A stretch of DNA of 64,000 nucleotides from Gammaproteobacteria bacterium (GTDB lineage: Bacteria > Pseudomonadota > Gammaproteobacteria > Nevskiales > Nevskiaceae). The position numbers were made by a program, and so were the translations under genes. Below, piece by piece: positions 1 through 64,000 of the stretch; the first letter of the stretch is position 1, and each line of letters starts with the position of its first letter. The DNA lies in contig JAPLSA010000005.1 in assembly GCA_026398815.1 (NCBI GenBank), forward strand, positions 124,001-188,000, written 5' to 3'. Under the pieces are notes generated by a model. The model saw only the letters and a list, made by a program, of their open reading frames with translations, did not search any database and was not told the origin of the DNA.

Positions 1-579
1 GGGTGCCACCTTGCCGCGCACGGTGACGCGCATGTTCTTCGACTTCTTCAGCACCAGGGTTTGGGTGGCGAGCGCGTGCTCGACTTCCGAGGTGCCGATG
101 CCGAAGGCCAACGCGCCGAAGGCACCGTGGGTGGAGGTGTGGCTGTCGCCGCAGACCACGGTCATGCCGGGAAGCGTGGCGCCCTGCTCCGGGCCGATCA
201 CGTGGACGATGCCCTGACGGGCATCGGTCATCTTGAATTCGGTGATGCCGTATTCGTCGCAGTTGGCGTCGAGCGCCTCGACCTGGGCGCGCGAAATCGG
301 ATCTTCGATGCCGACCGAGCGATCGGTGGTCGGCACGTTGTGATCGGCCACCGCAAGGTTGGCGTCGAGCCGCCACGGCTGGCGCTTGGCCAGACGCAGG
401 CCGTCAAACGCCTGCGGGCTGGTCACTTCATGGAGCAGCTGGCGATCGATATAGATGAGTGCGGAGCCGTCGCCATTGTCCTTGACGACATGGGCGTCCC
501 AAAGCTTGTCGTAGAGCGTCTTTGCAGCCATCGCAGCACCGGAGGGGTCAGGTTCGGCGCGCAGTGTAGGAGCGTGCAT
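1..579 (-). CDS. leuC: 3-isopropylmalate dehydratase large subunit (partial, 5' end only)
   Basis: Leucine biosynthesis: with LeuD this subunit isomerises 2-isopropylmalate to 3-isopropylmalate using a 4Fe-4S cluster. Only the N-terminal part is inside the window. The reading frame is open to base 1 and matches LeuC closely from [16 protein letters not shown], with the family blocks [32 protein letters not shown] and [20 protein letters not shown]; the last carries the aconitase-type active-site stretch. Two in-frame ATGs compete. The one at 579 has a GGAG seven bases upstream but adds 16 residues; the one at 531 starts exactly where homologues start but lacks a clear ribosome site. I give the longer form because of the ribosome site. 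The gene follows the tRNA-Val and its terminator on the same strand, so it should have its own promoter. Identity is secure; the start is not. Confidence 0.95.
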
Positions 580-704
580 TTCATTACTCCAATGAATCCT
601 TTGCATCTTCAGCAGTCGCAATAGGAATTCAACTGCACGAAGCCCGGCATCGTTGCCCACCGTCCGGTCCCGGCACGTCCGCTTCGGAAACCGCCTTCAG
701 CCAA

Positions 705-737
705 CAAAAAAGGCCCGATCTCGCGATCGGGCCTTTC
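705..737 (-). terminator. Rho-independent terminator after tRNA-Val
   Basis: On the minus strand a perfect stem (AAAGGCCCGATC against GATCGGGCCTTT) with a short CGCG-type loop is followed by a run of T. It lies a few bases beyond the tRNA 3' end and before leuC, so it should end the tRNA transcript and insulate leuC. Confidence 0.85.
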
Positions 738-742
738 GGTAT

Positions 743-817
743 TGGTGGACAGTACAGGGCTTGAACCTGTGACCCCCGCCGTGTGAAGGCGATGCTCTAC
801 CACTGAGCTAACTGTCC
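743..817 (-). tRNA. tRNA-Val (anticodon CAC)
   Basis: The minus strand folds into a full cloverleaf. The acceptor stem is GGACAGT with ACTGTCC (7 bp), the D arm is GCTC/GAGC, the anticodon loop is TTCACAC giving anticodon CAC (reads GTG, valine), and the T arm is ACAGG-TTCAAGC-CCTGT. Discriminator A is followed by an encoded CCA. The first ten bases overlap the end of pbpC, whose TAG stop is the TAG that follows the acceptor 5' strand. Confidence 0.97.
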
Positions 818-2991
818 GGCAGGCGCGCATTGTAGGGATGCACCTGCCGCACTGCAACGAAAACGGCGGCATAGGCGACGTGCTCGCCACGGCGCAGCGG
901 CCACTGGAAACGGGCGCCGCTGCCCTCGCCGGCCAGCACCTCGTCGACGAACCAGCGCACCGGCTCGTCCTCGGCCACTGCCGCCAGCTGGAATTCCAGC
1001 GCCTGCTGCTCGGCCGGCACCCGCGGATCAAGCGCCAGCCGCAAGCCTTCAAACGGCTGCAGCAGGCTCGGCACCGACGGCGCGCTGCCGGCCCAGGCGG
1101 CGGCCGGCGCGTCCGGGGCCTCGGGTGCGGTGCCCGGCGCGAACCATTCGCGGCGCTCGCCGCCATCGCTGTCACGGATCGTCCGCGCCTCGAGACGCGG
1201 GCTCAGGCGCAGCGGCGGCGACGGCTGCCGCTGGTCCAGCCAGCCGAATACCGAACGCACCAGCAGCGCCGGCCCGATCGAACCGGTGACGCCGTCCATC
1301 GCCGCGCCGTCCAGCGTGCCCATCCAGGCGCCGACCACGTAGTCATGGTTGTAGGCGAGGCACCAGGCATCGCGGTAATCGCTGGAGGTGCCGGTCTTGA
1401 CGGCGGTCTGGCTCGGGAAGCGCAGCAGGCCGCCGTCGCCGAACTCCAGCAGCCGCGCCCGGGGGTCGGACAGGATGTCGGTGATGATCGATGCGCTTTC
1501 GCGACTCAACAGCGGCTGCAGCGGCTGGCGGTCGCGGTCGTCGTCGAACAGCTGCAACGGCTGCCGCTGTCCCTGCCGGGCCAGCGTCGCGTAGGCATCG
1601 ACCATCTGAGCCAACGTGACCTCGCCATTGCCAAGGGCAATGCCATCGCCGTAGTGATCGGGATGGGCCGACAGCCCGCTCATGCCGAGCCGCTGCAGCA
1701 GGCCGAGGAACTCGGTGCCGCCGACGAACTGCAAGGCCTTCACCGCCGGCACGTTCAGCGAGTTGCCGAGCGCTTCGCGGACGCTGACATCGCCGTAGCT
1801 GAGCCGCGAATAGTTGCGGTACGGATGCAGTCCGTCGCCGACATGGGCGGCGGTCGGTGCGTCGCGGATGCGGGTGGCGGCGGTCCAGCCGTGTTCCAGC
1901 GCCAGCGCATAGACGAACGGCTTCAGTGCCGAGCCGGGCTGGCGCGGCGTCAGCACCGTGTCGATGCCGATCTCGCCCTCGTCGGCGTCGAGATTGGCAA
2001 CGTTCCAGCTGCGTACCCGGCTGCCGTCGAGCGCCACCACCAGCAGCGCGCCCTGGCGAACGCCGACGCCGGCCAGTTCCCGCAGCCGCTGTTCGAGCAA
2101 CCGCTGCGCCTGCCGCTGCAGGCCGGCATCGAGCGTCGTCCGCAGCACCGGGCTGCTGTCGGCGCGCGCCCGACGCCGTACCTCGGCAACGAAATGGGCG
2201 GCCGGCACGCTGTCGTCATCGGCCCGCAAGGCCGGCGGCGGGGTCGACAGCACGTCGACGCGGGCCGCGTCGATCAAGCCGTCGTCCGCCATCCGCAGCG
2301 CCAACCGCCGCATCGGCCCGCGCAGGGCGGCGGCGTCGCGCACCGGATCGAGCCGGCTCGGCGCCCGCGGCATCACTGCCAACGCCAGCATCTCGGCTTC
2401 GCTGAGCGTGGCCGGTTCGCGCCCGAAGGCATAACGCGCCGCCTGCCGCAGGCCGCGACGATGGCCGCCGTACGGCACCTGATCGAGATAGAACTCGAGA
2501 ATGTCCTGCTTGGAGAACCGCGCTTCCAGCCGCATCGCCTCGAAGCCTTCGACCCAGCGCGACCACAGCGTGCGGGGGCGCGGATGGAGCAGCCGCACGA
2601 CCTGCTCGCTGATGGTGCTGGCGCCGCGCACTGCCCGGCCGGCCCGCAGACCCTGCCAGACCGCCGCCAGCCGCGCCCGCCAGTCGATGCCGCCGTGCTG
2701 CCAGTAGCGACGATCCTCGGCGCTGACGATCGCGATCTTCAGAAATGCCGGCAGCTGCGCCAGCGGCAGGCGGTCGGCGGTGTTCCAGCGCTGCTGGTAA
2801 TGCCGGGTCAGCGGCTGGCCAGCGGCATCCAGCAGGTCGGCGCGCATGCCGTCGATCGCCTCCGGCGCCAGCCGATGCGGCAAGGGCTGCTGCGCCAGCG
2901 CGGTGGCCAACACCAGCAGCAGCGTTGCCAGCGCGAGCGCCAGTGGCAATGGCAGGGGCAGCGGGTGCAGCAAGCGGCGCAGGCGGAACAT
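808..2991 (-). CDS. pbpC: Penicillin-binding protein 1C (bifunctional glycosyltransferase/transpeptidase)
   Basis: Inner-membrane-anchored peptidoglycan synthase of 727 residues (E. coli PBP1C is about 770). Residues 1-33 form a membrane anchor. The GT51 glycosyltransferase domain follows, with SAEDRRYW (catalytic Glu92), RGASTISEQ and the FYLDQVPYGG block. The transpeptidase domain has PGSALK with nucleophile Ser354, an SLN triad and KTGTSSDYRDAW, and a C-terminal BiPBP_C-like region follows. PbpC normally travels with a YfhM-type alpha-2-macroglobulin; here that partner is downstream in coordinate, on the same strand, but a receptor gene on the opposite strand lies between them. The last 30 or so residues look unlike the usual BiPBP_C end and double as tRNA promoter and tRNA 5' end, which may have reshaped the C-terminus. 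Confidence 0.95.
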   Translation of the reverse strand: MFRLRRLLHPLPLPLPLALALATLLLVLATALAQQPLPHRLAPEAIDGMRADLLDAAGQPLTRHYQQRWNTADRLPLAQLPAFLKIAIVSAEDRRYWQHGGIDWRARLAAVWQGLRAGRAVRGASTISEQVVRLLHPRPRTLWSRWVEGFEAMRLEARFSKQDILEFYLDQVPYGGHRRGLRQAARYAFGREPATLSEAEMLALAVMPRAPSRLDPVRDAAALRGPMRRLALRMADDGLIDAARVDVLSTPPPALRADDDSVPAAHFVAEVRRRARADSSPVLRTTLDAGLQRQAQRLLEQRLRELAGVGVRQGALLVVALDGSRVRSWNVANLDADEGEIGIDTVLTPRQPGSALKPFVYALALEHGWTAATRIRDAPTAAHVGDGLHPYRNYSRLSYGDVSVREALGNSLNVPAVKALQFVGGTEFLGLLQRLGMSGLSAHPDHYGDGIALGNGEVTLAQMVDAYATLARQGQRQPLQLFDDDRDRQPLQPLLSRESASIITDILSDPRARLLEFGDGGLLRFPSQTAVKTGTSSDYRDAWCLAYNHDYVVGAWMGTLDGAAMDGVTGSIGPALLVRSVFGWLDQRQPSPPLRLSPRLEARTIRDSDGGERREWFAPGTAPEAPDAPAAAWAGSAPSVPSLLQPFEGLRLALDPRVPAEQQALEFQLAAVAEDEPVRWFVDEVLAGEGSGARFQWPLRRGEHVAYAAVFVAVRQVHPYNARLPDS
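829..857 (-). promoter_or_regulatory. Sigma70-type promoter of tRNA-Val inside pbpC
   Basis: TTGCAG (-35) and TACAAT (-10) are separated by exactly 17 bases on the minus strand. The -10 ends 12 bases before the mature tRNA 5' end, leaving a leader of about five bases. The whole promoter lies in codons of pbpC, so the tRNA can be transcribed independently of the long pbpC message. Confidence 0.7.
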
Positions 2992-3361
2992 GCCGGAGAT
3001 GCTAGCGCCAGCCGCACGGCCGGCAAACCGGCGGCCGCGGGCGCTCGCGGCCTTGTCCTTCGGCAGCGGCGAAACGGATGCAATCCACGTCCCAAGCCTT
3101 TCGTTTTTGAAGATTCCGTCGACGCATCACCGTTTTCACAAATCCTGTCTGGACCTACAATGAAAGAATTGTCGATTCGAAGTGCCAGGATCATCAGCTA
3201 TTTCTGAATTTTTCGAGCAGTTGACGAGGCACTGACAATATCGACCCTCCGCAAGGAACATTTCCCATTCAGCCCGCAGCAGCCGTTTCCCATGATGCCC
3301 GGCGATCCGGGGCCCAGGCCCTGGAACCCGACCGACAAGAACCATCTGGAGGAGACAGCCC
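2992..3361. other. Intergenic region between divergent pbpC and the TonB receptor
   Basis: No gene is supported in these 370 bases. The right half is clearly more AT-rich and carries one plausible plus-strand promoter at 3133-3161, which would leave a leader of almost 200 bases before the receptor start. I see no Fur-box-like sequence and no recognisable riboswitch core. No convincing pbpC promoter was found on the minus strand. Confidence 0.5.
3133..3161 (+). promoter_or_regulatory. Putative promoter of the TonB-dependent receptor
   Basis: TTTTCA and TACAAT with a 17-base spacer. The -10 is good, the -35 only partial. It would give a leader of about 190 bases to the receptor start at 3362. 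Confidence 0.4.
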
Positions 3362-5620
3362 ATGCCGACATTCCCCCGCCAGCGGCCGATTGCGCTGGCC
3401 GCCGTCCTGTTCGCCGCCGGGCCCCTGCTGGCCGGGCCGGCCGGCGCCCAGGAACGCGCGGCCGGCGCCCCGAAAGCAGACAGCGGCAGCGACGAGGCCG
3501 TCGCACTGACGCCGGTGCTGGTCGAGGGCACCTTCGTCGGGGCCATCGAGAACACCGCCGGCACCGCCCGCCAGCTGACCGCCGAAGAGCTCGACCGACT
3601 GCGGCCGGTCACGCTGCAGGAGGCGCTGCGCGCGGTGCCGGGCCTGCGGATCATCGATGACGACATCGCCGGCCGCCGTTCCGGCATCGGCCTGCGCGGC
3701 GCGCCATCGCGGCGCAGCCGCAAGGTGCTGCTGCTGGAAGACGGCGTGCCGATCAATGCCTCGCCGTACCTGGATTCCTCGGCCCACTACACGCCGCCGT
3801 TCCAGCGGCTGGAGAACATCGAGGTGCTGCAGGGCACCGGCCATGTCATCTACGGGCCGCAGAACAACCACGGCATCATCAACTTCCGGTCGCTGTCGCC
3901 GACCGTGACGCCGCAGACCAAGTTCGAGATCGGCTACGGCAATGACGACAACGTCCAGCGCCACCTGTCGCATACCCGCACGATCGGCGACTTCGGCATC
4001 GCGCTGGCCTACACCGGCGCCAGCGCCGACGGTGCCTTCGATGTCGAGAAGTCGCGCTTCGACGATTTCTACGGCGAGATCGAATACCGGATCAACGATC
4101 GGCACTCGCTGGAATTTAGCGCCAGCCACCTGCGCGAACGTTCGAACTACGACGAATCGAACCTCACGCCAGTGGAATACGCGCTGGCGCCGCGCCGCAA
4201 GCTCGGGCGCTTCGGGCAGCAATACAACACCATCGGCGTCAACTTCTCGAAGTACGACCTCAAGCATCAGTTCAACGGCAGCGGCATCACGGTGTCGTCG
4301 CGGATCTACGCCACCCGCACCGACCGCGCCCGCTTCACCGTCGACCCCGACGAGATCTCCGTCGACGCGCTGCCGGCCTTCGAGTACGAAGACCCGGACT
4401 ACCGGTTCGTCGAAGGCGTCAGCGGCGTGATGGTCAGCCGCGCCAGGCTGTACGAGAACTACGGCGCAGAGTCGCGTGCAGTGGTGAATTTCAGCACCGG
4501 CAGCATCGGCCACGAGTTGTCGTTCGGCGTCCAGGGCACCCGCTCGTTGTTCGATGATGGTCGCGAGTTCGGCGACGTCGGCGAAGTGATCTCGATCGGC
4601 AGGCGCGGCACCAACTTCGGCGCCAACGCGCTGGCCGCCGCCCGCCTCGACAAGTACCAGGCGACGGCGATCGCCGGCTACCTGCAGAACGCGGTGCAGT
4701 TCGGTGATGTGCAGATCACGCCGGGCCTGCGCATCGAGCACTACACGCAGCACCGCGAGCGCCGCTTCACCGGCTCGACCTTCAATTTCAACGGCGAGCA
4801 GGACGACCGTCTGCTGGCTTTGCCGAGTCTGGCGTTGCTGTACACCGGCTTCGACAAGACCCAGGTATTCGCCAATGTCGCGCGCGGCTACACGCCGGCG
4901 TTCGCGCGCTCGGCGGACGATTTCCCGCTGAAACCGGAAACCGGCATCAACAGCCAGATCGGCTTCCGCACCCGGCTGGCACCGGGCCTGAACGCCGAGG
5001 CGGCGGCGTTCTACAACGTCATCTACGACACCGTGGTGCAGCTGCCGTACACGATCGATGACGCCAACGTGGTCGTCAACGCGGCCGATTCGCGCTCGGT
5101 CGGCTTCGATCTCGGCCTGAACTACGAAACGCCGTCGCTGCCCGGCACCTCGATCTCGGCGTTCTCGCAGCTGGCCTACAGCTACGCCCGCTCGACGTTC
5201 ACCGAAGGCGACGACATCGACGGCAACCGGGTGCCGGAAACGCCGCTGCATGCCGGCAGCCTGACCATCGGCCTGAAGGGCGGCGCGCTGTGGACCGCGT
5301 CGCTGACCATCAATCACTTCGGCAGCTATTTCTCCGATCTGCTCAACACCCGTGACCTGACGCTGGCCAACGAGGATCGCGAGCCGGTGCAGCCCGGCGA
5401 TTCGGTGGAAATCCGCGAAGTCGTGGTGCTGGGCCGGGTGCCGTCGAACACGCTGCTGTCGGCGCGGATCAGCGTGAAGGTGCCCTGGGTCAGCCCCAAC
5501 ACCGAGCTGTGGCTCACTGGCCGCAACCTGACCGAGAAGACCTATATCGTCGACATCGAGAACGGCATCCGCCCGGGCGCCACACGCACGGTGATCGGCG
5601 GCGTGACAATCCGCTTCTAG
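3362..5620 (+). CDS. TonB-dependent outer-membrane receptor, FecA-like without signalling domain
   Basis: A 752-residue outer-membrane transporter. It has a signal peptide (cleavage near AGA-QE, about residue 30), then a TonB-box-like stretch LTPVLVEG, a plug domain (about 60-180, with VTLQEALRAVPGLRI, GIGLRGAP and VLLLEDGVPI, ending in GTGHVIYGPQN), and a beta barrel ending in VTIRF with the terminal Phe expected for Bam recognition. It resembles the Fe(III)-dicitrate receptor group but lacks the STN signalling domain, and no FecIR regulator is nearby. A GGAGGAG sits just upstream of the ATG. Substrate is not evident from sequence; iron chelate uptake is the family default. It runs opposite to pbpC and the alpha-2-macroglobulin and sits between these normally adjacent partners, suggesting later insertion. 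Confidence 0.9.
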   Translation: MPTFPRQRPIALAAVLFAAGPLLAGPAGAQERAAGAPKADSGSDEAVALTPVLVEGTFVGAIENTAGTARQLTAEELDRLRPVTLQEALRAVPGLRIIDDDIAGRRSGIGLRGAPSRRSRKVLLLEDGVPINASPYLDSSAHYTPPFQRLENIEVLQGTGHVIYGPQNNHGIINFRSLSPTVTPQTKFEIGYGNDDNVQRHLSHTRTIGDFGIALAYTGASADGAFDVEKSRFDDFYGEIEYRINDRHSLEFSASHLRERSNYDESNLTPVEYALAPRRKLGRFGQQYNTIGVNFSKYDLKHQFNGSGITVSSRIYATRTDRARFTVDPDEISVDALPAFEYEDPDYRFVEGVSGVMVSRARLYENYGAESRAVVNFSTGSIGHELSFGVQGTRSLFDDGREFGDVGEVISIGRRGTNFGANALAAARLDKYQATAIAGYLQNAVQFGDVQITPGLRIEHYTQHRERRFTGSTFNFNGEQDDRLLALPSLALLYTGFDKTQVFANVARGYTPAFARSADDFPLKPETGINSQIGFRTRLAPGLNAEAAAFYNVIYDTVVQLPYTIDDANVVVNAADSRSVGFDLGLNYETPSLPGTSISAFSQLAYSYARSTFTEGDDIDGNRVPETPLHAGSLTIGLKGGALWTASLTINHFGSYFSDLLNTRDLTLANEDREPVQPGDSVEIREVVVLGRVPSNTLLSARISVKVPWVSPNTELWLTGRNLTEKTYIVDIENGIRPGATRTVIGGVTIRF

Positions 5621-5634
5621 CCGCCCGGCCGGGC

Positions 5635-5663
5635 GCGACGACAGCCGTAGTGGCTGTCGTCGC
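5635..5663. terminator. Hairpin between convergent genes
   Basis: A perfect 12-bp stem (GCGACGACAGCC with GGCTGTCGTCGC) and a 5-base loop lie between the receptor stop and the alpha-2-macroglobulin stop. There is no T run on either side, so it may act as a weak or bidirectional terminator or protect mRNA 3' ends. Confidence 0.5.
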
Positions 5664-5669
5664 CAGCGT

Positions 5670-8600
5670 TCACGGCGGGCCCGCCTCGTCGATCGTCAGC
5701 TGCGCCGGCAGGTCGCTGCCGAACACGTCCGGGTCGTACATCGCTTCGACGTGCGGCACCGGCACGGTGAAGCGGCCGCTCGCCACCGCCTGCCCGACCC
5801 AGTACAGCCGATAGCTGCCAGCCGCCAGTTCATCGGCGAACCAGCGCGCCGCCTCGAAGCGCAGTTCGCGGTGATAGAACGGATACGGGCTGGCCGAACC
5901 GGGCGGCTCGATGTCTTCGGCGGCCAGCCCGCTGGCGGTCGCCAGATCGGGATTGACCGGCTCCAGCCCGCCGGGCAGCGGATCGTCGACCACCACCTGG
6001 CGACGCGCGACCGGCGTGCTGACGGTCAGCTCCACGCGCACCAGATCGCCGCGCCGGATCGTCATCGGCGCTGCCAGCGGCTGCCAGGTCTTGTCGCGAT
6101 AGACCGCGTACTGCCGCTTCAGGCTGAAGCCGGCCTGGGCGGCGCGGGCCTGCTCGTCGGACTCGACATAGCGCACGCGGGCGGTGAAGTAGCCGCGCCC
6201 CTGCCCGGTATGGCGCAGTTCCAGCGCGCTGTCGCGACCGATGTCGGCGGCCACGATCGGCCGCGTCGCCGTCACCGGCGCATCGCGCGGAGTGGTGAAC
6301 GCCGCCTTGCCGAACGGCTGGCCATCGAGCAGCGCTTCCAGAGTCATCGCCGGCGCCGCCGATTCATAGCGCCGGGCATAGGCTTCCAGCGCGCTGGCGC
6401 AGAACACGTTTTCCTGCGTGTTCTGCCAGTGCTCGCGGCCGCCGCGCGCCGCCGTGATGGCGCGGACCAGCGTCGCCGGCAGCTCGCGGGTGCTGGCGTC
6501 GGCATCGATCAGGTCATCGCCGGCCGATACCAGCGCCGCCAGCGCCGCGCAGTTCGAGCGCAGCTCGGAACCGAGCAGCGGCTCCCAGGCACGATCATCG
6601 GTCTCCCGCAGCAGCCGGCTGCCGGCGCTCTGCTGGCCGCGCGCCAGCAGCAGATCCAGCGCCTGCCGGGTCTGGGCATCGGCACCGTCGACACGCCGCG
6701 CGGCATCCAGATACAGCGCCTGCCCGAACAGCCCCATGCGCGGCAGCGCCGGCGCCAGCCGGTCCAGCTCGGCCAGGCTCAGCTTGCCGCGCCGCGCCTG
6801 CACCGCCAGCACCATGCTGCGCAGGCTGGCGCTGGCCTCCGCATCAAGGCCCGGCGCGTCCTTCTTCAGCAGGCCGTCGAGATAACCATCGAGCTTGCGC
6901 TGCACGGCAGCCGGCGGCTGCAGGCCGGCCTCGCGCAGCCATTCGAAGGCCAGCGCCGTGTAAGCCGACAGGTACGGACTGACGTGACGTTCGTCGGCCT
7001 GCCAGAACGCCATGCCGCCGTTCGGTGCCTGGAAGCTGGCCGCCTCGCCGAACATGGCTTCGGTGCTGGCGGCCGGGTCCGGCCATTGCAGCGCCGGGTC
7101 CAGCCAGGGCTTGAGCCGGCTGTACTGCGCGGCCATCACGCCCCGGGTGAGCCGCTGTTCCCAGCACTGGTACGGGTAGTCGCGCAGATAGCGGAACGCC
7201 CCGTCGAGCGGCCCGAGCACGCTCGGCGTGAACTGCACGGCGATCTCGCCGCCCGGCAGGCTGCCGGCCGGCACTCGCAGCGGCAGCCGGTACGGCGGCC
7301 CATCGAGCACGCCGAAATCGGCGGCAGTGACGGTGGCCCGGCGCGGTCGCACCGGCAGCGTGACGCTCAGCGCATCGCGATCGGCCGCATCGCCAGCCGT
7401 TGCCGTGAAGCGGATGTCGCCCGCCACGTTGCCGGTGAGCGCGCTGTCGACATCGACGAACACGGTCTGGCGCTCGAAGGCCGCCAGCGTCACCGACTGC
7501 GTGTGCCGGGCGCGGGCGGCACCGCTCGCTTCCAGCGTCACGGCCAGCGTGCGCGGCCGGCTGGCGCGGTTGAGCACCGAGAAGCCGGCGCGGAAGCGAT
7601 CGCCATCGACCGCCTGGTTCGGCAGCAGCGGCCGCAGCTCGGTGTCCTTGGTGGCGATCAGCCGGCCGCTGCCGAGCCCGAAGCGGTCGTCCGGCGTCAC
7701 CGCCAGCACCAGCACCTTCCAGGCGGTGAGGTTGTCCGGCAGCACGAAGTCGAACGTCGCGCGGCCCTGGCCGTCGACCTTCAGCGACGGATTCCAGTAG
7801 GCGACGAAGCGGTCGACCGAACGCAGGCTCAGATCCGCTCCGCCATCGCCGCCCGGCGTCGCACCCTTCTTCTCGAACTTCTGCCGGCCGACCAGCCGGG
7901 TCAGCAGGCTGTAGTTGGCGAGATCGAGCGAATCGAGCCGGTTGAAGCCGCGATACGGATCGAAGTAGGCGGCGCCATCGCGGATCAGATCGAACACCGC
8001 TTCGTCGACCACCGCCACCGCCAGCTCGATCGGCTGGCTGCTGGCGGCCACCGGCCGGGCCTGCAGCGTCAGCTTCGCCCGGTCGCGCGGCCGGTAGCGT
8101 TCACGATCGGCGCTGACGTCGACGTCGATGCGCTGGTAGGGATCGTCGACCGCGATCGCGGCGTAGCCCATGCGGAACGCCGGCTTGCCGAGATCGACAT
8201 CGCCATCCGGCGGCGGGCTGGCGACTCTCGGCGACTGCACCACCACCGACAGGTAGAAGCCCGGCAGGTGATCCGGCGTGATCTTGATCTCGATCACCGG
8301 CGTCGAGCCTTCCAGCACCTGCGTGCGCTTGTCGATGACGCCGAAACGCTCGGTGGTGACCAGCGCGGTGGCGCCGGGGTACGGGTTCTTGACCAGCACC
8401 CGGGCGGTGTCGCCGACCTTGTAGGTCTTGCGATCGGCTTCCAGACTTAGGCCGAAATCGTCGGCGTCTTCCCACAGGAAGCGGTTCTTGCCGGCCGCCC
8501 ATTTCCAGGCCGAGCTGCGATGCAGGCGGTTGCGGCTGTCGCGTACCATCGCCGTGATCCGGTACTGGCCGCCGGCGTCCGGCGTGAACGCGCAGCGCTC

Positions 8601-11387
8601 CGGCCCGGCCCCCGAGCGGCCCTTGCAGGTCGCCACCGTGACCCAGCTTTCGCTGTAACGCGATACATAGGCGTTGCCGACGTCCTTGACCTTGGCGACC
8701 TTGACCTCGCGCCGCTCGACCCTGACGTAGCGCGGCGCGCCCGCCACCGGCCGGCCTTCGGCGTCGACGACCAGCGTCGCCACCGATGCTGGCTTGCCCT
8801 GTTCCAGCAGCCAGTCGGTCGATTTCAGGCCGATGTAGCGGTCGCGGCCGGCGTACGGCACCGAGGCCGTCGCCGCGATCGCGCGGCCACGATCGTCGCG
8901 CACGCTGGCCTCCACGCGCACTGCGCCCCAGGCGATCTCGCTGTCCGGGGCCGGCAGCTCAGCGCTGAACTCGCCGGCGGCATTGGTCAGGTCGTGCTTT
9001 TCGGCGATGCCACGGCTGCCGCGCGCCTCGCTGCCGGTCTCGTCGTCAAACAGGAAGCCGCTGGCGGCCGGGTCGGCGCTGCTGAACGGCTGGGCGTCGA
9101 TGCGGGCGCTGAGCTGCGCCGGCGCGCCGGTGAAGCCGCCGCCGGCGTGCAGGCTGGCGCGCAGGCCGGCGGTGAACGGCTGCCCCGGCGTGACCCGGGC
9201 AGCGCGGATGTCGACTGCCAGCCGGAACGGTGCCGGCGTGAAATCCGAGACCAGCACCTGCATCGGATACAGGGTTTCCGAACGCAGGTCGGCATCGCCG
9301 CTGCGCTTGCCCGGCACCCGGGCGAAGCTGGCCTCCAGCTCGAAGCGATACCAGCCGACGGCGCCCTGCCGGGGCACGGTGAAGCTGCCGTCGAGTGCGC
9401 CGAAATCGGACAGCGTCAGGCCATCCTGCTGGTGCACGACCTGATCGGCCGGGTCGAGCACCTTGAGCTGGTACGGGCCGCGTTCCGGCAGCCGCAGCCC
9501 GCGGCTGTCGTCGTTGCGCACGTACAGCTTGTACTGAACCACATCGCCGGCCCGATAGACGCCCTGGGCGGTCGTGCCCCAGGCCTTCAGGTGGCCATGC
9601 CGCTGCTGGCGGCCGGCGTAGACCGAATAGCCGGATGCCCGGTAGGTGTCGACCGAGAAGCTGTCGGTCAGCGGCAGCACGGCCAGATCGCCACCCTTGA
9701 CCACCCGCACCGCCAACGGCGCCTTGGCGTCCCAGCCGGTGTATTCGAGCAGCGGGTCGACATCGGCCGCACCCGGCAGCACCGCCATGCCGGCGGCGTC
9801 GGTGCGCACGCTCGGCTGCTCGGCCGCCTGCGGCGCCCAGGCCGGTGGCCGGGCGACGAACAGCGCGACCTCGGCATCGGCCACCGGCTTGCCGGTGGCG
9901 AATTCGGTGACCCAGACCAGCGTGTCGTAATGGCCGAACTTGGCGTGAACCTGCCACGGCGTGACCTGGGCGAACAGCGGTTCGCCCGGCCGCTGCTTGG
10001 TGTAGGCGCGCACCGGCGGCGCGCTGCGCAGCCAGCCGTCGACGATGCCGCTGCGGCCGTCGAGCAGCGCACGGATATCCAGCGGCATCGCGAAGGCGAT
10101 GTCCTTGGCCGCCGCCACCGGCCGCGTGGCTGGCGGCAGTTCGCGCACGCCGTCCGCGGTGGTGCGGGTCACGGCCAGTTCAAGCCGGTCGAGATTGGTC
10201 ACCACGGCCGGCACTTCGGAATCGATTCCGGCCTCCAGCACCGCCTGCGGATGCGAAAAGCTCAGCGCCGGACTGCGGTGGGCGGTGCGGAAGCGCAGCT
10301 CGAACGGCGCCGGCAGGCTGCGGCCGAAAACATCGCGCAGGTCGCTGCCACCGGCCACGGTGTAGGACTCCGCCGCCTTCAACGTGAACGGCATGTTGAG
10401 CGCATAGCCATCGGGGCGACGGTTGTCGGTGCCGGCGTTCCAGCCGCCATAGGCATTGGCCCAGGGGTCGTAGTCGCTGCGGCCGCCCTTGGGGTCCGGG
10501 GCAATCGCCAGCCGGCGGCCGTTCTCGGCGGCAATCACCGGCGCGCTGAACACCAGCGCCGGCCCGAGCAGCGGATTGCAGGCTGCCGCGTCGGTCCGCT
10601 GCTGCAGCAGTGCCGTGGCACCGCCGCAGCGCAGGCCCAGCAGCCTGAATGGGCCGAAAGTGTGGAAACGCGCACTGCCGTCGCTGCTGCCGCTGCCACG
10701 CTCCGGCCCCAAGGCCGACACCAGACCCGCAGCAATGCGCAGCTCGCCATCGCGATCGGCCGGCAGTTCGGCGGCCGGCAGCAGCCACCAGCGCGACCTC
10801 GCCTCGCCGGCCGCCATGCCGTGCAGCGCCGGGACGTAGTACGGCGTCTCCTCATCGTCCGGCACCGCTTCGACGGTCACGGCGGCGCCGGCGATCCGGG
10901 CCGCCGCCGCCACCGACGCTGCCGTGACCGGCTGGTCGAACAGCGCCCGGATCACCGGCCGCGTCGGGCTGCGCCAGCCATCGATCGTCGCGTAGCGCAG
11001 GGCCGGCCGCGCCGTGCTGAACGTGTGGCTGACCGCGCGCGTCAGGCGCGCGCCGTCCTCGGTCTGCAAGCTCGCGGCGACGTCGATCTGATAGCGCGTC
11101 GCCGCAGTCAGCGCGGCGTCGTCCGGCAGATTGCAGGCTAGGTTCTGCGGGTCCAGCCAACGCCATTCGCAGGGCAGCGCCGGCGTGATGGTGACCGGCA
11201 CCTCGTCGGCGCTGCGCGCCATCCGCCCAAGCGGCACCACGGCCCGGTCGAAGCTCAACACGATCTGCTGCGACGACGGCTCGACCTCCTCGCCGGCCGG
11301 CGTGATCCGCAGCAGGTTCAGGCCATCCGCATGCAGCGCCGGCACCGACAGCAGCGCCAGCGTGGCGAGCAGCCGACGTGCGATCAC
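5670..11387 (-). CDS. Bacterial alpha-2-macroglobulin family protein (YfhM-like)
   Basis: A 1905-residue periplasmic protease trap. It has an N-terminal signal peptide ending near LHA-DG, then MG-type macroglobulin domains and a C-terminal thioester region. The CWEQ motif at residues 1408-1411 is the CxEQ internal thioester that covalently captures attacking proteases. E. coli YfhM is lipid-anchored, whereas here no lipobox Cys follows the signal sequence, so the protein is probably soluble in the periplasm. Translation starts at GTG 11387 and overlaps the stop of the preceding small gene by four bases, indicating coupling. In other bacteria this protein is paired with PbpC, apparently to protect the envelope when it is breached during wall repair. 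Here pbpC is 2.7 kb further on, past an opposed receptor gene. Confidence 0.95.
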   Translation of the reverse strand: MIARRLLATLALLSVPALHADGLNLLRITPAGEEVEPSSQQIVLSFDRAVVPLGRMARSADEVPVTITPALPCEWRWLDPQNLACNLPDDAALTAATRYQIDVAASLQTEDGARLTRAVSHTFSTARPALRYATIDGWRSPTRPVIRALFDQPVTAASVAAAARIAGAAVTVEAVPDDEETPYYVPALHGMAAGEARSRWWLLPAAELPADRDGELRIAAGLVSALGPERGSGSSDGSARFHTFGPFRLLGLRCGGATALLQQRTDAAACNPLLGPALVFSAPVIAAENGRRLAIAPDPKGGRSDYDPWANAYGGWNAGTDNRRPDGYALNMPFTLKAAESYTVAGGSDLRDVFGRSLPAPFELRFRTAHRSPALSFSHPQAVLEAGIDSEVPAVVTNLDRLELAVTRTTADGVRELPPATRPVAAAKDIAFAMPLDIRALLDGRSGIVDGWLRSAPPVRAYTKQRPGEPLFAQVTPWQVHAKFGHYDTLVWVTEFATGKPVADAEVALFVARPPAWAPQAAEQPSVRTDAAGMAVLPGAADVDPLLEYTGWDAKAPLAVRVVKGGDLAVLPLTDSFSVDTYRASGYSVYAGRQQRHGHLKAWGTTAQGVYRAGDVVQYKLYVRNDDSRGLRLPERGPYQLKVLDPADQVVHQQDGLTLSDFGALDGSFTVPRQGAVGWYRFELEASFARVPGKRSGDADLRSETLYPMQVLVSDFTPAPFRLAVDIRAARVTPGQPFTAGLRASLHAGGGFTGAPAQLSARIDAQPFSSADPAASGFLFDDETGSEARGSRGIAEKHDLTNAAGEFSAELPAPDSEIAWGAVRVEASVRDDRGRAIAATASVPYAGRDRYIGLKSTDWLLEQGKPASVATLVVDAEGRPVAGAPRYVRVERREVKVAKVKDVGNAYVSRYSESWVTVATCKGRSGAGPERCAFTPDAGGQYRITAMVRDSRNRLHRSSAWKWAAGKNRFLWEDADDFGLSLEADRKTYKVGDTARVLVKNPYPGATALVTTERFGVIDKRTQVLEGSTPVIEIKITPDHLPGFYLSVVVQSPRVASPPPDGDVDLGKPAFRMGYAAIAVDDPYQRIDVDVSADRERYRPRDRAKLTLQARPVAASSQPIELAVAVVDEAVFDLIRDGAAYFDPYRGFNRLDSLDLANYSLLTRLVGRQKFEKKGATPGGDGGADLSLRSVDRFVAYWNPSLKVDGQGRATFDFVLPDNLTAWKVLVLAVTPDDRFGLGSGRLIATKDTELRPLLPNQAVDGDRFRAGFSVLNRASRPRTLAVTLEASGAARARHTQSVTLAAFERQTVFVDVDSALTGNVAGDIRFTATAGDAADRDALSVTLPVRPRRATVTAADFGVLDGPPYRLPLRVPAGSLPGGEIAVQFTPSVLGPLDGAFRYLRDYPYQCWEQRLTRGVMAAQYSRLKPWLDPALQWPDPAASTEAMFGEAASFQAPNGGMAFWQADERHVSPYLSAYTALAFEWLREAGLQPPAAVQRKLDGYLDGLLKKDAPGLDAEASASLRSMVLAVQARRGKLSLAELDRLAPALPRMGLFGQALYLDAARRVDGADAQTRQALDLLLARGQQSAGSRLLRETDDRAWEPLLGSELRSNCAALAALVSAGDDLIDADASTRELPATLVRAITAARGGREHWQNTQENVFCASALEAYARRYESAAPAMTLEALLDGQPFGKAAFTTPRDAPVTATRPIVAADIGRDSALELRHTGQGRGYFTARVRYVESDEQARAAQAGFSLKRQYAVYRDKTWQPLAAPMTIRRGDLVRVELTVSTPVARRQVVVDDPLPGGLEPVNPDLATASGLAAEDIEPPGSASPYPFYHRELRFEAARWFADELAAGSYRLYWVGQAVASGRFTVPVPHVEAMYDPDVFGSDLPAQLTIDEAGPP

Positions 11388-11890
11388 GATTTCACCTTGA
11401 TGCGCAGGAACTGCGCGCGGTCCGGCGTGCCGTAGGCGCGCACCTCGCGCAGGCCGCCCAAGGTCAGCCAGACGCGTTCCTGGTCGCTGGCCGTGCCGGC
11501 CGGCGCCGGCTGCAGGCCGATGCGCATCAGCAACTGGTCATCGAGCGGCGCCTCGCCGAGCGCAGTGACGGTGAGCCAGTCGGCCTTGCCTTCGATGTAG
11601 ACCACCTCGGTCGCGCCGGGCGCGTAGCGGCAGCGGCGCGAGTAGCGCGAGCTTTCGCACTGCCACGGCGGCCCGAGCACCGCCGCGACTTCCGCCTCCA
11701 AGCGACCGGCGACCTCGGCAATGCGGAACAGCGGCGCACGGCTCGCCGGGTCCAGGGACTCAAAGGCGGCCGCGTAGTCATAGTCATCACCCGCCTCGCG
11801 GCCGGCCCGCCCGGACCACCACAGCGCAGCGGCAACGGCGGCGACGGCGGCAACCAGGACCACGACGGCGGGCAGCGCAAATCGGCGCAT
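11384..11890 (-). CDS. Membrane-anchored hypothetical protein coupled to alpha-2-macroglobulin
   Basis: 168 residues. A single N-terminal hydrophobic segment (about 7-25) is followed by a soluble domain with two or three cysteines (around WQCESS and RRCRY) that could form a disulphide in the periplasm. I do not recognise the family. The stop overlaps the GTG start of the alpha-2-macroglobulin by four bases, so the two are almost certainly co-translated, suggesting a role with that protein. A 248-base gap separates it from the upstream DAHP synthase gene, so the pair probably has its own promoter. It looks like a genuine gene because of this coupling and its position-appropriate membrane anchor. 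Confidence 0.75.
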   Translation of the reverse strand: MRRFALPAVVVLVAAVAAVAAALWWSGRAGREAGDDYDYAAAFESLDPASRAPLFRIAEVAGRLEAEVAAVLGPPWQCESSRYSRRCRYAPGATEVVYIEGKADWLTVTALGEAPLDDQLLMRIGLQPAPAGTASDQERVWLTLGGLREVRAYGTPDRAQFLRIKVKS

Positions 11891-11994
11891 GGGACAACTC
11901 CACTGGCGGATGGTCGCGAGGATGGCAGCGATCGCGGCGAAATGGGCATCGGTCCGCAGACGCGCCGCTGGACCGGCCCGCCATCATGGTCTGA

Positions 11995-12135
11995 AACGGC
12001 GGCACTGGCAGCACCAGCGCTACGCGCCACCTGCAAGGCCCGGACGCCGAGGCCAAGGACATCGACATCCGCCGCCGCGATGTCACCGACGGCGCGTTAG
12101 TCCGGGTCCGCTCGCGCGGCCGTACTGGCGTCGTC
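11995..12135 (+). pseudogene. Possible relic of a molybdopterin oxidoreductase C-terminus
   Basis: One plus-strand frame without a start reads QGPDAEAKDIDI followed by DVTDGALVRVRSRGRTG. It resembles the substrate-side C-terminal domain of molybdopterin oxidoreductases, where DA..rgi.dGd.VrVrSrrG is usual. It is short, has stops on its 5' side and lies in an otherwise empty gap. It could be chance in GC-rich DNA. Confidence 0.2.
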
Positions 12136-12138
12136 GGG

Positions 12139-13476
12139 CTAGCCCGGATGACCGCCGTGGGCCGCGATCTTCAGCGCCAGTTCCAGCGCCTGCTCGTAGT
12201 TCAGGCGCGGATCGACGGCGGAGCGGTAGGCGCGCTCGAGGTCGGTTTCGGTCAGGTCGCGGGCGCCGCCGAGGCATTCGGTGACGTCTTCGCCGGTCAG
12301 TTCCAGATGCACGCCGCCGAGCCGCGAGCCGCAGGCCGCGTGCACCGCGAACGAGGCTTCGACCTCGGCCAGGATGTCGTCGAAGCGCCGGGTCTTGAGG
12401 CCGTTGCCAGCGGTCTGGGTGTTGCCGTGCATCGGATCGCAGAGCCACAGCACTTCGTGGCCGGCGGCGCGCACGGCCTCGATCATCTTCGGCAGGCCGG
12501 ACTCGACCTTGCCGGCACCGAGCCGGTGGATGAAGGTCAGCCGGCCCGGCTCCTTGTCCGGGTTCAGCAGGCGGCAGAGTTCCTGCACCCATTCGGCACT
12601 CATCGACACGCCGAGCTTGACCGCGATCGGATTGCGGATGCCGCGCATGTACTCGACATGCGCGCCGTCGATGGCCGCCGTGCGCAGGCCGATCCACGGC
12701 AGATGCGTCGACAGGTTGTACCAGCCGGTCTTGCGCGGCACGGTGCGGGTCTGCGCGGCCTCGGCCGCCAGCAGCAGCGCCTCGTGCGAGGTGTAGAACT
12801 CCACGCGGTTGAACTCGTGGATGGTCTGGCCGGCCAGCGTTTCCATGAACTTGACCGACTCGGTGATCGCTTCGACACGCTTGGAGTACTGCTCGGCCAG
12901 CGGCGCGTGATGCACCCAGTCGAGATCCCAGTACTCCGGGTGATGCAGGTCGGCAAAGCCGCCGTCGATCAGGCCGCGCACGAAGTTGATGGTCATCGCC
13001 GAGCGCTTGTGGCCTTCCAGCAGCAGGCGCGGGTTCGGGATGCGGGCGTCGGAGGTGAACTCCGGCCGGTTGACGGTATCGCCGCGGTAACACGGCAAGG
13101 TGATGCCGTCCTTGGTCTCGACATCGGCCGAGCGCGGCTTGGCGTACTGGCCGGCGATGCGGCCAACGCGGACCACCGGCATCTTCAGGCCGTGGACCAT
13201 CACCAGACTCATCTGCAACAGCACCTTGAGCCGGTTGGCGATCAGCCCCGATTCGCAGTCGGCAAAGCTTTCGGCGCAATCCCCGCCCTGCAGCACGAAA
13301 CGCTTGCCGGCCTGCGCTTCGGCAAGACGAGACTTCAGCGCATCCACTTCCCAGGACGTGACCAGCGGCGGCAGCCGGCGCAGTTCGCCGAGCGCGCCTT
13401 CGAGCGCCGCAGCGTCGGGGTAGTTCGGCTGCTGCACGGCAGGCAGGGCCTGCCAGGATTCAGGGGTCCAGGTCAT
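12139..13476 (-). CDS. Class II 3-deoxy-D-arabino-heptulosonate 7-phosphate synthase
   Basis: First step of the shikimate pathway: condenses phosphoenolpyruvate with erythrose 4-phosphate. At 445 residues it has the length and motifs of the plant/actinobacterial class II enzyme: a WTPESW start, LQGGDCAESF (metal/PEP site), GRIAGQYAKPRS, RGDTVNRPEFT, HEFNRVEFYTSHEALLL, RTVPRKTGWYNLSTHLPWIG, RLGAGKV and CDPMHGNT with the metal-binding His, and a C-terminal GGVHLELTGEDVTECLGG. This is not the AroFGH class I type. A TATAAT element about 40 bases upstream of the ATG is a good -10. The gene diverges from a toxin-antitoxin pair. Symbol left blank because naming of class II enzymes varies. Confidence 0.96.
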   Translation of the reverse strand: MTWTPESWQALPAVQQPNYPDAAALEGALGELRRLPPLVTSWEVDALKSRLAEAQAGKRFVLQGGDCAESFADCESGLIANRLKVLLQMSLVMVHGLKMPVVRVGRIAGQYAKPRSADVETKDGITLPCYRGDTVNRPEFTSDARIPNPRLLLEGHKRSAMTINFVRGLIDGGFADLHHPEYWDLDWVHHAPLAEQYSKRVEAITESVKFMETLAGQTIHEFNRVEFYTSHEALLLAAEAAQTRTVPRKTGWYNLSTHLPWIGLRTAAIDGAHVEYMRGIRNPIAVKLGVSMSAEWVQELCRLLNPDKEPGRLTFIHRLGAGKVESGLPKMIEAVRAAGHEVLWLCDPMHGNTQTAGNGLKTRRFDDILAEVEASFAVHAACGSRLGGVHLELTGEDVTECLGGARDLTETDLERAYRSAVDPRLNYEQALELALKIAAHGGHPG

Positions 13477-13514
13477 CGTTCAGGTGCTGCCGGATCAGGT
13501 TTTGACGGGGGCGG

Positions 13515-13520
13515 ATTATA
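13515..13520 (-). promoter_or_regulatory. -10 element of the DAHP synthase promoter
   Basis: A perfect TATAAT on the minus strand lies 39-44 bases before the DAHP synthase ATG. No good -35 at 16-18 bases was found, so it may need an activator. Confidence 0.4.
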
Positions 13521-13570
13521 GGCGGCGTGCTACGATGACCATCGACATGACCAACTCGCCGGAGCCGTCC

Positions 13571-13825
13571 ATGGACCGCAGCAGCACCGTCAGCGTTGCC
13601 GAAGCGAAAAGCCATCTGAGCGAGATCATTGCCCGCGTCGAAGCCGGCGATGAGGTGGTGATCACGCGGCGCGGGGTGGGCGTCGTGAAGCTGGTCGCGA
13701 TGCCCGACGCCAAGCCGAAGAAGATCGACTGGGCGGCCATCCGCGCGTTCGCCGCGACCCTGCCGCAGGGCAGCATCGGCGCCGGCGAGGACATCCGCAA
13801 CATGCGCGACGAAGAGCGCTACTGA
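13571..13825 (+). CDS. Phd/YefM-family antitoxin
   Basis: 84 residues. The N-terminal DNA-binding fold is typical of Phd/YefM antitoxins (TVSVAEAKSHLSEIIARVEAG, then EVVITRRGVGVVKLV). The C-terminal tail (about 50-84), rich in charged and aromatic residues, would wrap the toxin. Longer in-frame starts exist, but the ATG at 13571 has GGAG six bases upstream and begins at the conserved domain, so I use it. The next gene encodes a PIN toxin seven bases downstream. Such antitoxins usually repress their own operon together with the toxin. The pair lies between a divergent DAHP synthase gene and mutS, an isolated position compatible with mobile acquisition. Confidence 0.88.
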   Translation: MDRSSTVSVAEAKSHLSEIIARVEAGDEVVITRRGVGVVKLVAMPDAKPKKIDWAAIRAFAATLPQGSIGAGEDIRNMRDEERY

Positions 13826-13832
13826 GGCGGCC

Positions 13833-14258
13833 GTGCACTACATCGACACCAGCACCTTCGCCGAGGTGCTGCTCAATGATCCCGATCGCCCGATCGTCGA
13901 AGCGCTGTTCGTGCGCCTGCAGCCGGGCGGCCTGTGCACCAGCCGCTGGACGCAGGTAGAGATGTCCGGCGCCATCTCGCGCCGCGTGCGGGATGGCCGC
14001 TTGAACCCCGGCGCCGCCGAGCGTGTGCGCCACCTCTATGCCAGCGATATCGCTCGCAATGTCGAACTGCTGCCGATCACCCCCGACTGCTTTTCGCTGG
14101 CCGACAGCCTGCTTGCCAAGGCGGAACTCGGCCTGCGCTCCGGTGATGCGCTGCATCTAGCCGCCGCATCGGTCAATCGGGTCGACAGCTTCGTGACCCT
14201 CGACCGCAAGCTCCGCAGCATTGCCACCTCCCTCGGCTTCAAGACCCCTACCCCGTGA
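13833..14258 (+). CDS. VapC-type PIN-domain toxin
   Basis: 141-residue putative Mg-dependent ribonuclease. It carries the four acidic residues of PIN domains: Asp5 in YIDTST, Glu43 in TQVEMSG, Asp105 in [10 protein letters not shown] and Asp124 in VTLDRKL. Translation starts with GTG at 13833, seven bases after the antitoxin stop, so both form one operon. Homologues cut tRNA or rRNA sites to stall translation; the specific target here cannot be read from sequence. Its stop is ten bases before the mutS start, so read-through into mutS is possible. The antitoxin is of Phd type rather than the more usual VapB AbrB/RHH types, a common enough pairing. Confidence 0.9.
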
Positions 14259-14268
14259 CCCCGATCCA

Positions 14269-16863
14269 GTGAATCAGGCGGACAAGAAAGGCGGCGAACA
14301 CACGCCGATGATGCAGCAGTACCTCGCGATCAAGTCGCAGTATCCGGACACCCTGGTGCTGTACCGGATGGGCGATTTCTACGAGCTGTTCTATGAGGAC
14401 GCGCGCAAGGCTTCGCGCCTGCTGAACATCACGCTGACCAAGCGTGGCGAGTCGAACGGCGCGCCGATCGCGATGGCCGGCGTCCCATATCACCAGCTGG
14501 AAAACTACCTCGGCCGGCTGATCCGTCAGGGCGAGTCGGCGGCGATCGTCGAACAGGTCGGCGAAGTCGGCGCCGAAAAAGGCCCGGTGCGCCGCGAGGT
14601 GGTGCGGGTGGTCACGCCGGGCACGGCCACTGACGATTCGCTGCTCGATTCCCGCGCCCAGACCCTGCTGGCGGCGGCCTGCGTCGGCGGCGGCAGGTTC
14701 GGGTTGGCCTGGCTGGAACTGTCGTCCGGGCGCTTTTCGGTACTGGAAACCGGCAGCGCCGGCGACTGGCGCGCCGAGCTGCACCGCCTGCGCGCCTCCG
14801 AACTGCTGGTGCCCGAAGACTCGGCCTACGAACTCGGCGGTCTCGCCGGACGCGGCCGTCCGGTCTGGCATTTCGATGCCGCATCGGCCCGCCGCCTGCT
14901 GACCGAGCAGTTCGGTACCCGCGACCTGCGCGGCTTCGGCGCCGACGAGATGACCGCCGCACTCGGTGCCGCCGGGGCGCTGCTGCAGTACGTGCAGGAA
15001 ACCCAGAAAGCCAAGGTCGGCCACCTGACCGGGCTGAGAACCGAGACCATCGATGAGGCCCTGATTCTCGATCCGGCGACGCGCCGCAATCTGGAAATCG
15101 AGCAGTCGCTGTCCGGCTCGACGCCGCACACCCTGGTCGCGGTGCTCGACCACTGCGTCACCGCGATGGGCAGCCGCCAGCTGCGTCGGTGGTTGTCGCG
15201 GCCGTTGCGTGATCGCGACACCGTCGGCGCCCGCCACGATGCGGTGGCGCTGCTGATCGACGGCCGCGCCGATGGCGCGCTGCGCGAGGCCTGCAAGCCG
15301 ATTGCCGACATCGAACGCATTCTCGCCCGCGTCGCCTTGCGCTCGGCACGGCCGCGCGATCTGGCCGGGCTCGGCGCCTCGCTGGCCGCCCTGCCCGATC
15401 TCGCAGGCAGCTTCGCGGCGATCGAATCGCCGCTGCTGACCCAGCTGGCCGGCCGGCTCGGCGATCACCCGCAGCTGGCCGCCGAACTGGCGCGCGCGAT
15501 CGTCGACGAACCGCCGCTGCTGGCCCGCGATGGCGGCGTATTCCGGGCCGGCTTCGATGCGCAGCTCGACGAGCTGCGCGCGCTGTCATCGAATGCCGAC
15601 GGCTATCTGGCGGCGATGGAGCTGCGCGAGCGCGAGCGCTCCGGCATCGACAGCCTGAAGGTCGGCTACAACCGCATCCAGGGCTATTTCATCGAGGTCA
15701 CCAAGCAGCACTCGGCACGGGTGCCGGCCGACTACATCCGCCGCCAGACGCTGACCAATGCCGAGCGCTACATCACCGAGGAACTCAAGCGCTACGAGGA
15801 CCAGGTGCTCGGCGCCCGCGACAAGGCGCTGGCGCGCGAAAAGCAGCTCTACGACGCGCTGCTCGACCGCGTCGCCACCGATCTGCCGAGCCTTCAGGCG
15901 ACCGCCGCCGCAATCGCCGAACTCGACGTGCTGGCCACCTTCGCCGAGCGCGCCGAAGCACTGCGCTGGACCCGGCCGGCGCTGGTCGCCTCGCCCGGCA
16001 TCCGCATCGATGGCGGCCGCCATCCGGTGGTCGAAACGACACTCGACGCGCCGTTCGTGCCCAATGACACCGTGCTCGACGACAGCCGCCGCCTGCTGGT
16101 GATCACCGGCCCGAACATGGGCGGCAAAAGCACCTACATGCGCCAGACCGCGCTGATCGTGCTGCTGGCCCATGCCGGCAGCTTCGTGCCGGCGGAAGCC
16201 GCAGTGATCGGCCCGGTCGATCGCATCTTCACCCGTATCGGCGCCGCCGATGACCTGGCGCGGGCGCAGTCGACGTTCATGGTCGAGATGTCGGAAACCG
16301 CCAACATCCTGCACAACGCCACCGCGCACAGCCTGGTGCTGATGGACGAGGTCGGCCGCGGCACCTCGACCTACGACGGCCTGGCGCTGGCCCGCGCTTC
16401 GGCCGAGCATCTGGCGACAACGTCCAAGGCCTGGACGCTGTTCGCCACCCACTACTTCGAGCTGACCGAACTGGCCCGCGAACTGCCCGGCGTGGTCAAC
16501 GTGCATCTGGATGCCGCCGAATACGCCTCCGCAGCGGGTGATCAGCTGGTGTTCCTGCACAAGGTGCAGCCGGGGCCGGCCAATCGCTCCTACGGCCTGC
16601 AGGTCGCCGCACTGGCCGGCGTGCCCGCCGCAGTGATCGCCCGGGCCCGCACGGTGCTGAACGCGCTGGAAGCCGGTGCAGCTGCCGATGCGGCCACCGC
16701 GAAGGCCGAGGCGCCGGCTGCGAAGAAGGCCGCCGCGCCGCAGCTGGCGCTGTTCGCGGCACCAGAATCGCCGGCCTTGGCCCTGCTCGACACGCTCGAC
16801 CCGGACGCGTTGAGCCCACGCGATGCGCTGGAGGCGCTGTACCGGCTCAAGAAGGCGCGCTGA
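14269..16863 (+). CDS. mutS: DNA mismatch repair protein MutS
   Basis: Recognises base mismatches and small loops and recruits MutL. 864 residues from the GTG at 14269. This start reproduces the N-terminal spacing of E. coli MutS before the conserved TPMMQQY and leaves ten bases after the toxin gene. The mismatch-reading Phe-x-Glu is Phe37-Tyr38-Glu39 in [10 protein letters not shown]. The core and lever domains follow, then the ATPase with Walker [10 protein letters not shown] (about residues 614-622), the signature stretch [11 protein letters not shown], and [12 protein letters not shown] (Walker B and D loop). The C-terminal tail is Ala/Lys-rich, then ends with the tetramerisation helix region. 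A TTG further upstream would extend into the toxin gene and is unlikely. All key residues are present. Confidence 0.97.
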
Positions 16864-16893
16864 ACGTCGCGCCGTCTGGGCCGGCGTGCCGCG

Positions 16894-17124
16894 CTAGACG
16901 CCGGCGTCGCGCAGCATCAGCTTGACGATCGCCAGCAGGCCCAGCACGAACACCACGGTCAGCACGATGGCGACGATGATGAACACCATCGGCTTGCCGG
17001 CCGAGAAATCGCGCACCCGGTTCCGGTGGCTCTGCACGCCGAAGAACGAGGCGAGCACGCTGAGGATGGTGTCGATCAGCGATGGCGGCCGGACCGGCGG
17101 CGGTGTCGAAGGCGATTCGCTCAT
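16894..17124 (-). CDS. DUF2970 family small membrane protein
   Basis: 76 residues. An N-terminal cytosolic stretch is followed by IDTILSVLASFFGVQS, the hallmark of DUF2970 (a conserved amphipathic stretch), then RDFSAGKP and one strong transmembrane segment (about 46-68). Function unknown. It begins two bases after the stop of the DUF2505 gene, the last member of a three-gene operon with an ABC1 kinase. It converges with mutS. Too short to stand out alone but well supported by family match and operon position. Confidence 0.85.
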   Translation of the reverse strand: MSESPSTPPPVRPPSLIDTILSVLASFFGVQSHRNRVRDFSAGKPMVFIIVAIVLTVVFVLGLLAIVKLMLRDAGV

Positions 17125-17126
17125 GT

Positions 17127-17615
17127 TCAGTAGTCCGCCAGCATCTTGTTGCTGAGCACCATGTCGGCGGCCGACTTGGCGCGGACGTCGTCGGCGATCA
17201 GCTTTTCCAGCTTGCCGCCGAGCAGCGGAATCGAGCAGCTGACATTCCAGTTGAAGGTGTTGCTGGCGTTCGGGCTGCCGCTGACCTTCATGTCGGCGCT
17301 GATCTTCAGCGGCACGCCCTTCAGCTCGATCTCCAGACGGCCGACGCCGGTCTTGAGATTCCAGGTGTCCTGCTGGATCACCGTGTTGTATTCGCCGAGG
17401 ATCTTCTTCGCGAAGTCCGGCATCGGGATGTCGGACCGCTGCTGCGAACGGTGACGGATGCGGAAGCTGTCGCCCTTCAGCTCGCACTCCAGCACCTCGA
17501 AGTCCTTCACGCCATCGAGCGTCTGGTACTTGCGTTCGAAGTAGCCGCGATCCGAATACATCTTCAGCACCGAGGCGGCGGGCTTGTTCAGCTGGTGGGT
17601 TTCATCGAATTTCAT
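17127..17615 (-). CDS. DUF2505 family protein (START/SRPBCC-like fold)
   Basis: 162 residues, no signal peptide, no membrane segment. The sequence starts MKFDETHQLNKPAASVLKMY and continues with alternating strand-like segments (LECELKGDSFRIRHR, LEIELKGVPLKISADM) and a long C-terminal helix (KLEKLIADDVRAKSAADM), as in DUF2505, which is related to lipid-binding SRPBCC/START folds. Function unknown; binding of a hydrophobic ligand is inferred from the fold. It is 37 bases downstream of the ABC1 kinase gene and two bases before the DUF2970 gene. Since ABC1 kinases of the UbiB group act in ubiquinone or lipid metabolism, a lipid-handling role for this protein fits its context. Confidence 0.85.
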   Translation of the reverse strand: MKFDETHQLNKPAASVLKMYSDRGYFERKYQTLDGVKDFEVLECELKGDSFRIRHRSQQRSDIPMPDFAKKILGEYNTVIQQDTWNLKTGVGRLEIELKGVPLKISADMKVSGSPNASNTFNWNVSCSIPLLGGKLEKLIADDVRAKSAADMVLSNKMLADY

Positions 17616-17652
17616 CGGGTCTTGTCTCGACAGGTGAACGGCAGACGGGCGC

Positions 17653-19065
17653 TCAGGCGGCGCCCTTGATGGCGAGCGTGCGGAACAGCGCGGCCCGGGC
17701 GTTGAGTTCGACATCCAGCGTGGCCAGCATGATGAACACGCCGCCGAGCCGGCGGTGCAGGAACACGATCTCGCGCGGCGGCACGCGGAAATAGCGCGAC
17801 AGCGCATTGCGCGCCGCGACATTGGCGGCCCGCATCGGCAGCCGGCTCGCCCCCCAGCGGTACTCGCCGGCCGCGTTGCGCAGCTCCTTCGGCGTGCGCG
17901 GATCATCGGCGGCGTTGAACGGCTCGGTGATCAGCTCGCACATGTCGAGGAAATCGTTCTTCACCTGATCCGGGAACTGCCCCTGCATCAGGCCGATGTC
18001 GATCGCACCTTTCAGCGCCCGTGGCCGGTCCTGCAGCGCCGCACCGGCGACCAGTTCGCCATAGGCGTCGATGAAGCCGCGCTCGAATTCGCGGGTGGCG
18101 CCGAAATCCAGCAGCACGATCCGGTCGTCTTCCTCACGCTCGCCGAGCCGGAAACGGTAGTTGCCGAAGTTCGGATCGCTCTGCACCACGCCCCAGTCGA
18201 AGAACTCCTCGAGGAACAGATCGAGGAAAGCGGCGCCGAAGCGGTTGCGGCGCGCCTGCGACAGCGACAGCAGCGCCGGATCGCGGACCGCGACCCCGCG
18301 CTCGTAGGTGGTGGTCAGCACGGCGTCGGCGGAGTACTCGCGCAGCACCTTCGGCACCACGAAGCGGCGATCGGCGGCCAGCCGGCGGCCGAAGTCTTCG
18401 GTGAACTCGGCCTCGGCGCGGTAGTCGACCTCGCGCTTGAGCATGTCGCGAACCTCGGCGAAGGTCGGCTCCAGATCGATTTCCTTCGGCGCCAGCCGGG
18501 TCATCGCCAAGAGCCGCGACAGGGTGCGGATGTCGCTGTCAATCGAATCGGCGACGCCGGGATACTGGATCTTGACCACCAGTTCCAGGCCGTCGGACTT
18601 GCGCCGCGCCCGATGCGCCTGGCCGAGGCTGGCGGCGGCGATCGGATCGGGGTCCACCTCCAGCTCGGCCAGCCGCTTGCGGCCGAGGCTGCGTTCAAGC
18701 GCCGGGCCGACCACCTTCCAGTCGACCGGCGGCGTGTCGTCCTGCAGGCTGGCCAGCACCTCGACCGCTTCTTCGGGCAAAAAATACTGGCCGAACAGCG
18801 ACATCATCTGGCCGGCCTTCATGACGCTGCCCTTGAGCTTGCCCAGCTCGTCAGCCAGCACCTGGGCTTGCTTGCGATAGAACGCCCGGTTGGCGTCGGT
18901 CTTCTCGACCTCGCCCCGGAAGATGTTCATCAGCGAGTGGGCGACGATCTTGGTGCCGGCGCCAAAGCCGAGCTTGGTCAGCGCGATGTTGCGTTCGAAC
19001 GGACGGGTCTTCAGCGATGACAGGCTGGGCTTGTGCGGCGGCTTGTTCGAGGAATCGGAATCCAT
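17653..19065 (-). CDS. ABC1/UbiB-family atypical protein kinase (AarF/ADCK type)
   Basis: 470 residues. All hallmarks of the ABC1 family are present: the KxGQ motif as KAGQ at 83-86, the Ala-rich nucleotide loop AAASLGQAHRA (about 143-153), the lysine stretch VVKIQYPG, the ExD motif Glu212-Val-Asp, the catalytic loop DPNFGN at 297-302 and the metal-binding DFG at 320-322. Family members behave as ATPases or unorthodox kinases and support coenzyme Q biosynthesis or lipid homeostasis. There is no C-terminal pair of membrane helices as in E. coli UbiB, so this is an AarF/ADCK-like paralogue rather than UbiB. It heads an operon with DUF2505 and DUF2970 genes. ATG 19065 chosen: upstream codons in frame lie in the response-regulator gene. 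Confidence 0.92.
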   Translation of the reverse strand: MDSDSSNKPPHKPSLSSLKTRPFERNIALTKLGFGAGTKIVAHSLMNIFRGEVEKTDANRAFYRKQAQVLADELGKLKGSVMKAGQMMSLFGQYFLPEEAVEVLASLQDDTPPVDWKVVGPALERSLGRKRLAELEVDPDPIAAASLGQAHRARRKSDGLELVVKIQYPGVADSIDSDIRTLSRLLAMTRLAPKEIDLEPTFAEVRDMLKREVDYRAEAEFTEDFGRRLAADRRFVVPKVLREYSADAVLTTTYERGVAVRDPALLSLSQARRNRFGAAFLDLFLEEFFDWGVVQSDPNFGNYRFRLGEREEDDRIVLLDFGATREFERGFIDAYGELVAGAALQDRPRALKGAIDIGLMQGQFPDQVKNDFLDMCELITEPFNAADDPRTPKELRNAAGEYRWGASRLPMRAANVAARNALSRYFRVPPREIVFLHRRLGGVFIMLATLDVELNARAALFRTLAIKGAA

Positions 19066-19112
19066 TGACCGGCAGGCAACCCTGGTGCGTTCTCGGTGAA
19101 CAGTCGCGCATT

Positions 19113-20468
19113 CTACCGGCTGTCGGGCTTGTCTCCGGCGATCCCGAAACGCTCCATGCGCCGGTACAGCGCCTGCCGCGACAGGCCCAGCGACTGCGCC
19201 GCCCGGCTGACCATGCCGCCGGCCCTGGCCAGCGCGGCCAGCACCGCTTCCCGCGAAGGATCGTCGAGCGAGCGTGCCACCGGCCGCGGCTGCACCTGCA
19301 GGCCGAGATCTGCCGGCTGGATCAGCGCCTCCCGGCACAGTAGCCGGGCGCGTTCCAGCACGTTCTTCAGCTCGCGGACATTGCCCGGCCAGCTGTGCTG
19401 GTGCAGCAGCTCGCGGGCCTCGGCGGAGAGACGCACGCCGCTGTCCTCGAGGAAGGCTTCGGCCAGCGCGTCGACATCGTCCATCCGTTCGGCGAGCGGC
19501 GGCAGCTGCAGTTCGATGACATTGAGCCGGTAGTACAGGTCCTCGCGGAAGCGGCCGTCGCGGATCATCTGCGGCAGGTCCGAATTGGTCGCGCTCAGCA
19601 CCCGCACCCGCGCCTTGCGGATGCGGTTCGAGCCGAGCCGCTGGTAGTCGCCGGTCTCCAGCACCCGCAGCAGCTTGACCTGGCCGGCCAGCGGCAGGTT
19701 GCCGATCTCATCCAGAAACAGCGTGCCGCCGTCGGCCTGTTCGAAACGGCCTTCGCGGGCGCGCGTCGAACCGGTGTAGGCACCGGCCTCGGCGCCGAAC
19801 AACTCGGCCTCGGCCAGCTCGCTCGGCAGCGCACCGCAGTTGACCGCCACGAACGGCCCGGCCTTGACCGCCGAGTTGACGTGGATGATCTGGGCGATGC
19901 GCTCCTTGCCGGCGCCGTTCGGCCCGGTGACCAGCACCGGCGCGTTCGAGCGGGCGATCTGGCAGGCCATCGTCACCACCCGCTCGGTGGCATCGGCGGC
20001 GTAGACCAGGCCGCAGAGATCGAAGCGCGCCGCCAGCTGTTCGCGCCTGCGGTTGCGCTCGGTGCGGCGGCGGCTGGCATCGCGGGACGCTTCCGCCAGC
20101 TCCAGCAGGTTTTCGACGGTGGCCAGCAGCTTGGCATCGTCCCAGGGCTTGGCCAGGTAGTCGGCCGCACCGGCCTTGACCAGTTCGACCGCCGTGGCCA
20201 GATCGGTCCAGGCGGTCAGCAGGATCACCGGCAGGTCCGGATTGCGGGCGCGGATGGCGTGGAACAGCGCCGCGCCTTCGGCTCCGGAGGTGGTGTCGGC
20301 AGTGAAGTTCATGTCGGCCACCACCAGACTGACCGGCGTGCGGCTCAGCAGCTCCAGCCCGGCGTCCGGCGAGGCGGCCGTCAACGCCTGGATGTCGTGG
20401 AGCGAGAACAGCAGGCTCAGCGCCTCGCAGACCCCGGGGTTGTCATCGATGATCAGGATGGTGCGCAT
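19113..20468 (-). CDS. Sigma54-dependent response regulator (receiver-AAA+-Fis)
   Basis: 451 residues. The receiver domain has the acidic pair at 8-9, phosphoacceptor Asp52, Thr85 and Lys107. A linker helix leads to an AAA+ domain with a Walker A of unusual form (GPNGAGKE, 182-189, instead of GESGTGKE), a sigma54-contact loop GAYTGS at 229-234 instead of GAFTGA, Walker B LFLDEIG, and the arginine-finger region. It ends in a Fis-type helix-turn-helix. No histidine kinase is encoded nearby. In related bacteria regulators of this subtype accompany MacB/FtsX/HlyD exporter operons; one such operon starts 8.7 kb away in this window behind a sigma54 promoter. It probably activates that operon. The altered loop could lower sigma54 engagement. 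Confidence 0.92.
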
Positions 20469-20644
20469 GGCGATTCGGGCGCGGCGGCAGGTCGCCGTAT
20501 TGTCGTCGAAGCCGCGCCATCGGCGCGCCTGATGGAGACCGCAATGATCCATGCGGCCGCCTTGTCCGAATTGTCAGACAGGTTTGGAAAATGCTGTCGT
20601 CAATTCGTCTTGACAAGCTTCCGGCCGACGGGCCAACCTGCGAC
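20469..20644. other. Intergenic region before the cobalamin riboswitch
   Basis: Divergent promoters for the response regulator (minus) and the riboswitch transcript (plus) must lie here. A perfect TTGACA is present at 20610-20615 on the plus strand, but the matching -10 position is GC-rich and poor. TGTCCGA and TCAGACA half-sites occur around 20562-20580 and recall the palindromes upstream of the exporter operon. No gene is seen. Confidence 0.4.
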
Positions 20645-20830
20645 CGCTTCGGTCATTCGGGGGCCGTCATCCCCGGATGCCAAGAGGGAATCCGGTGCGC
20701 TGGTCGACAGTCATTCCGGAGCTGCCCCCGCAACTGTAAGCGGTGAGTTCGCGTTCCATGCACGCCACGGGTGCCTCGGCATCGGGAAGGCCGCAACGCA
20801 ACGACGACCCGCAAGCCAGGAGACCTGCCG
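20645..20830 (+). ncRNA. Cobalamin riboswitch
   Basis: The plus strand carries the conserved blocks of the adenosylcobalamin-class riboswitch in order and spacing: a 5' GG/CGGGG-CCCCGG stem (20651-20681), AGAGGGAA (20683-20690), CCGGTG (20692-20697), GCTGCCCCCGC (20721-20731) with AACTGTAAGCGG (20732-20743), GCCAC (20764-20768), GGGAAGGC (20784-20791), GACCCGC (20806-20812) and AGCCAGGAGACCTGCC (20814-20829). The only downstream gene on this strand is the BLUF photoreceptor, whose AGGGG ribosome site is about 110 bases further on. No T-rich terminator follows, so control is more likely at translation or through Rho. Boundaries are approximate. Confidence 0.95.
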
Positions 20831-20952
20831 ACGCAAGAACAATAGTCCTCGGGCGGGGTGCACCGGCCGGACGCTTTCCCGATACTGGCGCCCGCCAGCA
20901 CCGGGGCGCGTTTGCCGGGCTGCTCGGGACAACAGTGCTGAGGGGACACACC

Positions 20953-22230
20953 GTGCAGACATCACGCTCATCGACAACCGAATCCTTGCGGGTCCGCGAC
21001 GCGGTTGCGCCTGCTCTCTGGTCGCTGGTCTACCACAGCCAGGTTCGCCGGCCGATGTCCGACGATGACCTGGCCCGTCTGCAGCGGGCCGCCGCCGCGC
21101 GCAACCGCGCCGAAGGGCTGACCGGCCTGCTGATCTACGACAACGGCCGCTTCTTCCAGTGGCTCGAAGGCCCGGAGGAAAGCCTCGAAAAAGTCTGGCA
21201 GTCGATCCAGCGTGATCCCCGCCACGGCGCGATCGACCTGCTCGGCCGCACCCAGACGCCGGTGCGCTGCTTCGGCGAATGGGACATGAAGCTGTCGACC
21301 CGCAGCCTGACGCAGCAGAAGACCAACGCCGGTTTCATCCACCTGCCGCCGACCCTGATCGACACGCTGAACCGTCGCCCGCATGCCGCCGCCGAACTGC
21401 TGGCGTCGATGGCGATCCGCTCGCCGGTGGTGATCGCCCGCGAGCCCTTGCTGGTCGGTGGAGGCGGCCGGGCACCCTTGCCGCGACCGAAGCACGATGT
21501 GCTCAAGAACGTCGTCGAATCGGTGCTGGTGCCGCAGCTGGCCGCCCTGCATGTCGACAGCGTGACGCTGCCGGCCGTCGACCCGCGCATCGCCGAACTC
21601 GCCCGCCTGCTGGTCGCCACCGATCCGGAAAGCGGCCTGGCGCGGATGGCCGAGCTGCAGGCGCTGTCGCAGTCGATCAGCGTGCTGAGCCGCGATCTCT
21701 ACGAGCCGCTGGCGCGCAGCCTCGGCGACCTGTGGATCGACGACGACTGCACCGAGCTGGAAATGACCGTGGCGCTGTGCCGCGTGCAATCGGCGATGCG
21801 CCAGTCGACCAGCGCCGCGCAACGGCTGCCGGTGGCGAATCTTCCGGCCGTGCTGGTGACGCCGCAGCCGGGCGAGCTGCATCGGCTCGGCGCCAGCCTC
21901 GACGCCGAAGTGCTGTGGCAGGCCGGCTGGAACACGCAGTACGAGGCGCCGGCCACCGACGCGGCGCTCGAACAGCTGGTGGCCGACACCTGGTTCGATG
22001 CCCTCGACCTGTCGCTCAGCTCCTCGCTGCACCGCGAGCAGTGGCTGCCGCGAATGGCGCAGACCATCCGCCATGTTCGCGATGCATCCCGCAATCCTCA
22101 GCTGGTGGTGGTGGTCGGCGGCCGGGTGTTCCACGAACGCGAGGAAACCGGCACCGACATCGGCGCCGACGCCGGCAACCGTTCGGCACCGCTGCTGGCG
22201 GCCAAGATCATGGCGTCGCTGAAGCGCTGA
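20953..22230 (+). CDS. BLUF photoreceptor with AppA/PpaA-like cobalamin- or heme-binding domain
   Basis: 425 residues from GTG 20953, which has AGGGG seven bases upstream. Residues about 21-115 are a BLUF domain that binds FAD and senses blue light, with Tyr27, Asn51, Gln69 and Trp110/Met112 at the photocycle positions and the FFQWLEGP and RDPRHGAI blocks. A linker leads to a helical bundle (LARSLGDLWIDDDCTELEMT, 254-273) and a B12-binding-like Rossmann domain with GELHRLG (Glu308-x-His310-x-x-Gly313), a variant of DxHxxG, and VVVVGG (385-390). This arrangement matches AppA of purple bacteria, whose SCHIC domain binds heme, and relatives PpaA/AerR that bind cobalamin. No DNA-binding domain is present, so it should act on a partner repressor. 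It is preceded by a cobalamin riboswitch, which suggests that its own ligand, or B12 status, sets its level. Confidence 0.92.
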   Translation: MQTSRSSTTESLRVRDAVAPALWSLVYHSQVRRPMSDDDLARLQRAAAARNRAEGLTGLLIYDNGRFFQWLEGPEESLEKVWQSIQRDPRHGAIDLLGRTQTPVRCFGEWDMKLSTRSLTQQKTNAGFIHLPPTLIDTLNRRPHAAAELLASMAIRSPVVIAREPLLVGGGGRAPLPRPKHDVLKNVVESVLVPQLAALHVDSVTLPAVDPRIAELARLLVATDPESGLARMAELQALSQSISVLSRDLYEPLARSLGDLWIDDDCTELEMTVALCRVQSAMRQSTSAAQRLPVANLPAVLVTPQPGELHRLGASLDAEVLWQAGWNTQYEAPATDAALEQLVADTWFDALDLSLSSSLHREQWLPRMAQTIRHVRDASRNPQLVVVVGGRVFHEREETGTDIGADAGNRSAPLLAAKIMASLKR

Positions 22231-22262
22231 GCAGCGACCGCCGCCCCGCCTCGCTGGCCTGC

Positions 22263-24065
22263 TCAGCGCGAGGTCATCAGCCAGTGGTGAACGCGCTCGC
22301 TGAGCGCATCCAGCGGCAGCGCGCCACCGCCGAGCACCACATCGTGGAACTGGCGGATGTCGAAGCGATCGCCGAGCGAGGCCTTCGCCTCCTCGCGCAG
22401 CGCCAGGATGCGCAGCTGGCCGAGCTTGTAGGCCAGCGCCTGGCCCGGCCAGGCGATGTAGCGATCGGTTTCCGACTGCAGGTCCGGTTCGTCGTCCGAG
22501 GAATGGGCGTGAAACCAGTCGACCATCTGCTGGCGCGTCCAGTGCCGGTCGTGCACGCCGGTATCGAGCACCAGGCGATTGGCGCGCAGCAGCTCGTCTG
22601 ACAGGCGGCCGTAATCGCTGAGCGGCTCGGTATAGAAACCGACGTCCTTGCCGAGCTGCTCCGAATACAGCGCCCAGCCCTCGACATAGGCGGTGTAGCC
22701 GCCCTGCTGCCGGAACGGCGGCAGCTCCGGCAAGGTCTGCGCGATCGACACCTGCATGTGATGGCCGGGCGAGCCTTCATGGAAGGCAGTGGATTCGATG
22801 GTCAGCAGCGAGCGGTGCGTGAAATCGCCGGTGTTGACGTAGATCAGGCCGGGCCGCTTGCCGTCTGGCGAGCCTTGCAGATACGAAGCACCCGGCGCTT
22901 CCTGCTCGCGGTAGGCCTCGACCGCACGCACCTGCACCGCTGCCTTCGGCAGCAGGCCGAACAGCTTCGGCAGCATCGGCGCCATCTGCGCGTTGTACTG
23001 CCGGTAGCGGTCGAGGATCTGTTCCGGCGAACTGGCGAAGGTGTCGCGATCCTGCTTCAGCGCAGCGCGAAAGCTGGCCAGATCGTCGTAGCCGAAGCGC
23101 CGCGCGATCGCCGCCTGCTCGGCCTCGATGCGCGCCACTTCCTTGAGCCCCAGTTCGTGGATCGCCTTCGGGCTCAGGTCGGTGCTGGTCTGGCTGCGCA
23201 CCAGGTAGCGGTACAGCGTCTCGCCGTTCGGCAGCGCCCAGATGCCGGGCTGCAGCCGCCCGCGCGGCGCGTAGTCGCGGCGGACGAACTGCGCCAGCCG
23301 CCGGTAGGCCGGGCGCACCTTGCCGTCGATCGCAGCGATGATCGCCGCCTTGAGCCGGGCGCGATCGGCAGCCGCGATGCCCTCCGGCATCCGCGCCAGC
23401 GGCGACGCGAAGGCGCTGTCGAGCCCCGCCGGCCTGGCGATCGACTCGCATTGCACGACCACCTTTTCGAGCAGGAACTTCGGCGGCACCAGCCCGGCCG
23501 CGAGACCGGCGCGCGACAGCGCGATTAGCTGGTCGATCTGCGCCGGCATCGCGTTCAGGCGCGCCAGCCAGTCCTCGTAGTGCCGCACGCTGTCGGTCGG
23601 CACCACGGCGGCGAACTGCGGGTATTGCAGCTGCGCGCCGTTGGTCTGGTCCAGCGGCATCAGGTTCAGCTTCAGCCGCAGGCTTTCCAGCGCATCGCGC
23701 AGCTGATCGATCATCAGCGTGCGGTTCAGCTGCTCGACGTCCGGGAAGTCGCGGCTGTCGATGGCCTCGAAGCGCGCCAGCCAGTTCGCCAGCGAGACTT
23801 GCCGCGCCGCGCTGGCGGCCAGCGAGTTGTCGCTCCAGCGGTCGTTGTAGCGATCGTCGCCCAGCACGGTCGCGAATTCCGGGCTTTGCCGCAGCGTGTC
23901 CTGCCACTGTTCCGCAAGCAGCCGGTCAAGCGCCTGCCGGCGGGCTTCCAGCGTCGGCGCCGGATCGTCGGCGCGGGCGGCGGGAGCACTCAGCCAGATG
24001 CCGCCGAGCAGCAGAAGCAGCACGGAGAGGAAGCGGCGTGCGGTGCGGGTCATCGGCTGGAGCAT
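22263..24065 (-). CDS. DUF885 family secreted metallopeptidase
   Basis: 600 residues with an N-terminal signal peptide ending near ARA-DD. The DUF885 signature HEGSPGHH occurs at 429-436 and contains a HExxxGHH zinc-binding arrangement; a downstream Glu in YVEGWALYSE probably completes the site. Characterised relatives are carboxypeptidase-like enzymes, and bacterial members are mostly periplasmic or lipid-anchored. It is the last gene of the HlyD-MacB-FtsX operon, 27 bases after the second permease, so it may act on the exported substrate or on damaged envelope peptides. Start M1 used; an ATG four codons later is equally possible. It converges with the BLUF gene with 32 bases between them. 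Confidence 0.88.
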   Translation of the reverse strand: MLQPMTRTARRFLSVLLLLLGGIWLSAPAARADDPAPTLEARRQALDRLLAEQWQDTLRQSPEFATVLGDDRYNDRWSDNSLAASAARQVSLANWLARFEAIDSRDFPDVEQLNRTLMIDQLRDALESLRLKLNLMPLDQTNGAQLQYPQFAAVVPTDSVRHYEDWLARLNAMPAQIDQLIALSRAGLAAGLVPPKFLLEKVVVQCESIARPAGLDSAFASPLARMPEGIAAADRARLKAAIIAAIDGKVRPAYRRLAQFVRRDYAPRGRLQPGIWALPNGETLYRYLVRSQTSTDLSPKAIHELGLKEVARIEAEQAAIARRFGYDDLASFRAALKQDRDTFASSPEQILDRYRQYNAQMAPMLPKLFGLLPKAAVQVRAVEAYREQEAPGASYLQGSPDGKRPGLIYVNTGDFTHRSLLTIESTAFHEGSPGHHMQVSIAQTLPELPPFRQQGGYTAYVEGWALYSEQLGKDVGFYTEPLSDYGRLSDELLRANRLVLDTGVHDRHWTRQQMVDWFHAHSSDDEPDLQSETDRYIAWPGQALAYKLGQLRILALREEAKASLGDRFDIRQFHDVVLGGGALPLDALSERVHHWLMTSR

Positions 24066-24092
24066 GGATTCAGATCAGGGTGGCGGGCGGCA

Positions 24093-25307
24093 TCAGACCG
24101 AGCGTGTCGCCATCGCCGGCGGCACCCGGGATGCGCGCCGCGCTGGCCCCAGCACCGCCAGCTGACCGAGTAGCCACAGGCTCAGACAGCCGACCGGAAC
24201 GTAGTACCACGGCATCGCCTGGGTCTGGTAGTGGCGGATCAGCCAGACGTTGAAGCCGTAGGCCAGCGCGGTGCCGAGCAGCAGCCCGATGCTGGTGATG
24301 ACGAAGTTCTCGGCCAGGAAGTAGCGCAGGATCGCGCCGCGCGTCGCGCCCAGTGCGCGCCGGGTGCCGATCTGCTTGGTCCGCAGGGTGACCCAGAAAC
24401 TGGCCATGCCGACGATGCCGAGCGCGGTGATGACCAGCAGCGACGCGATCACCACGCCGAGGATGATCATCATCGCCCGGTCGCCGGCATAGGCCTCGGC
24501 GCGCACTTTCTCGAGCGTCTTGCCTTCGCGGACGATGCGGCTCGGATTGATCTCGGCCAGCTTCGCCTCGGCCGCTTTCATCACGGCATCGCGCTGCCCC
24601 GGCGCGGCACGGATGATGTAGCGGGTGAACGCGCCTTCGTTGATGACTTCCGGCAGCACGGTGGCGAACTCGACGACCTCCTCGTTGTGCACCCACGGCG
24701 CCTGCAGGCGGTCGATGACGCCGATCACCGTTGAGGCCTCGGCCTCGGTATCCAGCCACACAGTCTTGCCGACCGGGTCCTGCCCCGGCCACAGCTTGTG
24801 GCCGAGCGCGCGGGTGATGATGATCACCGGCGGCCAGCCTGCGGTCTTGCGGGTGCGCTCGCCGAGTTCCTCGGGCCGGTACAGACGTCCGGCAATCAGC
24901 TGCGCGCCCATCGCCGCCAGGGCCTGATCGTCGCTGAAGTACATCGCCGAATAGGCCGACGAGGTCTTCTGCTCCCGGGTCAGCGACAGCCCTGAACTCC
25001 AGCCGCCGTTGGTCATCGGCAGCGAGTTGATCGGCGCTGCCGCCACCACGCCAGGCAGCGCGCGCAGCATGGCCAGATCGTCGGCGATCGCGTTCTTCAG
25101 GTTGAAGTCGGCGCCGAAGCCGATCGAGGCGAGGATGAAGGTGTCGGCCTCGTTCATGCCGCTCGGGCGCTCCATCAGCGCCGCCCGCTCGCTGATGATG
25201 AACAGGCTGTTGCAGACGATCGCCAGGGTCAGCGCGATCTGCAGGCCCAGCAGCACCAGCGCCACGCGGGAGCGCATCAGCGCCGACAGGATCGGTCGAA
25301 GTTCCAT
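24093..25307 (-). CDS. ABC transporter permease, FtsX/MacB type (second subunit)
   Basis: 404 residues. One N-terminal transmembrane segment (about 15-36), a large periplasmic MacB_PCD-like domain, then three C-terminal transmembrane segments (from about 285) with the FtsX coupling-helix region LRTKQIGTRRALGATRGAILRY. MacB-type permeases work as mechanotransmitters: ATP hydrolysis in the cytosol drives movement of the periplasmic domain to push substrates out or release lipoproteins. Located ten bases after the partner permease, so the transporter is probably a heterodimer using the single ATPase encoded two genes upstream. Substrate unknown. No outer-membrane TolC homologue is encoded nearby. 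Confidence 0.92.
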   Translation of the reverse strand: MELRPILSALMRSRVALVLLGLQIALTLAIVCNSLFIISERAALMERPSGMNEADTFILASIGFGADFNLKNAIADDLAMLRALPGVVAAAPINSLPMTNGGWSSGLSLTREQKTSSAYSAMYFSDDQALAAMGAQLIAGRLYRPEELGERTRKTAGWPPVIIITRALGHKLWPGQDPVGKTVWLDTEAEASTVIGVIDRLQAPWVHNEEVVEFATVLPEVINEGAFTRYIIRAAPGQRDAVMKAAEAKLAEINPSRIVREGKTLEKVRAEAYAGDRAMMIILGVVIASLLVITALGIVGMASFWVTLRTKQIGTRRALGATRGAILRYFLAENFVITSIGLLLGTALAYGFNVWLIRHYQTQAMPWYYVPVGCLSLWLLGQLAVLGPARRASRVPPAMATRSV

Positions 25308-25317
25308 GCGCGTTCTC

Positions 25318-26640
25318 CTACTGGGTCTTGAGCTGGGAAGCCGGCTGCACGCGACAGGCGCGCCAGGTCGGGAACAGGCCGGCCAGCGTGGCCGACAGCA
25401 CCGACAGCAGCAGGGTCAGCGCGACCATCGTCCAGTCCAGTTCGGTGATGGTCTTGAACTCGCTGTACAGCGCGCGCACGCCCATCAAGCCGAGGCCGGT
25501 CAGCGCCAGGCCGACCACGCCGCCGCTGATGCCGACCACGCCGGCCTCGACGAGATGCTGCATGAATAACTGGCGGCGGCTGGCGCCGAGCGCCCGGCGC
25601 AGGCCGATCTCGCCACTTTTGCGCATGAACTTGGCCAGCAGCAGGCCCACGGTGTTGACCAGGCAAACGGCCAGGAACGCGAAGGCCAGCCCGACCTGGA
25701 TCTCGACATCGCGCGACACCACCTCCTGCAGCGCGATCCATTCGTTGACGTCCGGCAGCAGGGTCGCCAGCGGGCGCTCGAAGCGGCCCAGCTTCTTCTG
25801 CTCCATCACGTAGGCATCGAGAAAGCGCTTGTACTCCGCTTCCCGCGCCGGGCTGTCGAGCTGCACCCAGAACTGGATCCAGATGCAGTCGGAGGCCAGG
25901 TAGCCTTCCCAGCTCGGCGCCGGCGCCTTGAAGCAGCTGTTGTTGCCGGACGACTGCACGCGCAGGTCGATCGCGGTGGTGAACGGAATGAAGGCTTCCT
26001 CGGGTTCGGTCAGCGCGCCGACCGTCAGATCGAAGTACTTGACTCTCGGCTGCCAGCGGTCGAGCACGCCGACCACGGTGTAGTCGACGCCGTCGAAGCG
26101 CACCGTCCGGCCCGTGGAGTCGGCGCCGCCGAACAGCTTTTCGTTGGTGGCCCGGGTCAGCACCGTGACCCGCGCCCGCGCCTCGTCCTGCTCGCGGCTC
26201 CACGGCCCGCCATAGCGGAACGGCGGTTCGAACATCGGGAAGAAGTCGTTGTAGGTCGCCCGGCCGAGGGCCAGGTAGGGCTTGATCTCCGGTCCGCCGC
26301 CGTCGCCGGCCGGCTGCACCGGCAGCACCACCTTGTACATCGCCACCTGCCGATCGGCCTTGCCGGCCGCCATCAGCGCCGTGGCGTCGAGATAGGTCAG
26401 CTGGTCCGGCAGCCGGCCCTTTTCCTCGTCATAGGCCTGGTTGATGTCCCAGTTGTCGAGCTGCACGACGTGCAGCCGGTCGGACTTCCACGGAATCGGG
26501 TCGCTGCCCATCAGATGGAACACCGTCAGGCTGGTCATGCTGGCGGCGATGCCGAGCGCGATGCCGAACACCATCAGTGCGGTCAGCACCGGGTTGCGGC
26601 GCAGGCTGCGGAGGCCGAGGTTGAGGTAGTAGCCGAACAT
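25318..26640 (-). CDS. ABC transporter permease, FtsX/MacB type (first subunit)
   Basis: 440 residues. It has an N-terminal cytosolic amphipathic stretch LNLGLRSLRRNPVLT, a first transmembrane segment (about 19-38), a periplasmic MacB_PCD domain (about 40-315), and three C-terminal transmembrane helices with the coupling segment MRKSGEIGLRRALGASRRQLFMQH. The ending PTWRACRVQPASQLK is typical of MacB/LolE-like permeases. It lies 21 bases after the ATPase gene and 10 bases before the second permease. Two cysteines in the periplasmic part (about 240 and 255) may form a disulphide. Together with the HlyD adaptor this looks like a MacAB-like tripartite exporter with two different permease chains. 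Confidence 0.93.
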   Translation of the reverse strand: MFGYYLNLGLRSLRRNPVLTALMVFGIALGIAASMTSLTVFHLMGSDPIPWKSDRLHVVQLDNWDINQAYDEEKGRLPDQLTYLDATALMAAGKADRQVAMYKVVLPVQPAGDGGGPEIKPYLALGRATYNDFFPMFEPPFRYGGPWSREQDEARARVTVLTRATNEKLFGGADSTGRTVRFDGVDYTVVGVLDRWQPRVKYFDLTVGALTEPEEAFIPFTTAIDLRVQSSGNNSCFKAPAPSWEGYLASDCIWIQFWVQLDSPAREAEYKRFLDAYVMEQKKLGRFERPLATLLPDVNEWIALQEVVSRDVEIQVGLAFAFLAVCLVNTVGLLLAKFMRKSGEIGLRRALGASRRQLFMQHLVEAGVVGISGGVVGLALTGLGLMGVRALYSEFKTITELDWTMVALTLLLSVLSATLAGLFPTWRACRVQPASQLKTQ

Positions 26641-26661
26641 GGTCGTGCGCTCCCTGCCCGT

Positions 26662-27384
26662 TCAGGCCTGGGCCGATTGCAGCGGCGGCGCCCCGACGCT
26701 GCGCAGCCGCGGCTCGGCCTGGATGTCGACCACCTGGCCGTCGATCACGTGGACATTGCGCTGCGCGCGGGCGGCCAGTTCGGGATCGTGGGTGACCATG
26801 ATGATGGTCGCGCCCTCGGCATGAAGCTCTTCCAGCAGCTGCATCACGCCACGCGCCATCTGGGTGTCGAGATTGCCGGTCGGTTCGTCGGCCAGCAGGA
26901 TCTTCGGCGAACCGGCCAGCGCCCGGGCAATCGCGACGCGCTGCTGCTGGCCGCCGGACAGCTCCGACGGATAATGCTTCATGCGCGCCGACAGGCCGAC
27001 GCGGCTCAGCGCCTGCTCGATGCGCCGGCGGCGCTCGGCGGCGTTGAAGCCCCGGTAGCGCAGCGGCACGTCGACGTTGTCGAACAGGTTCAGGTCCGGG
27101 ATCAGGTTGAAGCCCTGGAAGATGAAGCCGATCTTCTCGTTGCGCAGCCGCGAGCGCGCCGCGTCGTTCATGCCGCGCACGTCGACGCCGTCGAGGAAGT
27201 ACTCGCCGCCGCTGAATTCCTCGAGCAGGCCGGCGATGTTCAGGAAGGTGGTCTTGCCCGAGCCGCTGGGGCCGGTCACGGCGACGAACTCGCCGTTCTT
27301 CACGTGGATCGAGAAATCGCGCAGCGCATGCGTTTCGATCAGGTGCGTGCGGTAGACCTTGGACAGGTGGTGCATCTTCAGCAT
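26662..27384 (-). CDS. ABC transporter ATP-binding protein, MacB/LolD type
   Basis: 240 residues, all ABC motifs intact: Walker A GPSGSGKT at 38-45, Q-loop Gln90, signature LSGGQ at 142-146, Walker B LLADEP at 163-168 with Glu167, and switch His199. The LolD/MacB subgroup is indicated by ADEPTGNLD and by the adjacent FtsX-type permeases. It powers the two permeases downstream. It is 85 bases after the HlyD gene and 21 bases before the first permease gene. In E. coli MacB the ATPase and permease are one chain; here they are separate proteins, as is usual for the FtsX-operon type exporters in Xanthomonadales and relatives. Confidence 0.95.
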
Positions 27385-27469
27385 GGCTGCGACCTCGGGT
27401 GAATCATCGTCGGGAATCGGACCGCCGCAGCGGCGGCGGCGATCAGGGACACGGCAATCGCCGCGCGGC

Positions 27470-28738
27470 TCAATGCAGCACCACGCGCTGCGCGCCGTTG
27501 AATTCGTCGGTGCCGGAAATCACGATCCGGTCACCGGCCTCGAGGCCAGACAGGATCTCGACCTGGTTCAGGCTGCTGGCGCCGGTCTCGATGCTGACCC
27601 GCTCGGCGACATCGCCACGGATCACGTAGGCCACCCGCCCGCCACCGGCGTCGATGAACGGGCCCCGGTGAACGGTCAGCACGTTCTTGCGTTCGTCGAG
27701 CAGCACCCGCGCCGACAGCCGCTGGTTCTGGCGCAGGCCCTCCGGCACTGCGTCGGCAAAGCGCACGCGGGCCGCCACCTGACCCGCCACCACTTCCGGC
27801 GACACGGCGCTGATCTCGCCCGGCCATGGCTGGCCGCCATGGTTGATCTGCGCCGGAATGCCCGGTGCCAGTTCGCGGGCGAAGCTTTCCGGCACCTTGA
27901 TCTCCAGCTCCAGGCGGCTCAGGTCGACGACGGTCAACAGCGGCGCATCGCGCGCCACGCTGGCCCGCTCGGCCACCAGCAGCTGGCCGACCTGCCCGGA
28001 CACCGGCGCGCGCAGCGCCAGCGCCTCGACCTGGCGCGCCAGATCAGTCACCAGCAGCTGCTGGCGATCGCGCGCCAGCTTCTTTGACTCGATGTCGAAG
28101 CGGATCTGTTCCGGCTCCAGCGCCAGATCCTCGCGCGCCCGGCTCAGCGCGAACTCGGCCTTTTCCAGCGCGTCCTCGTTGCGCAGCACCTGCAGTTCCG
28201 AGTACGCGCCCTGTTCGAAGGCCTTGCGGCTGCGCTCGACTTCACGGGCAGCGGTCTTGCGGTCGACTTCGGCGCGATCGACCGCTTCCTGCACCGTCAT
28301 CTGCTGGCGGCGTGCCGCCAGCTTGGCGCGCTGCCAGTCGATGTCCAGCGCCGCCAGCTGGGCACGCTCCTGAGCCAGCCGGTTGCTCAGCTCCGGGCTG
28401 TCGATGATCGCCAGCACCGCGTCGCGCTCGACCCGGTCGCCGGCCTGCACCTTCAGCGCCACGGTGCCGGCGGCAGCGGCGTACAGGGTCGGGCTGACCG
28501 CCGCGACCACGCGGCCATCGGCGGCGATGTCGCGGACGAAATCACCGCGTTCCACGGTGGCCACGTTCAGCCGCGCCAATGTCGCCGTCGCCTCGGCGGA
28601 CAGCGTCCGCTGCGCCATCGGTACCGCCCAGGCCAGCAGCAGCACGACCAGCAGGCCGGTCACGATCCACGGCAGCCGGCGGCGCCAGCCCGGCGCGGCG
28701 GCGATCACCCGATCCTGGGCAGCGGTGTCACGAAACAT
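27470..28738 (-). CDS. HlyD-family periplasmic adaptor (MacA-like)
   Basis: 422 residues from the ATG at 28738, which has GGGAG seven bases upstream; a more distal start 14 codons earlier lacks this. One N-terminal transmembrane segment (about 24-41) anchors it. A biotinyl-lipoyl-like half-motif follows (GTVALKVQAGDRVERDAVLAIID), then a long alpha-helical hairpin (about 120-215, rich in Ala, Glu, Arg, Gln), the second lipoyl half (LRAPVSGQVGQLLV) and beta-barrel and membrane-proximal domains. Such adaptors bridge an inner-membrane ABC pump to an outer-membrane channel. It is the first transporter gene of the operon, behind a small exported protein, and controls assembly of the MacB-type exporter. 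Confidence 0.92.
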   Translation of the reverse strand: MFRDTAAQDRVIAAAPGWRRRLPWIVTGLLVVLLLAWAVPMAQRTLSAEATATLARLNVATVERGDFVRDIAADGRVVAAVSPTLYAAAAGTVALKVQAGDRVERDAVLAIIDSPELSNRLAQERAQLAALDIDWQRAKLAARRQQMTVQEAVDRAEVDRKTAAREVERSRKAFEQGAYSELQVLRNEDALEKAEFALSRAREDLALEPEQIRFDIESKKLARDRQQLLVTDLARQVEALALRAPVSGQVGQLLVAERASVARDAPLLTVVDLSRLELEIKVPESFARELAPGIPAQINHGGQPWPGEISAVSPEVVAGQVAARVRFADAVPEGLRQNQRLSARVLLDERKNVLTVHRGPFIDAGGGRVAYVIRGDVAERVSIETGASSLNQVEILSGLEAGDRIVISGTDEFNGAQRVVLH

Positions 28739-28826
28739 GGAAAGGCTCCCGACCGGCGCCAGAAGCGCTGCCGATGACACGGCGGCAACACGGCCGCAGG
28801 ACTGCAGGCAGAGGCATCGCGATCAC

Positions 28827-29141
28827 CTAGACCCAGATCGTCGGATCGGCCGGCCGGCGCTTGACCAGCCGCAGGTTGCAGCCGGTGTTCGGCGCCGCCG
28901 GATGACGGGACGGCGGCGTCTCGAAACCTGCAGCGGCGCTGCGCCGGCACGGAATGCCGGTGCTCGGCTCGACGGTGCCGGCGATGATCGGCGCCGCCGG
29001 CCGCTGCGCCGGCGACGGCAGCGGTGCCGGCGCGGTCAGGCTGTCGGCGCTGCCGCGCAGCACGCCGTGGCCGCCGATCGCCGTCAGCAGCGGCAGGCTC
29101 AAGGCCAACCCGGTCAGCAGCACCCCGATCCGCTTGCCCAT
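28827..29141 (-). CDS. Small exported protein of unknown function heading the exporter operon
   Basis: 104 residues. A strong signal sequence (residues 1-22 or slightly longer) is followed by an Ala/Pro-rich segment and two cysteines (Cys65 in GIPCRRS, Cys88 in NTGCNL) that may pair in the periplasm. No family recognised. GGGGAG lies seven bases before the ATG at 29141, and a near-consensus sigma54 promoter lies 35-50 bases upstream. The HlyD gene follows after 88 bases, so this is probably the first gene of the exporter operon and could be a substrate, chaperone or sensor for it. A longer in-frame reading exists upstream but would cover the promoter. Confidence 0.7.
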   Translation of the reverse strand: MGKRIGVLLTGLALSLPLLTAIGGHGVLRGSADSLTAPAPLPSPAQRPAAPIIAGTVEPSTGIPCRRSAAAGFETPPSRHPAAPNTGCNLRLVKRRPADPTIWV

Positions 29142-29175
29142 CGTCGTTCTCCCCGTCTGGTCCCGGCGTCGATAG

Positions 29176-29191
29176 CGCAATCGCCGTGCCG
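29176..29191 (-). promoter_or_regulatory. Sigma54 (-24/-12) promoter of the exporter operon
   Basis: On the minus strand CGGCACG, four bases, then TTGC: the GG and GC dinucleotides are separated by exactly 10 bases, as sigma54 requires, and 10 of the key positions match the consensus GGCACG-N4-TTGC. Transcription would start about 25 bases before the small exported protein gene, whose ribosome site fits between. Confidence 0.75.
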
Positions 29192-29257
29192 GCCGGGATA
29201 AGTACGGCAAGCCATTGCCACGATTGAATAAACGTCGGCCGGACCGGCCGCGTGAAA

Positions 29258-29302
29258 CTGTCCGCGGACAGGGTCCGGACGCTGTCCGCAGCAGCGCGGA
29301 CA
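29258..29302. promoter_or_regulatory. Cluster of palindromes, probable enhancer sites for the sigma54 activator
   Basis: Three adjacent dyads share a GTCCG core: the perfect 14-bp palindrome CTGTCCGCGGACAG (29258-29271), GTCCGGAC (29273-29280), and TGTCCGC-N6-GCGGACA (29283-29302). They lie about 90-140 bases upstream of the start point of the sigma54 promoter at 29176-29191, the normal distance for activator sites. They also precede the divergent LysR gene by about 50 bases, so LysR binding is an alternative. Confidence 0.55.
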
Positions 29303-29349
29303 CGGCCACCCACGGCCGGCAACGCGCGAATTCCGGCATCCTCGCCGTC

Positions 29350-30219
29350 ATGGATACCCACGGCCTCAGTGCCTTCATCGAGGTGGCCGACACCGGCTCG
29401 TTCTCCAGGGCCGGCGAACGCCTGCACCTGTCGCAGCCGGCGATCTCCAAGCGCATCGCCGCGCTGGAAGAGGCGCTCGGCCAGCCGCTGTTCGACCGCG
29501 TCGGCCGGCGCATCGATCTAACCGATGCCGGCCGCACCTTGCTGCCGCATGCCCGCAGGGTGCTGGCCGAGATGGAAGACGCGCGGCGAGCGCTGTCGCG
29601 GCTGTCCGGCACGGTCAGCGGCCGGCTGTCGATCGGCACCAGCCACCACATCGGCCTGCATCGGCTGCCGCCGGTGCTGCGCAACTACACGCAGGCCTAT
29701 CCGGACGTCGATCTCGACATCCACTTCATGGATTCCGAGGACGCCTGCGAGGAAGTGGCGCAGGGCCGGCTCGAACTGGGCATCGTCACGCTGCCCGACA
29801 GCGCGCCGGAAGCGCTGCTGATGCAGACCATCTGGCGCGATCCGCTGTCGGTGGTCATCGCTCCCAACCATCCGCTGGCGAAGGCCGGCATGCCGGGCCT
29901 GCGCGAGCTGGCTGCCCACCCGGCGGTGCTGCCGGACGAACGCACCTACACGCACCGCATCGTCATGAGCGCCTTGCAGGCGCACGGCGTGGCGCCGCGC
30001 ATCCGGCTGTCGACCAACTATCTGGAGACACTGAAGATGCTGGTCGCCATCGGCCTCGGCTGGAGCGTGCTGCCGCGCTCGATGCTCGACGATTCGATCG
30101 TCGCGATCGACCGCCCCGAGCTGTCCTTAAGCCGCGACCTGGGTGCTGTCTGGCATCGCGGACGGACCCGCTCCGGGCCGGCGCGAGCGCTGCTGGGGCT
30201 GCTCGGCGTCAGCGTCTGA
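29350..30219 (+). CDS. LysR-family transcriptional regulator
   Basis: 289 residues. The N-terminal winged helix-turn-helix (about 1-60: LSAFIEVADTGSFSRAGERL, then SQPAISKRIAALEEALGQPLFDR) is followed by a LysR substrate-binding domain with the dimer helix LLPHARRVLAEMEDARRAL. The ligand cannot be read from sequence. It is transcribed divergently from the small exported protein/exporter operon, and the intervening 208 bases contain palindromes. LysR regulators often control the divergent neighbour, but the sigma54 promoter on that side suggests a different activator. ATG at 29350 chosen because it begins directly at the conserved domain; upstream codons have no ribosome site. Confidence 0.93.
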   Translation: MDTHGLSAFIEVADTGSFSRAGERLHLSQPAISKRIAALEEALGQPLFDRVGRRIDLTDAGRTLLPHARRVLAEMEDARRALSRLSGTVSGRLSIGTSHHIGLHRLPPVLRNYTQAYPDVDLDIHFMDSEDACEEVAQGRLELGIVTLPDSAPEALLMQTIWRDPLSVVIAPNHPLAKAGMPGLRELAAHPAVLPDERTYTHRIVMSALQAHGVAPRIRLSTNYLETLKMLVAIGLGWSVLPRSMLDDSIVAIDRPELSLSRDLGAVWHRGRTRSGPARALLGLLGVSV

Positions 30220-30315
30220 CCCCGTCCGCGCGTCGCTATACTGCCGCCCCGGAACACTGCGCCCATCTGCGATTCCGGCAATGAAATCAACCTACTGCCG
30301 CAAACCGGAGCGGGC

Positions 30316-31245
30316 ATGAGCGAACTGCTGCTGCACCATTACCCGCTGTCGCCGTACAGCGAGAAGATCCGCGCGATCTTCGGCTACAAGGGCCTGGCCT
30401 GGACCTCGGTGATCACGCCGCTGCAGATGCCGAAGCCGGATCTGCTGGCGCTGACCGGCGGCTACCGCAGGGCGCCGGTGCTGCAGATCGGCCGCGACAT
30501 CTACTGCGACACCGCGCTGATGGTGCGGGTGATCGACCGCCTGCACCCGGAGCCGCCGCTGCTGCCGAGCGCGCTGAAGGCCAGCTGCGCCGCGTTCGCG
30601 GCACTGGAGCAGACGCTGTTCTTCGCCGCCGTCCCGACCGTCTTCCAGCCGGCCGGACTCAAGGTGCTGATGGAACGCCTCGGCCCGGAGCAGATGGCCC
30701 GCTTCTCCGCCGACCGCGCCCAGCTGTTCACCGGCGGCACCGCCACCCGGCCGGGGCCGGAGTTCGGCAAGACCCACTTTCTGCCGCTGATGAACGCGCT
30801 GGACCAGCAGCTGCAGGCCAGCCCGTTCCTGCTCGGCGATGCGCCGACGGCCGCCGACTTCAGCGTCTTCCACCCGGTCTGGTTCATCCGCAGCAATGCC
30901 GGCGTCGCGCCGTTGCTGGAACCGTTCAAGGGCCTGATGGCCTGGTTCGAACGGATGACCGCGTTCGGCAACGGCCGGCCCACCGAGATCAGCGCCGAGG
31001 ACGCCATCGCCCTGGCCCGCTCGACCTCGGCGCTGCAGCCGCCCGATGGCCCGCTGCTGGACGTGGAAGGCGCGCGCATCGGCTCGGAAGTGACGGTGGC
31101 GGCGACCGACTACGGCGTCGACCCGGTCGCCGGCCGGCTGATCCACGCCTCGGTGTTCGAGATCGTCATCAAGCGCCAGGACCCGCGCGCCGGCGATCTG
31201 GCGGTGCATTTCCCGCGCGCCGGCTTCAAGGTGACGCCGGCCTGA
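30316..31245 (+). CDS. Glutathione S-transferase family protein with C-terminal extension
   Basis: 309 residues. The N-terminal thioredoxin-like domain (about 1-80) begins with the LLLHHYPLSPYSEKIRAIFGYKG stretch typical of cytosolic GSTs, with Ser/Tyr at the glutathione-activating position and the cis-Pro region APVLQIG. The all-helical GST C-domain covers about 90-225. About 80 additional residues (230-309) form a small beta-rich domain not seen in standard GSTs of about 220 residues. Function in detoxification or redox chemistry is the family default; the substrate is unknown. It is 96 bases after the LysR gene on the same strand and converges with the EamA transporter gene, 6 bases apart. 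Confidence 0.88.
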   Translation: MSELLLHHYPLSPYSEKIRAIFGYKGLAWTSVITPLQMPKPDLLALTGGYRRAPVLQIGRDIYCDTALMVRVIDRLHPEPPLLPSALKASCAAFAALEQTLFFAAVPTVFQPAGLKVLMERLGPEQMARFSADRAQLFTGGTATRPGPEFGKTHFLPLMNALDQQLQASPFLLGDAPTAADFSVFHPVWFIRSNAGVAPLLEPFKGLMAWFERMTAFGNGRPTEISAEDAIALARSTSALQPPDGPLLDVEGARIGSEVTVAATDYGVDPVAGRLIHASVFEIVIKRQDPRAGDLAVHFPRAGFKVTPA

Positions 31246-31251
31246 TCGCCG

Positions 31252-32187
31252 CTAGGCCGGCGGCCGCGCCGGCAGCGGCCGGTTGTAGCGCACGATCAGC
31301 AGCACGCCGAACAGCACCAGCGCCATCGCCGCCAGTTCGCTGGCGACGAACAGCTCGCCGCCGAGGCCGACGCCGAACAGCAGCGCGATCACCGGATTGA
31401 CATAGGCATAGCTGGTCGCCAGCTGCGGCGACACGGTCTGCACCAGGTAGATATAGGCGCTGAACGCGATGATGCTGCCGAACACCGCGAGATAGGCCAG
31501 CGCCGCCATCGCCCTCGGCGTCGTCACCAGCTGCCAGGATTCGCCGCGCCACCACGAGGCGAGCAGGAACAGCAGGCCGGCCGACAGCATCTGGCAGGCG
31601 GTGCTCATCGCGCCCTTCGGCAGGTCGATGCGCCGGCTCCAGACCGAGCCGAAAGCCCAGGACACCGACGCCGTCACCAGCAGCGCCGCCGACAGCGGAT
31701 TGGCAGCGAAATCGCCACCGATGTTCAGCAGCAGGATGCCGGAGAAGCCCACCACCAGGCCGATCCACTGCATCTTCCGCGGCCACTGGCCCCAGATGCC
31801 GCCGAACAGGCTGGCCCACAGCGGCATCGTCGCCACCACCGTCGCCGCCAGCGCCGAACCCACCGACTGCTGCGCATAGACCACCGCGCCATTGCCGACA
31901 TTCAGCAGCAGGAAACCGATCGCCGCCGAGCAGCCGAACTGCCGCAGCGTCGGCAGCGGCGCACCACGCAGCCGCAGCGCCAGCATCAGCACGCTGCCGG
32001 CCACCACGAAACGCAGCCCTGGAAAGAACAGCGGCGGGTACGCCTCCAGCGCAAAGCGGATCGCGAGGTAGGTCGAACCCCAGATCACGTAGACGCAGAA
32101 CAGCGACAGCAGCACCAGCAACGGCAACCGGCCGCTCGCGGCCTGAGGGGTGTTCACGGGCAGGGTTTCGGGCTTAGGGGCGCGCAT
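31252..32187 (-). CDS. EamA/DMT-superfamily transporter (YedA-like)
   Basis: 311 residues with ten predicted transmembrane segments in two EamA repeats (repeat one starts VIWGSTYLAIRFALE, a strong YedA/RhaT-type signature; repeat two starts ASVSWAFGSVWSRR). DMT-superfamily carriers export metabolites or drugs from the inner membrane; the substrate cannot be inferred. Start at ATG 32187, because upstream in-frame codons run into low-complexity sequence with no ribosome site. It stands alone on the minus strand, converging with the GST gene. Confidence 0.9.
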   Translation of the reverse strand: MRAPKPETLPVNTPQAASGRLPLLVLLSLFCVYVIWGSTYLAIRFALEAYPPLFFPGLRFVVAGSVLMLALRLRGAPLPTLRQFGCSAAIGFLLLNVGNGAVVYAQQSVGSALAATVVATMPLWASLFGGIWGQWPRKMQWIGLVVGFSGILLLNIGGDFAANPLSAALLVTASVSWAFGSVWSRRIDLPKGAMSTACQMLSAGLLFLLASWWRGESWQLVTTPRAMAALAYLAVFGSIIAFSAYIYLVQTVSPQLATSYAYVNPVIALLFGVGLGGELFVASELAAMALVLFGVLLIVRYNRPLPARPPA

Positions 32188-32619
32188 GATAAGGCCTGCC
32201 GCCTGCAGAACCGAGCCGCATCGGGCGGGCCGGCGAAGGCGAAACAGGCTGCATCCGGACAAAGCACGACAGGGCTGGTGACGGCCGGAGGAAGCCAAAG
32301 AATGGGCAGCGAAGCTGCTGCCATCACGATGCATCGAGAACGCGAGGCTCCCGCCTGCGCTCCCCCGCATTCAAGTTAGATCTCGCATTTGTTTCCGAAG
32401 AAAGCGCCTGCCTGCCTCGCTGCGCCACCTCGCGTTGCCACGACTCATCCGGCTTCCACCATCGGCTGCTCACGGCAGACGAGCATCGACGGTGAAGCCG
32501 GATGAGTTGACAAACCTCTGCTATGCGCTGGCTATCGTCTCAAGATTCGCCGAAATCCACTTCGCCGCCTTGATGATGCATCGGCCGATTCCGGTCGACG
32601 ATAGTTGTGACTCACTCCT
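32188..32619. other. Gene-free stretch with a large inverted repeat
   Basis: 432 bases between the EamA start and the alginate lyase stop. No coding sequence is supported. From about 32360 the DNA becomes visibly less GC-rich, in line with the lyase gene that follows. It contains the stem-loop at 32443-32507 and a perfect TTGACA directly after it (32507-32512), without a convincing -10. Confidence 0.6.
32443..32507. repeat. Long imperfect inverted repeat (stem-loop)
   Basis: The left arm ACTCATCCGGCTTCCACC (32443-32460) pairs with the right arm GGTGAAGCCGGATGAGT (32491-32507), 17 bp with one bulged C and a 30-base loop that could fold further. It lies 3' of the alginate lyase gene. No T run follows on either strand. 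It may end or stabilise the lyase transcript or mark the edge of an inserted segment. Confidence 0.7.
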
Positions 32620-33774
32620 CTAGTTGTGCGATGAGCTGATCGAGGAATACACCACTTCCGCAGCACCCGTCGCCGTGTCGGTCCCGTTCTGCACGTAGTT
32701 TCCGGCCTTGAAGTAGAAGGTCTGACCCGCCCACTGCTGTCTGAGATCGCGGGTATCGATGACCTGGTCATTGATCTTCGAGGTCACGATTCCATTGTTC
32801 ATCGTGATCTCGTAGGTCAATGACTGACCGATCGCGACCGGAATCTTGACGGCACTGGCGACACCATTCCCGGCTTCCGTGGTGTTGTTGTAGGTACCGT
32901 AGGCATAGGTGCCCGATCCGGTGCTGATAAAGGCCAGCTTGACTGGAGGCGAGTTGTTGTTGCTGTGGAGCTGTGCGAACACCGTCCCGACCCGGCCGCC
33001 GGCCACTTTCGGCTTCGGCAGCTGCGTCACCTTCAAGCGTCCGGACTGCGTGTGAACGCCGACCATCGACCAGTTCACCGAGTTGCCATTCGCCCACTGT
33101 TCGCGCATCTCCGACCTGACGAACTTGGCACTCGGCGTGAGACCGCCACCGTTCACCGGCGCCCAGAACACCGTTTCACCATTGGCAGCAACGTAGCCAC
33201 CTGCCGTCTTCTGGCCTGCGGAAGTGCCATAGAAGTAGATCGACGAGTAAGTATCCAGCGCGGTCGACGGAATCTCGTCAGCGCCGTTCTTTCCATCGGC
33301 GTCCACGGGCAGTGTCAGCTTGCCGTAGCTGCTCCAGCGAATGAAGGTGCGCGGCTGTGTCGGGCTCGTCGGCGACACCGGCGGTGCGGTGCTGGCAGTG
33401 CCTGCGGTGATCACGCGGAACACCTGGTCCGGAAGACCGGCGATCTTCACCGTCTGTGCCACTTCGGTACCGGGCGAGTTGGCGGCTGCGACCCTGACGG
33501 TCAAGGTATCCTTGTTGCGAATGGTCCCGGGCGTCGACGTGAAGGCGCCGGAGTTGATCTTGTACTCGCCGCGATCCACTGAGATCTTGACTGGCATCAA
33601 TCCACTGACGACGCCGATGGATACCGTTCGTGGTTTGCTCGTTTGGGGCGTGTTGACGGGTGCATTCGCGATGCATTGCGCATCGGTGGATTTGCAGGCA
33701 GGGGGCGCCGAGAAGGCGATGAATGGAACGGCAGACAGCGTTGTCGCAAGGACAACATTACGCAGGGGGCTCAT
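32620..33774 (-). CDS. Secreted PL7-family alginate lyase
   Basis: 384 residues. A signal peptide ends near FSA-PP, about residue 23. Residues about 45-125 form an Ig-like domain (KISVDRGEYKINSGAFTS, then TVRVAAANSPGTEVAQTVKI), followed by a Pro/Thr linker and the PL7 beta-jelly-roll (about 140-380). The PL7 hallmarks are RSEMRE at 220-225, QLH at 268-270 (usually QIH or QVH) and YFKAGNYVQ at 354-362. These provide the catalytic Gln, His and Tyr that depolymerise alginate by beta-elimination. The Leu in QLH may bear on M/G-block preference. Base composition is clearly lower in GC than in the neighbours and there are gene-poor stretches on both sides, suggesting acquisition by transfer. No alginate uptake genes accompany it. 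Confidence 0.88.
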   Translation of the reverse strand: MSPLRNVVLATTLSAVPFIAFSAPPACKSTDAQCIANAPVNTPQTSKPRTVSIGVVSGLMPVKISVDRGEYKINSGAFTSTPGTIRNKDTLTVRVAAANSPGTEVAQTVKIAGLPDQVFRVITAGTASTAPPVSPTSPTQPRTFIRWSSYGKLTLPVDADGKNGADEIPSTALDTYSSIYFYGTSAGQKTAGGYVAANGETVFWAPVNGGGLTPSAKFVRSEMREQWANGNSVNWSMVGVHTQSGRLKVTQLPKPKVAGGRVGTVFAQLHSNNNSPPVKLAFISTGSGTYAYGTYNNTTEAGNGVASAVKIPVAIGQSLTYEITMNNGIVTSKINDQVIDTRDLRQQWAGQTFYFKAGNYVQNGTDTATGAAEVVYSSISSSHN

Positions 33775-34202
33775 GTTGGTGGACGTCCGATTGGAAAAAA
33801 GTCGCCGTTAGGCAAGCTTTCCCCGGGGTTGCGAACGGACAGGTAGGGAGTCCTGACCGAAGCGCTAATCCGAAAAAAGGATCAGGTCTTAGGTCTTGAT
33901 AGGCTGCGAAGCGACTCCGTACAGCTCCCTTCGGAATCGCCACCCGCCGCTTGAACGCGCTCACTGAGGTGATCACGTTCCGGACTATCTCGACGTTCGA
34001 CGTGTCCTTGTTACGGCTGTCCTCCAGCTTTCTTGACGACTGAAGTAGAGGCGGTAGGAGTCGTCAGACGAATGGGACGAGCGGTCGACATTCGGACCTG
34101 AACGGCAGCGGATTGATGCCCGGCCCGCCGCGTGCGCGTGCATCTGCGAAGCGATTCGGCTCGCTGGCATCGACACCAGGGCCTGCCGAAGCAGCCCACG
34201 AC
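33775..34202. other. Gene-free stretch upstream of the alginate lyase
   Basis: 428 bases with mixed composition, lower in GC than average on the lyase side. Several short open frames exist, none with a family match or ribosome site. A small dyad TGACGACT...AGTCGTCA lies at about 34030-34065. The lyase promoter should be here but I cannot point to a good one. It may hold remains of inserted DNA; no transposase or integrase is recognisable. Confidence 0.5.
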
Positions 34203-35831
34203 TCAGCCGCCCCGCAATACCTCGCGCGCGGCGTTGCGTCCCGGCGCGCCGGTGACGCCGCCGCCGGGATGGCAGCCGGCGCCGCAGAGGTAGAGCCCGG
34301 CCAGCGGGGTCCGGTAGTCGGCCCAGCCGGCGATCGGGCGCATCGAGAACAGCTGATGCAGGGCCATCGCGCCGTGGAAGATGTTGCCGCCGGTCAGGGC
34401 GAAGCGGCGTTCCAGGTCGAGCGGCGTCAGCACCTGGCGACCGAGGATCGAGGCGGCGAAGTTCGGGGCGTACTGGTTGACGGCGGCGATGCAGCGGTCG
34501 GCGAACGGCTCGCGCAGCGTGTCCCAGTCCAGGCCGTCGGCAGGCCGGTAGGGCGCGTACTGGATGAACATCTGCACGATGTGGTGGCCGGCCGGTGCCA
34601 GGGTCTGGTCGACCGAGGACGGGATGGTCAGCTCCAGGATCGGCTCGCGCGACGGCAGGCCGCGCCGGGCATCGTCATAGGCCGCTTCGAGGTATTCGAG
34701 CGTCGGGCTGATGTGGATGGTGCCGCGATGCTGCGGGCCGATCTCCGCCCGTCCCGGCAGCGCGGTGAAATCCGGCAGCTCGGAGACCGCCAGGTTGATC
34801 TTCATCGAGGCGCTGCTGTAGTCGATCCGTTCCACCGCCGCGCGGAACGCGGCCGGCAGGCTTCCGGCATCCGGCAGCAGCCGGCGGAAGGTGATCTCCG
34901 GGGTGGCGTTGGAAATCACCGTGCCGGCGCGGATGACCTCGCCGCTGTCCAGCCGCACGCCGGCCGCGCGCCCGCCTTCGACGAGGATCTCGGCGACCTC
35001 GGCGCGGCAGCGGAGTTCGACGCCGCGCGCGCGGCAGCAGGCGGCCATCGCCTCGGTGATCGCGCCCATGCCACCTTCGACATAACCCCAGACGCCGCGG
35101 GCGCCGCCGGCCGTGCCCATCACGTGATGCAGCAGCACATAGCCAGTGCCGGGCGCCGAAATCGGCTGCTGGGCACCGATCACCGCGTCGGTCGCCAGGG
35201 TCGCTTTCAGCACCTCGGACTCGAACCAGCGGTCGAGGATCGGCCGCGCGGCGCCGGTCAGCAGTTCGATGGTCTGCGGCAGTTCATCGCCCAGCGCGCG
35301 GATTGCCCGGTACAGCCGACCGCCGCGTCGCAGTTCGCGGAAGCGCATCCGCCAACTGCGCGTTCGCCACGAAACCGGCAGCGGCAGCAGGTCGGCCGGC
35401 GGCTCGGTCAGCAGCGGTTCGATGCGCTCGGCGACCCGGGTCAGCCAGGCCTCGTACTTCGGATAGGCCACCGCGTCGCGCGCCGAGAACTTGGCGATCT
35501 CGCGATGGTTCAGCGCCTCGTCCGGGCCCATCAGCAGGGATCGGCCATCGGGCAGCGGCGTGAAGCTGGACGGGTTGCGGTTCAGCACTCGGTAGCCGTA
35601 CCGGGCCAGTTCCAGTTCCTGCACGACTTCCGGCAGCAGCAGGCTGACCAGGTAGGAAGCGGTCGACGCGCGATAGCCGGGAATGATGTCCTCGGTCACT
35701 GCCGCACCGCCCGGCCGGTGATGCCGTTCCAGCACCAGCACCCGCTTGCCAGCCGCCGCCAGCGTCGCGGCACAGACCAGGCCGTTGTGGCCGGCACCGA
35801 TCACCAGGGCATCGAAGGCATCGCGGGTCAT
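34203..35831 (-). CDS. FAD-dependent oxidoreductase, PYROXD2/phytoene-desaturase-like
   Basis: 542 residues from ATG 35831. The N-terminal dinucleotide fold ALVIGAGHNGLVCAATLA with the acidic LVLERH ending binds FAD. The central region follows the CrtI/PYROXD2 pattern (RPGGAAVTEDIIPGYRAS, YVEGGMGAITEAMA, VISNATPEITFRRL) and the C-terminus has the FAD signature GLYLCGAGCHPGGGVTGAPG. Bacterial relatives are annotated as NAD(P)/FAD-dependent oxidoreductases of unknown substrate; no carotenoid genes are nearby, so phytoene desaturation is unlikely. The start is 15 bases after the stop of the EamA gene, so the two are likely co-transcribed. A TTG four codons earlier is a possible alternative start. 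Confidence 0.88.
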   Translation of the reverse strand: MTRDAFDALVIGAGHNGLVCAATLAAAGKRVLVLERHHRPGGAAVTEDIIPGYRASTASYLVSLLLPEVVQELELARYGYRVLNRNPSSFTPLPDGRSLLMGPDEALNHREIAKFSARDAVAYPKYEAWLTRVAERIEPLLTEPPADLLPLPVSWRTRSWRMRFRELRRGGRLYRAIRALGDELPQTIELLTGAARPILDRWFESEVLKATLATDAVIGAQQPISAPGTGYVLLHHVMGTAGGARGVWGYVEGGMGAITEAMAACCRARGVELRCRAEVAEILVEGGRAAGVRLDSGEVIRAGTVISNATPEITFRRLLPDAGSLPAAFRAAVERIDYSSASMKINLAVSELPDFTALPGRAEIGPQHRGTIHISPTLEYLEAAYDDARRGLPSREPILELTIPSSVDQTLAPAGHHIVQMFIQYAPYRPADGLDWDTLREPFADRCIAAVNQYAPNFAASILGRQVLTPLDLERRFALTGGNIFHGAMALHQLFSMRPIAGWADYRTPLAGLYLCGAGCHPGGGVTGAPGRNAAREVLRGG

Positions 35832-35846
35832 GGCAGAGAGCAAGGA

Positions 35847-36770
35847 TCAGGATGCCGACAGCGTGACCGGCGGCGGCCGTTCGCTCAATGCCACGATGAC
35901 GCCGGCCACCAGCAGCGCCGTGCCGGCGACCACCGCTGCCGGCGGCGCGACGCCGGACCACAGCGCGCCGTAGACGATGCCGGCGATGGTTTCGAAGACG
36001 ATCATCTGGCCAAGCAGCGAGGGCTCCAGCCGGGCGCTGGCGCGATTCCACAGCGCGTTCGCGACCCAGGAGGCCGCCAGCCCGAGGAACAGGCCGACCG
36101 CCACAAACCGCGCCCAGTCGGGCCGTGCCCAGGGCTGCGACGGCGCGGCGGCGGCAAACAGCAGTAGCGCGAACGGCAGCGCCGCCGTGCCCTGCAGCGC
36201 CGACCACTGCAGCCCGCCGATGCCGGGATGCGCGCGCATCCGCTCGCCGTTAAGCACGCCGTAGGCGGTCCACAGCAGCAGCGCGCCGATGGCGCAGACG
36301 ATGCCGATGCGGAACGCAGCGCTGCTGCCGGGGCTGTCCGCGTCTATCGCTGGTGGCTGCGCCAGCCACAGCCCGGCCAGGATCAGGCTCAGCGCCGCGA
36401 CATAGCGCGGGCTCGGCCGCTGCCGGTGGCGCAGCCGCCCGGCCAGCGACACGGTGACGGGCAGCAGGCCGATGATCAGCGTCGGCATCACATAGCCGGC
36501 GTTGCGCACCGCCACGCTGAGCAGCGCGTAGTACAGCAGGTTGCCGGACAGCGTCAGCAGCAGGGCATCACGCCAGGCACGCGGCGGAACTGGCGTCGCC
36601 GTCGGCGCTCGCGCCAGCAGCGCCAGGGTCAGCAGCGAGGCCAGCCCGTAGCTGATGTAGCGACCGGCCACCACCGCCAGCGCCGGCCAGTCCGGCAGCA
36701 GCAGCGGGCCGACGAATGCGAAGCCCCAGATCCAGCATGCGGCGATCGCCGGCAGCAGGCCGCCGCGCAT
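35847..36770 (-). CDS. EamA/DMT-superfamily transporter
   Basis: 307 residues and about ten transmembrane helices in two repeats (first starting ACWIWGFAFVGPLLLP, second at about residue 155 IGIVCAIGALLLWTAYGVLNGERM). Inner-membrane metabolite exporter of unknown substrate. It lies 15 bases after the YaeQ stop and 15 bases before the oxidoreductase start, so yaeQ, this gene and the oxidoreductase gene could form one minus-strand transcript. Distinct in sequence from the other EamA carrier in this window. Confidence 0.88.
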   Translation of the reverse strand: MRGGLLPAIAACWIWGFAFVGPLLLPDWPALAVVAGRYISYGLASLLTLALLARAPTATPVPPRAWRDALLLTLSGNLLYYALLSVAVRNAGYVMPTLIIGLLPVTVSLAGRLRHRQRPSPRYVAALSLILAGLWLAQPPAIDADSPGSSAAFRIGIVCAIGALLLWTAYGVLNGERMRAHPGIGGLQWSALQGTAALPFALLLFAAAAPSQPWARPDWARFVAVGLFLGLAASWVANALWNRASARLEPSLLGQMIVFETIAGIVYGALWSGVAPPAAVVAGTALLVAGVIVALSERPPPVTLSAS

Positions 36771-36785
36771 TGCCGACGCGGCCGT

Positions 36786-37319
36786 TCAGCGCAGCGTCTG
36801 CAGCTCGACGGCGGCGGTCCGTTCGCCGTCGCCGAGCCACAGCTGGCCGTCCTGGATCGTGCAGTGCAGCTGCATGGTCCGCTGCGCCAGCGCGGCCAGC
36901 GCGACCTCGCCGCCGACGATGATCCGCCGCACCTGCAGGTTGCGGGCGCGCGCCAGTTTCGGCTCGGCCAGCTGCCACCAGGGCTCGACCGCCCGCTGGT
37001 AGCCGTAGACGAACACTTCGCCAGCGCGGCCGCAGGCGCGGATCACCGCCTTCTCGTCCGGCTGGCCCAGCTCGATCCACTGCTCGATCTGGCCGGTCAG
37101 GTCCTTGCGCCACAGGTCCGGCTCGTCCGGATCGCTCAGGCCCTTGCCGAGCTGCAGCCGCTCGTGGGCGTGCAGCGCGAACACCAGCAGCCGCACCATC
37201 ATCCGTTCGTCTGTTTCGGACGGATGCCGGGCCACGGTCAGCGCGTGCTCGGCGTAGTAGTCGCGATCCATGTCGGCAACCTGCAGCTGCGCCTTGAAGA
37301 TGGTGGCCTTGAGTGCCAT
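36786..37319 (-). CDS. yaeQ: YaeQ family protein
   Basis: 177 residues, starting MALKATIFKAQLQVADMDRDYYA as in YaeQ. The conserved blocks HPSETDERMMVRLLVFALHA, GLSDPDEPDLWRKDLTG, WIELGQPDEKAVIRACGRA and VFVYGY are present. The fold is related to PD-(D/E)xK nucleases, with the acidic and Lys/Gln residues of that core in these blocks. YaeQ was once reported to compensate for loss of RfaH; its biochemical role remains open. ATG 37319 is chosen because it matches the family start; a long open frame continuing upstream is antisense to the envelope operon and not real. Confidence 0.92.
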   Translation of the reverse strand: MALKATIFKAQLQVADMDRDYYAEHALTVARHPSETDERMMVRLLVFALHAHERLQLGKGLSDPDEPDLWRKDLTGQIEQWIELGQPDEKAVIRACGRAGEVFVYGYQRAVEPWWQLAEPKLARARNLQVRRIIVGGEVALAALAQRTMQLHCTIQDGQLWLGDGERTAAVELQTLR

Positions 37320-37505
37320 GAACGATGGGGGCTGGAACGGGTGCAGGATGGTAGCCGCGTTGCCGCCCTGGCAGGCGTGCAGCTGCCACCGGCCTGTCCT
37401 GCGAGGCCGCTCGGTCATCCGCAGCGGCAGCCCGGCCGTATCGACCGGCTGGATGCGCGCACTGCTGCGCGGCCGTCGCGCCCGATCGCTACCATCGCCA
37501 CCACC

Positions 37506-38945
37506 ATGAACCCTCGCCCGCTTCCGTTGCGCCCCGATCACTGCCGCCGGCCGCGGCGGCTGCAGCGGATCGCGTTCGCCCTGCTGGCGCTGCTGGTCCT
37601 GGCCCGGCCGGCGGCCCAGGCGGCCGAGCCTGCCGCCGAGCAGGCCAGGACGCCAGCCAGCCCGCCGCTGGTGATCGACCCGCCGAAACTGCGCACCCAG
37701 CTGCCGAAAGTGGCGCTGCGTGCGCCGCAGGCCGATTCCGTTGCCGCCGCAACGTACCCGGCGCTGCAGCAGGCGTTTGCCGCCGGCCGGCTCGACGACG
37801 CCCGGGCGCTGGCGGCGACGGCTGTCGACGCCACCACCCGGAGCCATGGCGAGCGCGATCCGCGCAGCGTCGACGCCCGTCTGAACCGGGCCGTGGTCAG
37901 CCTTGAAAGCGGCGAAGTGCAGCTGACCGGCGAGCAGTTCACGGCGGTGATCGACGAAGCCTCGGCGATCGGCGGGCTGCGGGCGCCGCAACTGGAAACC
38001 GCGTGGTACGGACTCGGCACGAGCCTGCTGGCGGCCGGCAATCCGGCCGACGCCGAGCGCGCCTTCGCGGCGGCGCTGCAGCAGCGGCGCATCAACGCCG
38101 GCCTGCACACCCAGGACCAGGTCGGCTATCTGGACGCGATGACGCTGACCGCCCGCAGCCGCAGCCGGCTCGATCTGGCCGACGGCTTCCAGCTGCGCCG
38201 CATCGAGCTGGCCGAACGCCTGTACGGCGACGCCTCGATCGAGCGCGCCGAAGCCGCTCAGGTGCTGGCCGACTGGTACAGCAGCACCAGCCGGCCTCGC
38301 GAGGCGCTGCAGGTGCAGGCCTACCGGCTCGACATCCTCAGTCGGGTGTTCGGCCGCGACGACATCCGGCTGGTGCCGGCGCTGCTCGACGAGGCGCTGG
38401 CCTATGCCGTGGTGGTCGACAACCTCCGCGAGCGGCCGGTGACGATCCAGACCCGCAACGGCACCGTCCTGCAGAGCACCGAGCAGCCGCTGAACCAGGC
38501 GCTGCGCCTGATCCGCAAGCACGAGCCGCAGCTCAGCGCGCTGGAGCGCGGCCAGATGCTGATCCGCGTCGGCGACGTGCACTGGGTGCAGGGCGACCGC
38601 AAGCGCGCCGTGCTGGCCTGGCAGCAGGCGCGCACGATCGATGCCTCGTCGGCCCGCCGGCTGGCCCAGCCGGAACCGCTGGAATGGCCGGGCGACTGGC
38701 CGCAGCAGGCCGGCATCGACGCAGTCGGCCGGCTGGAAGTGGCGTTCACGGTCACCGATCGCGGCCGGGTAGCGGACATCGCGGTGGTCGAACAAGCCCC
38801 TGCCGGCGATGCCGCCGGCAAGGCGCTGGCCACCACGCTGCGGCGCTTGCTCGGGCGCATGAGCTTCCGTCCGGCGCTGGGCCAGGAGCGCAGCGAAAGC
38901 CGCGCCGATGTTCGCTATCGCCACCTGTTCCGGCCATCGTCGTAA
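37506..38945 (+). CDS. Periplasmic TPR protein with TonB-like C-terminal domain
   Basis: 479 residues. A signal peptide (hydrophobic core about 21-40) ends near AQA-AEP. The middle part (about 80-400) is made of helical TPR-like repeats (for example ARALAATAVDATTRSHGERDPR, WYGLGTSLLAAGNPADAERAF, GDVHWVQGDRKRAVLAWQQAR). The last about 80 residues (GRLEVAFTVTDRGRVADIAV onward, ending RMSFRPALGQERSES and the closing strand) follow the TonB C-terminal domain pattern. It has no membrane anchor or Pro-rich spacer, so it is a soluble periplasmic relative of TonB. Probably the first gene of the envelope operon; a TACCAT element sits only ten bases before the ATG. Function unknown; it may pass force or contact to outer-membrane partners. 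Confidence 0.8.
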   Translation: MNPRPLPLRPDHCRRPRRLQRIAFALLALLVLARPAAQAAEPAAEQARTPASPPLVIDPPKLRTQLPKVALRAPQADSVAAATYPALQQAFAAGRLDDARALAATAVDATTRSHGERDPRSVDARLNRAVVSLESGEVQLTGEQFTAVIDEASAIGGLRAPQLETAWYGLGTSLLAAGNPADAERAFAAALQQRRINAGLHTQDQVGYLDAMTLTARSRSRLDLADGFQLRRIELAERLYGDASIERAEAAQVLADWYSSTSRPREALQVQAYRLDILSRVFGRDDIRLVPALLDEALAYAVVVDNLRERPVTIQTRNGTVLQSTEQPLNQALRLIRKHEPQLSALERGQMLIRVGDVHWVQGDRKRAVLAWQQARTIDASSARRLAQPEPLEWPGDWPQQAGIDAVGRLEVAFTVTDRGRVADIAVVEQAPAGDAAGKALATTLRRLLGRMSFRPALGQERSESRADVRYRHLFRPSS

Positions 38946-39000
38946 ACTGAACTCGCGCCTGCTGCCGCCGTCCAATCGGCGTCCGAGGAACCGCCCCGAC

Positions 39001-39852
39001 ATGCCCACGTTCCCTTCCCGAATGCCGATGACGCGCCGGTTGTCGCCGCTGCTGGCCGCGTTGCTGCTGAGCGCCTGCGTGACGCCGCCGCAGCAGCCGA
39101 CGCCACCCACGCCGCCGACCCCGCAGCAGAAGCAGCAACCGCCGCCGACGCCGCCGGCAGCGCAGCCACCGGAGCCGGCCGCCAAGCAGGACCCGCCGCC
39201 GCCCGCGCCGACGCAGAAAACGGCCAGCCCGGCCAAACCACCCGCGGCGCCCGCCAAGCCGGCAGCAACAGCGGCCCAGGCCGCACCGCCGCCTCCACCG
39301 CCGGCAGCGTCGTCGGCAAAGCCAGCGGCTTCGGCCGCCCCGGCCGCAGCCGGCGGTCCGCCACCGCCGCCGCCGGCCGGCGCAGGCAGCGCCGGCGGCG
39401 CGATGACCGACGCCGAACGGCGCGCTGCCGTGAATCGCCAGATCGACCAGTCGCTCGAAGCCTTCGATGCCCGCCTGGCGCGCGAGCAGGTGGCGCTGGA
39501 AGCGGCCCGCGAGGCCGCGGCGGCCGCGCGCACCAGCGCCGGTGGTGGCGGTGGCGGCGGGGATTCCGGTGCCGGTGGCGCCGGCGGCCTGCCCGGCGGC
39601 GCTGCGCCGGCCGGCGGGGCGATCGGCAGCGAAGGCGATGAAAATGCGCCGCCACCGCCGCCGGGTGGCGATGGCAGCGGTCGCGCCTCACGCGGCAACC
39701 GGCCGGACCTGCCGACGCCGAAAGACATCTCCGATGGCCGCGACGACGATGTCGTGGCCCGGCAGCTGCGCGAAGCCGCTGAACGGGAAACCGACCCGGC
39801 GCTGCGTGAGCGGTTGTGGAAGGAATATCGCGACTACAAGAAGAAGCAATGA
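39001..39852 (+). CDS. Proline/alanine-rich lipoprotein
   Basis: 283 residues. Lipobox LLSAC with Cys26 as lipidated residue; Val27/Thr28 follow, with no Asp at +2, so outer-membrane sorting is expected. Residues 29-135 are almost pure Pro/Ala/Gln/Lys, an extended spacer like those in TonB or TolA that could span the periplasm. A helical segment follows (about 135-180), then a Gly-rich stretch and a charged C-terminal helix ending YRDYKKKQ. No known family. Its stop overlaps the next start in ATGA, so the two are coupled. Base composition is shaped by the repeats, which also produce spurious long frames on the other strand. Confidence 0.8.
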   Translation: MPTFPSRMPMTRRLSPLLAALLLSACVTPPQQPTPPTPPTPQQKQQPPPTPPAAQPPEPAAKQDPPPPAPTQKTASPAKPPAAPAKPAATAAQAAPPPPPPAASSAKPAASAAPAAAGGPPPPPPAGAGSAGGAMTDAERRAAVNRQIDQSLEAFDARLAREQVALEAAREAAAAARTSAGGGGGGGDSGAGGAGGLPGGAAPAGGAIGSEGDENAPPPPPGGDGSGRASRGNRPDLPTPKDISDGRDDDVVARQLREAAERETDPALRERLWKEYRDYKKKQ

Positions 39853-41099
39853 CCGCCATGAAGCCACGGCCGATGCCGCCCCGCCTCACCGCGCCGGGCC
39901 TGCTGTTCGCAGTGCTGCTGCTGGGCGGCTGCGTGACCCAGACGGTGAAGAAGATCAACAACGTCAAGGTCGAGACGGCCGCCGTCGAACTGCCGCAGGA
40001 GCAGCTGCTGGAAGTGGCGATCCTGCCGTTCGAGCCCGGCGTGCCGGACACCATGAAGGAGCAGGAAGCGCAGAACATCTCGCCGGCCGTGCGCGAGGCG
40101 GAGTCGAAGTACATCGCCCACACGCTGCGGCAGACGCTGCAGGACACCGGCTACTGGGGCGCGACGCGGGTGGTGCCGGCGGCCAGCCCCGGCGCCGATC
40201 TGACGATCAAGGGCAAGATCCTGGCCAGCGACGGCGAAACGCTGAAGGTCGCCGTCGAGGCCAGCGACGCCACCGGTCGCAAGTGGCTCGACCGGACCTA
40301 CGAGGAAACCGCTGCCGAATACGCCTACACCGAGAAGCTGCCGGCCGGCAGCGATCCGTTCCAGGATCTCTACAGCCGCATCGCCAACGACCTGCTGCAG
40401 CAGCGCAAGTCGCTGAACGCGGCGAAGCTCAAGGAGATCAACCGGGTGTCGGAGCTGCGCTTCGCGGCCGATCTCGCGCCGGCGCGCTTCGGCGAGTATC
40501 TGAAGACCGACGGCAGCGGCCGCTATTCGGTGGCGCGGCTGCCGCCGGAAGGTGATCCGTTCCTGGCCCGCATCGACCAGATCCGCAGCCGCGACGAGCT
40601 GCTGATCGACACGCTCGACCAGCACTACGGCGCGTTCAGCCAGAACATCGGCAAGAGCTACCAGGAGTGGCGCAAGTCCAGCTACCGCGAGGCCCAGGCC
40701 TACCGCGAGCTGCGCAACCAGGAAATCACCCGCAAGATTCTCGGCGCTGCGGCCGTGGTCGGCGGCATCTACGCGGCGACCACTGCCACCAATGGCGGCA
40801 CCGCGACGCTCGGCCAGCTCGGCGTCATCGGCGGCATCTACGGTTTCAAGAGCGGCATGGACAAGGGCTCCGAGAAGAAGATCCACGCCGAGGCGCTGAA
40901 GGAGCTGAACAGTTCGCTCGGCACCGAAGTGCAGACGCAGAACGTCGATCTGGACGGCAAGACCGTCAAGCTCAGCGGCTCGGCCGAGGAGCAGTACGGC
41001 CAGTGGCGCGAGCAGCTGCGCGAGCTGTACACGATCGAGACCGGTCTGCCGGCCGCCGCGCCGAAGCCGGCGGCCAAAGGCACGTCCAAGGGCTCCTGA
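39849..41099 (+). CDS. Lipoprotein of the envelope operon (large, unknown family)
   Basis: 416 residues. Lipobox LLGGC with Cys28, outer-membrane type +2 residue. After a short linker the sequence LEVAILPFEPGVPDT resembles the N-terminal part of CsgG/GNA1162-like lipoproteins that start with a nucleotide-binding-like strand. It then runs through a helical region (about 200-310) and a short hydrophobic stretch (about 295-335, AAAVVGGIYAATTA and GVIGGIYGF) that may touch or enter the membrane. The C-terminal part resembles a small adhesion or SPOR-like fold but is not assignable. ATGA overlap with the upstream lipoprotein gene; eight bases to the next gene. Confidence 0.8.
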   Translation: MTAMKPRPMPPRLTAPGLLFAVLLLGGCVTQTVKKINNVKVETAAVELPQEQLLEVAILPFEPGVPDTMKEQEAQNISPAVREAESKYIAHTLRQTLQDTGYWGATRVVPAASPGADLTIKGKILASDGETLKVAVEASDATGRKWLDRTYEETAAEYAYTEKLPAGSDPFQDLYSRIANDLLQQRKSLNAAKLKEINRVSELRFAADLAPARFGEYLKTDGSGRYSVARLPPEGDPFLARIDQIRSRDELLIDTLDQHYGAFSQNIGKSYQEWRKSSYREAQAYRELRNQEITRKILGAAAVVGGIYAATTATNGGTATLGQLGVIGGIYGFKSGMDKGSEKKIHAEALKELNSSLGTEVQTQNVDLDGKTVKLSGSAEEQYGQWREQLRELYTIETGLPAAAPKPAAKGTSKGS

Positions 41100-41107
41100 A
41101 CGGCACG

Positions 41108-42679
41108 ATGCGTGATCCTGATTCCGGCCCTGCCCGCCCCGGCGACGGCTTCGAGCGCATTGCCCCCGCCGATCTGAACACGGCACCGCTCGCCGCCGGA
41201 CCGCTGCCGTCGCGCAACGGCATCACCCCCCGCAGCCTGCTGATCGCCGCCGGCCTGATCCTGCTGCTGGCTGCGGTGCTGCTGATCGGCCTGCCGGCGC
41301 TGCTCGACGCCAGCGGCCCGGCCGCACCGGCACCGGCGGCTGTCGATGCAGCCGAGGCCGTGAAACCGCCGCCGCCGGCGCCAGCTGTCGCCAGCCCAGC
41401 GGCAGCAGCTGCGCCAGCCAGCGCCACGCCCATCTGGGATGACGAAGCGCTGCTGCGCGCCCGCGCCGAATCGCAGACCCTGGCCGCCCAGCTGGCGCCG
41501 CAGCTCGAAGCGCTGCGCGCGGCCGCCGCGCCACGCTGGGCCACTGCCGCCTTCGCCGCCGCCGAGGCCGAAGTCGGCACCGCCAAGGCGGCCTTCGATG
41601 GCCGCGACTTCCGCACCGCGGTCGAACGCTACCGCGCAGCCAGCAGCGCCGTGGCCGCACTCGACGCCGAACGTCCGCGCCAGCTCAAGGCGGCGATCGC
41701 CAACGGCTATGCGGCCCTGGCCAGCGGCGCGCTGGAACCGGCGGCAGCGGCTTTCGACCTGGCCCTGGCGATCAGCCCGGGCGATGCCGAGGCCCGCCGT
41801 GGCCAGACCCGCGTCAGCCGCTTCCCGGAGGTCCAGGCGCAGTTGCAGAAGGCCGCCAGCGCCGAGGCGCGCGGCGATCTGGCCGCCGCCGGCACGGCCT
41901 GGCGCGAAGCGCTGAAGCTCGACCCGGACACCGACGCCGCCCGCAGCGGGCTGGCTCGGCTGGACGCCGCTGCCGCCAGCGCCCGCTTCGGGAAATCGAT
42001 GGCTGCTGCGCTGGCCGCACTCGATGGCGGCCAGCTCGATGCGGCCGAGCAGGCCCTGCAGGCCGCTGCCAGCCAGCGGCCGGGCGACGCCGGCGTGGCC
42101 GATGCCCGCGCCCGCCTGGCCCGTGCCCGCCGCGAACAGCAGCTGGCGGCGCTCGAAGCGCAGGCCGCCGCTGCCGCGCGGGCCGAGAACTGGGCCGACG
42201 CCGCGCGCCATCACGAGGCGGCGCTGGCGCTCGATCCCAGCCTCGTCGCTGCCCAGGCCGGCCTGGCCGCAGCCCGGCCACGGGCGGCGCTGGCGGCACG
42301 GCTCGAGGCCTGGATCGCGCAACCGGCGCGGCTGGCCAGCGAAGCCGTGCAGGCCGACGCCAGCCAGGGCCTGGCCAGCGCCCGGGCGATCGCGACGCCG
42401 GGACCGGTGCTGCTGCAGCAGATCGCCACGCTCGACCGGCTGCTGCGCGAGGCCGCGACGCCGGTGGCGGTCCGCCTGCAGTCGGACGAGCGCACCGAGG
42501 TCACCGTCTACAAGGTCGGCCCGCAGGGTCGTTTCAAGGACAAGCAGCTGCAGCTGCGGCCCGGCCGCTACACGGCGGTCGGGGCCCGGCCCGGCTATGT
42601 CGACGTGCGGGTGGAGTTCGAGGTCGGCGCCGAGCCCGCTCCGTCGCCGGTGCTGATCCGCTGCGAGGAAAAACTGTGA
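41108..42679 (+). CDS. Inner-membrane TPR protein
   Basis: 523 residues. A cytosolic N-terminal tail of about 42 residues, one transmembrane segment (about 43-66), a Pro/Ala linker, then a long periplasmic array of Ala-rich TPR-like helices (about 110-440, for example IANGYAALASGALEPAAAAF, GDLAAAGTAWREALKLDPDT, AENWADAARHHEAALALDPS). The last 70 residues (TPVAVRLQSDERTEVTVYKVG, then LRPGRYTAVGARPGYVDVRVEF) form a PEGA-like beta domain. The next protein also carries PEGA repeats, so the two may interact. Its stop overlaps the GTG start of that gene (GTGA). Confidence 0.82.
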   Translation: MRDPDSGPARPGDGFERIAPADLNTAPLAAGPLPSRNGITPRSLLIAAGLILLLAAVLLIGLPALLDASGPAAPAPAAVDAAEAVKPPPPAPAVASPAAAAAPASATPIWDDEALLRARAESQTLAAQLAPQLEALRAAAAPRWATAAFAAAEAEVGTAKAAFDGRDFRTAVERYRAASSAVAALDAERPRQLKAAIANGYAALASGALEPAAAAFDLALAISPGDAEARRGQTRVSRFPEVQAQLQKAASAEARGDLAAAGTAWREALKLDPDTDAARSGLARLDAAAASARFGKSMAAALAALDGGQLDAAEQALQAAASQRPGDAGVADARARLARARREQQLAALEAQAAAAARAENWADAARHHEAALALDPSLVAAQAGLAAARPRAALAARLEAWIAQPARLASEAVQADASQGLASARAIATPGPVLLQQIATLDRLLREAATPVAVRLQSDERTEVTVYKVGPQGRFKDKQLQLRPGRYTAVGARPGYVDVRVEFEVGAEPAPSPVLIRCEEKL

Positions 42680-44727
42680 GCCCTGACCGCGACGCGCTGA
42701 TCCAGCCGGCCGACTACCGTCCGCCCGGCAGCCTCGGCAGCGCCAGCCCCGGCGCGCCGCGCGGGCCGCGCGGGTCCGCCTGGCGGCTGATCGCCGTGGC
42801 GGTGGCGCTGCTGCTGCCGGTTGGCTGGTTCCTGCTGACCGCCCGCGCAGTGACCATCCAGGTCGAGCCGCAGCCGGACCGGCTGGCAATCACCGGCGGC
42901 CTGTCGCTGCATTTCGGCGGTCACTTCCTGCTGCGCAGCGGCCAGTACCGGTTGCACGCGGAGAAGGACGGCTACCAGCCGCTCGACAGCGAGCTGACGA
43001 TCGCCGACGACAGCAGCCAGGCCGCGTTCACGATGGCCAAGCTGCCGGGCCGGCTGAAGCTGGTGTCGACGCCGGTGGCGGCGATCAGCGTCGACGGCCA
43101 GCCCGCCGGCAGCACACCGCAGGAGGCGCTGGAACTGCCGGCTGGCAAGCATCAGCTGAGCCTGACCGCGCCGCGTCACCAGCCGCAGCAGATCGAGGTC
43201 GACATCGAGGGCCTCGGCAAGCTGCAGACGCTGACGGTCGAGCTGAAGCCCGGCTGGGCGCCGATCGTGGTGTCGTCGCGTCCGGCCGGCGCCGAGGTCA
43301 GCATCGCCGGCCAGCCGCAGGGCAAGACGCCGGCCACGCTGGAACTCGGCGCCGGCGCGGTCGAGCTGGAATTCCGCCTGCCCGGCTACAAGCCGCGCCG
43401 GCTGCCGGTGCAGGTGGTCGCCAACCAGCCGCAGACGCTGCCCGAGGTGCTGCTGGAATCCGCCGATGCCACGGTGCAGCTGAGCAGCACGCCGGACGGC
43501 GCCTCGGTGACCGTCGATGGCGCCTTCCGCGGCCGCACGCCGCTGGCCCTGAGCCTGACGCCGGGCACGCCGCACGCGCTGGTGCTGAGCCGCGACGGCC
43601 ACGAGAACGCCGAGGCCCGCCTGACCCTGGCGGCCGAGGAACGGAAAACGCTGGCGCTGAAACTGACGCCGATCCTCGGCGTGCTGAAGCTGAGCCTGAC
43701 GCCGGCCGACGCGGTGCTGCGCATCGACGGCGAAACCCGGCCGCTGGGCGACGGCCGGCTGGAACTGGCGGCGACCACGCACCGCATCGAAGCCGCCAAG
43801 CCCGGCTTCCGGCCGTACGGCGGCGACATCACGGTGCGGCGCGGCGTCGACCAGAAGCTCGACATCGTGCTGCAGAGCGAGGCCGAGCTGAAGGCGGCGG
43901 CCAATCCGGCGCTGATCAGCAGCGCCACGCTGGGGCTGCGGCTGCGCAAGATCGCGCCCGGCAGCTTCACGATGGGCACGCCGCGCTCGGACCAGGGCCG
44001 GCAGGCCAACGAGGTGCAGCACCCGGTCCGGCTGACCCGGCCGTACTACCTGGCGACCACCGAGATCACCAACGCCCAGTTCCGGCAGTTCCGCAGCGGC
44101 CACAGCTCCGGCATCGTCGCGCGCGCCTCGCTCGACAACGAAGGCTATCCGGTGGTGCGGGTCAGCTGGGACGACGCGATGGCGTTCTGCAACTGGCTCA
44201 GCGGCAAGGACGGCCTGCCGGCTGCCTACAACGCCGACGGCAGCCTGGTGCAGCCGCTGACCACCGGCTACCGGCTGCCGAGCGAAGCGGAATGGGAATG
44301 GGCGGCGCGCTTCCACGGCGACGGCGCACCGCGCCGCTATCCCTGGGGCAATGCGATGCCGCCGCCGCCGGACAGCGGCAACTTCGCCGACGCCCGCGCC
44401 GGCACGCTGGTCAACCAGATCCTCGACGGCTACGACGACGGCCATGCCGCGACCGCACCGGTCGGCAAGGGGCTGGCGATCGCACCGGGCCTGTACGACC
44501 TCGGCGGCAACGTGTCCGAGTGGGTGCACGACCGCTACGACGGCGCGATCGTGCCGTCGATGGCCGCCGTCAGCGACCCGTTCGGCCCGGCCGGCGGCGC
44601 CGAGCACGTGGTGCGCGGCTCCAGCTGGCGGCATGGCCGGATCACCGAACTGCGGCTGGCCTGGCGCGACCACGCGCGCGAGCCGCGCGACGACCTGGGC
44701 TTCAGGGTGGCCCGTTATGTCGAATAG
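42676..44727 (+). CDS. PEGA-repeat protein with SUMF1/formylglycine-enzyme-like domain
   Basis: 683 residues from GTG. A short cytosolic tail and one transmembrane segment (about 37-55) are followed by PEGA-type beta repeats at about 58-122, 125-177, 194-248, 265-320 and 333-400, with recurring P.GA.V.VDG and G.TP. The C-terminal SUMF1/FGE-sulfatase domain (about 418-683) has GSFTMGTP, YYLATTEITNAQF, PVVRVSWDDAMAFCNWLS, YRLPSEAEWEWAAR, GLYDLGGNVSEWVHDRYD and VVRGSSW. The cysteines that make formylglycine in true FGE are missing from the segment after RGSSW (RHGRITELRLAWR), and no sulfatase is nearby, so this domain probably binds rather than oxidises. Coupled to the TPR gene before it and overlapping the next gene by 11 bases. 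Confidence 0.88.
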   Translation: MSPDRDALIQPADYRPPGSLGSASPGAPRGPRGSAWRLIAVAVALLLPVGWFLLTARAVTIQVEPQPDRLAITGGLSLHFGGHFLLRSGQYRLHAEKDGYQPLDSELTIADDSSQAAFTMAKLPGRLKLVSTPVAAISVDGQPAGSTPQEALELPAGKHQLSLTAPRHQPQQIEVDIEGLGKLQTLTVELKPGWAPIVVSSRPAGAEVSIAGQPQGKTPATLELGAGAVELEFRLPGYKPRRLPVQVVANQPQTLPEVLLESADATVQLSSTPDGASVTVDGAFRGRTPLALSLTPGTPHALVLSRDGHENAEARLTLAAEERKTLALKLTPILGVLKLSLTPADAVLRIDGETRPLGDGRLELAATTHRIEAAKPGFRPYGGDITVRRGVDQKLDIVLQSEAELKAAANPALISSATLGLRLRKIAPGSFTMGTPRSDQGRQANEVQHPVRLTRPYYLATTEITNAQFRQFRSGHSSGIVARASLDNEGYPVVRVSWDDAMAFCNWLSGKDGLPAAYNADGSLVQPLTTGYRLPSEAEWEWAARFHGDGAPRRYPWGNAMPPPPDSGNFADARAGTLVNQILDGYDDGHAATAPVGKGLAIAPGLYDLGGNVSEWVHDRYDGAIVPSMAAVSDPFGPAGGAEHVVRGSSWRHGRITELRLAWRDHAREPRDDLGFRVARYVE

Positions 44728-44974
44728 AACAAAAAGCGATTTCCGCCGGCAGCAGCGCGCCGATCTCGGCCGGCTGGTGATGATCGGCCTCACGGCTGCG
44801 GTGATGGTCGGCGCGGCGCGCGCCGTGACCGCACAGGAAGCACCGGCAGCTCCCGCGCCGGCTCCCGGCCCGGCCACGTCACCAGCACCAACGCCAACGC
44901 AGCCGGCAGGCGGCGCCCGACCCAGCGTCGACGTGTCCGCCGATGCGGCCGTCGATTTCCCCGGCGACATCTGA
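44717..44974 (+). CDS. Small Ala/Pro-rich membrane protein
   Basis: 85 residues. A basic N-terminus (SNRTKSDFRRQQRADLGR) precedes one hydrophobic segment (about 20-38) that may be an anchor or a signal peptide (possible cleavage after VTA-QE). The rest is a Pro/Ala linker ending in an acidic tail (VDVSADAAVDFPGDI). No family recognised. It overlaps the end of the SUMF1-like gene by 11 bases and lies 20 bases before the MotA-like gene. Its context between the scaffold proteins and the channel makes it a candidate small accessory subunit. Confidence 0.65.
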   Translation: MSNRTKSDFRRQQRADLGRLVMIGLTAAVMVGAARAVTAQEAPAAPAPAPGPATSPAPTPTQPAGGARPSVDVSADAAVDFPGDI

Positions 44975-44994
44975 ATCCGAACCCCGAGCCCTCC

Positions 44995-45792
44995 ATGAAA
45001 CGCAGCTTTCCTGCCGAATTCGTCTACCAGCTGCTGTCGCTGCTGCTGATCATCGTGGTGGTCCACGCGTTCTATGCCGGCGTGGTGCGGCCGAATGCGA
45101 CGGCGATCCTGCTGGCGCAAGCGGCGGCGATCAAGGCCGATCCGGCAGCGGTCATCGAATCGTCGCTGTGGGTGATCCTCAAGGACTGGGAGCAGGAATC
45201 CGAAGTGATCCTGACGCTCTGGGGCATCGCCATCATGGGCTGGAAGGCGAAGCTCGCCGTGGCCGAGCAGCGGATGTTCGAAGCCGACCTGCTCGAACTC
45301 GCCGAAGGCCAGAGCATCCTCCCCGAGGACGCCCGCCAGTACGCCCGCGCGCTGGAGGCGCTGCCGCCGGCCGATCGCGAACGGCTGCTGCCGCAGGCAC
45401 TGCTGACCGCACTTGGCCGCTTCCGCTCGACGCGCAGCATCCAGGACGTCTCCTCGGCAGTCGACAGCGTCTGCGATGCGCGCGGCGACCGGCTGGATTC
45501 CGAGCTGTCGATGGTCCGCTACATCGCCTGGGCGATTCCCTCGATCGGCTTCATCGGCACCGTGCGCGGCATCGGCGATGCGCTGTCGCAGGCGCACAAG
45601 GCCGTCGAAGGCGATATCGCCGGCGTCACCGAAGCGCTCGGTGTCGCGTTCAACTCGACGCTGATCGCGCTGCTGCTGTCGATCGTGCTGATGTTCATGC
45701 TCTACCAGCTGCAGCTGATCCAGGAGCGGCTGACGCTCGACACCCGCGCCTACTGCGAGCGCAAGCTGATCCAGCACCTGCAGGTGCCGTGA
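44995..45792 (+). CDS. MotA/TolQ/ExbB-family proton channel subunit
   Basis: 265 residues. Membrane segments at about 10-30, 70-84, 175-195 and 222-240. The conserved pair is present: WAIPSIGFIGTVRGIGDALS, corresponding to the GxxGTVxGM helix of TolQ/ExbB/MotA, then VAFNSTLIALLLSIVLMF, corresponding to the final helix that lines the proton path. A cytosolic insertion lies between segments two and three. Family members form a pentamer around two Asp-bearing helices of a partner (ExbD, TolR, MotB). No ExbD, TolR or MotB is encoded here; the two downstream VWA proteins each carry a single Asp-containing helix and are the likely partners. Two bases separate it from the next gene. Confidence 0.88.
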   Translation: MKRSFPAEFVYQLLSLLLIIVVVHAFYAGVVRPNATAILLAQAAAIKADPAAVIESSLWVILKDWEQESEVILTLWGIAIMGWKAKLAVAEQRMFEADLLELAEGQSILPEDARQYARALEALPPADRERLLPQALLTALGRFRSTRSIQDVSSAVDSVCDARGDRLDSELSMVRYIAWAIPSIGFIGTVRGIGDALSQAHKAVEGDIAGVTEALGVAFNSTLIALLLSIVLMFMLYQLQLIQERLTLDTRAYCERKLIQHLQVP

Positions 45793-45794
45793 CC

Positions 45795-47081
45795 ATGCGC
45801 GTGCTCGAATTCAACGACGCTGCGCTGACCCTGGCCGATGCCGAGCGCGTCCACGTCACGAGCCCCGGCTTCGCATTCGCCGAGGGTCGCCGACTGCTGC
45901 TGGGCGAAGCAGCACGCCAGCAGTTCCGCGCCCAGCCGCGCAAGACCCGGTTCCGCTACTGGTACCAGCTCGACCAGGCGCCGCTCGACAGCCCGTTCGG
46001 AGAGGCGCGCAGCCACGCCGATCTGGCCTGGGCGCAGCTGTCGGCGCTGCAGGCTGCCGGAGCCGACGGCAAGCTGCTGCTGATCGTGCCGTCGAGCTTC
46101 GACTCGGCGCAGCTGAGCCTGCTGCTGGCGCTGGCGCGGGCAGCGAAGCTCGATGCGGTGGGGCTGGTCGATGCCGCCGTCGCCGCAGCCAGCACCGTCG
46201 ACGTGAAGCCGACGGTGCTGCACCTCGACGTGCAGCTGCATCGCTGGTGGCTGACCCGGATGCGCGCCGGTACCGAGATCGACCGCAGTGGCGGAGAAGA
46301 TCTCTCCAAGCCGGGCCTGCTCGCGGTATGGGACGCCTGCGCCGGGGTGATCGCCGAGGCCTTCGTGCGCCAGACCCGCTTCGATCCGCTGCACAGCGCC
46401 GCCACCGAGCAAGCCCTGTACGACCGGCTGCCGAACTGGCTGGCGCAGTTCGGCCGTGGCGTGGCGGTCACGCTGGAGCTGCCGGCCGGGCTGCGCAGCC
46501 ATCGCGCCAGCCTGCCGGCCGACGCGCTGAACGGCGCGTTGGCAGCGCTGTCAGGCCTGCTTGCATCCGGCGTTGCCGCGGCCATGACCGACGCGGCCCG
46601 GACCACCGTGCTGCTCAGCGCCCGCGCGGCGGCGGTGCCCGGCCTCGCCGTGGCGATCGCAGCCGCCTGCGGCGTGCGTCCTCAGCCGCTCGATGCGCTG
46701 GCGCCGGCCCGCGGCGCGCTGCGCCATGCCGAGCGCATCCGCGTCGAAGGCGAGGCACTGCCCTTCGTCACGCGGCTGCCGGCGCAAGTGCCGGCGCTCG
46801 TCGAAGCGACCCCCACCGCAGCCGTGGCCAGCGTGCCGGAGCCGACGCATCTGCTGAGCGGAGACATCGCCAGCCCGTTGCCGTCGCGCGCGGTCGACGG
46901 TGAAACCGGGCTGCTTGGCCTGCGGCTGCGGGTCGACAACGGCCGCCATCGGCTGGTCGGCGGCGCACTGCGCATCGATGGGCAACTGCCCGCCGATGCG
47001 CCGCTGCTGGCCACCGGCCAGCTGATCGAAACGGCCCTCGGCGCGCTGCGGGTGATCCACGTGCGAGACCGTTCTGCGTGA
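45795..47081 (+). CDS. Putative actin/Hsp70-like (ASKHA) protein
   Basis: 428 residues, no signal or membrane segment, so cytosolic. The chain has the strand-helix layout of actin/Hsp70-fold ATPases: an opening beta hairpin RVLEFNDAALTLA, a mid-section LLLIVPSSFDSAQLSLLLALARAAKLDAVGLVDAAVAA that resembles the PilM/FtsA/Hsp70 regulator strand-helix, a second subdomain strand VLHLDVQLHRWWLTRM where the phosphate-2 loop would be, and a C-terminal ALSGLLASG region. The usual phosphate-1 DxGT is degenerate, so ATP hydrolysis is doubtful. It could be a cytosolic scaffold for the channel, as FtsA or PilM are for their systems. Coupled to the first VWA gene by a GTGA overlap. Confidence 0.6.
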   Translation: MRVLEFNDAALTLADAERVHVTSPGFAFAEGRRLLLGEAARQQFRAQPRKTRFRYWYQLDQAPLDSPFGEARSHADLAWAQLSALQAAGADGKLLLIVPSSFDSAQLSLLLALARAAKLDAVGLVDAAVAAASTVDVKPTVLHLDVQLHRWWLTRMRAGTEIDRSGGEDLSKPGLLAVWDACAGVIAEAFVRQTRFDPLHSAATEQALYDRLPNWLAQFGRGVAVTLELPAGLRSHRASLPADALNGALAALSGLLASGVAAAMTDAARTTVLLSARAAAVPGLAVAIAAACGVRPQPLDALAPARGALRHAERIRVEGEALPFVTRLPAQVPALVEATPTAAVASVPEPTHLLSGDIASPLPSRAVDGETGLLGLRLRVDNGRHRLVGGALRIDGQLPADAPLLATGQLIETALGALRVIHVRDRSA

Positions 47082-48166
47082 GCCGCAAGCGGCGCATGCC
47101 GGCCGAGCAGGGCCTGTCGTTCCTCGACTGCATCTGCTGCGGTTTCGGTGCCGTGATCCTGATGTTCATGATCGTCAACCACGCCAGCAAGCAGACGGCG
47201 CAGCGGGGCAACGAGGCGTTCATCGCGAAGATCGACGCGCGCGAGGCGGAGGTGCTCGACGGCAGGCAGAAGCTGCTGAACATGAGGGCCGCGCTCGAAT
47301 CGGTGATCAATGCCACCAAGACGGCCAGTCGCGAAGCCGAGCGGCTGCGCGAGCAGATTCAGGCCGCAACCGCCGCCTTGCCCGATCTCGAAGGCAAGCA
47401 GACCGCGAGCCGTACGCGGCTACAGCAGATGCAGGCGGAGCTGATTGCGCTTGATGCCAAGGTGCAGGCGCTGCGCGCACAGGCCGCCGAAACGCCACCG
47501 CCCGCTGCCGGCAATGCCTCGCGCGAGATTGCCGGAGACGGCACACGCCAGTACCTCAGCGGCCTGTCCGTCCATGGCCGGCGGATCGCGATCGTCGTCG
47601 ACACCTCGGCGAGCATGCTTGGCTACACGATTCTGGACGTCATTCGGACTCGCAACCTCGACGACGCAACGCAGCGCAACGCGGCGAAGTGGAAGCGCGC
47701 GCTGTCGGCGATCGACTGGCTGAGCGCGCAGCTGCCCAGCGGCGGCCAGTTTCAGCTGATCGCCTTCAACGAGACCGCGAAGCCGGTCACCGGCAGCGGC
47801 TGGCTGCCGGTCAGCCGCGACAAGCTTGATGACGCCGCCCGGTCGCTGCGCGCGATCGTCCCTTCCGGCGGAACCAGCCTGCACGCCGCGTTCGGCGCCG
47901 TGGCAGCACTGGGCGCGCCGGCCGACCAGATCTTCCTGCTGACGGACGGCTTGCCGACGCAGGGCGCAACGGTGAAACCCGGCGCCGTCAGCGCGCGCAA
48001 GCGGCTCGAACACTTCAACGATGCGGTACGGCGCCTGCCGAAGGGATCGGCGGTCAACGTCATTCTCCTGCCGATGGAAGGCGATCCGCAGGCTGCCGGT
48101 GCGTACTGGCAGCTGGCCCGCGCCACGGACGGTTCGTATCTCGCGCCATCGAAGGACTGGCCATGA
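47078..48166 (+). CDS. VWA-domain protein with Asp-containing transmembrane helix (first copy)
   Basis: 362 residues from GTG. One N-terminal transmembrane helix carries SFLDCICCGFGAVI (14-27), with Asp17 placed as in ExbD/TolR/MotB and three cysteines. A coiled coil (about 45-137) leads to a periplasmic von Willebrand A domain with the MIDAS motif DTSAS (175-179), Thr in the GGTSLHAA loop and Asp in FLLTDGLP. VWA domains bind metal and a protein ligand. The Asp-bearing helix next to a MotA-like gene suggests that this is the ExbD-like partner of the channel. Overlaps genes on both sides by four bases. Confidence 0.88.
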   Translation: MSRKRRMPAEQGLSFLDCICCGFGAVILMFMIVNHASKQTAQRGNEAFIAKIDAREAEVLDGRQKLLNMRAALESVINATKTASREAERLREQIQAATAALPDLEGKQTASRTRLQQMQAELIALDAKVQALRAQAAETPPPAAGNASREIAGDGTRQYLSGLSVHGRRIAIVVDTSASMLGYTILDVIRTRNLDDATQRNAAKWKRALSAIDWLSAQLPSGGQFQLIAFNETAKPVTGSGWLPVSRDKLDDAARSLRAIVPSGGTSLHAAFGAVAALGAPADQIFLLTDGLPTQGATVKPGAVSARKRLEHFNDAVRRLPKGSAVNVILLPMEGDPQAAGAYWQLARATDGSYLAPSKDWP

Positions 48167-49158
48167 GCCGCCGCCGCGAGGTCGAGGTATCGGGGATGTC
48201 GTTCCTGGACTGCATCTGCTGCGGCTTCGGCGCGGTGATCATCCTGCTGGTGCTGACCAAGTCGGCAGAGCCGGTGATCGCCGAACAGACGCCCGTCACG
48301 CTGGCAGCGAAGCAGGAACAGCTGGACCGGATCGCCGAGGAAAACGCTGCCGAACTGGATGCGCTCGAAGCCCGGCTGGCGGCCGCGCAGGAAGGCAAGG
48401 CCGCTGCCGGCCGCGAACTGGCCAGCCTCAAGCTGACCGCCGACACGATGCAGGACAAGACCACCGAGGTCCGGGAGGACAAGACGGTGGCGACGACCCT
48501 CGAGGAACGGCTGGCCACTGCCCGCCAGACGCTGACCGAGGAAATGCGCCGGCTGCAGGCGGCGCAGCCGCGTCGGGTGGCCAGCGATGCAGTCGCCGGC
48601 ATCCCGGTGGACAGCGAATACATCATCTTCGTCATCGACACCTCCGGCTCGATGCAGCAGTTCGCCTGGCGCACCGTGGTCGAAAAGATGAACGAGGCGC
48701 TGAACGCCTACCCGAAGGTGAAGGGCATGCAGGTGATGAGCGACGAAGGCGAGTACATGTATTCCACCTATGCGCGCCAGTGGATTCCGGACACGCCGGG
48801 GCTGCGCAAGACCGTGCTGGAACGCCTGCGCAACTGGCAGCCGTTCTCCAATTCAAGCCCGGTGGAAGGCATCGAGGCGGCGATCCGCGCGTTCGCGGCG
48901 CCAGACAAGAAGGTCAGCATCTACGTCTTCGGCGATGACTTCACCGGCAGCTCGATCGACGAAGTGGTGCGCACCGTGCGGCGCATCAACCCGCGTGACG
49001 CGAAAGGCCGGCCGCAGGTGCGCATCCATGGCATCGGCTTTCCGACCCAGTACGGCAGCAATGGCGCCACCGCCGGCGGCGTCCGTTTCGCCACGCTGAT
49101 GCGTATTCTCGCGGAAGAAAACGGCGGCACCTTTGTCGGCCTGCAGACCTCGCAATGA
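48163..49158 (+). CDS. VWA-domain protein with Asp-containing transmembrane helix (second copy)
   Basis: 331 residues. It shares the block SFLDCICCGFGAVI (13-26, Asp16) with the preceding protein, identical over 14 residues although the rest has diverged. A coiled-coil region (about 48-135) is followed by a VWA domain with MIDAS DTSGS (159-163) and a longer variant of the metal-loop region (SSPVEGIEAAIRAF, VYVFGDDF-like stretch). The two copies probably arose by duplication and could form a heterodimer in the channel, as in ExbB5-ExbD2. ATGA overlaps with both neighbours show tight translational coupling. Confidence 0.88.
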   Translation: MSRRREVEVSGMSFLDCICCGFGAVIILLVLTKSAEPVIAEQTPVTLAAKQEQLDRIAEENAAELDALEARLAAAQEGKAAAGRELASLKLTADTMQDKTTEVREDKTVATTLEERLATARQTLTEEMRRLQAAQPRRVASDAVAGIPVDSEYIIFVIDTSGSMQQFAWRTVVEKMNEALNAYPKVKGMQVMSDEGEYMYSTYARQWIPDTPGLRKTVLERLRNWQPFSNSSPVEGIEAAIRAFAAPDKKVSIYVFGDDFTGSSIDEVVRTVRRINPRDAKGRPQVRIHGIGFPTQYGSNGATAGGVRFATLMRILAEENGGTFVGLQTSQ

Positions 49159-49799
49159 ACCCGATCCCGAAGCGGCTGCTGAGCGGCCTGGCGGCGCTGC
49201 TGCTGGCCGGCTGCGGCCCGAACCGGGTCGAGACGCCGTCGCGCTTCCCGAAGCCGGTAATGCAGCCGATGGCCTACAGCGCCGCGCTGGATGCCGACAG
49301 CGCGTTCAGCCGCTACGTGCACCAGGAAAAGCTGCCGCCGCCCGGCAAGGCCTGGACGCTGTCGATCGGCCCGGCCTCGGTGGACTGGATGAAGAACCTG
49401 CTGGCGGCAGCCTTCGCCAGCTTCGGCAGCAGCGGCGGCACCGCCGATCTGGTGTTCCGGCCATCGATCGACAGCGTGCAGTTCTCGACACCGGCGCAGT
49501 CGCGCACCGAGTTCTACGAAGCCTGGATCAAGTACACGGTCGCGGTGTTCGATCGCGGCGGCCGCAAGCTCGCCGACTGGCCGATCGCCGCCTATGGCAA
49601 GCGCCGCGACAAGAGTCTGGCCTCGGCCGAGGAAGGCATGGGCGAAGCGCTGAACAAGGCGATGCGCGACGGCGCCGCCGGGCTGGCGCTGGAGCTGCGC
49701 GATCGGGCCCGGATCGCCGCCCTGCTGCGCGGCCCGGGCGCGGCACCCGCCAGTTCCAGCAAGCCGCCACCGGCGGCAGGAGGCAACCGTGCCCCGTGA
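49155..49799 (+). CDS. Lipoprotein of the envelope operon (214 aa)
   Basis: Signal peptide with lipobox LLAGC (Cys20) and Gly at +2, so outer-membrane sorting is expected. The mature part has a strand-rich region with TLSIGPASVDWMKNLLAAAF and VFRPSIDSVQFSTP, then AWIKYTVAVFDRGGRKLADW, a pattern seen in small lipoproteins whose beta-sheet core binds partner proteins. It ends in an Ala/Pro/Ser tail. No known family. The gene overlaps the upstream VWA gene by four bases and the following lipoprotein gene by 11, and shares the operon with three other lipoproteins, so it is likely an outer-membrane docking subunit. Confidence 0.8.
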   Translation: MNPIPKRLLSGLAALLLAGCGPNRVETPSRFPKPVMQPMAYSAALDADSAFSRYVHQEKLPPPGKAWTLSIGPASVDWMKNLLAAAFASFGSSGGTADLVFRPSIDSVQFSTPAQSRTEFYEAWIKYTVAVFDRGGRKLADWPIAAYGKRRDKSLASAEEGMGEALNKAMRDGAAGLALELRDRARIAALLRGPGAAPASSSKPPPAAGGNRAP

Positions 49800-50448
49800 T
49801 CACCGGTTCGGCGTGCTGTTCGCTGCCCTGCTGCTGGGCGGCTGCGTCAGCGCCAAGGTCGAGCAGTACCGGCAGGCGCCGACGCGCGTCGCCAAGATCG
49901 CCAAAGGCGAGCAGGTGGTGATCCTGTCGCGCGGCCAGCATGGCGACCGCGAGACCGAGGCCGATTTCAACGGCTGCCTGGCCAGCGCGCTGAAGCGCGA
50001 AGGCCTGCCGGTGATGGACGAACAGGCGCTGGTCGATGCGCTGTACCCGTGGCTGGAGCCACGCACCGCGCCGCTGAATGCCGACGCACTGCCGAAGCTG
50101 CTCGACCAGCCCGGCGTCGAAGCGAAGATCCGCGCGGCCGGCGTCCGCTACATGATCTGGATCGACGGCCAGAGCGAGACCACCGATTCCAGCGGCGGCC
50201 TGTCCTGCGCCGTCGGCCCCGGCTTCGCCGGCTGCTTCGGCTTCGGCATGTGGGACAAGGAATCGGCCTACCGCGCGGAAGTCTGGGACCTCAACCAGCG
50301 ATCCAGCGTCGGCAAGGTCTCGACCCGCGCCATCGGCACGTCATACATGCCGGCGTTCATCGTGCCGATTCCGCTGATCGCCCGTACCCAGTCGGCCGCC
50401 TGCGACGGCGCCGCCGAGCAGCTGGTCGACCTGGTCCGGCCCGGCTGA
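49789..50448 (+). CDS. Lipoprotein of the envelope operon (219 aa)
   Basis: Starts at GTG 49789 with a perfect AGGAGG six bases upstream, the best ribosome site in the operon, so it may be made in excess over its neighbours. Signal peptide with lipobox LLGGC (Cys19), Val at +2. The mature part resembles small lipoproteins that have an ABC-substrate-like or GNA1162-like fold (EQVVILSRG, NGCLASALKREGLPVMDEQ, IRAAGVRYMIWIDGQ). Four cysteines in the mature chain (positions near NGC, LSC, GGC and AAC) allow disulphides. Function unknown. It is the last gene of the operon and is followed by a hairpin. Confidence 0.8.
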   Translation: MPRDHRFGVLFAALLLGGCVSAKVEQYRQAPTRVAKIAKGEQVVILSRGQHGDRETEADFNGCLASALKREGLPVMDEQALVDALYPWLEPRTAPLNADALPKLLDQPGVEAKIRAAGVRYMIWIDGQSETTDSSGGLSCAVGPGFAGCFGFGMWDKESAYRAEVWDLNQRSSVGKVSTRAIGTSYMPAFIVPIPLIARTQSAACDGAAEQLVDLVRPG

Positions 50449-50471
50449 CACCGCAGCCGACAACACCAGCC

Positions 50472-50502
50472 GCCACGGGACGGATCAGGCCCGCCCCGTG
50501 GC
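50472..50502. terminator. Hairpin ending the envelope operon
   Basis: GCCACGGG (50472-50479) pairs perfectly with CCCGTGGC (50495-50502) around a 15-base loop between the last lipoprotein gene and the convergent monooxygenase gene. No T run, so termination strength is uncertain. Confidence 0.45.
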
Positions 50503-50511
50503 CGCGCCAGC

Positions 50512-52155
50512 TCAGGCGACCACGCAGTTCGGATAGCCGCTGGCCGCCTCGTCGTCGCAGATCTTCTTGTACGACCGGAAGCCGCCGAGATACGGCAGGA
50601 CCACGCGCGGCTTGCCCGGCACGTTGTCGCCCATGTACCAGGAGCTGGCCTCGCCGAACAGGGTCATCTTGCCGATCGCATTGACCGTCTCGCGCCACTG
50701 CATTTCGGGCTCGGGCTTGGCTTCGATGGTCGTGCTGCCGTTGCGCTCCAGATGGCGGATGCAGCCCATGATCCAGTCCACGTGGTACTCGTTGCCGAGC
50801 ACCATGTTGTAGAGCACCGACGGGCTGCCGGGCCCGGTGGTGATGTACAGGTTCGGGAAGCCCGACGGCATGATGCCGTAGAGGCTGCGCGGGCCATCGC
50901 CCCAGTGGTCCTTGAAGCGCTTGCCGCCGCGCCCGACGATGTCGATGTTCAGCAGCGTGCCGGTCATCGCATCGAAGCCGGTGGCGAAGACCAGCATGTC
51001 CAGTTCGTGGACCTGGTCGCCGATCTTGAGCCCTTCCGGCACGATCTCGCGGATCGGCGTCGCCTTCACGTCGACCAGGGTCACGTTGTCGCGGTTGAAG
51101 GTTTCGTAGTAGCCGGTGTCCGCGCAGATGCGCTTGGCGCCGAACGGATAGTCCTTCGGCACCAGCAGATCGGCTACCTTCGGGTCCTTCACCTTCGCCC
51201 GGATCTTGCGCTGCGCGAACTCGGTGATGGTCCGGTTGGCCTCCTTGTCGACCAGCAGGTCGACGAAGCTGCAGTAGAAATACAGGCCGCCGGCGGCCCA
51301 GCGCTTCTCGTACTCGGCCTCGCGCTCCTCGGGCGTGCAGTCCAGCGCCTTGCGCGTGTCCGGCGCGAGCTTGGCGCAGATGCCGACATCGGAATCCCAC
51401 TCGCGGCGACGCAGGTCGGCATAGGCCTGCTTCTGCAGGCGGTCCTGCTCCTCGGTCAGCGGCCCGTTGCCGGCCGGGATGCTGAAGTTCGGCGTGCGCT
51501 GGAGCACCGTCAGGTGCTTGGCCTGCTCGGCGATGATCGGGATCGCCTGGATCGCCGACGAGCCGGTGCCGATGACGCCGACGCGCTTGCCGGCGAAATC
51601 GACCGGCTCCTTCGGCCAGAACGCGGTGCGCAGGATCTCGCCCTTGAAACTGTCGGCGCCGGGATATTCGATCGGCTTCGGCGTCGACAGGCAGCCGGTG
51701 GCCATCACCACATGGCGCGCGGTCACCCGGTCGCCGCGATCCGTGCTGACCGTCCACAGGCTCGTCGCATCGTCGAAATGCGCCGCCGTCACGCGGGTCG
51801 CGAAGCGCATGTCGCGGCGCAGGTCGTAGCGGTCGGTGACGTGATCGAGGTAGGCCTTGATCTCCGGCTGGCGCGCCATCCGCGTCGACCACTTCCATTC
51901 CTGCTGCAGCTGCTCGTCGAAGGAGTATGAGTACTCGACGCTCTCGAAATCGCAGGCCGCGCCCGGGTAGCGGTTCCAGTACCAGGTGCCGCCGACACCT
52001 TCGCCCGCCTCGTAGCAGATCGCCTTCATGCCTTCCTTCTGCAGGCGGTACATCGCGTAGATGCCGGCGAAACCGGCGCCGACGACGACGGCGTCGTAGG
52101 CGGTCAGGCCATGGTCGGCGGAGGTGGTTTGGGCGCCAGCGGACGGGGTTGTCAT
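50512..52155 (-). CDS. Flavin-containing monooxygenase of the Baeyer-Villiger type
   Basis: 547 residues. Two dinucleotide folds: FAD site GAGFAG at 26-31 with GGTWYWNRYPGAACD at 55-69, and NADPH site GTGSSA at 196-201. These are the layout and GGTWxxNRYPG signature of cyclohexanone-monooxygenase-type Baeyer-Villiger enzymes, which insert oxygen next to a ketone. The class fingerprint FxGxxxHxxxWP reads F170-K-G172-x3-R176-x3-W180-P181, with Arg in place of His. Expression is probably sigma54-dependent: a consensus -24/-12 promoter lies 60-75 bases upstream, and a divergent XylR_N/V4R activator gene follows. A ketone or an aromatic degradation intermediate would therefore be a likely inducer. 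The real substrate is unknown. Confidence 0.9.
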   Translation of the reverse strand: MTTPSAGAQTTSADHGLTAYDAVVVGAGFAGIYAMYRLQKEGMKAICYEAGEGVGGTWYWNRYPGAACDFESVEYSYSFDEQLQQEWKWSTRMARQPEIKAYLDHVTDRYDLRRDMRFATRVTAAHFDDATSLWTVSTDRGDRVTARHVVMATGCLSTPKPIEYPGADSFKGEILRTAFWPKEPVDFAGKRVGVIGTGSSAIQAIPIIAEQAKHLTVLQRTPNFSIPAGNGPLTEEQDRLQKQAYADLRRREWDSDVGICAKLAPDTRKALDCTPEEREAEYEKRWAAGGLYFYCSFVDLLVDKEANRTITEFAQRKIRAKVKDPKVADLLVPKDYPFGAKRICADTGYYETFNRDNVTLVDVKATPIREIVPEGLKIGDQVHELDMLVFATGFDAMTGTLLNIDIVGRGGKRFKDHWGDGPRSLYGIMPSGFPNLYITTGPGSPSVLYNMVLGNEYHVDWIMGCIRHLERNGSTTIEAKPEPEMQWRETVNAIGKMTLFGEASSWYMGDNVPGKPRVVLPYLGGFRSYKKICDDEAASGYPNCVVA

Positions 52156-52214
52156 GATCGGAATCTCCTCGGTTTATTGAAATGACGCGTCATTGCACGT
52201 CTGGTGCCTAAGGT

Positions 52215-52230
52215 TGCAAGCGCTTTGCCA
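52215..52230 (-). promoter_or_regulatory. Sigma54 (-24/-12) promoter of the monooxygenase gene
   Basis: On the minus strand TGGCAAAGCGCTTGCA, with the GG and GC pairs exactly 10 bases apart; it matches TGGCAC-N5-TTGCA except at two -24 side positions. Start point would be near 52203, about 48 bases before the ATG, which has GGAG nine bases upstream. Confidence 0.85.
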
Positions 52231-52330
52231 AGTTCCGAATATCCTTTCAATACTTTGATTTGTCTTTTCTTTTTTTAATTTCGACAGCCGGTCGGCGATC
52301 CGGCACGGACAATCTTCGTCATTTGCAGCA

Positions 52331-52357
52331 ATTTGCCGGCCTTGTGATTCGGCAAAT
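52331..52357. promoter_or_regulatory. Inverted repeat, probable binding site of the V4R activator
   Basis: ATTTGCCG and CGGCAAAT, a perfect 8-bp dyad with 11 bases between centres of the arms' inner ends. It lies about 130-155 bases upstream of the predicted monooxygenase start point, the usual place for XylR/DmpR-type enhancer sites, and just before the activator gene, so it could also serve autoregulation. Confidence 0.65.
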
Positions 52358-52394
52358 ACGGAAATAGCCTCGGCTCACCTCCTTGCCGGCCACG

Positions 52395-54167
52395 ATGATG
52401 CCCGCCCCCAACGACCGCCCCAACCCGCGTGCCCGCAACCGTGCCGGCGCCGCTGCCGACAGCGACCGCCTGACCCGCACGGTGGCCGAGCACCTGCGTT
52501 TCTCGCCGGAAGCCGGCCACATCCAGCTGTTCGCGCAGCGGATGCTGCTGATGCACGCCAACTCCTTCGCCGAGATGCGTCGCGAGCTGATCGAACAACT
52601 TGGCCTGGCCCGGACCCGAGAAATGCTGACCCGGCTCGGCTACCGGCAGGGCTTTGAGGATGGCCAGCGGGTCCGCGCGCTGGACCCGGACGACATCGCC
52701 TACGCGCTGGCGCTGGGCCCGAGGCTGCGCGAGACCGAGGGCTTCGTCAGCACCCGGCCGATCGACGCGATGCGCTTCGATCCGGCGCAGGGCGAGTTCT
52801 CCGGCGATTTCCTCTGGGCCTCGCCATGGGAAGGCGAAGCCCATCTGGCGCAGATCGGCCTGAGCGGCGAACCGGCCTGCTGGATCATGTGCGGCTACGC
52901 CAACGGCTACTGCACGGCGGTGACCGGCGTGCCGATCCTGTGGCGGGAAACCGAATGCGTGGCGATGGGCCACAGCCATTGCCGGGTGATCGGCAAGCCG
53001 CTGTCAGCCTGGGAAGATCTCGATGCCCGCGACACCGGCTTCCTGCAGATCCACAGCTTCGTCGGCGCGCCGGTGAAGCCGGCAACGGCATCGGACCGGC
53101 CGACGCCAGCGGCAGGCTTGGGTCAGGGCTTCGAAGGCTTTGTCGGCGCCTCGCCGGCATTCAATGCCGCCGCGCACCTGGTGCGGCGCGTCGCGCCGAC
53201 CGATTCCACGGTGCTGTTCCGGGGTGAAAGCGGCGTCGGCAAGGAACGCTTCGCCAAGGCACTGCATTCGATCAGCCCAAGGGCCGAGCGGCCGATGGTG
53301 TCGATCAACTGCGCGGCGATCCCGCCGGAGCTGGTCGAGGCCGAGCTGTTCGGCGTCGAGAAAGGCGCCTACACCGGCGCCGATGCCGCCCGCCCCGGCC
53401 GCTTCGAACGCGCCGACGGCGGCACGCTGTTTCTCGACGAGATTTCCAGCCTGTCGCTGCAGGCACAGGGCAAGCTGCTGCGGGCGATCCAGGAACACGA
53501 GATCGAAAGGGTCGGTGCCACCCGCGTGCAGAAGGTCGATGTCCGCCTGGTGGCGGCCGCCAACTGCGACCTGCGTGCGGAAGTCGAGGCCGGCCGCTTC
53601 CGGGCCGACCTGTTCTACCGGCTGAACGTCTTTCCGATCGAGATTCCGCCGCTGCGCGAACGGCGCGAGGACATTCCGCTGCTGGTGTCGCTGTTCATCG
53701 AACGCTATGCCAGCCGCTTCGGCAAGACCGTCGGCGGACTGACGCCACGCGCCTTCGACGCGCTGTGGGACTACCACTGGCCCGGCAATGTGCGGGAGCT
53801 GGAAAACATGGTGCAGCGCGCAGTGATCCTGGCCGAGGACGGCGGCGGCATCGACGTGCAGCACCTGTTTTCCGGCGGCGAGAAGCTGCGCGCCGCCTCG
53901 TTCAACCTGAACGTCAACGGCACACTGGTGCCGAGCGCCGCCGCACAGACCGCGCCGTCCAGCGAGCCTGACAGCCGCCACCGGCAGCTGGCCGATCAAT
54001 GGCTGGACGCGCAGCAGAGCTTCGCCGACCTCGAAGCGCTGCTGGTGCAGCGGGCGCTGGAGCGGTCTGGCGGCAATCTGTCGGCTGCGGCGCGGCAGCT
54101 GGGCCTGCGGCGCGGCCAGATGGAATACCGGCTGAAGAAGCGCGGCGGCGAGCCGGCCGCCGGCTGA
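52395..54167 (+). CDS. Sigma54-dependent activator with XylR_N and V4R sensor domains
   Basis: 590 residues from ATG 52395 (or 52398). Domains in order: XylR_N sensor (about 35-135), V4R domain with a cluster of cysteines (162, 166, 173, 188, 196) as in DmpR/PoxR, AAA+ domain with Walker A GESGVGKE (277-284), GAYTGA (324-329), LFLDEISSL and the PLRERREDIPLL helix, and a Fis-type helix-turn-helix at the end (about 550-585). It is the usual architecture of effector-sensing activators that directly bind phenols, toluene or ketone-like inducers and open sigma54 promoters. The divergent monooxygenase gene has such a promoter plus an inverted repeat, so it is the obvious target. No clear ribosome site precedes the start. 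Confidence 0.93.
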   Translation: MMPAPNDRPNPRARNRAGAAADSDRLTRTVAEHLRFSPEAGHIQLFAQRMLLMHANSFAEMRRELIEQLGLARTREMLTRLGYRQGFEDGQRVRALDPDDIAYALALGPRLRETEGFVSTRPIDAMRFDPAQGEFSGDFLWASPWEGEAHLAQIGLSGEPACWIMCGYANGYCTAVTGVPILWRETECVAMGHSHCRVIGKPLSAWEDLDARDTGFLQIHSFVGAPVKPATASDRPTPAAGLGQGFEGFVGASPAFNAAAHLVRRVAPTDSTVLFRGESGVGKERFAKALHSISPRAERPMVSINCAAIPPELVEAELFGVEKGAYTGADAARPGRFERADGGTLFLDEISSLSLQAQGKLLRAIQEHEIERVGATRVQKVDVRLVAAANCDLRAEVEAGRFRADLFYRLNVFPIEIPPLRERREDIPLLVSLFIERYASRFGKTVGGLTPRAFDALWDYHWPGNVRELENMVQRAVILAEDGGGIDVQHLFSGGEKLRAASFNLNVNGTLVPSAAAQTAPSSEPDSRHRQLADQWLDAQQSFADLEALLVQRALERSGGNLSAAARQLGLRRGQMEYRLKKRGGEPAAG

Positions 54168-54176
54168 TTGCGGCGT

Positions 54177-55085
54177 CTAGCGGTGCCCGCCGGCCGGCGT
54201 CCGAGGCGGCACCGGCTGCCGGCTGAGGAGGCCGATGATCGGCGTGCCGTGTGCCCGCAGGACGTGCTCGATCTGCCGGTGCAGGGCGTGGTAGCGATAG
54301 AACGGCACGCGCGGGAACAGATGGTGGATCGAGTGCAGGTTCTGGCCCATCCAGAACCACTCCAGCGGCTTCAGCCATGCCGGCATGATCAGGCTGGACG
54401 TGGTGCGATAACGGGCGGATTCCTCGTACGGCAGGTGCGGGCGATAGGCGAACCAGTACACGGTGAAAAAGGCGCCTGCGAGGTAGCCGATCGCCAGAAG
54501 CGCCGCTGCAGAGGCAGTCGGCACCAGCAGCAGGAAGACGGCGCGCCAGCCGATCGCCAGCGCGACTTCCGCGAAGAAGATCGCCTTTTCGCGCCGGGTT
54601 GCCGTTGCCCAGTAGCCGCGAAACAGGAAGGTGTTCTGGATCCACAGGAACTTGAAGCCGGTCACGATGAAGGCCAGCAGTCCCTCGCGCATGCCGTTGA
54701 TCATGTGGTCCGGATCCTTGTCCGGCTGGTTGGTGTAGCGGTGATGCGTGAAGTGTTCGACGGTGTGGGTGGAGTACGGAATCATGATCAGCGGTGCCAC
54801 CAGGTAGCCGCACAGATCGTTCACCCACTTCAGTCGATCGTCGCCGCCGTGGATGTTGCCGTGCGCCGCCTCGTGCAAGGGCGTGTACGACAGGTAGGTC
54901 AACGCCGCATATGCCGAAACGGCGACCCAGAACGGCGTATACCCTGTCGCGAACAAGACCATATTGGCGACCACCGCCGTGACGACGAGCAGCACGAGCG
55001 CAACTGTCGGCCAGGAGAATTCGCCGGTGAACTCGCGAGCCGTGGTGATGGCGTCCCTGTTCAGTGCTGCAAGATCGTGGTTCAT
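54177..55085 (-). CDS. Fatty acid desaturase family protein
   Basis: 302 residues. Integral membrane di-iron enzyme with the three His boxes: HEAAH at 71-75, HFTHH at 111-115, and HSIHH at 251-255. Four or so transmembrane helices flank them (about 27-47, 52-68, 140-158, 175-210). The HxxxH/HxxHH pattern and length fit desaturases and the related beta-carotene hydroxylase/ketolase group; which carbon it attacks cannot be told. It diverges from an AraC-type regulator, separated by 114 bases, which probably controls it. ATG 55085 is chosen because the sequence before it lacks similarity and overlaps the intergenic region. Confidence 0.9.
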   Translation of the reverse strand: MNHDLAALNRDAITTAREFTGEFSWPTVALVLLVVTAVVANMVLFATGYTPFWVAVSAYAALTYLSYTPLHEAAHGNIHGGDDRLKWVNDLCGYLVAPLIMIPYSTHTVEHFTHHRYTNQPDKDPDHMINGMREGLLAFIVTGFKFLWIQNTFLFRGYWATATRREKAIFFAEVALAIGWRAVFLLLVPTASAAALLAIGYLAGAFFTVYWFAYRPHLPYEESARYRTTSSLIMPAWLKPLEWFWMGQNLHSIHHLFPRVPFYRYHALHRQIEHVLRAHGTPIIGLLSRQPVPPRTPAGGHR

Positions 55086-55199
55086 GGATTTTTCAGGATG
55101 GATACGGAACACCCCCGATGCTACCGACGACGCGCGCGGGTCCACAGCGCATTCGCGGCCTGCATCAGTGCATTTCCGGCCTGAAACGACATTCGACCC

Positions 55200-56267
55200 A
55201 TGAACGAAAGTGCTTCCGATCATCGAACAACGGCGACTTCAGCCGTCCGGCATCCGGTCGCCATCGCCCAGGTGATGGTCAACTTCGCGGCTCGTTACGG
55301 CGTCGACGCCGACACCTGCCTGCTGGGCACAGGGGTCGCCGAATCGGCGCTGCACGATCCCGACATGCTCATTGATCGCGAGCAGGAAATGCGCCTGATC
55401 GAGAATCTGATGCTGGCCTTGCCGGAGGTGCCGGCGCTGGGTTTCGAGCTGGGCCTGCAGTACAACGTGTCGACCTTCGGGATCTGGGGGTTCGTGCTGC
55501 GCACCAGCCGGAACCTGCGCGAAGCCTTCACGTCGGCGCTCCGCTATCTGCCGCTGAGCACCGCGTACTGCGCGTTCACCGCGTTCGCCGATGACGACGA
55601 ATTCGGCATCAGTGCCGACCCCGGCATGATCCCGCGTCACCTGCGCCAGTTCCTGCTGGAACGCGATACCGCCACAGGCGTGAACCTGATGCGCGAACTG
55701 GGGCTGTCGGGAATTCGCGTACATCGTCTGGAATACCAGGGGCCGGCACCCGATCACGCGGCGCGGATCGAGGCGCTGTGCGGCATCGCTCCCCATTACG
55801 GCAGGACCCGAAATGCCATCGTGCTGCGCCGGCAGGACGCGGAGATCGCCTTGCCGATGTACGACGCCCATCTGGTCCGTCTGCTGGATGACCAGTGCCG
55901 CGCGCAGCTGGAACGGCGGCAGGTGCTGGGCCTGAGCGGCCAGGTGCGCCAGCTGCTGCTGGGGCCGGCCGGGCTGACCGCGTCGATCGAGGACATCGCC
56001 CCCCAGCTGGCGATGGCGCCGCGCAGCCTGCGACGGCGGCTGGAGGAGGAAGGCACGAGCTTCCGGCAGCTGGTCGACGCCGAGCGCCGGCAGCTGGCCA
56101 CGCGGCTGCTCGACGGCACCGAGATGAAGATCGACGAACTGGCGCTGCAGCTCGGCTACGGCGACACCGCCAGCTTCAACCGCGCGTTCCGGCGCTGGTT
56201 CGAGCAGTCGCCCGGCGAGTACCGGCGCCGCGCTGCGCGTGTGGACGGACCGACGTCCGACCGCTGA
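55200..56267 (+). CDS. AraC-family transcriptional regulator (Arabinose_bd/OruR type)
   Basis: 355 residues. The N-terminal half (about 20-215) matches the Arabinose_bd domain of the OruR/MmsR-like group (LIDREQEMRLIENLMLALPE, GLQYNVSTFGIWGFVLRTSRNLREAF). The C-terminal AraC/XylS DNA-binding domain (about 245-345) has both helix-turn-helix motifs, with MAPRSLRRRLEEEGTSFRQLVD and ELALQLGYGDTASFNRAFRRWF plus PGEYR. Members of this group often control neighbouring fatty-acid or alkane genes. Divergent to a desaturase gene, the obvious target. It converges with purF seven bases later. Confidence 0.93.
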   Translation: MNESASDHRTTATSAVRHPVAIAQVMVNFAARYGVDADTCLLGTGVAESALHDPDMLIDREQEMRLIENLMLALPEVPALGFELGLQYNVSTFGIWGFVLRTSRNLREAFTSALRYLPLSTAYCAFTAFADDDEFGISADPGMIPRHLRQFLLERDTATGVNLMRELGLSGIRVHRLEYQGPAPDHAARIEALCGIAPHYGRTRNAIVLRRQDAEIALPMYDAHLVRLLDDQCRAQLERRQVLGLSGQVRQLLLGPAGLTASIEDIAPQLAMAPRSLRRRLEEEGTSFRQLVDAERRQLATRLLDGTEMKIDELALQLGYGDTASFNRAFRRWFEQSPGEYRRRAARVDGPTSDR

Positions 56268-56273
56268 GGCGGT

Positions 56274-57791
56274 TCAGCGGGCGTTGTGCAGCTCGATCAC
56301 CACGTTGCCGGCCCGCACGCGGCGCGCTTCCTTGGCGGAATCGGAGCGGAACAGCTCCAGCTGGTTCAGGTAGTTGTCGTCGATGTCCTGGGTCACGTAC
56401 TGGCCGGTGAACACCGAGCAGTCGAAGCTCTCGATCTTCGAGTGCTTGTGGCGGACCGCTTCGATCAGGTCGGCCAGATCCTGGTAAATCAGCCGGTCGG
56501 CACCGAGCAGCGTTTCCAGCTCCGTATGGGTACGGCCATGGGCGACCAGTTCAGAGACGCTGGGCATGTCGATGCCGTAGACGTTCGGGTAGCGCACCGG
56601 CGGCGCGGCCGACGCGAAGTACACCTTGCGGGCGCCGGCGTCGCGCGCCATCTGGATGATTTCCTGGCTGGTGGTGCCGCGCACGATCGAGTCGTCGACC
56701 AGCAGCACGTTCTTGCCGCGGAACTCGACATTGATCGGGTTCAGCTTCTGGCGAACGCTCTTCTTGCGCTGCGCCTGCCCCGGCATGATGAAGGTGCGGC
56801 CGATGTAGCGGTTCTTGATGAAGCCTTCGCGGTAGTTGACGTTCAGCCGCGCCGCCAGCTCGGCACCGGCCACCCGCGAGGTATCCGGGATCGGGATCAC
56901 CACGTCGATGTCGTGATCCGGCCACTCGCGCAGGATCTTTTCGGCGAGCTTGATGCCCATCCGCAGCCGCGCCTTGTAGACGTAGATCTTGTCCATCACC
57001 GAGTCGGGACGGGCCAGGTAGACGTGCTCGAAGATGCACGGCGTGTAGACCGGGTTGACCGCGCACTGGCGGACATGGATCTCGCCGTCGAGGGTGATCC
57101 ACACCGCTTCGCCCGGGGCGATGTCGGCGATCATCTCGAAGCCGGCGGCGTCGAGCGCGACCGATTCCGAGGCGATCATGTAGTCGTAGCCATGCGGCCC
57201 TTCGCGCCGGCCGTAGACCACCGGGCGGATGCCGTTGGGATCGCGGAAGCCGACGATGCCGTAGCCGCTGATCATCGCCACTACTGCATAGGCGCCCTTG
57301 GCGCGCACGTGGACGCGCGAGACGGCGTCGAACACGTCCTCGGCGGTGACCCGGGGCGAGCCGATCATCATCAGCTCGTGCGCGAAGACGTTGAGCAGCA
57401 CTTCCGAGTCGGAGTCGGTGTTGAGATGCCGGCGGTCCTCGGCGAACAGCTCCTGCTTGAGCTGGTCGGCATTGGTCAGGTTGCCGTTGTGGGCCAGCGA
57501 CACGCCAAACGGCGTGTTGGTATAGAACGGCTGCGCCTCGGCCGAGGTCGAGGTGCCGGCGGTCGGGTAGCGCACGTGGCCGATGCCCATCGGCCCGCGC
57601 AGCCGGATCATGTATTCGTCCTTGCTGAAGACGTCCCGAACCAGGCCGTTCTCCTTGTGCAGGTACAGGCGATCGCCGTGACTGGTGATGATCCCCGCGG
57701 CATCCTGGCCACGATGCTGGAGCATGGTCAGGGCGTCATAGATCTCCTGATTGACCTGACTTTTCGCAACGATTCCGACAATGCCGCACAT
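56274..57791 (-). CDS. purF: Amidophosphoribosyltransferase
   Basis: Catalyses the first committed step of purine synthesis: transfers ammonia from glutamine to PRPP. 505 residues. The N-terminal MCGIVGIV gives the catalytic Cys2 after removal of Met, followed by the glutaminase landmarks [19 protein letters not shown] and HNGNLTN. The phosphoribosyltransferase domain contains [14 protein letters not shown] (PRPP loop) and the flexible-loop region [24 protein letters not shown]. Follows cvpA by 13 bases, the conserved cvpA-purF operon of gammaproteobacteria. ATG 57791 is set by the mandatory N-terminal Cys. Confidence 0.98.
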
Positions 57792-57804
57792 GAGAAGACT
57801 CCAG

Positions 57805-58341
57805 TCAGGTTTCCGGGGCTGCGCCCGGGTGTGATTCGTGATGCAGGGTGTCGTCATCCGCCAGCCAGGCGAGCCAGGCCGGCGGAATCGCGTCGTGCAA
57901 GGTGTCAGCCAGCGGCAGCAGGTTCGGACGCAGCTGCGATGCCCGGAAAGCCGGCTCGCGGCCGAGCGCGCTGACCTGGGTCAGCAGCACCACGGCGGTG
58001 ACGATCAGCAGGCCGCGTGCAAAGCCGAAACCGCCGCCCAGCATGCGGTTGAATCCGGACAGGCCGGTCGCCTTGACGACGTGCGAGGCCAACCAGTTGA
58101 CGAGCGCGCCGGCCAGCAGCACGGCGACGAAGACGAGGACGTGGGCGGTGACGCCGCGCACCAGCGGCGAGTCGATGGCCGAGTCGAGCCAATGGGCGAC
58201 GTCGGGCGCGTGCAGGCCGGTGACGAGGAAGGCGGCGATCAGCGCGGCAAGGCTGATCGCTTCGCGGACGAGACCGCGCCAGATGCCCAGCAGCATGGAG
58301 AACACGACGGTACCGATGAAGGCGTAATCCACCCAGTTCAT
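57805..58341 (-). CDS. cvpA: CvpA family inner-membrane protein
   Basis: 178 residues, four transmembrane segments (about 5-20, 28-45, 62-85, 100-122). It starts [30 protein letters not shown], the CvpA family pattern, and includes the [15 protein letters not shown] block. CvpA was first found as needed for colicin V production and helps E. coli and Salmonella tolerate bile salts and antimicrobial peptides. The gene leads the cvpA-purF pair. An extended -10-like TGCTAGACT lies about 30 bases upstream of the ATG. Confidence 0.93.
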
Positions 58342-58371
58342 GCTGTCCCAGCGGGGTTTTCGACGGCGCGG

Positions 58372-58380
58372 AGTCTAGCA
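58372..58380 (-). promoter_or_regulatory. Putative extended -10 of the cvpA-purF promoter
   Basis: TGC followed by TAGACT, 31-39 bases before the cvpA ATG on the minus strand. No good -35. The PurR-box-like sequence expected in enterics is not evident. Confidence 0.3.
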
Positions 58381-58485
58381 TTGCAGCCTCGTTTAAGGCG
58401 GCCGCTTTTCGCTGCGGGCGCCGAAACTTAACGAGCGGCGGCGCGTCCAAGCGTACACTTCGCGTCGCCCCCACCCGGTTCTTTC

Positions 58486-59943
58486 ATGCGCAAAACCCTT
58501 CTTTCGCTGGGCGTCGCCACGCTGGCCTTCGCCACCGCCGTCAGCCAGGCGCAGCAGGCGCCGATCGACCTCCCCGACCTCGGCAATCCGGCGGATCTGG
58601 CGATCTCGCCGCGCCAGGAAGAGGAGATCAGCCGGCAGGTCGCGGCCGAGCTGTACTACTTCAACTACGTGCTGGAAGACGTCGAGGTCGGCGAGTACCT
58701 GAGCACGCTCGGCTGGCGGCTGGCCGCCTTCGGTACCGAGAAGCCGCCGGATTTCCGCTTCTTCATGATTGCCGACCCGCGCATCAACGCTTTCGCGCTG
58801 CCGGGTGGCTATGTCGGCATGAACGCCGGCCTGATCCTGGCCGCGAGCAATGAAAGCGAAGTGGCCGGCGTGATGGCGCACGAGCAGGCCCACGTCACCC
58901 AGCGGCACGCCGCCCGTGGCCAGGACCAGGGTGAAGTCGAGACCATCGCCACCTGGCTGGCGGTGCTGGCGGCGATCATCGCCGGCTCGGCCAACCCCAA
59001 CGTGGTGATCGGCGCGCTGTCGCTCGGCCAGGGCATCAACTACAACCGTCAGGTCAGCTATACCCGCGCCAACGAGTACGAGGCCGATCGGGTCGGCATC
59101 CGCACGCTGGCGGCCGCCGGCTTCGATCCCAACGGCATGGCCAGCTTCTTCGCCAAGCTGGAGCAGCAGACCCGGCTGTACGGCAACCGCCTGCCGGAAA
59201 TCCTGCTGACCCACCCGGTCAACACCACGCGTATCGCCGAGGCTTCCGCCCGCGCCGCGCAGTACCAGAAGCGCGAGGTCAAGAACTCGGTCGATTTCGA
59301 GCTGATGCGGGCGCGCGTCCGCGTGCTGATGTCGGAATCGCCGAGCGAGGTCGGCTCGTACTTCCGGGGCGAGATCGAGGGCGGCAAGGCGACTCCGGAA
59401 AACCAGTACGGACTGGCGATGGCCCTGGCCGCGCAGAGCCTGTACGAGGAGGCCGAGCAGGCGATCGAACCGCTGGTCAAGCAGAACATCAAGTCGGCCA
59501 GCGTGCCGATCCTGCAGGCCCGCATCCTGATCGGCCGCGACCGCACCGGCGACGGACTGGCGCTGCTGAAGAAGACGCTTGACGGCCTGCCGCGTTTTCC
59601 GCCGGTGATCCTGGCCTACGCCGAAGCGCTGATCAACGCCGGTGAACCGGCCGAGGCGCGCCGCGTGCTGCTGTCGCACGAGCAGGCGCTGGGCACCCGG
59701 ATCGAAACCTACCGCCTGCTGTCGGCGGCGGCCAAGGCGCAGGGCAACATCGCCGAGGCGCAGTACCAGCAGGGCGTCTATCACTACGCGCGCGGCGACG
59801 TCCGCTCGGCCTTGCAGCAGCTCAACGCCGGCCTGCGGGTGGCTGGCATCAGTCCTTCCGATCGTGCCCGGCTCAGCGCCAAGCGTCAGGAAATCCTCGA
59901 GCAGATCCCGAAGGACGAGCTGCGCCGCCTGCAGCGCGAGTAG
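58486..59943 (+). CDS. bepA: Periplasmic M48 metalloprotease/chaperone, BepA-like
   Basis: 485 residues (E. coli BepA 487). Signal peptide ending near SQA-QQ. The M48 protease domain (about 35-260) has the zinc site HEQAH at 132-136 with the third ligand Glu199 in NEYEADRVG. A TPR domain fills the C-terminal half (about 300-480). BepA degrades or helps assemble outer-membrane proteins such as LptD with the BAM complex. The gene is divergent from cvpA. The TACACT element at 58454-58459 is a possible -10. All catalytic residues are intact. Confidence 0.92.
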   Translation: MRKTLLSLGVATLAFATAVSQAQQAPIDLPDLGNPADLAISPRQEEEISRQVAAELYYFNYVLEDVEVGEYLSTLGWRLAAFGTEKPPDFRFFMIADPRINAFALPGGYVGMNAGLILAASNESEVAGVMAHEQAHVTQRHAARGQDQGEVETIATWLAVLAAIIAGSANPNVVIGALSLGQGINYNRQVSYTRANEYEADRVGIRTLAAAGFDPNGMASFFAKLEQQTRLYGNRLPEILLTHPVNTTRIAEASARAAQYQKREVKNSVDFELMRARVRVLMSESPSEVGSYFRGEIEGGKATPENQYGLAMALAAQSLYEEAEQAIEPLVKQNIKSASVPILQARILIGRDRTGDGLALLKKTLDGLPRFPPVILAYAEALINAGEPAEARRVLLSHEQALGTRIETYRLLSAAAKAQGNIAEAQYQQGVYHYARGDVRSALQQLNAGLRVAGISPSDRARLSAKRQEILEQIPKDELRRLQRE

Positions 59944-59956
59944 CGCAGGCCAGCGG

Positions 59957-60958
59957 TCAGCGCCGGGTCGGCGGCGGCTTCAGATGGCCGCTGTCGATCA
60001 GCCAGCGGTGGCAGTCGTCGAGGATTTCCGCCAGCGGCTTGGGCTCGTAGCCCAGCTCGGCAACGGCGCGAGTGTTGCGGCAGTACAGGTTGCTCGACAG
60101 CAGCGCCAGCGCGTCGCGGGTCAGGTCCGGCTCGCGGCGCAGCAGCGGCGACAGCCATTCGTCGACCCGCGCCAGCGTCTGCAGGGCCAGCAGCGGCAGC
60201 GGCACCACGCGGGGTCGCTGGCCGCGCATCCGGGCGACCTGGCGCACGACGCCGCCATAGCTTGAATCGGCGCCGCCGAGCACGTAGTGGCTGCCGCAGC
60301 GGCCCCGGTCAACGGCGGCGACATGGGCGCGCACCACCGAACGCACATGGCAGAAGCTGCCGCCACCGGCCGGCACCGTCGGCAGCTGGCCGGCGTCGAC
60401 CATGCGGAACACGCGCGACCAGTTGCGCAGGTCGTAGCGGCCGATCACGTGGCCCGGGTTGAGGATCACCGCGTCGAGTCCCTTGCTGAGACCCCGGCGG
60501 ATCTCGCGCTCGGCCAATGCCTTCGAACGCACATAGGCGATCGACGAGCCAAGCCCGGACGACGGCGTGTCCTCGGTCACCGTGCCGCCATTCATGCCGT
60601 AGGCGACCAGGCTGGAGGTGTGGATCAGCCGCCCCGCGCCGGATTCCAGCGCCGCCCGCACGACATTGCGCGTGCCCTTGACGTTGACGCGCAGCTGCTC
60701 GACCCGATGCCGCGCCCATAGCGAGGTATTGCCCGCGACATGGAACACGGCATCGACCCGCTCCGGCATCGCCGCCCGCAGCGCCCGGTAGTCGGTGACG
60801 TCGCCGATGACGCGTTCGACCGGCAGGCGCAGCAGCAGCCCGGGATCACGATCGGCGCGGTGCATTGCCGTCACGCGCCAGCCCTGCGCCAGCAGTTCCT
60901 CGCACAGGTTGGAACCGACAAAGCCGCTGGCGCCGGTGACGAAGGCCGTGCGTGCCAT
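59957..60958 (-). CDS. NAD-dependent epimerase/dehydratase family protein (extended SDR)
   Basis: 333 residues. The nucleotide-binding motif TGASGFVGSNL (8-18) and the catalytic YxxxK as AYVRSK (about 149-154) with an upstream Ser/Thr (HTSSLVAYG) define an extended short-chain dehydrogenase. Overall similarity is to the dihydroflavonol-4-reductase/3-beta-hydroxysteroid-dehydrogenase-like group. The substrate is unknown; no sugar-nucleotide genes surround it. It lies six bases after the lapB stop on the same strand, so it is probably co-transcribed with lapA and lapB. Converges with bepA. Confidence 0.9.
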   Translation of the reverse strand: MARTAFVTGASGFVGSNLCEELLAQGWRVTAMHRADRDPGLLLRLPVERVIGDVTDYRALRAAMPERVDAVFHVAGNTSLWARHRVEQLRVNVKGTRNVVRAALESGAGRLIHTSSLVAYGMNGGTVTEDTPSSGLGSSIAYVRSKALAEREIRRGLSKGLDAVILNPGHVIGRYDLRNWSRVFRMVDAGQLPTVPAGGGSFCHVRSVVRAHVAAVDRGRCGSHYVLGGADSSYGGVVRQVARMRGQRPRVVPLPLLALQTLARVDEWLSPLLRREPDLTRDALALLSSNLYCRNTRAVAELGYEPKPLAEILDDCHRWLIDSGHLKPPPTRR

Positions 60959-60963
60959 GGCGC

Positions 60964-62052
60964 TCAGAGATCGTCCCGAATCGGCGCGATGGTCGCCCAC
61001 TGCTTGCAGCCCGGGCATTGCCAGAACAGCACGCCGGGCTTGAGGCCGCAGCTGGAACAGCTGTAGCGCGGCTGGGCGTCGAGGCGCTTGCGGAACGCGG
61101 TGGTCAGCGCGCCGGCCGTGTCGTAGCCCGGCATCGCAGCATCGATCCAGAACAGCAGGCCGCGCCAGCCCGGCGTCTTCAGCAACCGCGCCGCCAGATA
61201 GGCCTGGGCATCGTCGGCCCGGGCGGCCAGCCGCTCGGCCTTGGCCAGCGCCACTGCCATCGAGTCCGGATGATCGGCCTCGGCATCGTCGAGGCACTGG
61301 GCATAGCCGGCGTCGTCATCGAGCTGCTCGAAGCAGCGGCGCAGCACCGGCAGCACATCGGGCAGGTAGCGGCGATCCTGCTCGATGGCGCGGTTTGCGC
61401 AGCGGATCGCGGTGGGCCAGTCGTTGTCGGCCTCGGCCAGCGCCGCCAGCAGCAGGCTGGCACGCGCGCAATCGCGGTCCGACGCCAGGGCCTTTTCGGC
61501 CCGCTCGCGCGCAACCGCGAGCTGTCCTTCATGGCGGGCGTTTTCCGCCAGTTCGCAGTGATGGTGGGCGATGCGCCGCGCCTGGCTGCGCCCCTGCACC
61601 GACTGCAGCCGTCCGGCCGTCGACATCGCCTGCAGCCAGTCGCGCCCCTGTTCGTGCAGGTCCAGCAACAGCTCCAGCGCGGCTTCGAGATGCAGGCCCC
61701 GGCCGATCAGCTCGTTGAGCAGCTGCTCGGCGCGATCCATGACGCCGCCCTTCAGGAAGTCCTGCGCCAACTCCAGCCGCGCGGCCGCCGCTTCCTCGAC
61801 ATTCAGGCCCGGCCTAGCGATCACCGCTTCATGCAGCTGGATCGCGCGGTCGAGTTCGCCCCGCTTGCGGAACAGGCTGCCAAGGGTGAGCTGCAGTTCG
61901 ACGGTATCCTCGTCGCGCCGGGGCGGCAGATCGGTGGACGGCGGGCCGGCCGCAGGGCCGTCGCCAAAATCGATGGCACCACGCTTGGCCAGCGCCAGGC
62001 CCAGCACCACGCCGAGCGGTAGCAGACTCCAGGAAATCAGGGTTTCAAGCAT
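60964..62052 (-). CDS. lapB: Lipopolysaccharide assembly protein B
   Basis: 362 residues. N-terminal membrane anchor (about 1-22), cytosolic TPR array (about 50-320) and a C-terminal rubredoxin-type zinc finger (YSCSSCG and FWQCPGC). In E. coli LapB (YciM) recruits FtsH to LpxC and thereby limits lipid A synthesis, and helps assemble LPS enzymes. The lapA-lapB order next to ihfB and rpsA is conserved in gammaproteobacteria. Starts 20 bases after the lapA stop. All four metal-binding cysteines are present. Confidence 0.96.
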   Translation of the reverse strand: MLETLISWSLLPLGVVLGLALAKRGAIDFGDGPAAGPPSTDLPPRRDEDTVELQLTLGSLFRKRGELDRAIQLHEAVIARPGLNVEEAAAARLELAQDFLKGGVMDRAEQLLNELIGRGLHLEAALELLLDLHEQGRDWLQAMSTAGRLQSVQGRSQARRIAHHHCELAENARHEGQLAVARERAEKALASDRDCARASLLLAALAEADNDWPTAIRCANRAIEQDRRYLPDVLPVLRRCFEQLDDDAGYAQCLDDAEADHPDSMAVALAKAERLAARADDAQAYLAARLLKTPGWRGLLFWIDAAMPGYDTAGALTTAFRKRLDAQPRYSCSSCGLKPGVLFWQCPGCKQWATIAPIRDDL

Positions 62053-62072
62053 CGCGCTGCGCGGCCAATGGC

Positions 62073-62366
62073 TCAGCGCCCGCCGGCGAGCGGCAGGTTG
62101 CGCAGGTTCTTGAGCTCGGTCTCGCTGTCGCGCAACTGCTTGCGCAGGCGGCGGATATCCCGATGCAGGCGCAGGATCCGGACACCGCAGAGCGCCAGCG
62201 TGAGCACCGCCGCGATGACGAAGCTGACCGCCACCAGCACGGCGACACGGACATCCACCGAGCCGAACAGATAGTGGAAGGTGACGCGCTCGGCATTGAA
62301 GTAGCCGAGGCTGGCACCGATGGCGAAGACCAGCGTCAGCAGCAGGACGGTCAGGAGACGAAGCAT
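62073..62366 (-). CDS. lapA: Lipopolysaccharide assembly protein A (DUF1049)
   Basis: 97 residues, two transmembrane segments (about 3-20 and 40-62) and a C-terminal basic coiled-coil-like region. It has the LapA/DUF1049 pattern with N-terminal LLTLVFAIGASLGYFNAERVTFHYLFG. LapA works with LapB in controlling LPS assembly. 56 bases after ihfB and 20 bases before lapB on the same strand. A GGAG lies 11 bases upstream of the ATG. Confidence 0.93.
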   Translation of the reverse strand: MLRLLTVLLLTLVFAIGASLGYFNAERVTFHYLFGSVDVRVAVLVAVSFVIAAVLTLALCGVRILRLHRDIRRLRKQLRDSETELKNLRNLPLAGGR

Positions 62367-62422
62367 GGCGGAACGGTCTCCGGGACGGATGACAGCGGAT
62401 CGACGGCCAGGAAGCCGGCGGC

Positions 62423-62731
62423 TCAGGAATTCTTCAGCGGTGTGGTCTCGATGCTGGCATTGACCCGCTCGCGCATCTCCTTGCCCGGCTTGAAATGCGG
62501 CACGTGCTTGGACGGAATGCGCACCGCTTCGCCGGTCTTCGGATTGCGGCCGACCCGCGACGGACGGCTGTGCAGCGCAAAACTGCCGAAGCCACGGATT
62601 TCAACCCGCTCCTGCTTGGCCAGCGCATTGCTGATCTGGTCGAGCACCAGCTTGACGGCCAGTTCGACGTCCTTCTGCATCAGGTGGGTCTGCTTCAGCG
62701 AGAGCGCTTCGATCAACTCGGATTTGGTCAT
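62423..62731 (-). CDS. ihfB: Integration host factor subunit beta
   Basis: 102 residues. HU/IHF fold beginning [11 protein letters not shown], with the family blocks [40 protein letters not shown] and [18 protein letters not shown] bends DNA at specific sites; both sigma54 promoters in this window are of the kind that often needs such a bend, though that is only context. A promoter (TTGCGC, 17, TATCGT) lies 35-63 bases upstream. The gene follows rpsA after a strong terminator. E. coli IhfB has 94 residues; here the C-terminal tail is a few residues longer. Confidence 0.97.
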
Positions 62732-62765
62732 AAATGCTTTCGCGATCAAACCTTTGGGATGGCCG

Positions 62766-62794
62766 ACGATAGTGAAAAATGCTTCGCCGCGCAA
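62766..62794 (-). promoter_or_regulatory. Putative ihfB promoter
   Basis: TTGCGC and TATCGT, 17-base spacing, downstream of the rpsA terminator and 35 bases before the ihfB ATG on the minus strand. Confidence 0.45.
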
Positions 62795-62828
62795 CCTCGC
62801 GAACGATCCGCGTCGGTACCGACGAGAC

Positions 62829-62860
62829 AAAAAAAGAGCCGCGCGGCTGCGCGGCTCTTT
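62829..62860 (-). terminator. Rho-independent terminator of rpsA
   Basis: On the minus strand AAAGAGCCGCGC and GCGCGGCTCTTT form a 12-bp stem with a 4-base loop followed by a run of T, about 20 bases after the rpsA stop. Confidence 0.92.
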
Positions 62861-62882
62861 CATGCAGCAGGCTGCCTCAGGT

Positions 62883-64000
62883 TCAGTCGTTGCCGCCGAT
62901 CTGTTCCTTGAGCAGGTCGCCCAGGCTGGTCTTGCCAGTCGAAGCGTTGCGGCTGTACTCGGCCACCGCCTCTTCTTCTTCCTGGATTTCCTTGGCGCGG
63001 ACCGACAGCGTCACGATGCGGTTCTTGCGATCCACACCGATGAAGCGCGATTCCAGCTCCTGGCCGACCGACAACACCTTGGTGGCGTCGTCGATGCGGT
63101 CGCGCGACAGGTCGCCGGCCTTGATGTAGCCCTCGACACCACCCGCGAGGGTGATGACGGCGCCCTTGGCGTCGACTTCCTTGACGGTGCCCTTGACCAT
63201 CTGGCCCTTCTGGTTGTCGGCAAGGAACATCGTCAGCGGGTCCTGGCCGAGCTGCTTGATGCCCAGGCTGATGCGCTCGCGGCTGCCGTCGATGGCCAGC
63301 ACGGTCGCTTCCAGCTCCTGACCTTTCGAGTAGCGGCGGACGGCGGTTTCACCCGGCTCGTTCCAGTCCAGATCCGACAGATGGACGAGACCGTCGATGC
63401 CGCCATCCAGACCGATGAAGATGCCGAAGTCGGTGATCGACTTGATCTGGCCCTTGACCTTATCGCCCTTCTGGAAGTTCTGCGAGAACTCTTCCCACGG
63501 ATTCGGCACGCACTGCTTCATGCCGAGCGAGATGCGGCGGCGCTCTTCGTCGATGTCGAGAATCATGACTTCGACTTCGTCGCCGAGATGCACCAGCTTG
63601 CCCGGGTTGACGTTCTTGTTGGTCCAGTCCATTTCCGAGACGTGGACCAGGCCTTCGACACCCGGCTCGATTTCGACGAACGCGCCGTAATCGGTGATGT
63701 TGGTGATCTTGCCGAACAGGCGGGTCTTTTCCGGGTAGCGACGTTCGATGTCGACCCACGGATCCGCACCCAGCTGCTTCAGGCCGAGCGACACGCGGCG
63801 ACGCTCGCGGTCGTACTTCAGGACCTTGACTTCGATTTCCACGCCCACGGTCACGACTTCCGCCGGATCCTTGATGCGCTTCCAGGTCATGTCGGTGATG
63901 TGCAGCAGGCCGTCGATGCCGCCGAGGTCGACGAACGCGCCGTACTCGACGAGGTTCTTGACCACGCCGCGCAGGATCGCGCCTTCCTGGAGCTTCTCGA
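62883..64000 (-). CDS. rpsA: 30S ribosomal protein S1 (partial, 3' part)
   Basis: The frame enters at base 64000 and ends at 62883, giving about 372 C-terminal residues of a protein normally near 560. At least four S1/OB-fold repeats are visible, each with the G.V..I.dyGaFv.l.....Gl.H.sd pattern ([63 protein letters not shown]; a more divergent [21 protein letters not shown]). The end [13 protein letters not shown] is typical of the gammaproteobacterial protein. S1 binds mRNA leaders and helps the 30S subunit start translation. The rpsA-ihfB order is conserved. Confidence 0.98.

Follow-up and report, generated by a model that had tools for sequence, protein, structure and literature searches.

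A cobalamin riboswitch in front of a BLUF-SCHIC photoreceptor gene in a phototrophic Nevskia

The riboswitch leader and the BLUF-SCHIC gene

The window, i.e. the whole stretch of 64,000 nucleotides that was analysed, belongs to the genome of a phototrophic Nevskia, the genus being given by related loci. It carries a cobalamin riboswitch directly followed by a gene for a BLUF-SCHIC protein. The locus comprises the following features.

20610..20615, plus strand: candidate -35 element TTGACA, a conserved hexamer just 5' of the riboswitch (leader alignment)
20633..20846, plus strand: cobalamin riboswitch aptamer, RF00174 (cmscan)
20724..20731, plus strand: aptamer L5, GCCCCCGC, proposed kissing partner (sequence; complements part of 20851-20861)
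20845..20872, plus strand: P13-like hairpin GTCC-CGG / CCG-GGAC, whose loop contains GCGGGGTGC (L13) (alignment and fold)
20940..20945, plus strand: ribosome-binding site GAGGGG (sequence)
20953..22230, plus strand: BLUF-SCHIC (AppA/AerR-like) gene, 425 aa, GTG start, TGA stop (Pfam, Foldseek)
21019..21291, plus strand: BLUF domain, residues 23-113 (Pfam)
21583..22230, plus strand: helical cap and Rossmann domain of the AerR/AppA (SCHIC) type, with Trp261, Glu308 and His310 (phmmer, model)

The search of the whole window with cmscan returned two matches at gathering thresholds. One of them is RF00174 at 20633-20846 (+), with 113.4 bits (gathering 31.5) and E 1.2e-27, which takes in all 189 model positions (1-189), i.e. 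the full-length aptamer. The model R1 gave this aptamer 162.9 bits, the window itself being among the sequences from which R1 was built. An earlier reading made from the letters of the window (the sequence-only reading) had described a near-complete cobalamin riboswitch directly before a BLUF protein with a domain of the cobalamin-binding fold, and both parts of this description hold. The extent that it proposed, 20645-22230, began 12 nt inside the aptamer but ended at the true stop codon, and its gap of about 120 bases measures 106 nt from the aptamer end to the GTG. It rightly placed no B12 gene in between: a missed one was rejected on account of this short gap and of the start codon, since the GTG at 20953 aligns with GTG or ATG in five other Nevskia leaders. 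The open reading frames listed across the gap are long overlapping frames on both strands and were judged to be shadow frames. A riboswitch serving the divergent gene was also rejected, the riboswitch being on the plus strand and the response regulator on the minus strand. This NtrC-like response regulator (19113-20552, minus strand) has a similar gene at the same place in the genomes G011 and G016.

The hexamer TTGACA is kept in all five Nevskia leaders that are long enough and in two of three alphaproteobacterial leaders, the third having TTGACG. No full promoter came out of a simple sigma-70 scan. The P13-like hairpin reaches -9.2 kcal/mol in a constrained local fold, and GGCGGGGTGC in its L13 loop is invariant in 9/9 aligned leaders, the decayed and contig-edge copies included. 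L5 (GCCCCCGC) and L13 (GGCGGGGTGC) can be paired as a kissing loop, an assignment made by sequence complementarity alone. When P13 is formed, the modelled accessibility of the Shine-Dalgarno sequence is slightly lower in four of six leaders, unchanged in one and higher in one, the copy with a deleted aptamer. No intrinsic terminator was found in the leader, for which reason control by such a terminator was rejected. An alignment of 31 riboswitches, fitted to the structure and including 11 that precede BLUF or metE genes (the window among them), had 96.1% of cells paired against a shuffled mean of 79.1%, and two-sided changes in 24 of 37 pairs against a shuffled mean of 17.0. At 20769, in GCCACTG, the window aptamer has a G where the other three Nevskia copies that precede BLUF genes have T. 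The leader is predicted to bind cobalamin and to change expression in response to it.

The BLUF domain scores 88.5 bits with Pfam. Tyr27, Asn51, Gln69 and Trp110 are presumably its flavin-site residues; the first three have matching Tyr, Asn and Gln in 47/47 relatives and the last is Trp in 45/47. The structure model used was computed from 47 relatives (pLDDT 81.8), a poor earlier model from six sequences (pLDDT 38.5) being set aside, and every ten-residue block from residue 211 on has a pLDDT of at least 85. Its closest whole-chain structure by Foldseek is AppA 4hh0, matched along both domains (E 6e-23). The TM score is 0.71 (by target length) against the AerR crystal structure and 0.79 against the AppA SCHIC domain, and with phmmer the C-terminal domain matches AerR 7te2 (E 8.9e-11) and AppA 4heh (E 1.8e-10).

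Cofactor of the C-terminal domain

AppA_SCHIC is the sole Pfam family above its cut-off for the C-terminal domain, by 0.1 bit (28.7 against 28.6, residues 296-418). The B12-binding family PF02310 stays under its cut-off (26.2 against 32.1 bits) in the window protein and is over it in the AerR-like protein of the same genome. Among five other riboswitch-linked proteins scanned, only that of Roseicella passes the AppA_SCHIC cut-off.

In AerR the lower cobalt ligand is His145 and B12 is capped by Trp94 and Phe101; the heme ligand His284 of AppA is shifted by two residues, and a loop in AppA hinders B12 (PMC9144470). The corresponding motif is PGELHRLG in the window protein, PGEQHTLG in Rhodobacter capsulatus AerR and PGHKPILE in AppA. 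Glu308 and His310, which make up the AerR-type PGExH, are found in 47/47 relatives. AppA His284 aligns with Glu308 and is Glu in 47/47, so that the heme ligand of AppA is missing here. The alignment places the conserved His in the AerR register, the AppA His lying two residues earlier with Pro at the AerR place. Glu308, His310 and Gly313 had been correctly located by the sequence-only reading, as had the retention of the metal-ligating His, which is of the cobalt-ligand type; the D-to-E change that it pointed out is a form already present in R. capsulatus AerR. The place of AerR Trp94 is taken by Trp261, which is Trp in 42/47 relatives and Ser in Roseicella despite its riboswitch. Phe101 of AerR corresponds to Glu268 in the window and to E, D, G, S or A across the 47 relatives. 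In the printed alignments, the beta3-alpha3 stretch has the length of AppA, one residue longer than AerR. CarH-type photoreceptors have been given the signature GxxW, EH, GxxH, GxxxP (PMC11796333). By eye, GxxW and GxxH are present in the window protein. At what we take to be the spacing of EH in CarH, it has Met271-Thr272 and no EH. Judging from these residues, cobalamin is more likely than heme to be the cofactor of this domain.

Distribution and genome context

The same arrangement, which the sequence-only reading had proposed to seek in related genomes, recurs. A riboswitch over the Rfam threshold precedes 8/54 BLUF-SCHIC genes, the window included: four from Nevskia (G000, G013, G019 and G016; Gammaproteobacteria) and four from alphaproteobacteria. 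The latter are Aquibium carbonis (121.8 bits), G133 from Roseicella's family (114.6), Roseicella frigidaeris (104.8) and Plastoroseomonas arctica, whose copy is decayed (42.2). The 54 genes are a set of 51 plus three further ones. The 46 genes without a riboswitch over threshold include that of G025 (L077), which lies at a contig edge with a leader of only ~130 bp; its riboswitch cannot be judged because the contig ends. The aptamer is kept in four Nevskia, in one of which the protein is only 47% identical to the window's, and its distance from the gene is 106-113 nt in six of the seven other loci and 72 nt in Plastoroseomonas, with the starts as assigned by us. Around 22 loci that have the C-terminal module alone, R1 detected no riboswitch in flanks of up to 1.5 kb (shorter at contig ends). 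The analysis left out 29 of 80 loci (L119-L122, L128, L131-L154), mostly BLUF-only matches. L129 and L130 are out of the protein tree; L127 is in this tree and absent from A4, as are L091 and L109, two wrong-frame sequences that are outliers in the tree.

A candidate natural deletion of the riboswitch core was seen in the DNA alignment in G011 (L007:1231-1332), where a 5' portion, a stretch resembling the B12 box and the L13 hairpin remain (R1 E 0.15). L084 has a tentative remnant at the same place (R1 E 0.029). Even with E allowed up to 10, Rfam picks up neither.

BLUF-SCHIC genes were found in 6/18 Nevskia genomes, namely in 6/8 with pufLM and 0/10 without (Fisher p 0.0015, indicative only since the genomes are related); the phototrophic Nevskia G017 and G027 have none. 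In a sample of 347 genomes from Roseicella's family there are 17 carriers (full-length match at E up to 1e-40, by our reading of the matches), and 17/17 have pufLM over cut-off as compared with 108/347 (p 1e-9). A separate, overlapping set of carrier genomes has pufLM in 41/44, with G069, G079 and G098 as exceptions. Among 297 genomes of the Aquibium family, a full-length match (E up to 1e-40) exists only in Aquibium. These counts are indicative of a gene that tracks phototrophy.

The sequence-only reading had noted a lack of photosynthesis genes in the window, but the genome is that of a phototroph. Outside the window are found pufL/M and, on contig C23, an AerR-like gene, ppsR (TIGR02040, 538 bits), bchG and bchP, so that the PpsR/CrtJ-like partner for which it suggested a search does exist. 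The BLUF-SCHIC gene lies on contig C14 and ppsR and the aerR-like gene are adjacent on C23; it is thus not encoded next to ppsR. PpsR was found in 20/20 chosen carriers and a separate AerR-like gene in 19/20, each time beside a PpsR match. In a model-based proposal, Thr105, Ser109 and Gln112 of AerR face conserved residues of the CrtJ Q-linker (PMC9144470). The window protein has Thr272, Cys276 (for Ser109) and Gln279 at these places, and of 47 relatives 36 have the Thr and 41 the Gln; Gln279 becomes Leu in Aquibium and Roseicella, and Thr272 becomes Asp in Roseicella. The Q-linker pattern of CrtJ, as given in PMC9144470, is present in the PpsR of the window's genome; these residues are said to be universal in CrtJ and are therefore weak evidence for a PpsR contact. 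Contact and linker residues are compatible with PpsR binding by the window protein.

In each of the six Nevskia with the BLUF gene there is a second PpsR-like match, which ends at about position 361 (359-368) of a model of 442 positions (e.g. G000:C23:543595-544671 and L074:14781-15992). Three of the six exceed the cut-off of the model, and the G016 protein ends at that point, without HTH. A non-DNA-binding partner of PpsR is possible. A role via the B12-dependent BchE is not supported, its cut-off being exceeded only in G023 among Nevskia and G016 having AcsF. The G023 match (G023:C215:16600-17931) comes from a genome where pufLM was not found.

Two cobalamin riboswitches exist in the window's genome, one before the BLUF gene and one before a btuB-like gene whose best match is the B12 receptor model, under its cut-off. 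CbiC was found in 0/18 Nevskia genomes by a search whose control was positive in 7/14, and therefore no de novo B12 synthesis is suggested; together with the btuB-like gene under its own riboswitch, this suggests that Nevskia B12 is imported. Twenty other Nevskia riboswitches were labelled btuB by script. HMM checks on the gene downstream of four of these, and of one additional copy, gave the B12 receptor model as best match in all five cases, always under cut-off. The Nevskia G017 (L067) and G013 (L069) have an additional riboswitch that is followed by a gene resembling the B12 receptor and by cobalamin genes. CobB exceeds its HMM cut-off beside the riboswitch-linked receptor in G017, which points to corrinoid salvage, the other cobalamin genes of the two loci having been named by eye.

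Three alphaproteobacteria have a metE gene with its own riboswitch in the neighbourhood of the BLUF-SCHIC gene. In G133 metE follows immediately on the same strand; in Plastoroseomonas and Roseicella it is encoded on the other strand, in Roseicella with a gene in between. Identity of the four Nevskia BLUF riboswitches is 64-67% with the metE copy of Roseicella, 57-62% with the BLUF copy of Aquibium, 56-66% with the BLUF copies of Roseicella and G133 and the metE copy of Plastoroseomonas, 52-57% with the metE copy of G133 and 50-54% with the decayed copy of Plastoroseomonas. Compared with the 20 other riboswitches in Nevskia, they reach means of 50-53% and maxima of 54-58%. In the riboswitch tree, a branch with support 98.8/99 sets the BLUF/metE group apart, support being weaker further in, and within a genome the BLUF copy and the metE copy are not closest to one another. 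The riboswitch label takes five changes on the protein tree, of which starred branches force at least three. The BLUF riboswitches may have arisen by transfer or by repeated recruitment; transfer is a lead only, because the inner support is modest and Nevskia alone represents the gammaproteobacterial riboswitches in the tree.

Regulatory readings of the locus

The reading that we prefer, to which we give about an even chance, is that a B12-responsive leader controls a PpsR antirepressor of the AppA/AerR type, which would stand in for the B12-dependent AerR when B12 is scarce. Cobalamin would bind the leader aptamer and stabilise the L5-L13 kissing interaction, and the bound leader would lower expression as typical cobalamin riboswitches do. 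Scarce B12 would thus give more BLUF-SCHIC protein, which would sense blue light through its flavin and engage PpsR through its AerR/SCHIC module. The photosystem genes could then stay adjustable while the B12-dependent AerR lacks its cofactor, the metE/metH logic being transferred to a photoreceptor. A second B12 input is possible if the C-terminal domain, too, binds cobalamin. Cobalamin riboswitches are described as repressing the B12-independent isozyme of a B12-dependent enzyme (PMC9600662). In Dinoroseobacter, cobalamin is needed for the PpaA-PpsR interaction and a flavin-based antirepressor is also present (PMC10890935). It is from these two descriptions and from the nearby riboswitch-metE genes that a B12-sparing antirepressor is proposed. 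A strict stand-in would not require the cobalamin-ligand His, which is nevertheless found in 47/47. Also against this reading are the 46/54 BLUF-SCHIC genes that lack a riboswitch over threshold (a single one owing to a contig end), the two phototrophic Nevskia without the gene, the mixed outcome of the modelled Shine-Dalgarno accessibility and the proposed contact residues that Aquibium and Roseicella do not keep.

Cobalamin could instead act twice, as the sequence-only reading had suggested, with the RNA setting how much protein is made and the C-terminal domain how active it is. The switch would then be a supply-matching feedback on a joint light/B12 sensor. The invariant PGExH pair and the Trp at the Trp94 place in 42/47 argue for such a double role, as do GxxW and GxxH of the PMC11796333 signature, seen by eye, and the difference from AppA, whose His lies two residues earlier (PMC9144470). 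The loss of AerR Phe101 in the window protein and the 47 relatives, the AppA-like length of the beta3-alpha3 stretch, the Ser for the cap Trp in the riboswitch-linked Roseicella protein and a PF02310 score that only the AerR-like protein of the genome brings over cut-off weigh against it, and we hold it to be possible, with a chance of perhaps one in a few. A B12-repressible switch is accounted for no less well by the stand-in logic than by the same ligand at RNA and protein. Much the same limited credence goes to a broader proposal, in which a single flavin/B12 light sensor, subject to B12 both through the aptamer and through its C-terminal domain, would compete or cooperate with AerR at PpsR, riboswitch and photoreceptor being a portable unit common to alpha- and gammaproteobacteria.

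That the protein is a heme-binding homologue of AppA, with a riboswitch that only sets its dose, would agree with 4hh0 as nearest whole-chain structure (E 6e-23), with AppA_SCHIC alone over its Pfam cut-off and with the loop length. It is made unlikely by Glu at the His284 place in 47/47, by a conserved His in the AerR register and by the AppA_SCHIC cut-off being passed by Roseicella only among the five other riboswitch-linked proteins. Less probable still is a metE-type riboswitch copied or moved beside the BLUF gene with little regulatory effect. Riboswitch-metE genes do lie near it in three alphaproteobacteria, and one decayed copy and two candidate remnants fit such a bystander. However, the aptamer persists in four Nevskia, one with the 47% identical protein, spacing and L13 are kept, carriers belong to two classes, and a genome's BLUF riboswitch is not closest to its metE one.

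The preferred reading can be set beside several known systems. AppA, the PpsR antirepressor of Rhodobacter sphaeroides, shares with the window protein the order of BLUF then SCHIC, the whole-chain fold and the BLUF residues, and PpsR is likewise encoded in the window's genome; the window protein may be a PpsR antirepressor as well. It differs from AppA by an AerR-type His in place of the shifted heme His. AppA was compared as a protein, the upstream B12 riboswitch being a feature of the window gene. AerR/PpaA, the B12-binding partner of CrtJ/PpsR, is alike in the C-terminal module, PGExHxLG, the cap Trp and the proposed contact Thr and Gln, whereas the window protein adds a BLUF domain, is without Phe101 and has a riboswitch upstream. 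Riboswitch-controlled metE, the counterpart of MetH, is alike in the RNA family, the proposed stand-in logic and its proximity in three genomes, and differs in that it encodes an enzyme and the window gene a photoreceptor/regulator. LdaP of Dinoroseobacter shibae is also a flavin-based PpsR antirepressor beside a B12-dependent PpaA, with LOV instead of BLUF and a SCHIC domain that goes unmentioned in the portion of PMC10890935 available to us, whose main text has 0 occurrences of the word 'riboswitch'.

Neither the RNA family nor the fold is new, and the combination of BLUF with B12-binding is listed in a table row of PMC8508746. In the open-licence papers searched, as far as their text was accessible, no riboswitch-controlled BLUF photoreceptor gene was found, in line with the sequence-only reading, which knew of none; papers in which BLUF, cobalamin and riboswitch occur together and whose text was inspected use 'bluF' for a B12-synthesis gene or, in a table of predictions, for a gene of E. 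coli, or mention riboswitches only in general terms. Photosynthesis control has been linked to B12 by the binding of the vitamin to the AerR/PpaA proteins. If a light-sensing antirepressor is also under a B12-sensing RNA, control at the RNA level joins in, and the effect of B12 supply on bacterial phototrophy gains an explanation; this offers a testable claim on why phototrophs keep two antirepressors. If B12 does act at both levels, aerobic phototrophs that import B12 would make their photosystem under the joint control of light and of the B12 in their environment. Overall, B12 supply may set the light response in these phototrophs.
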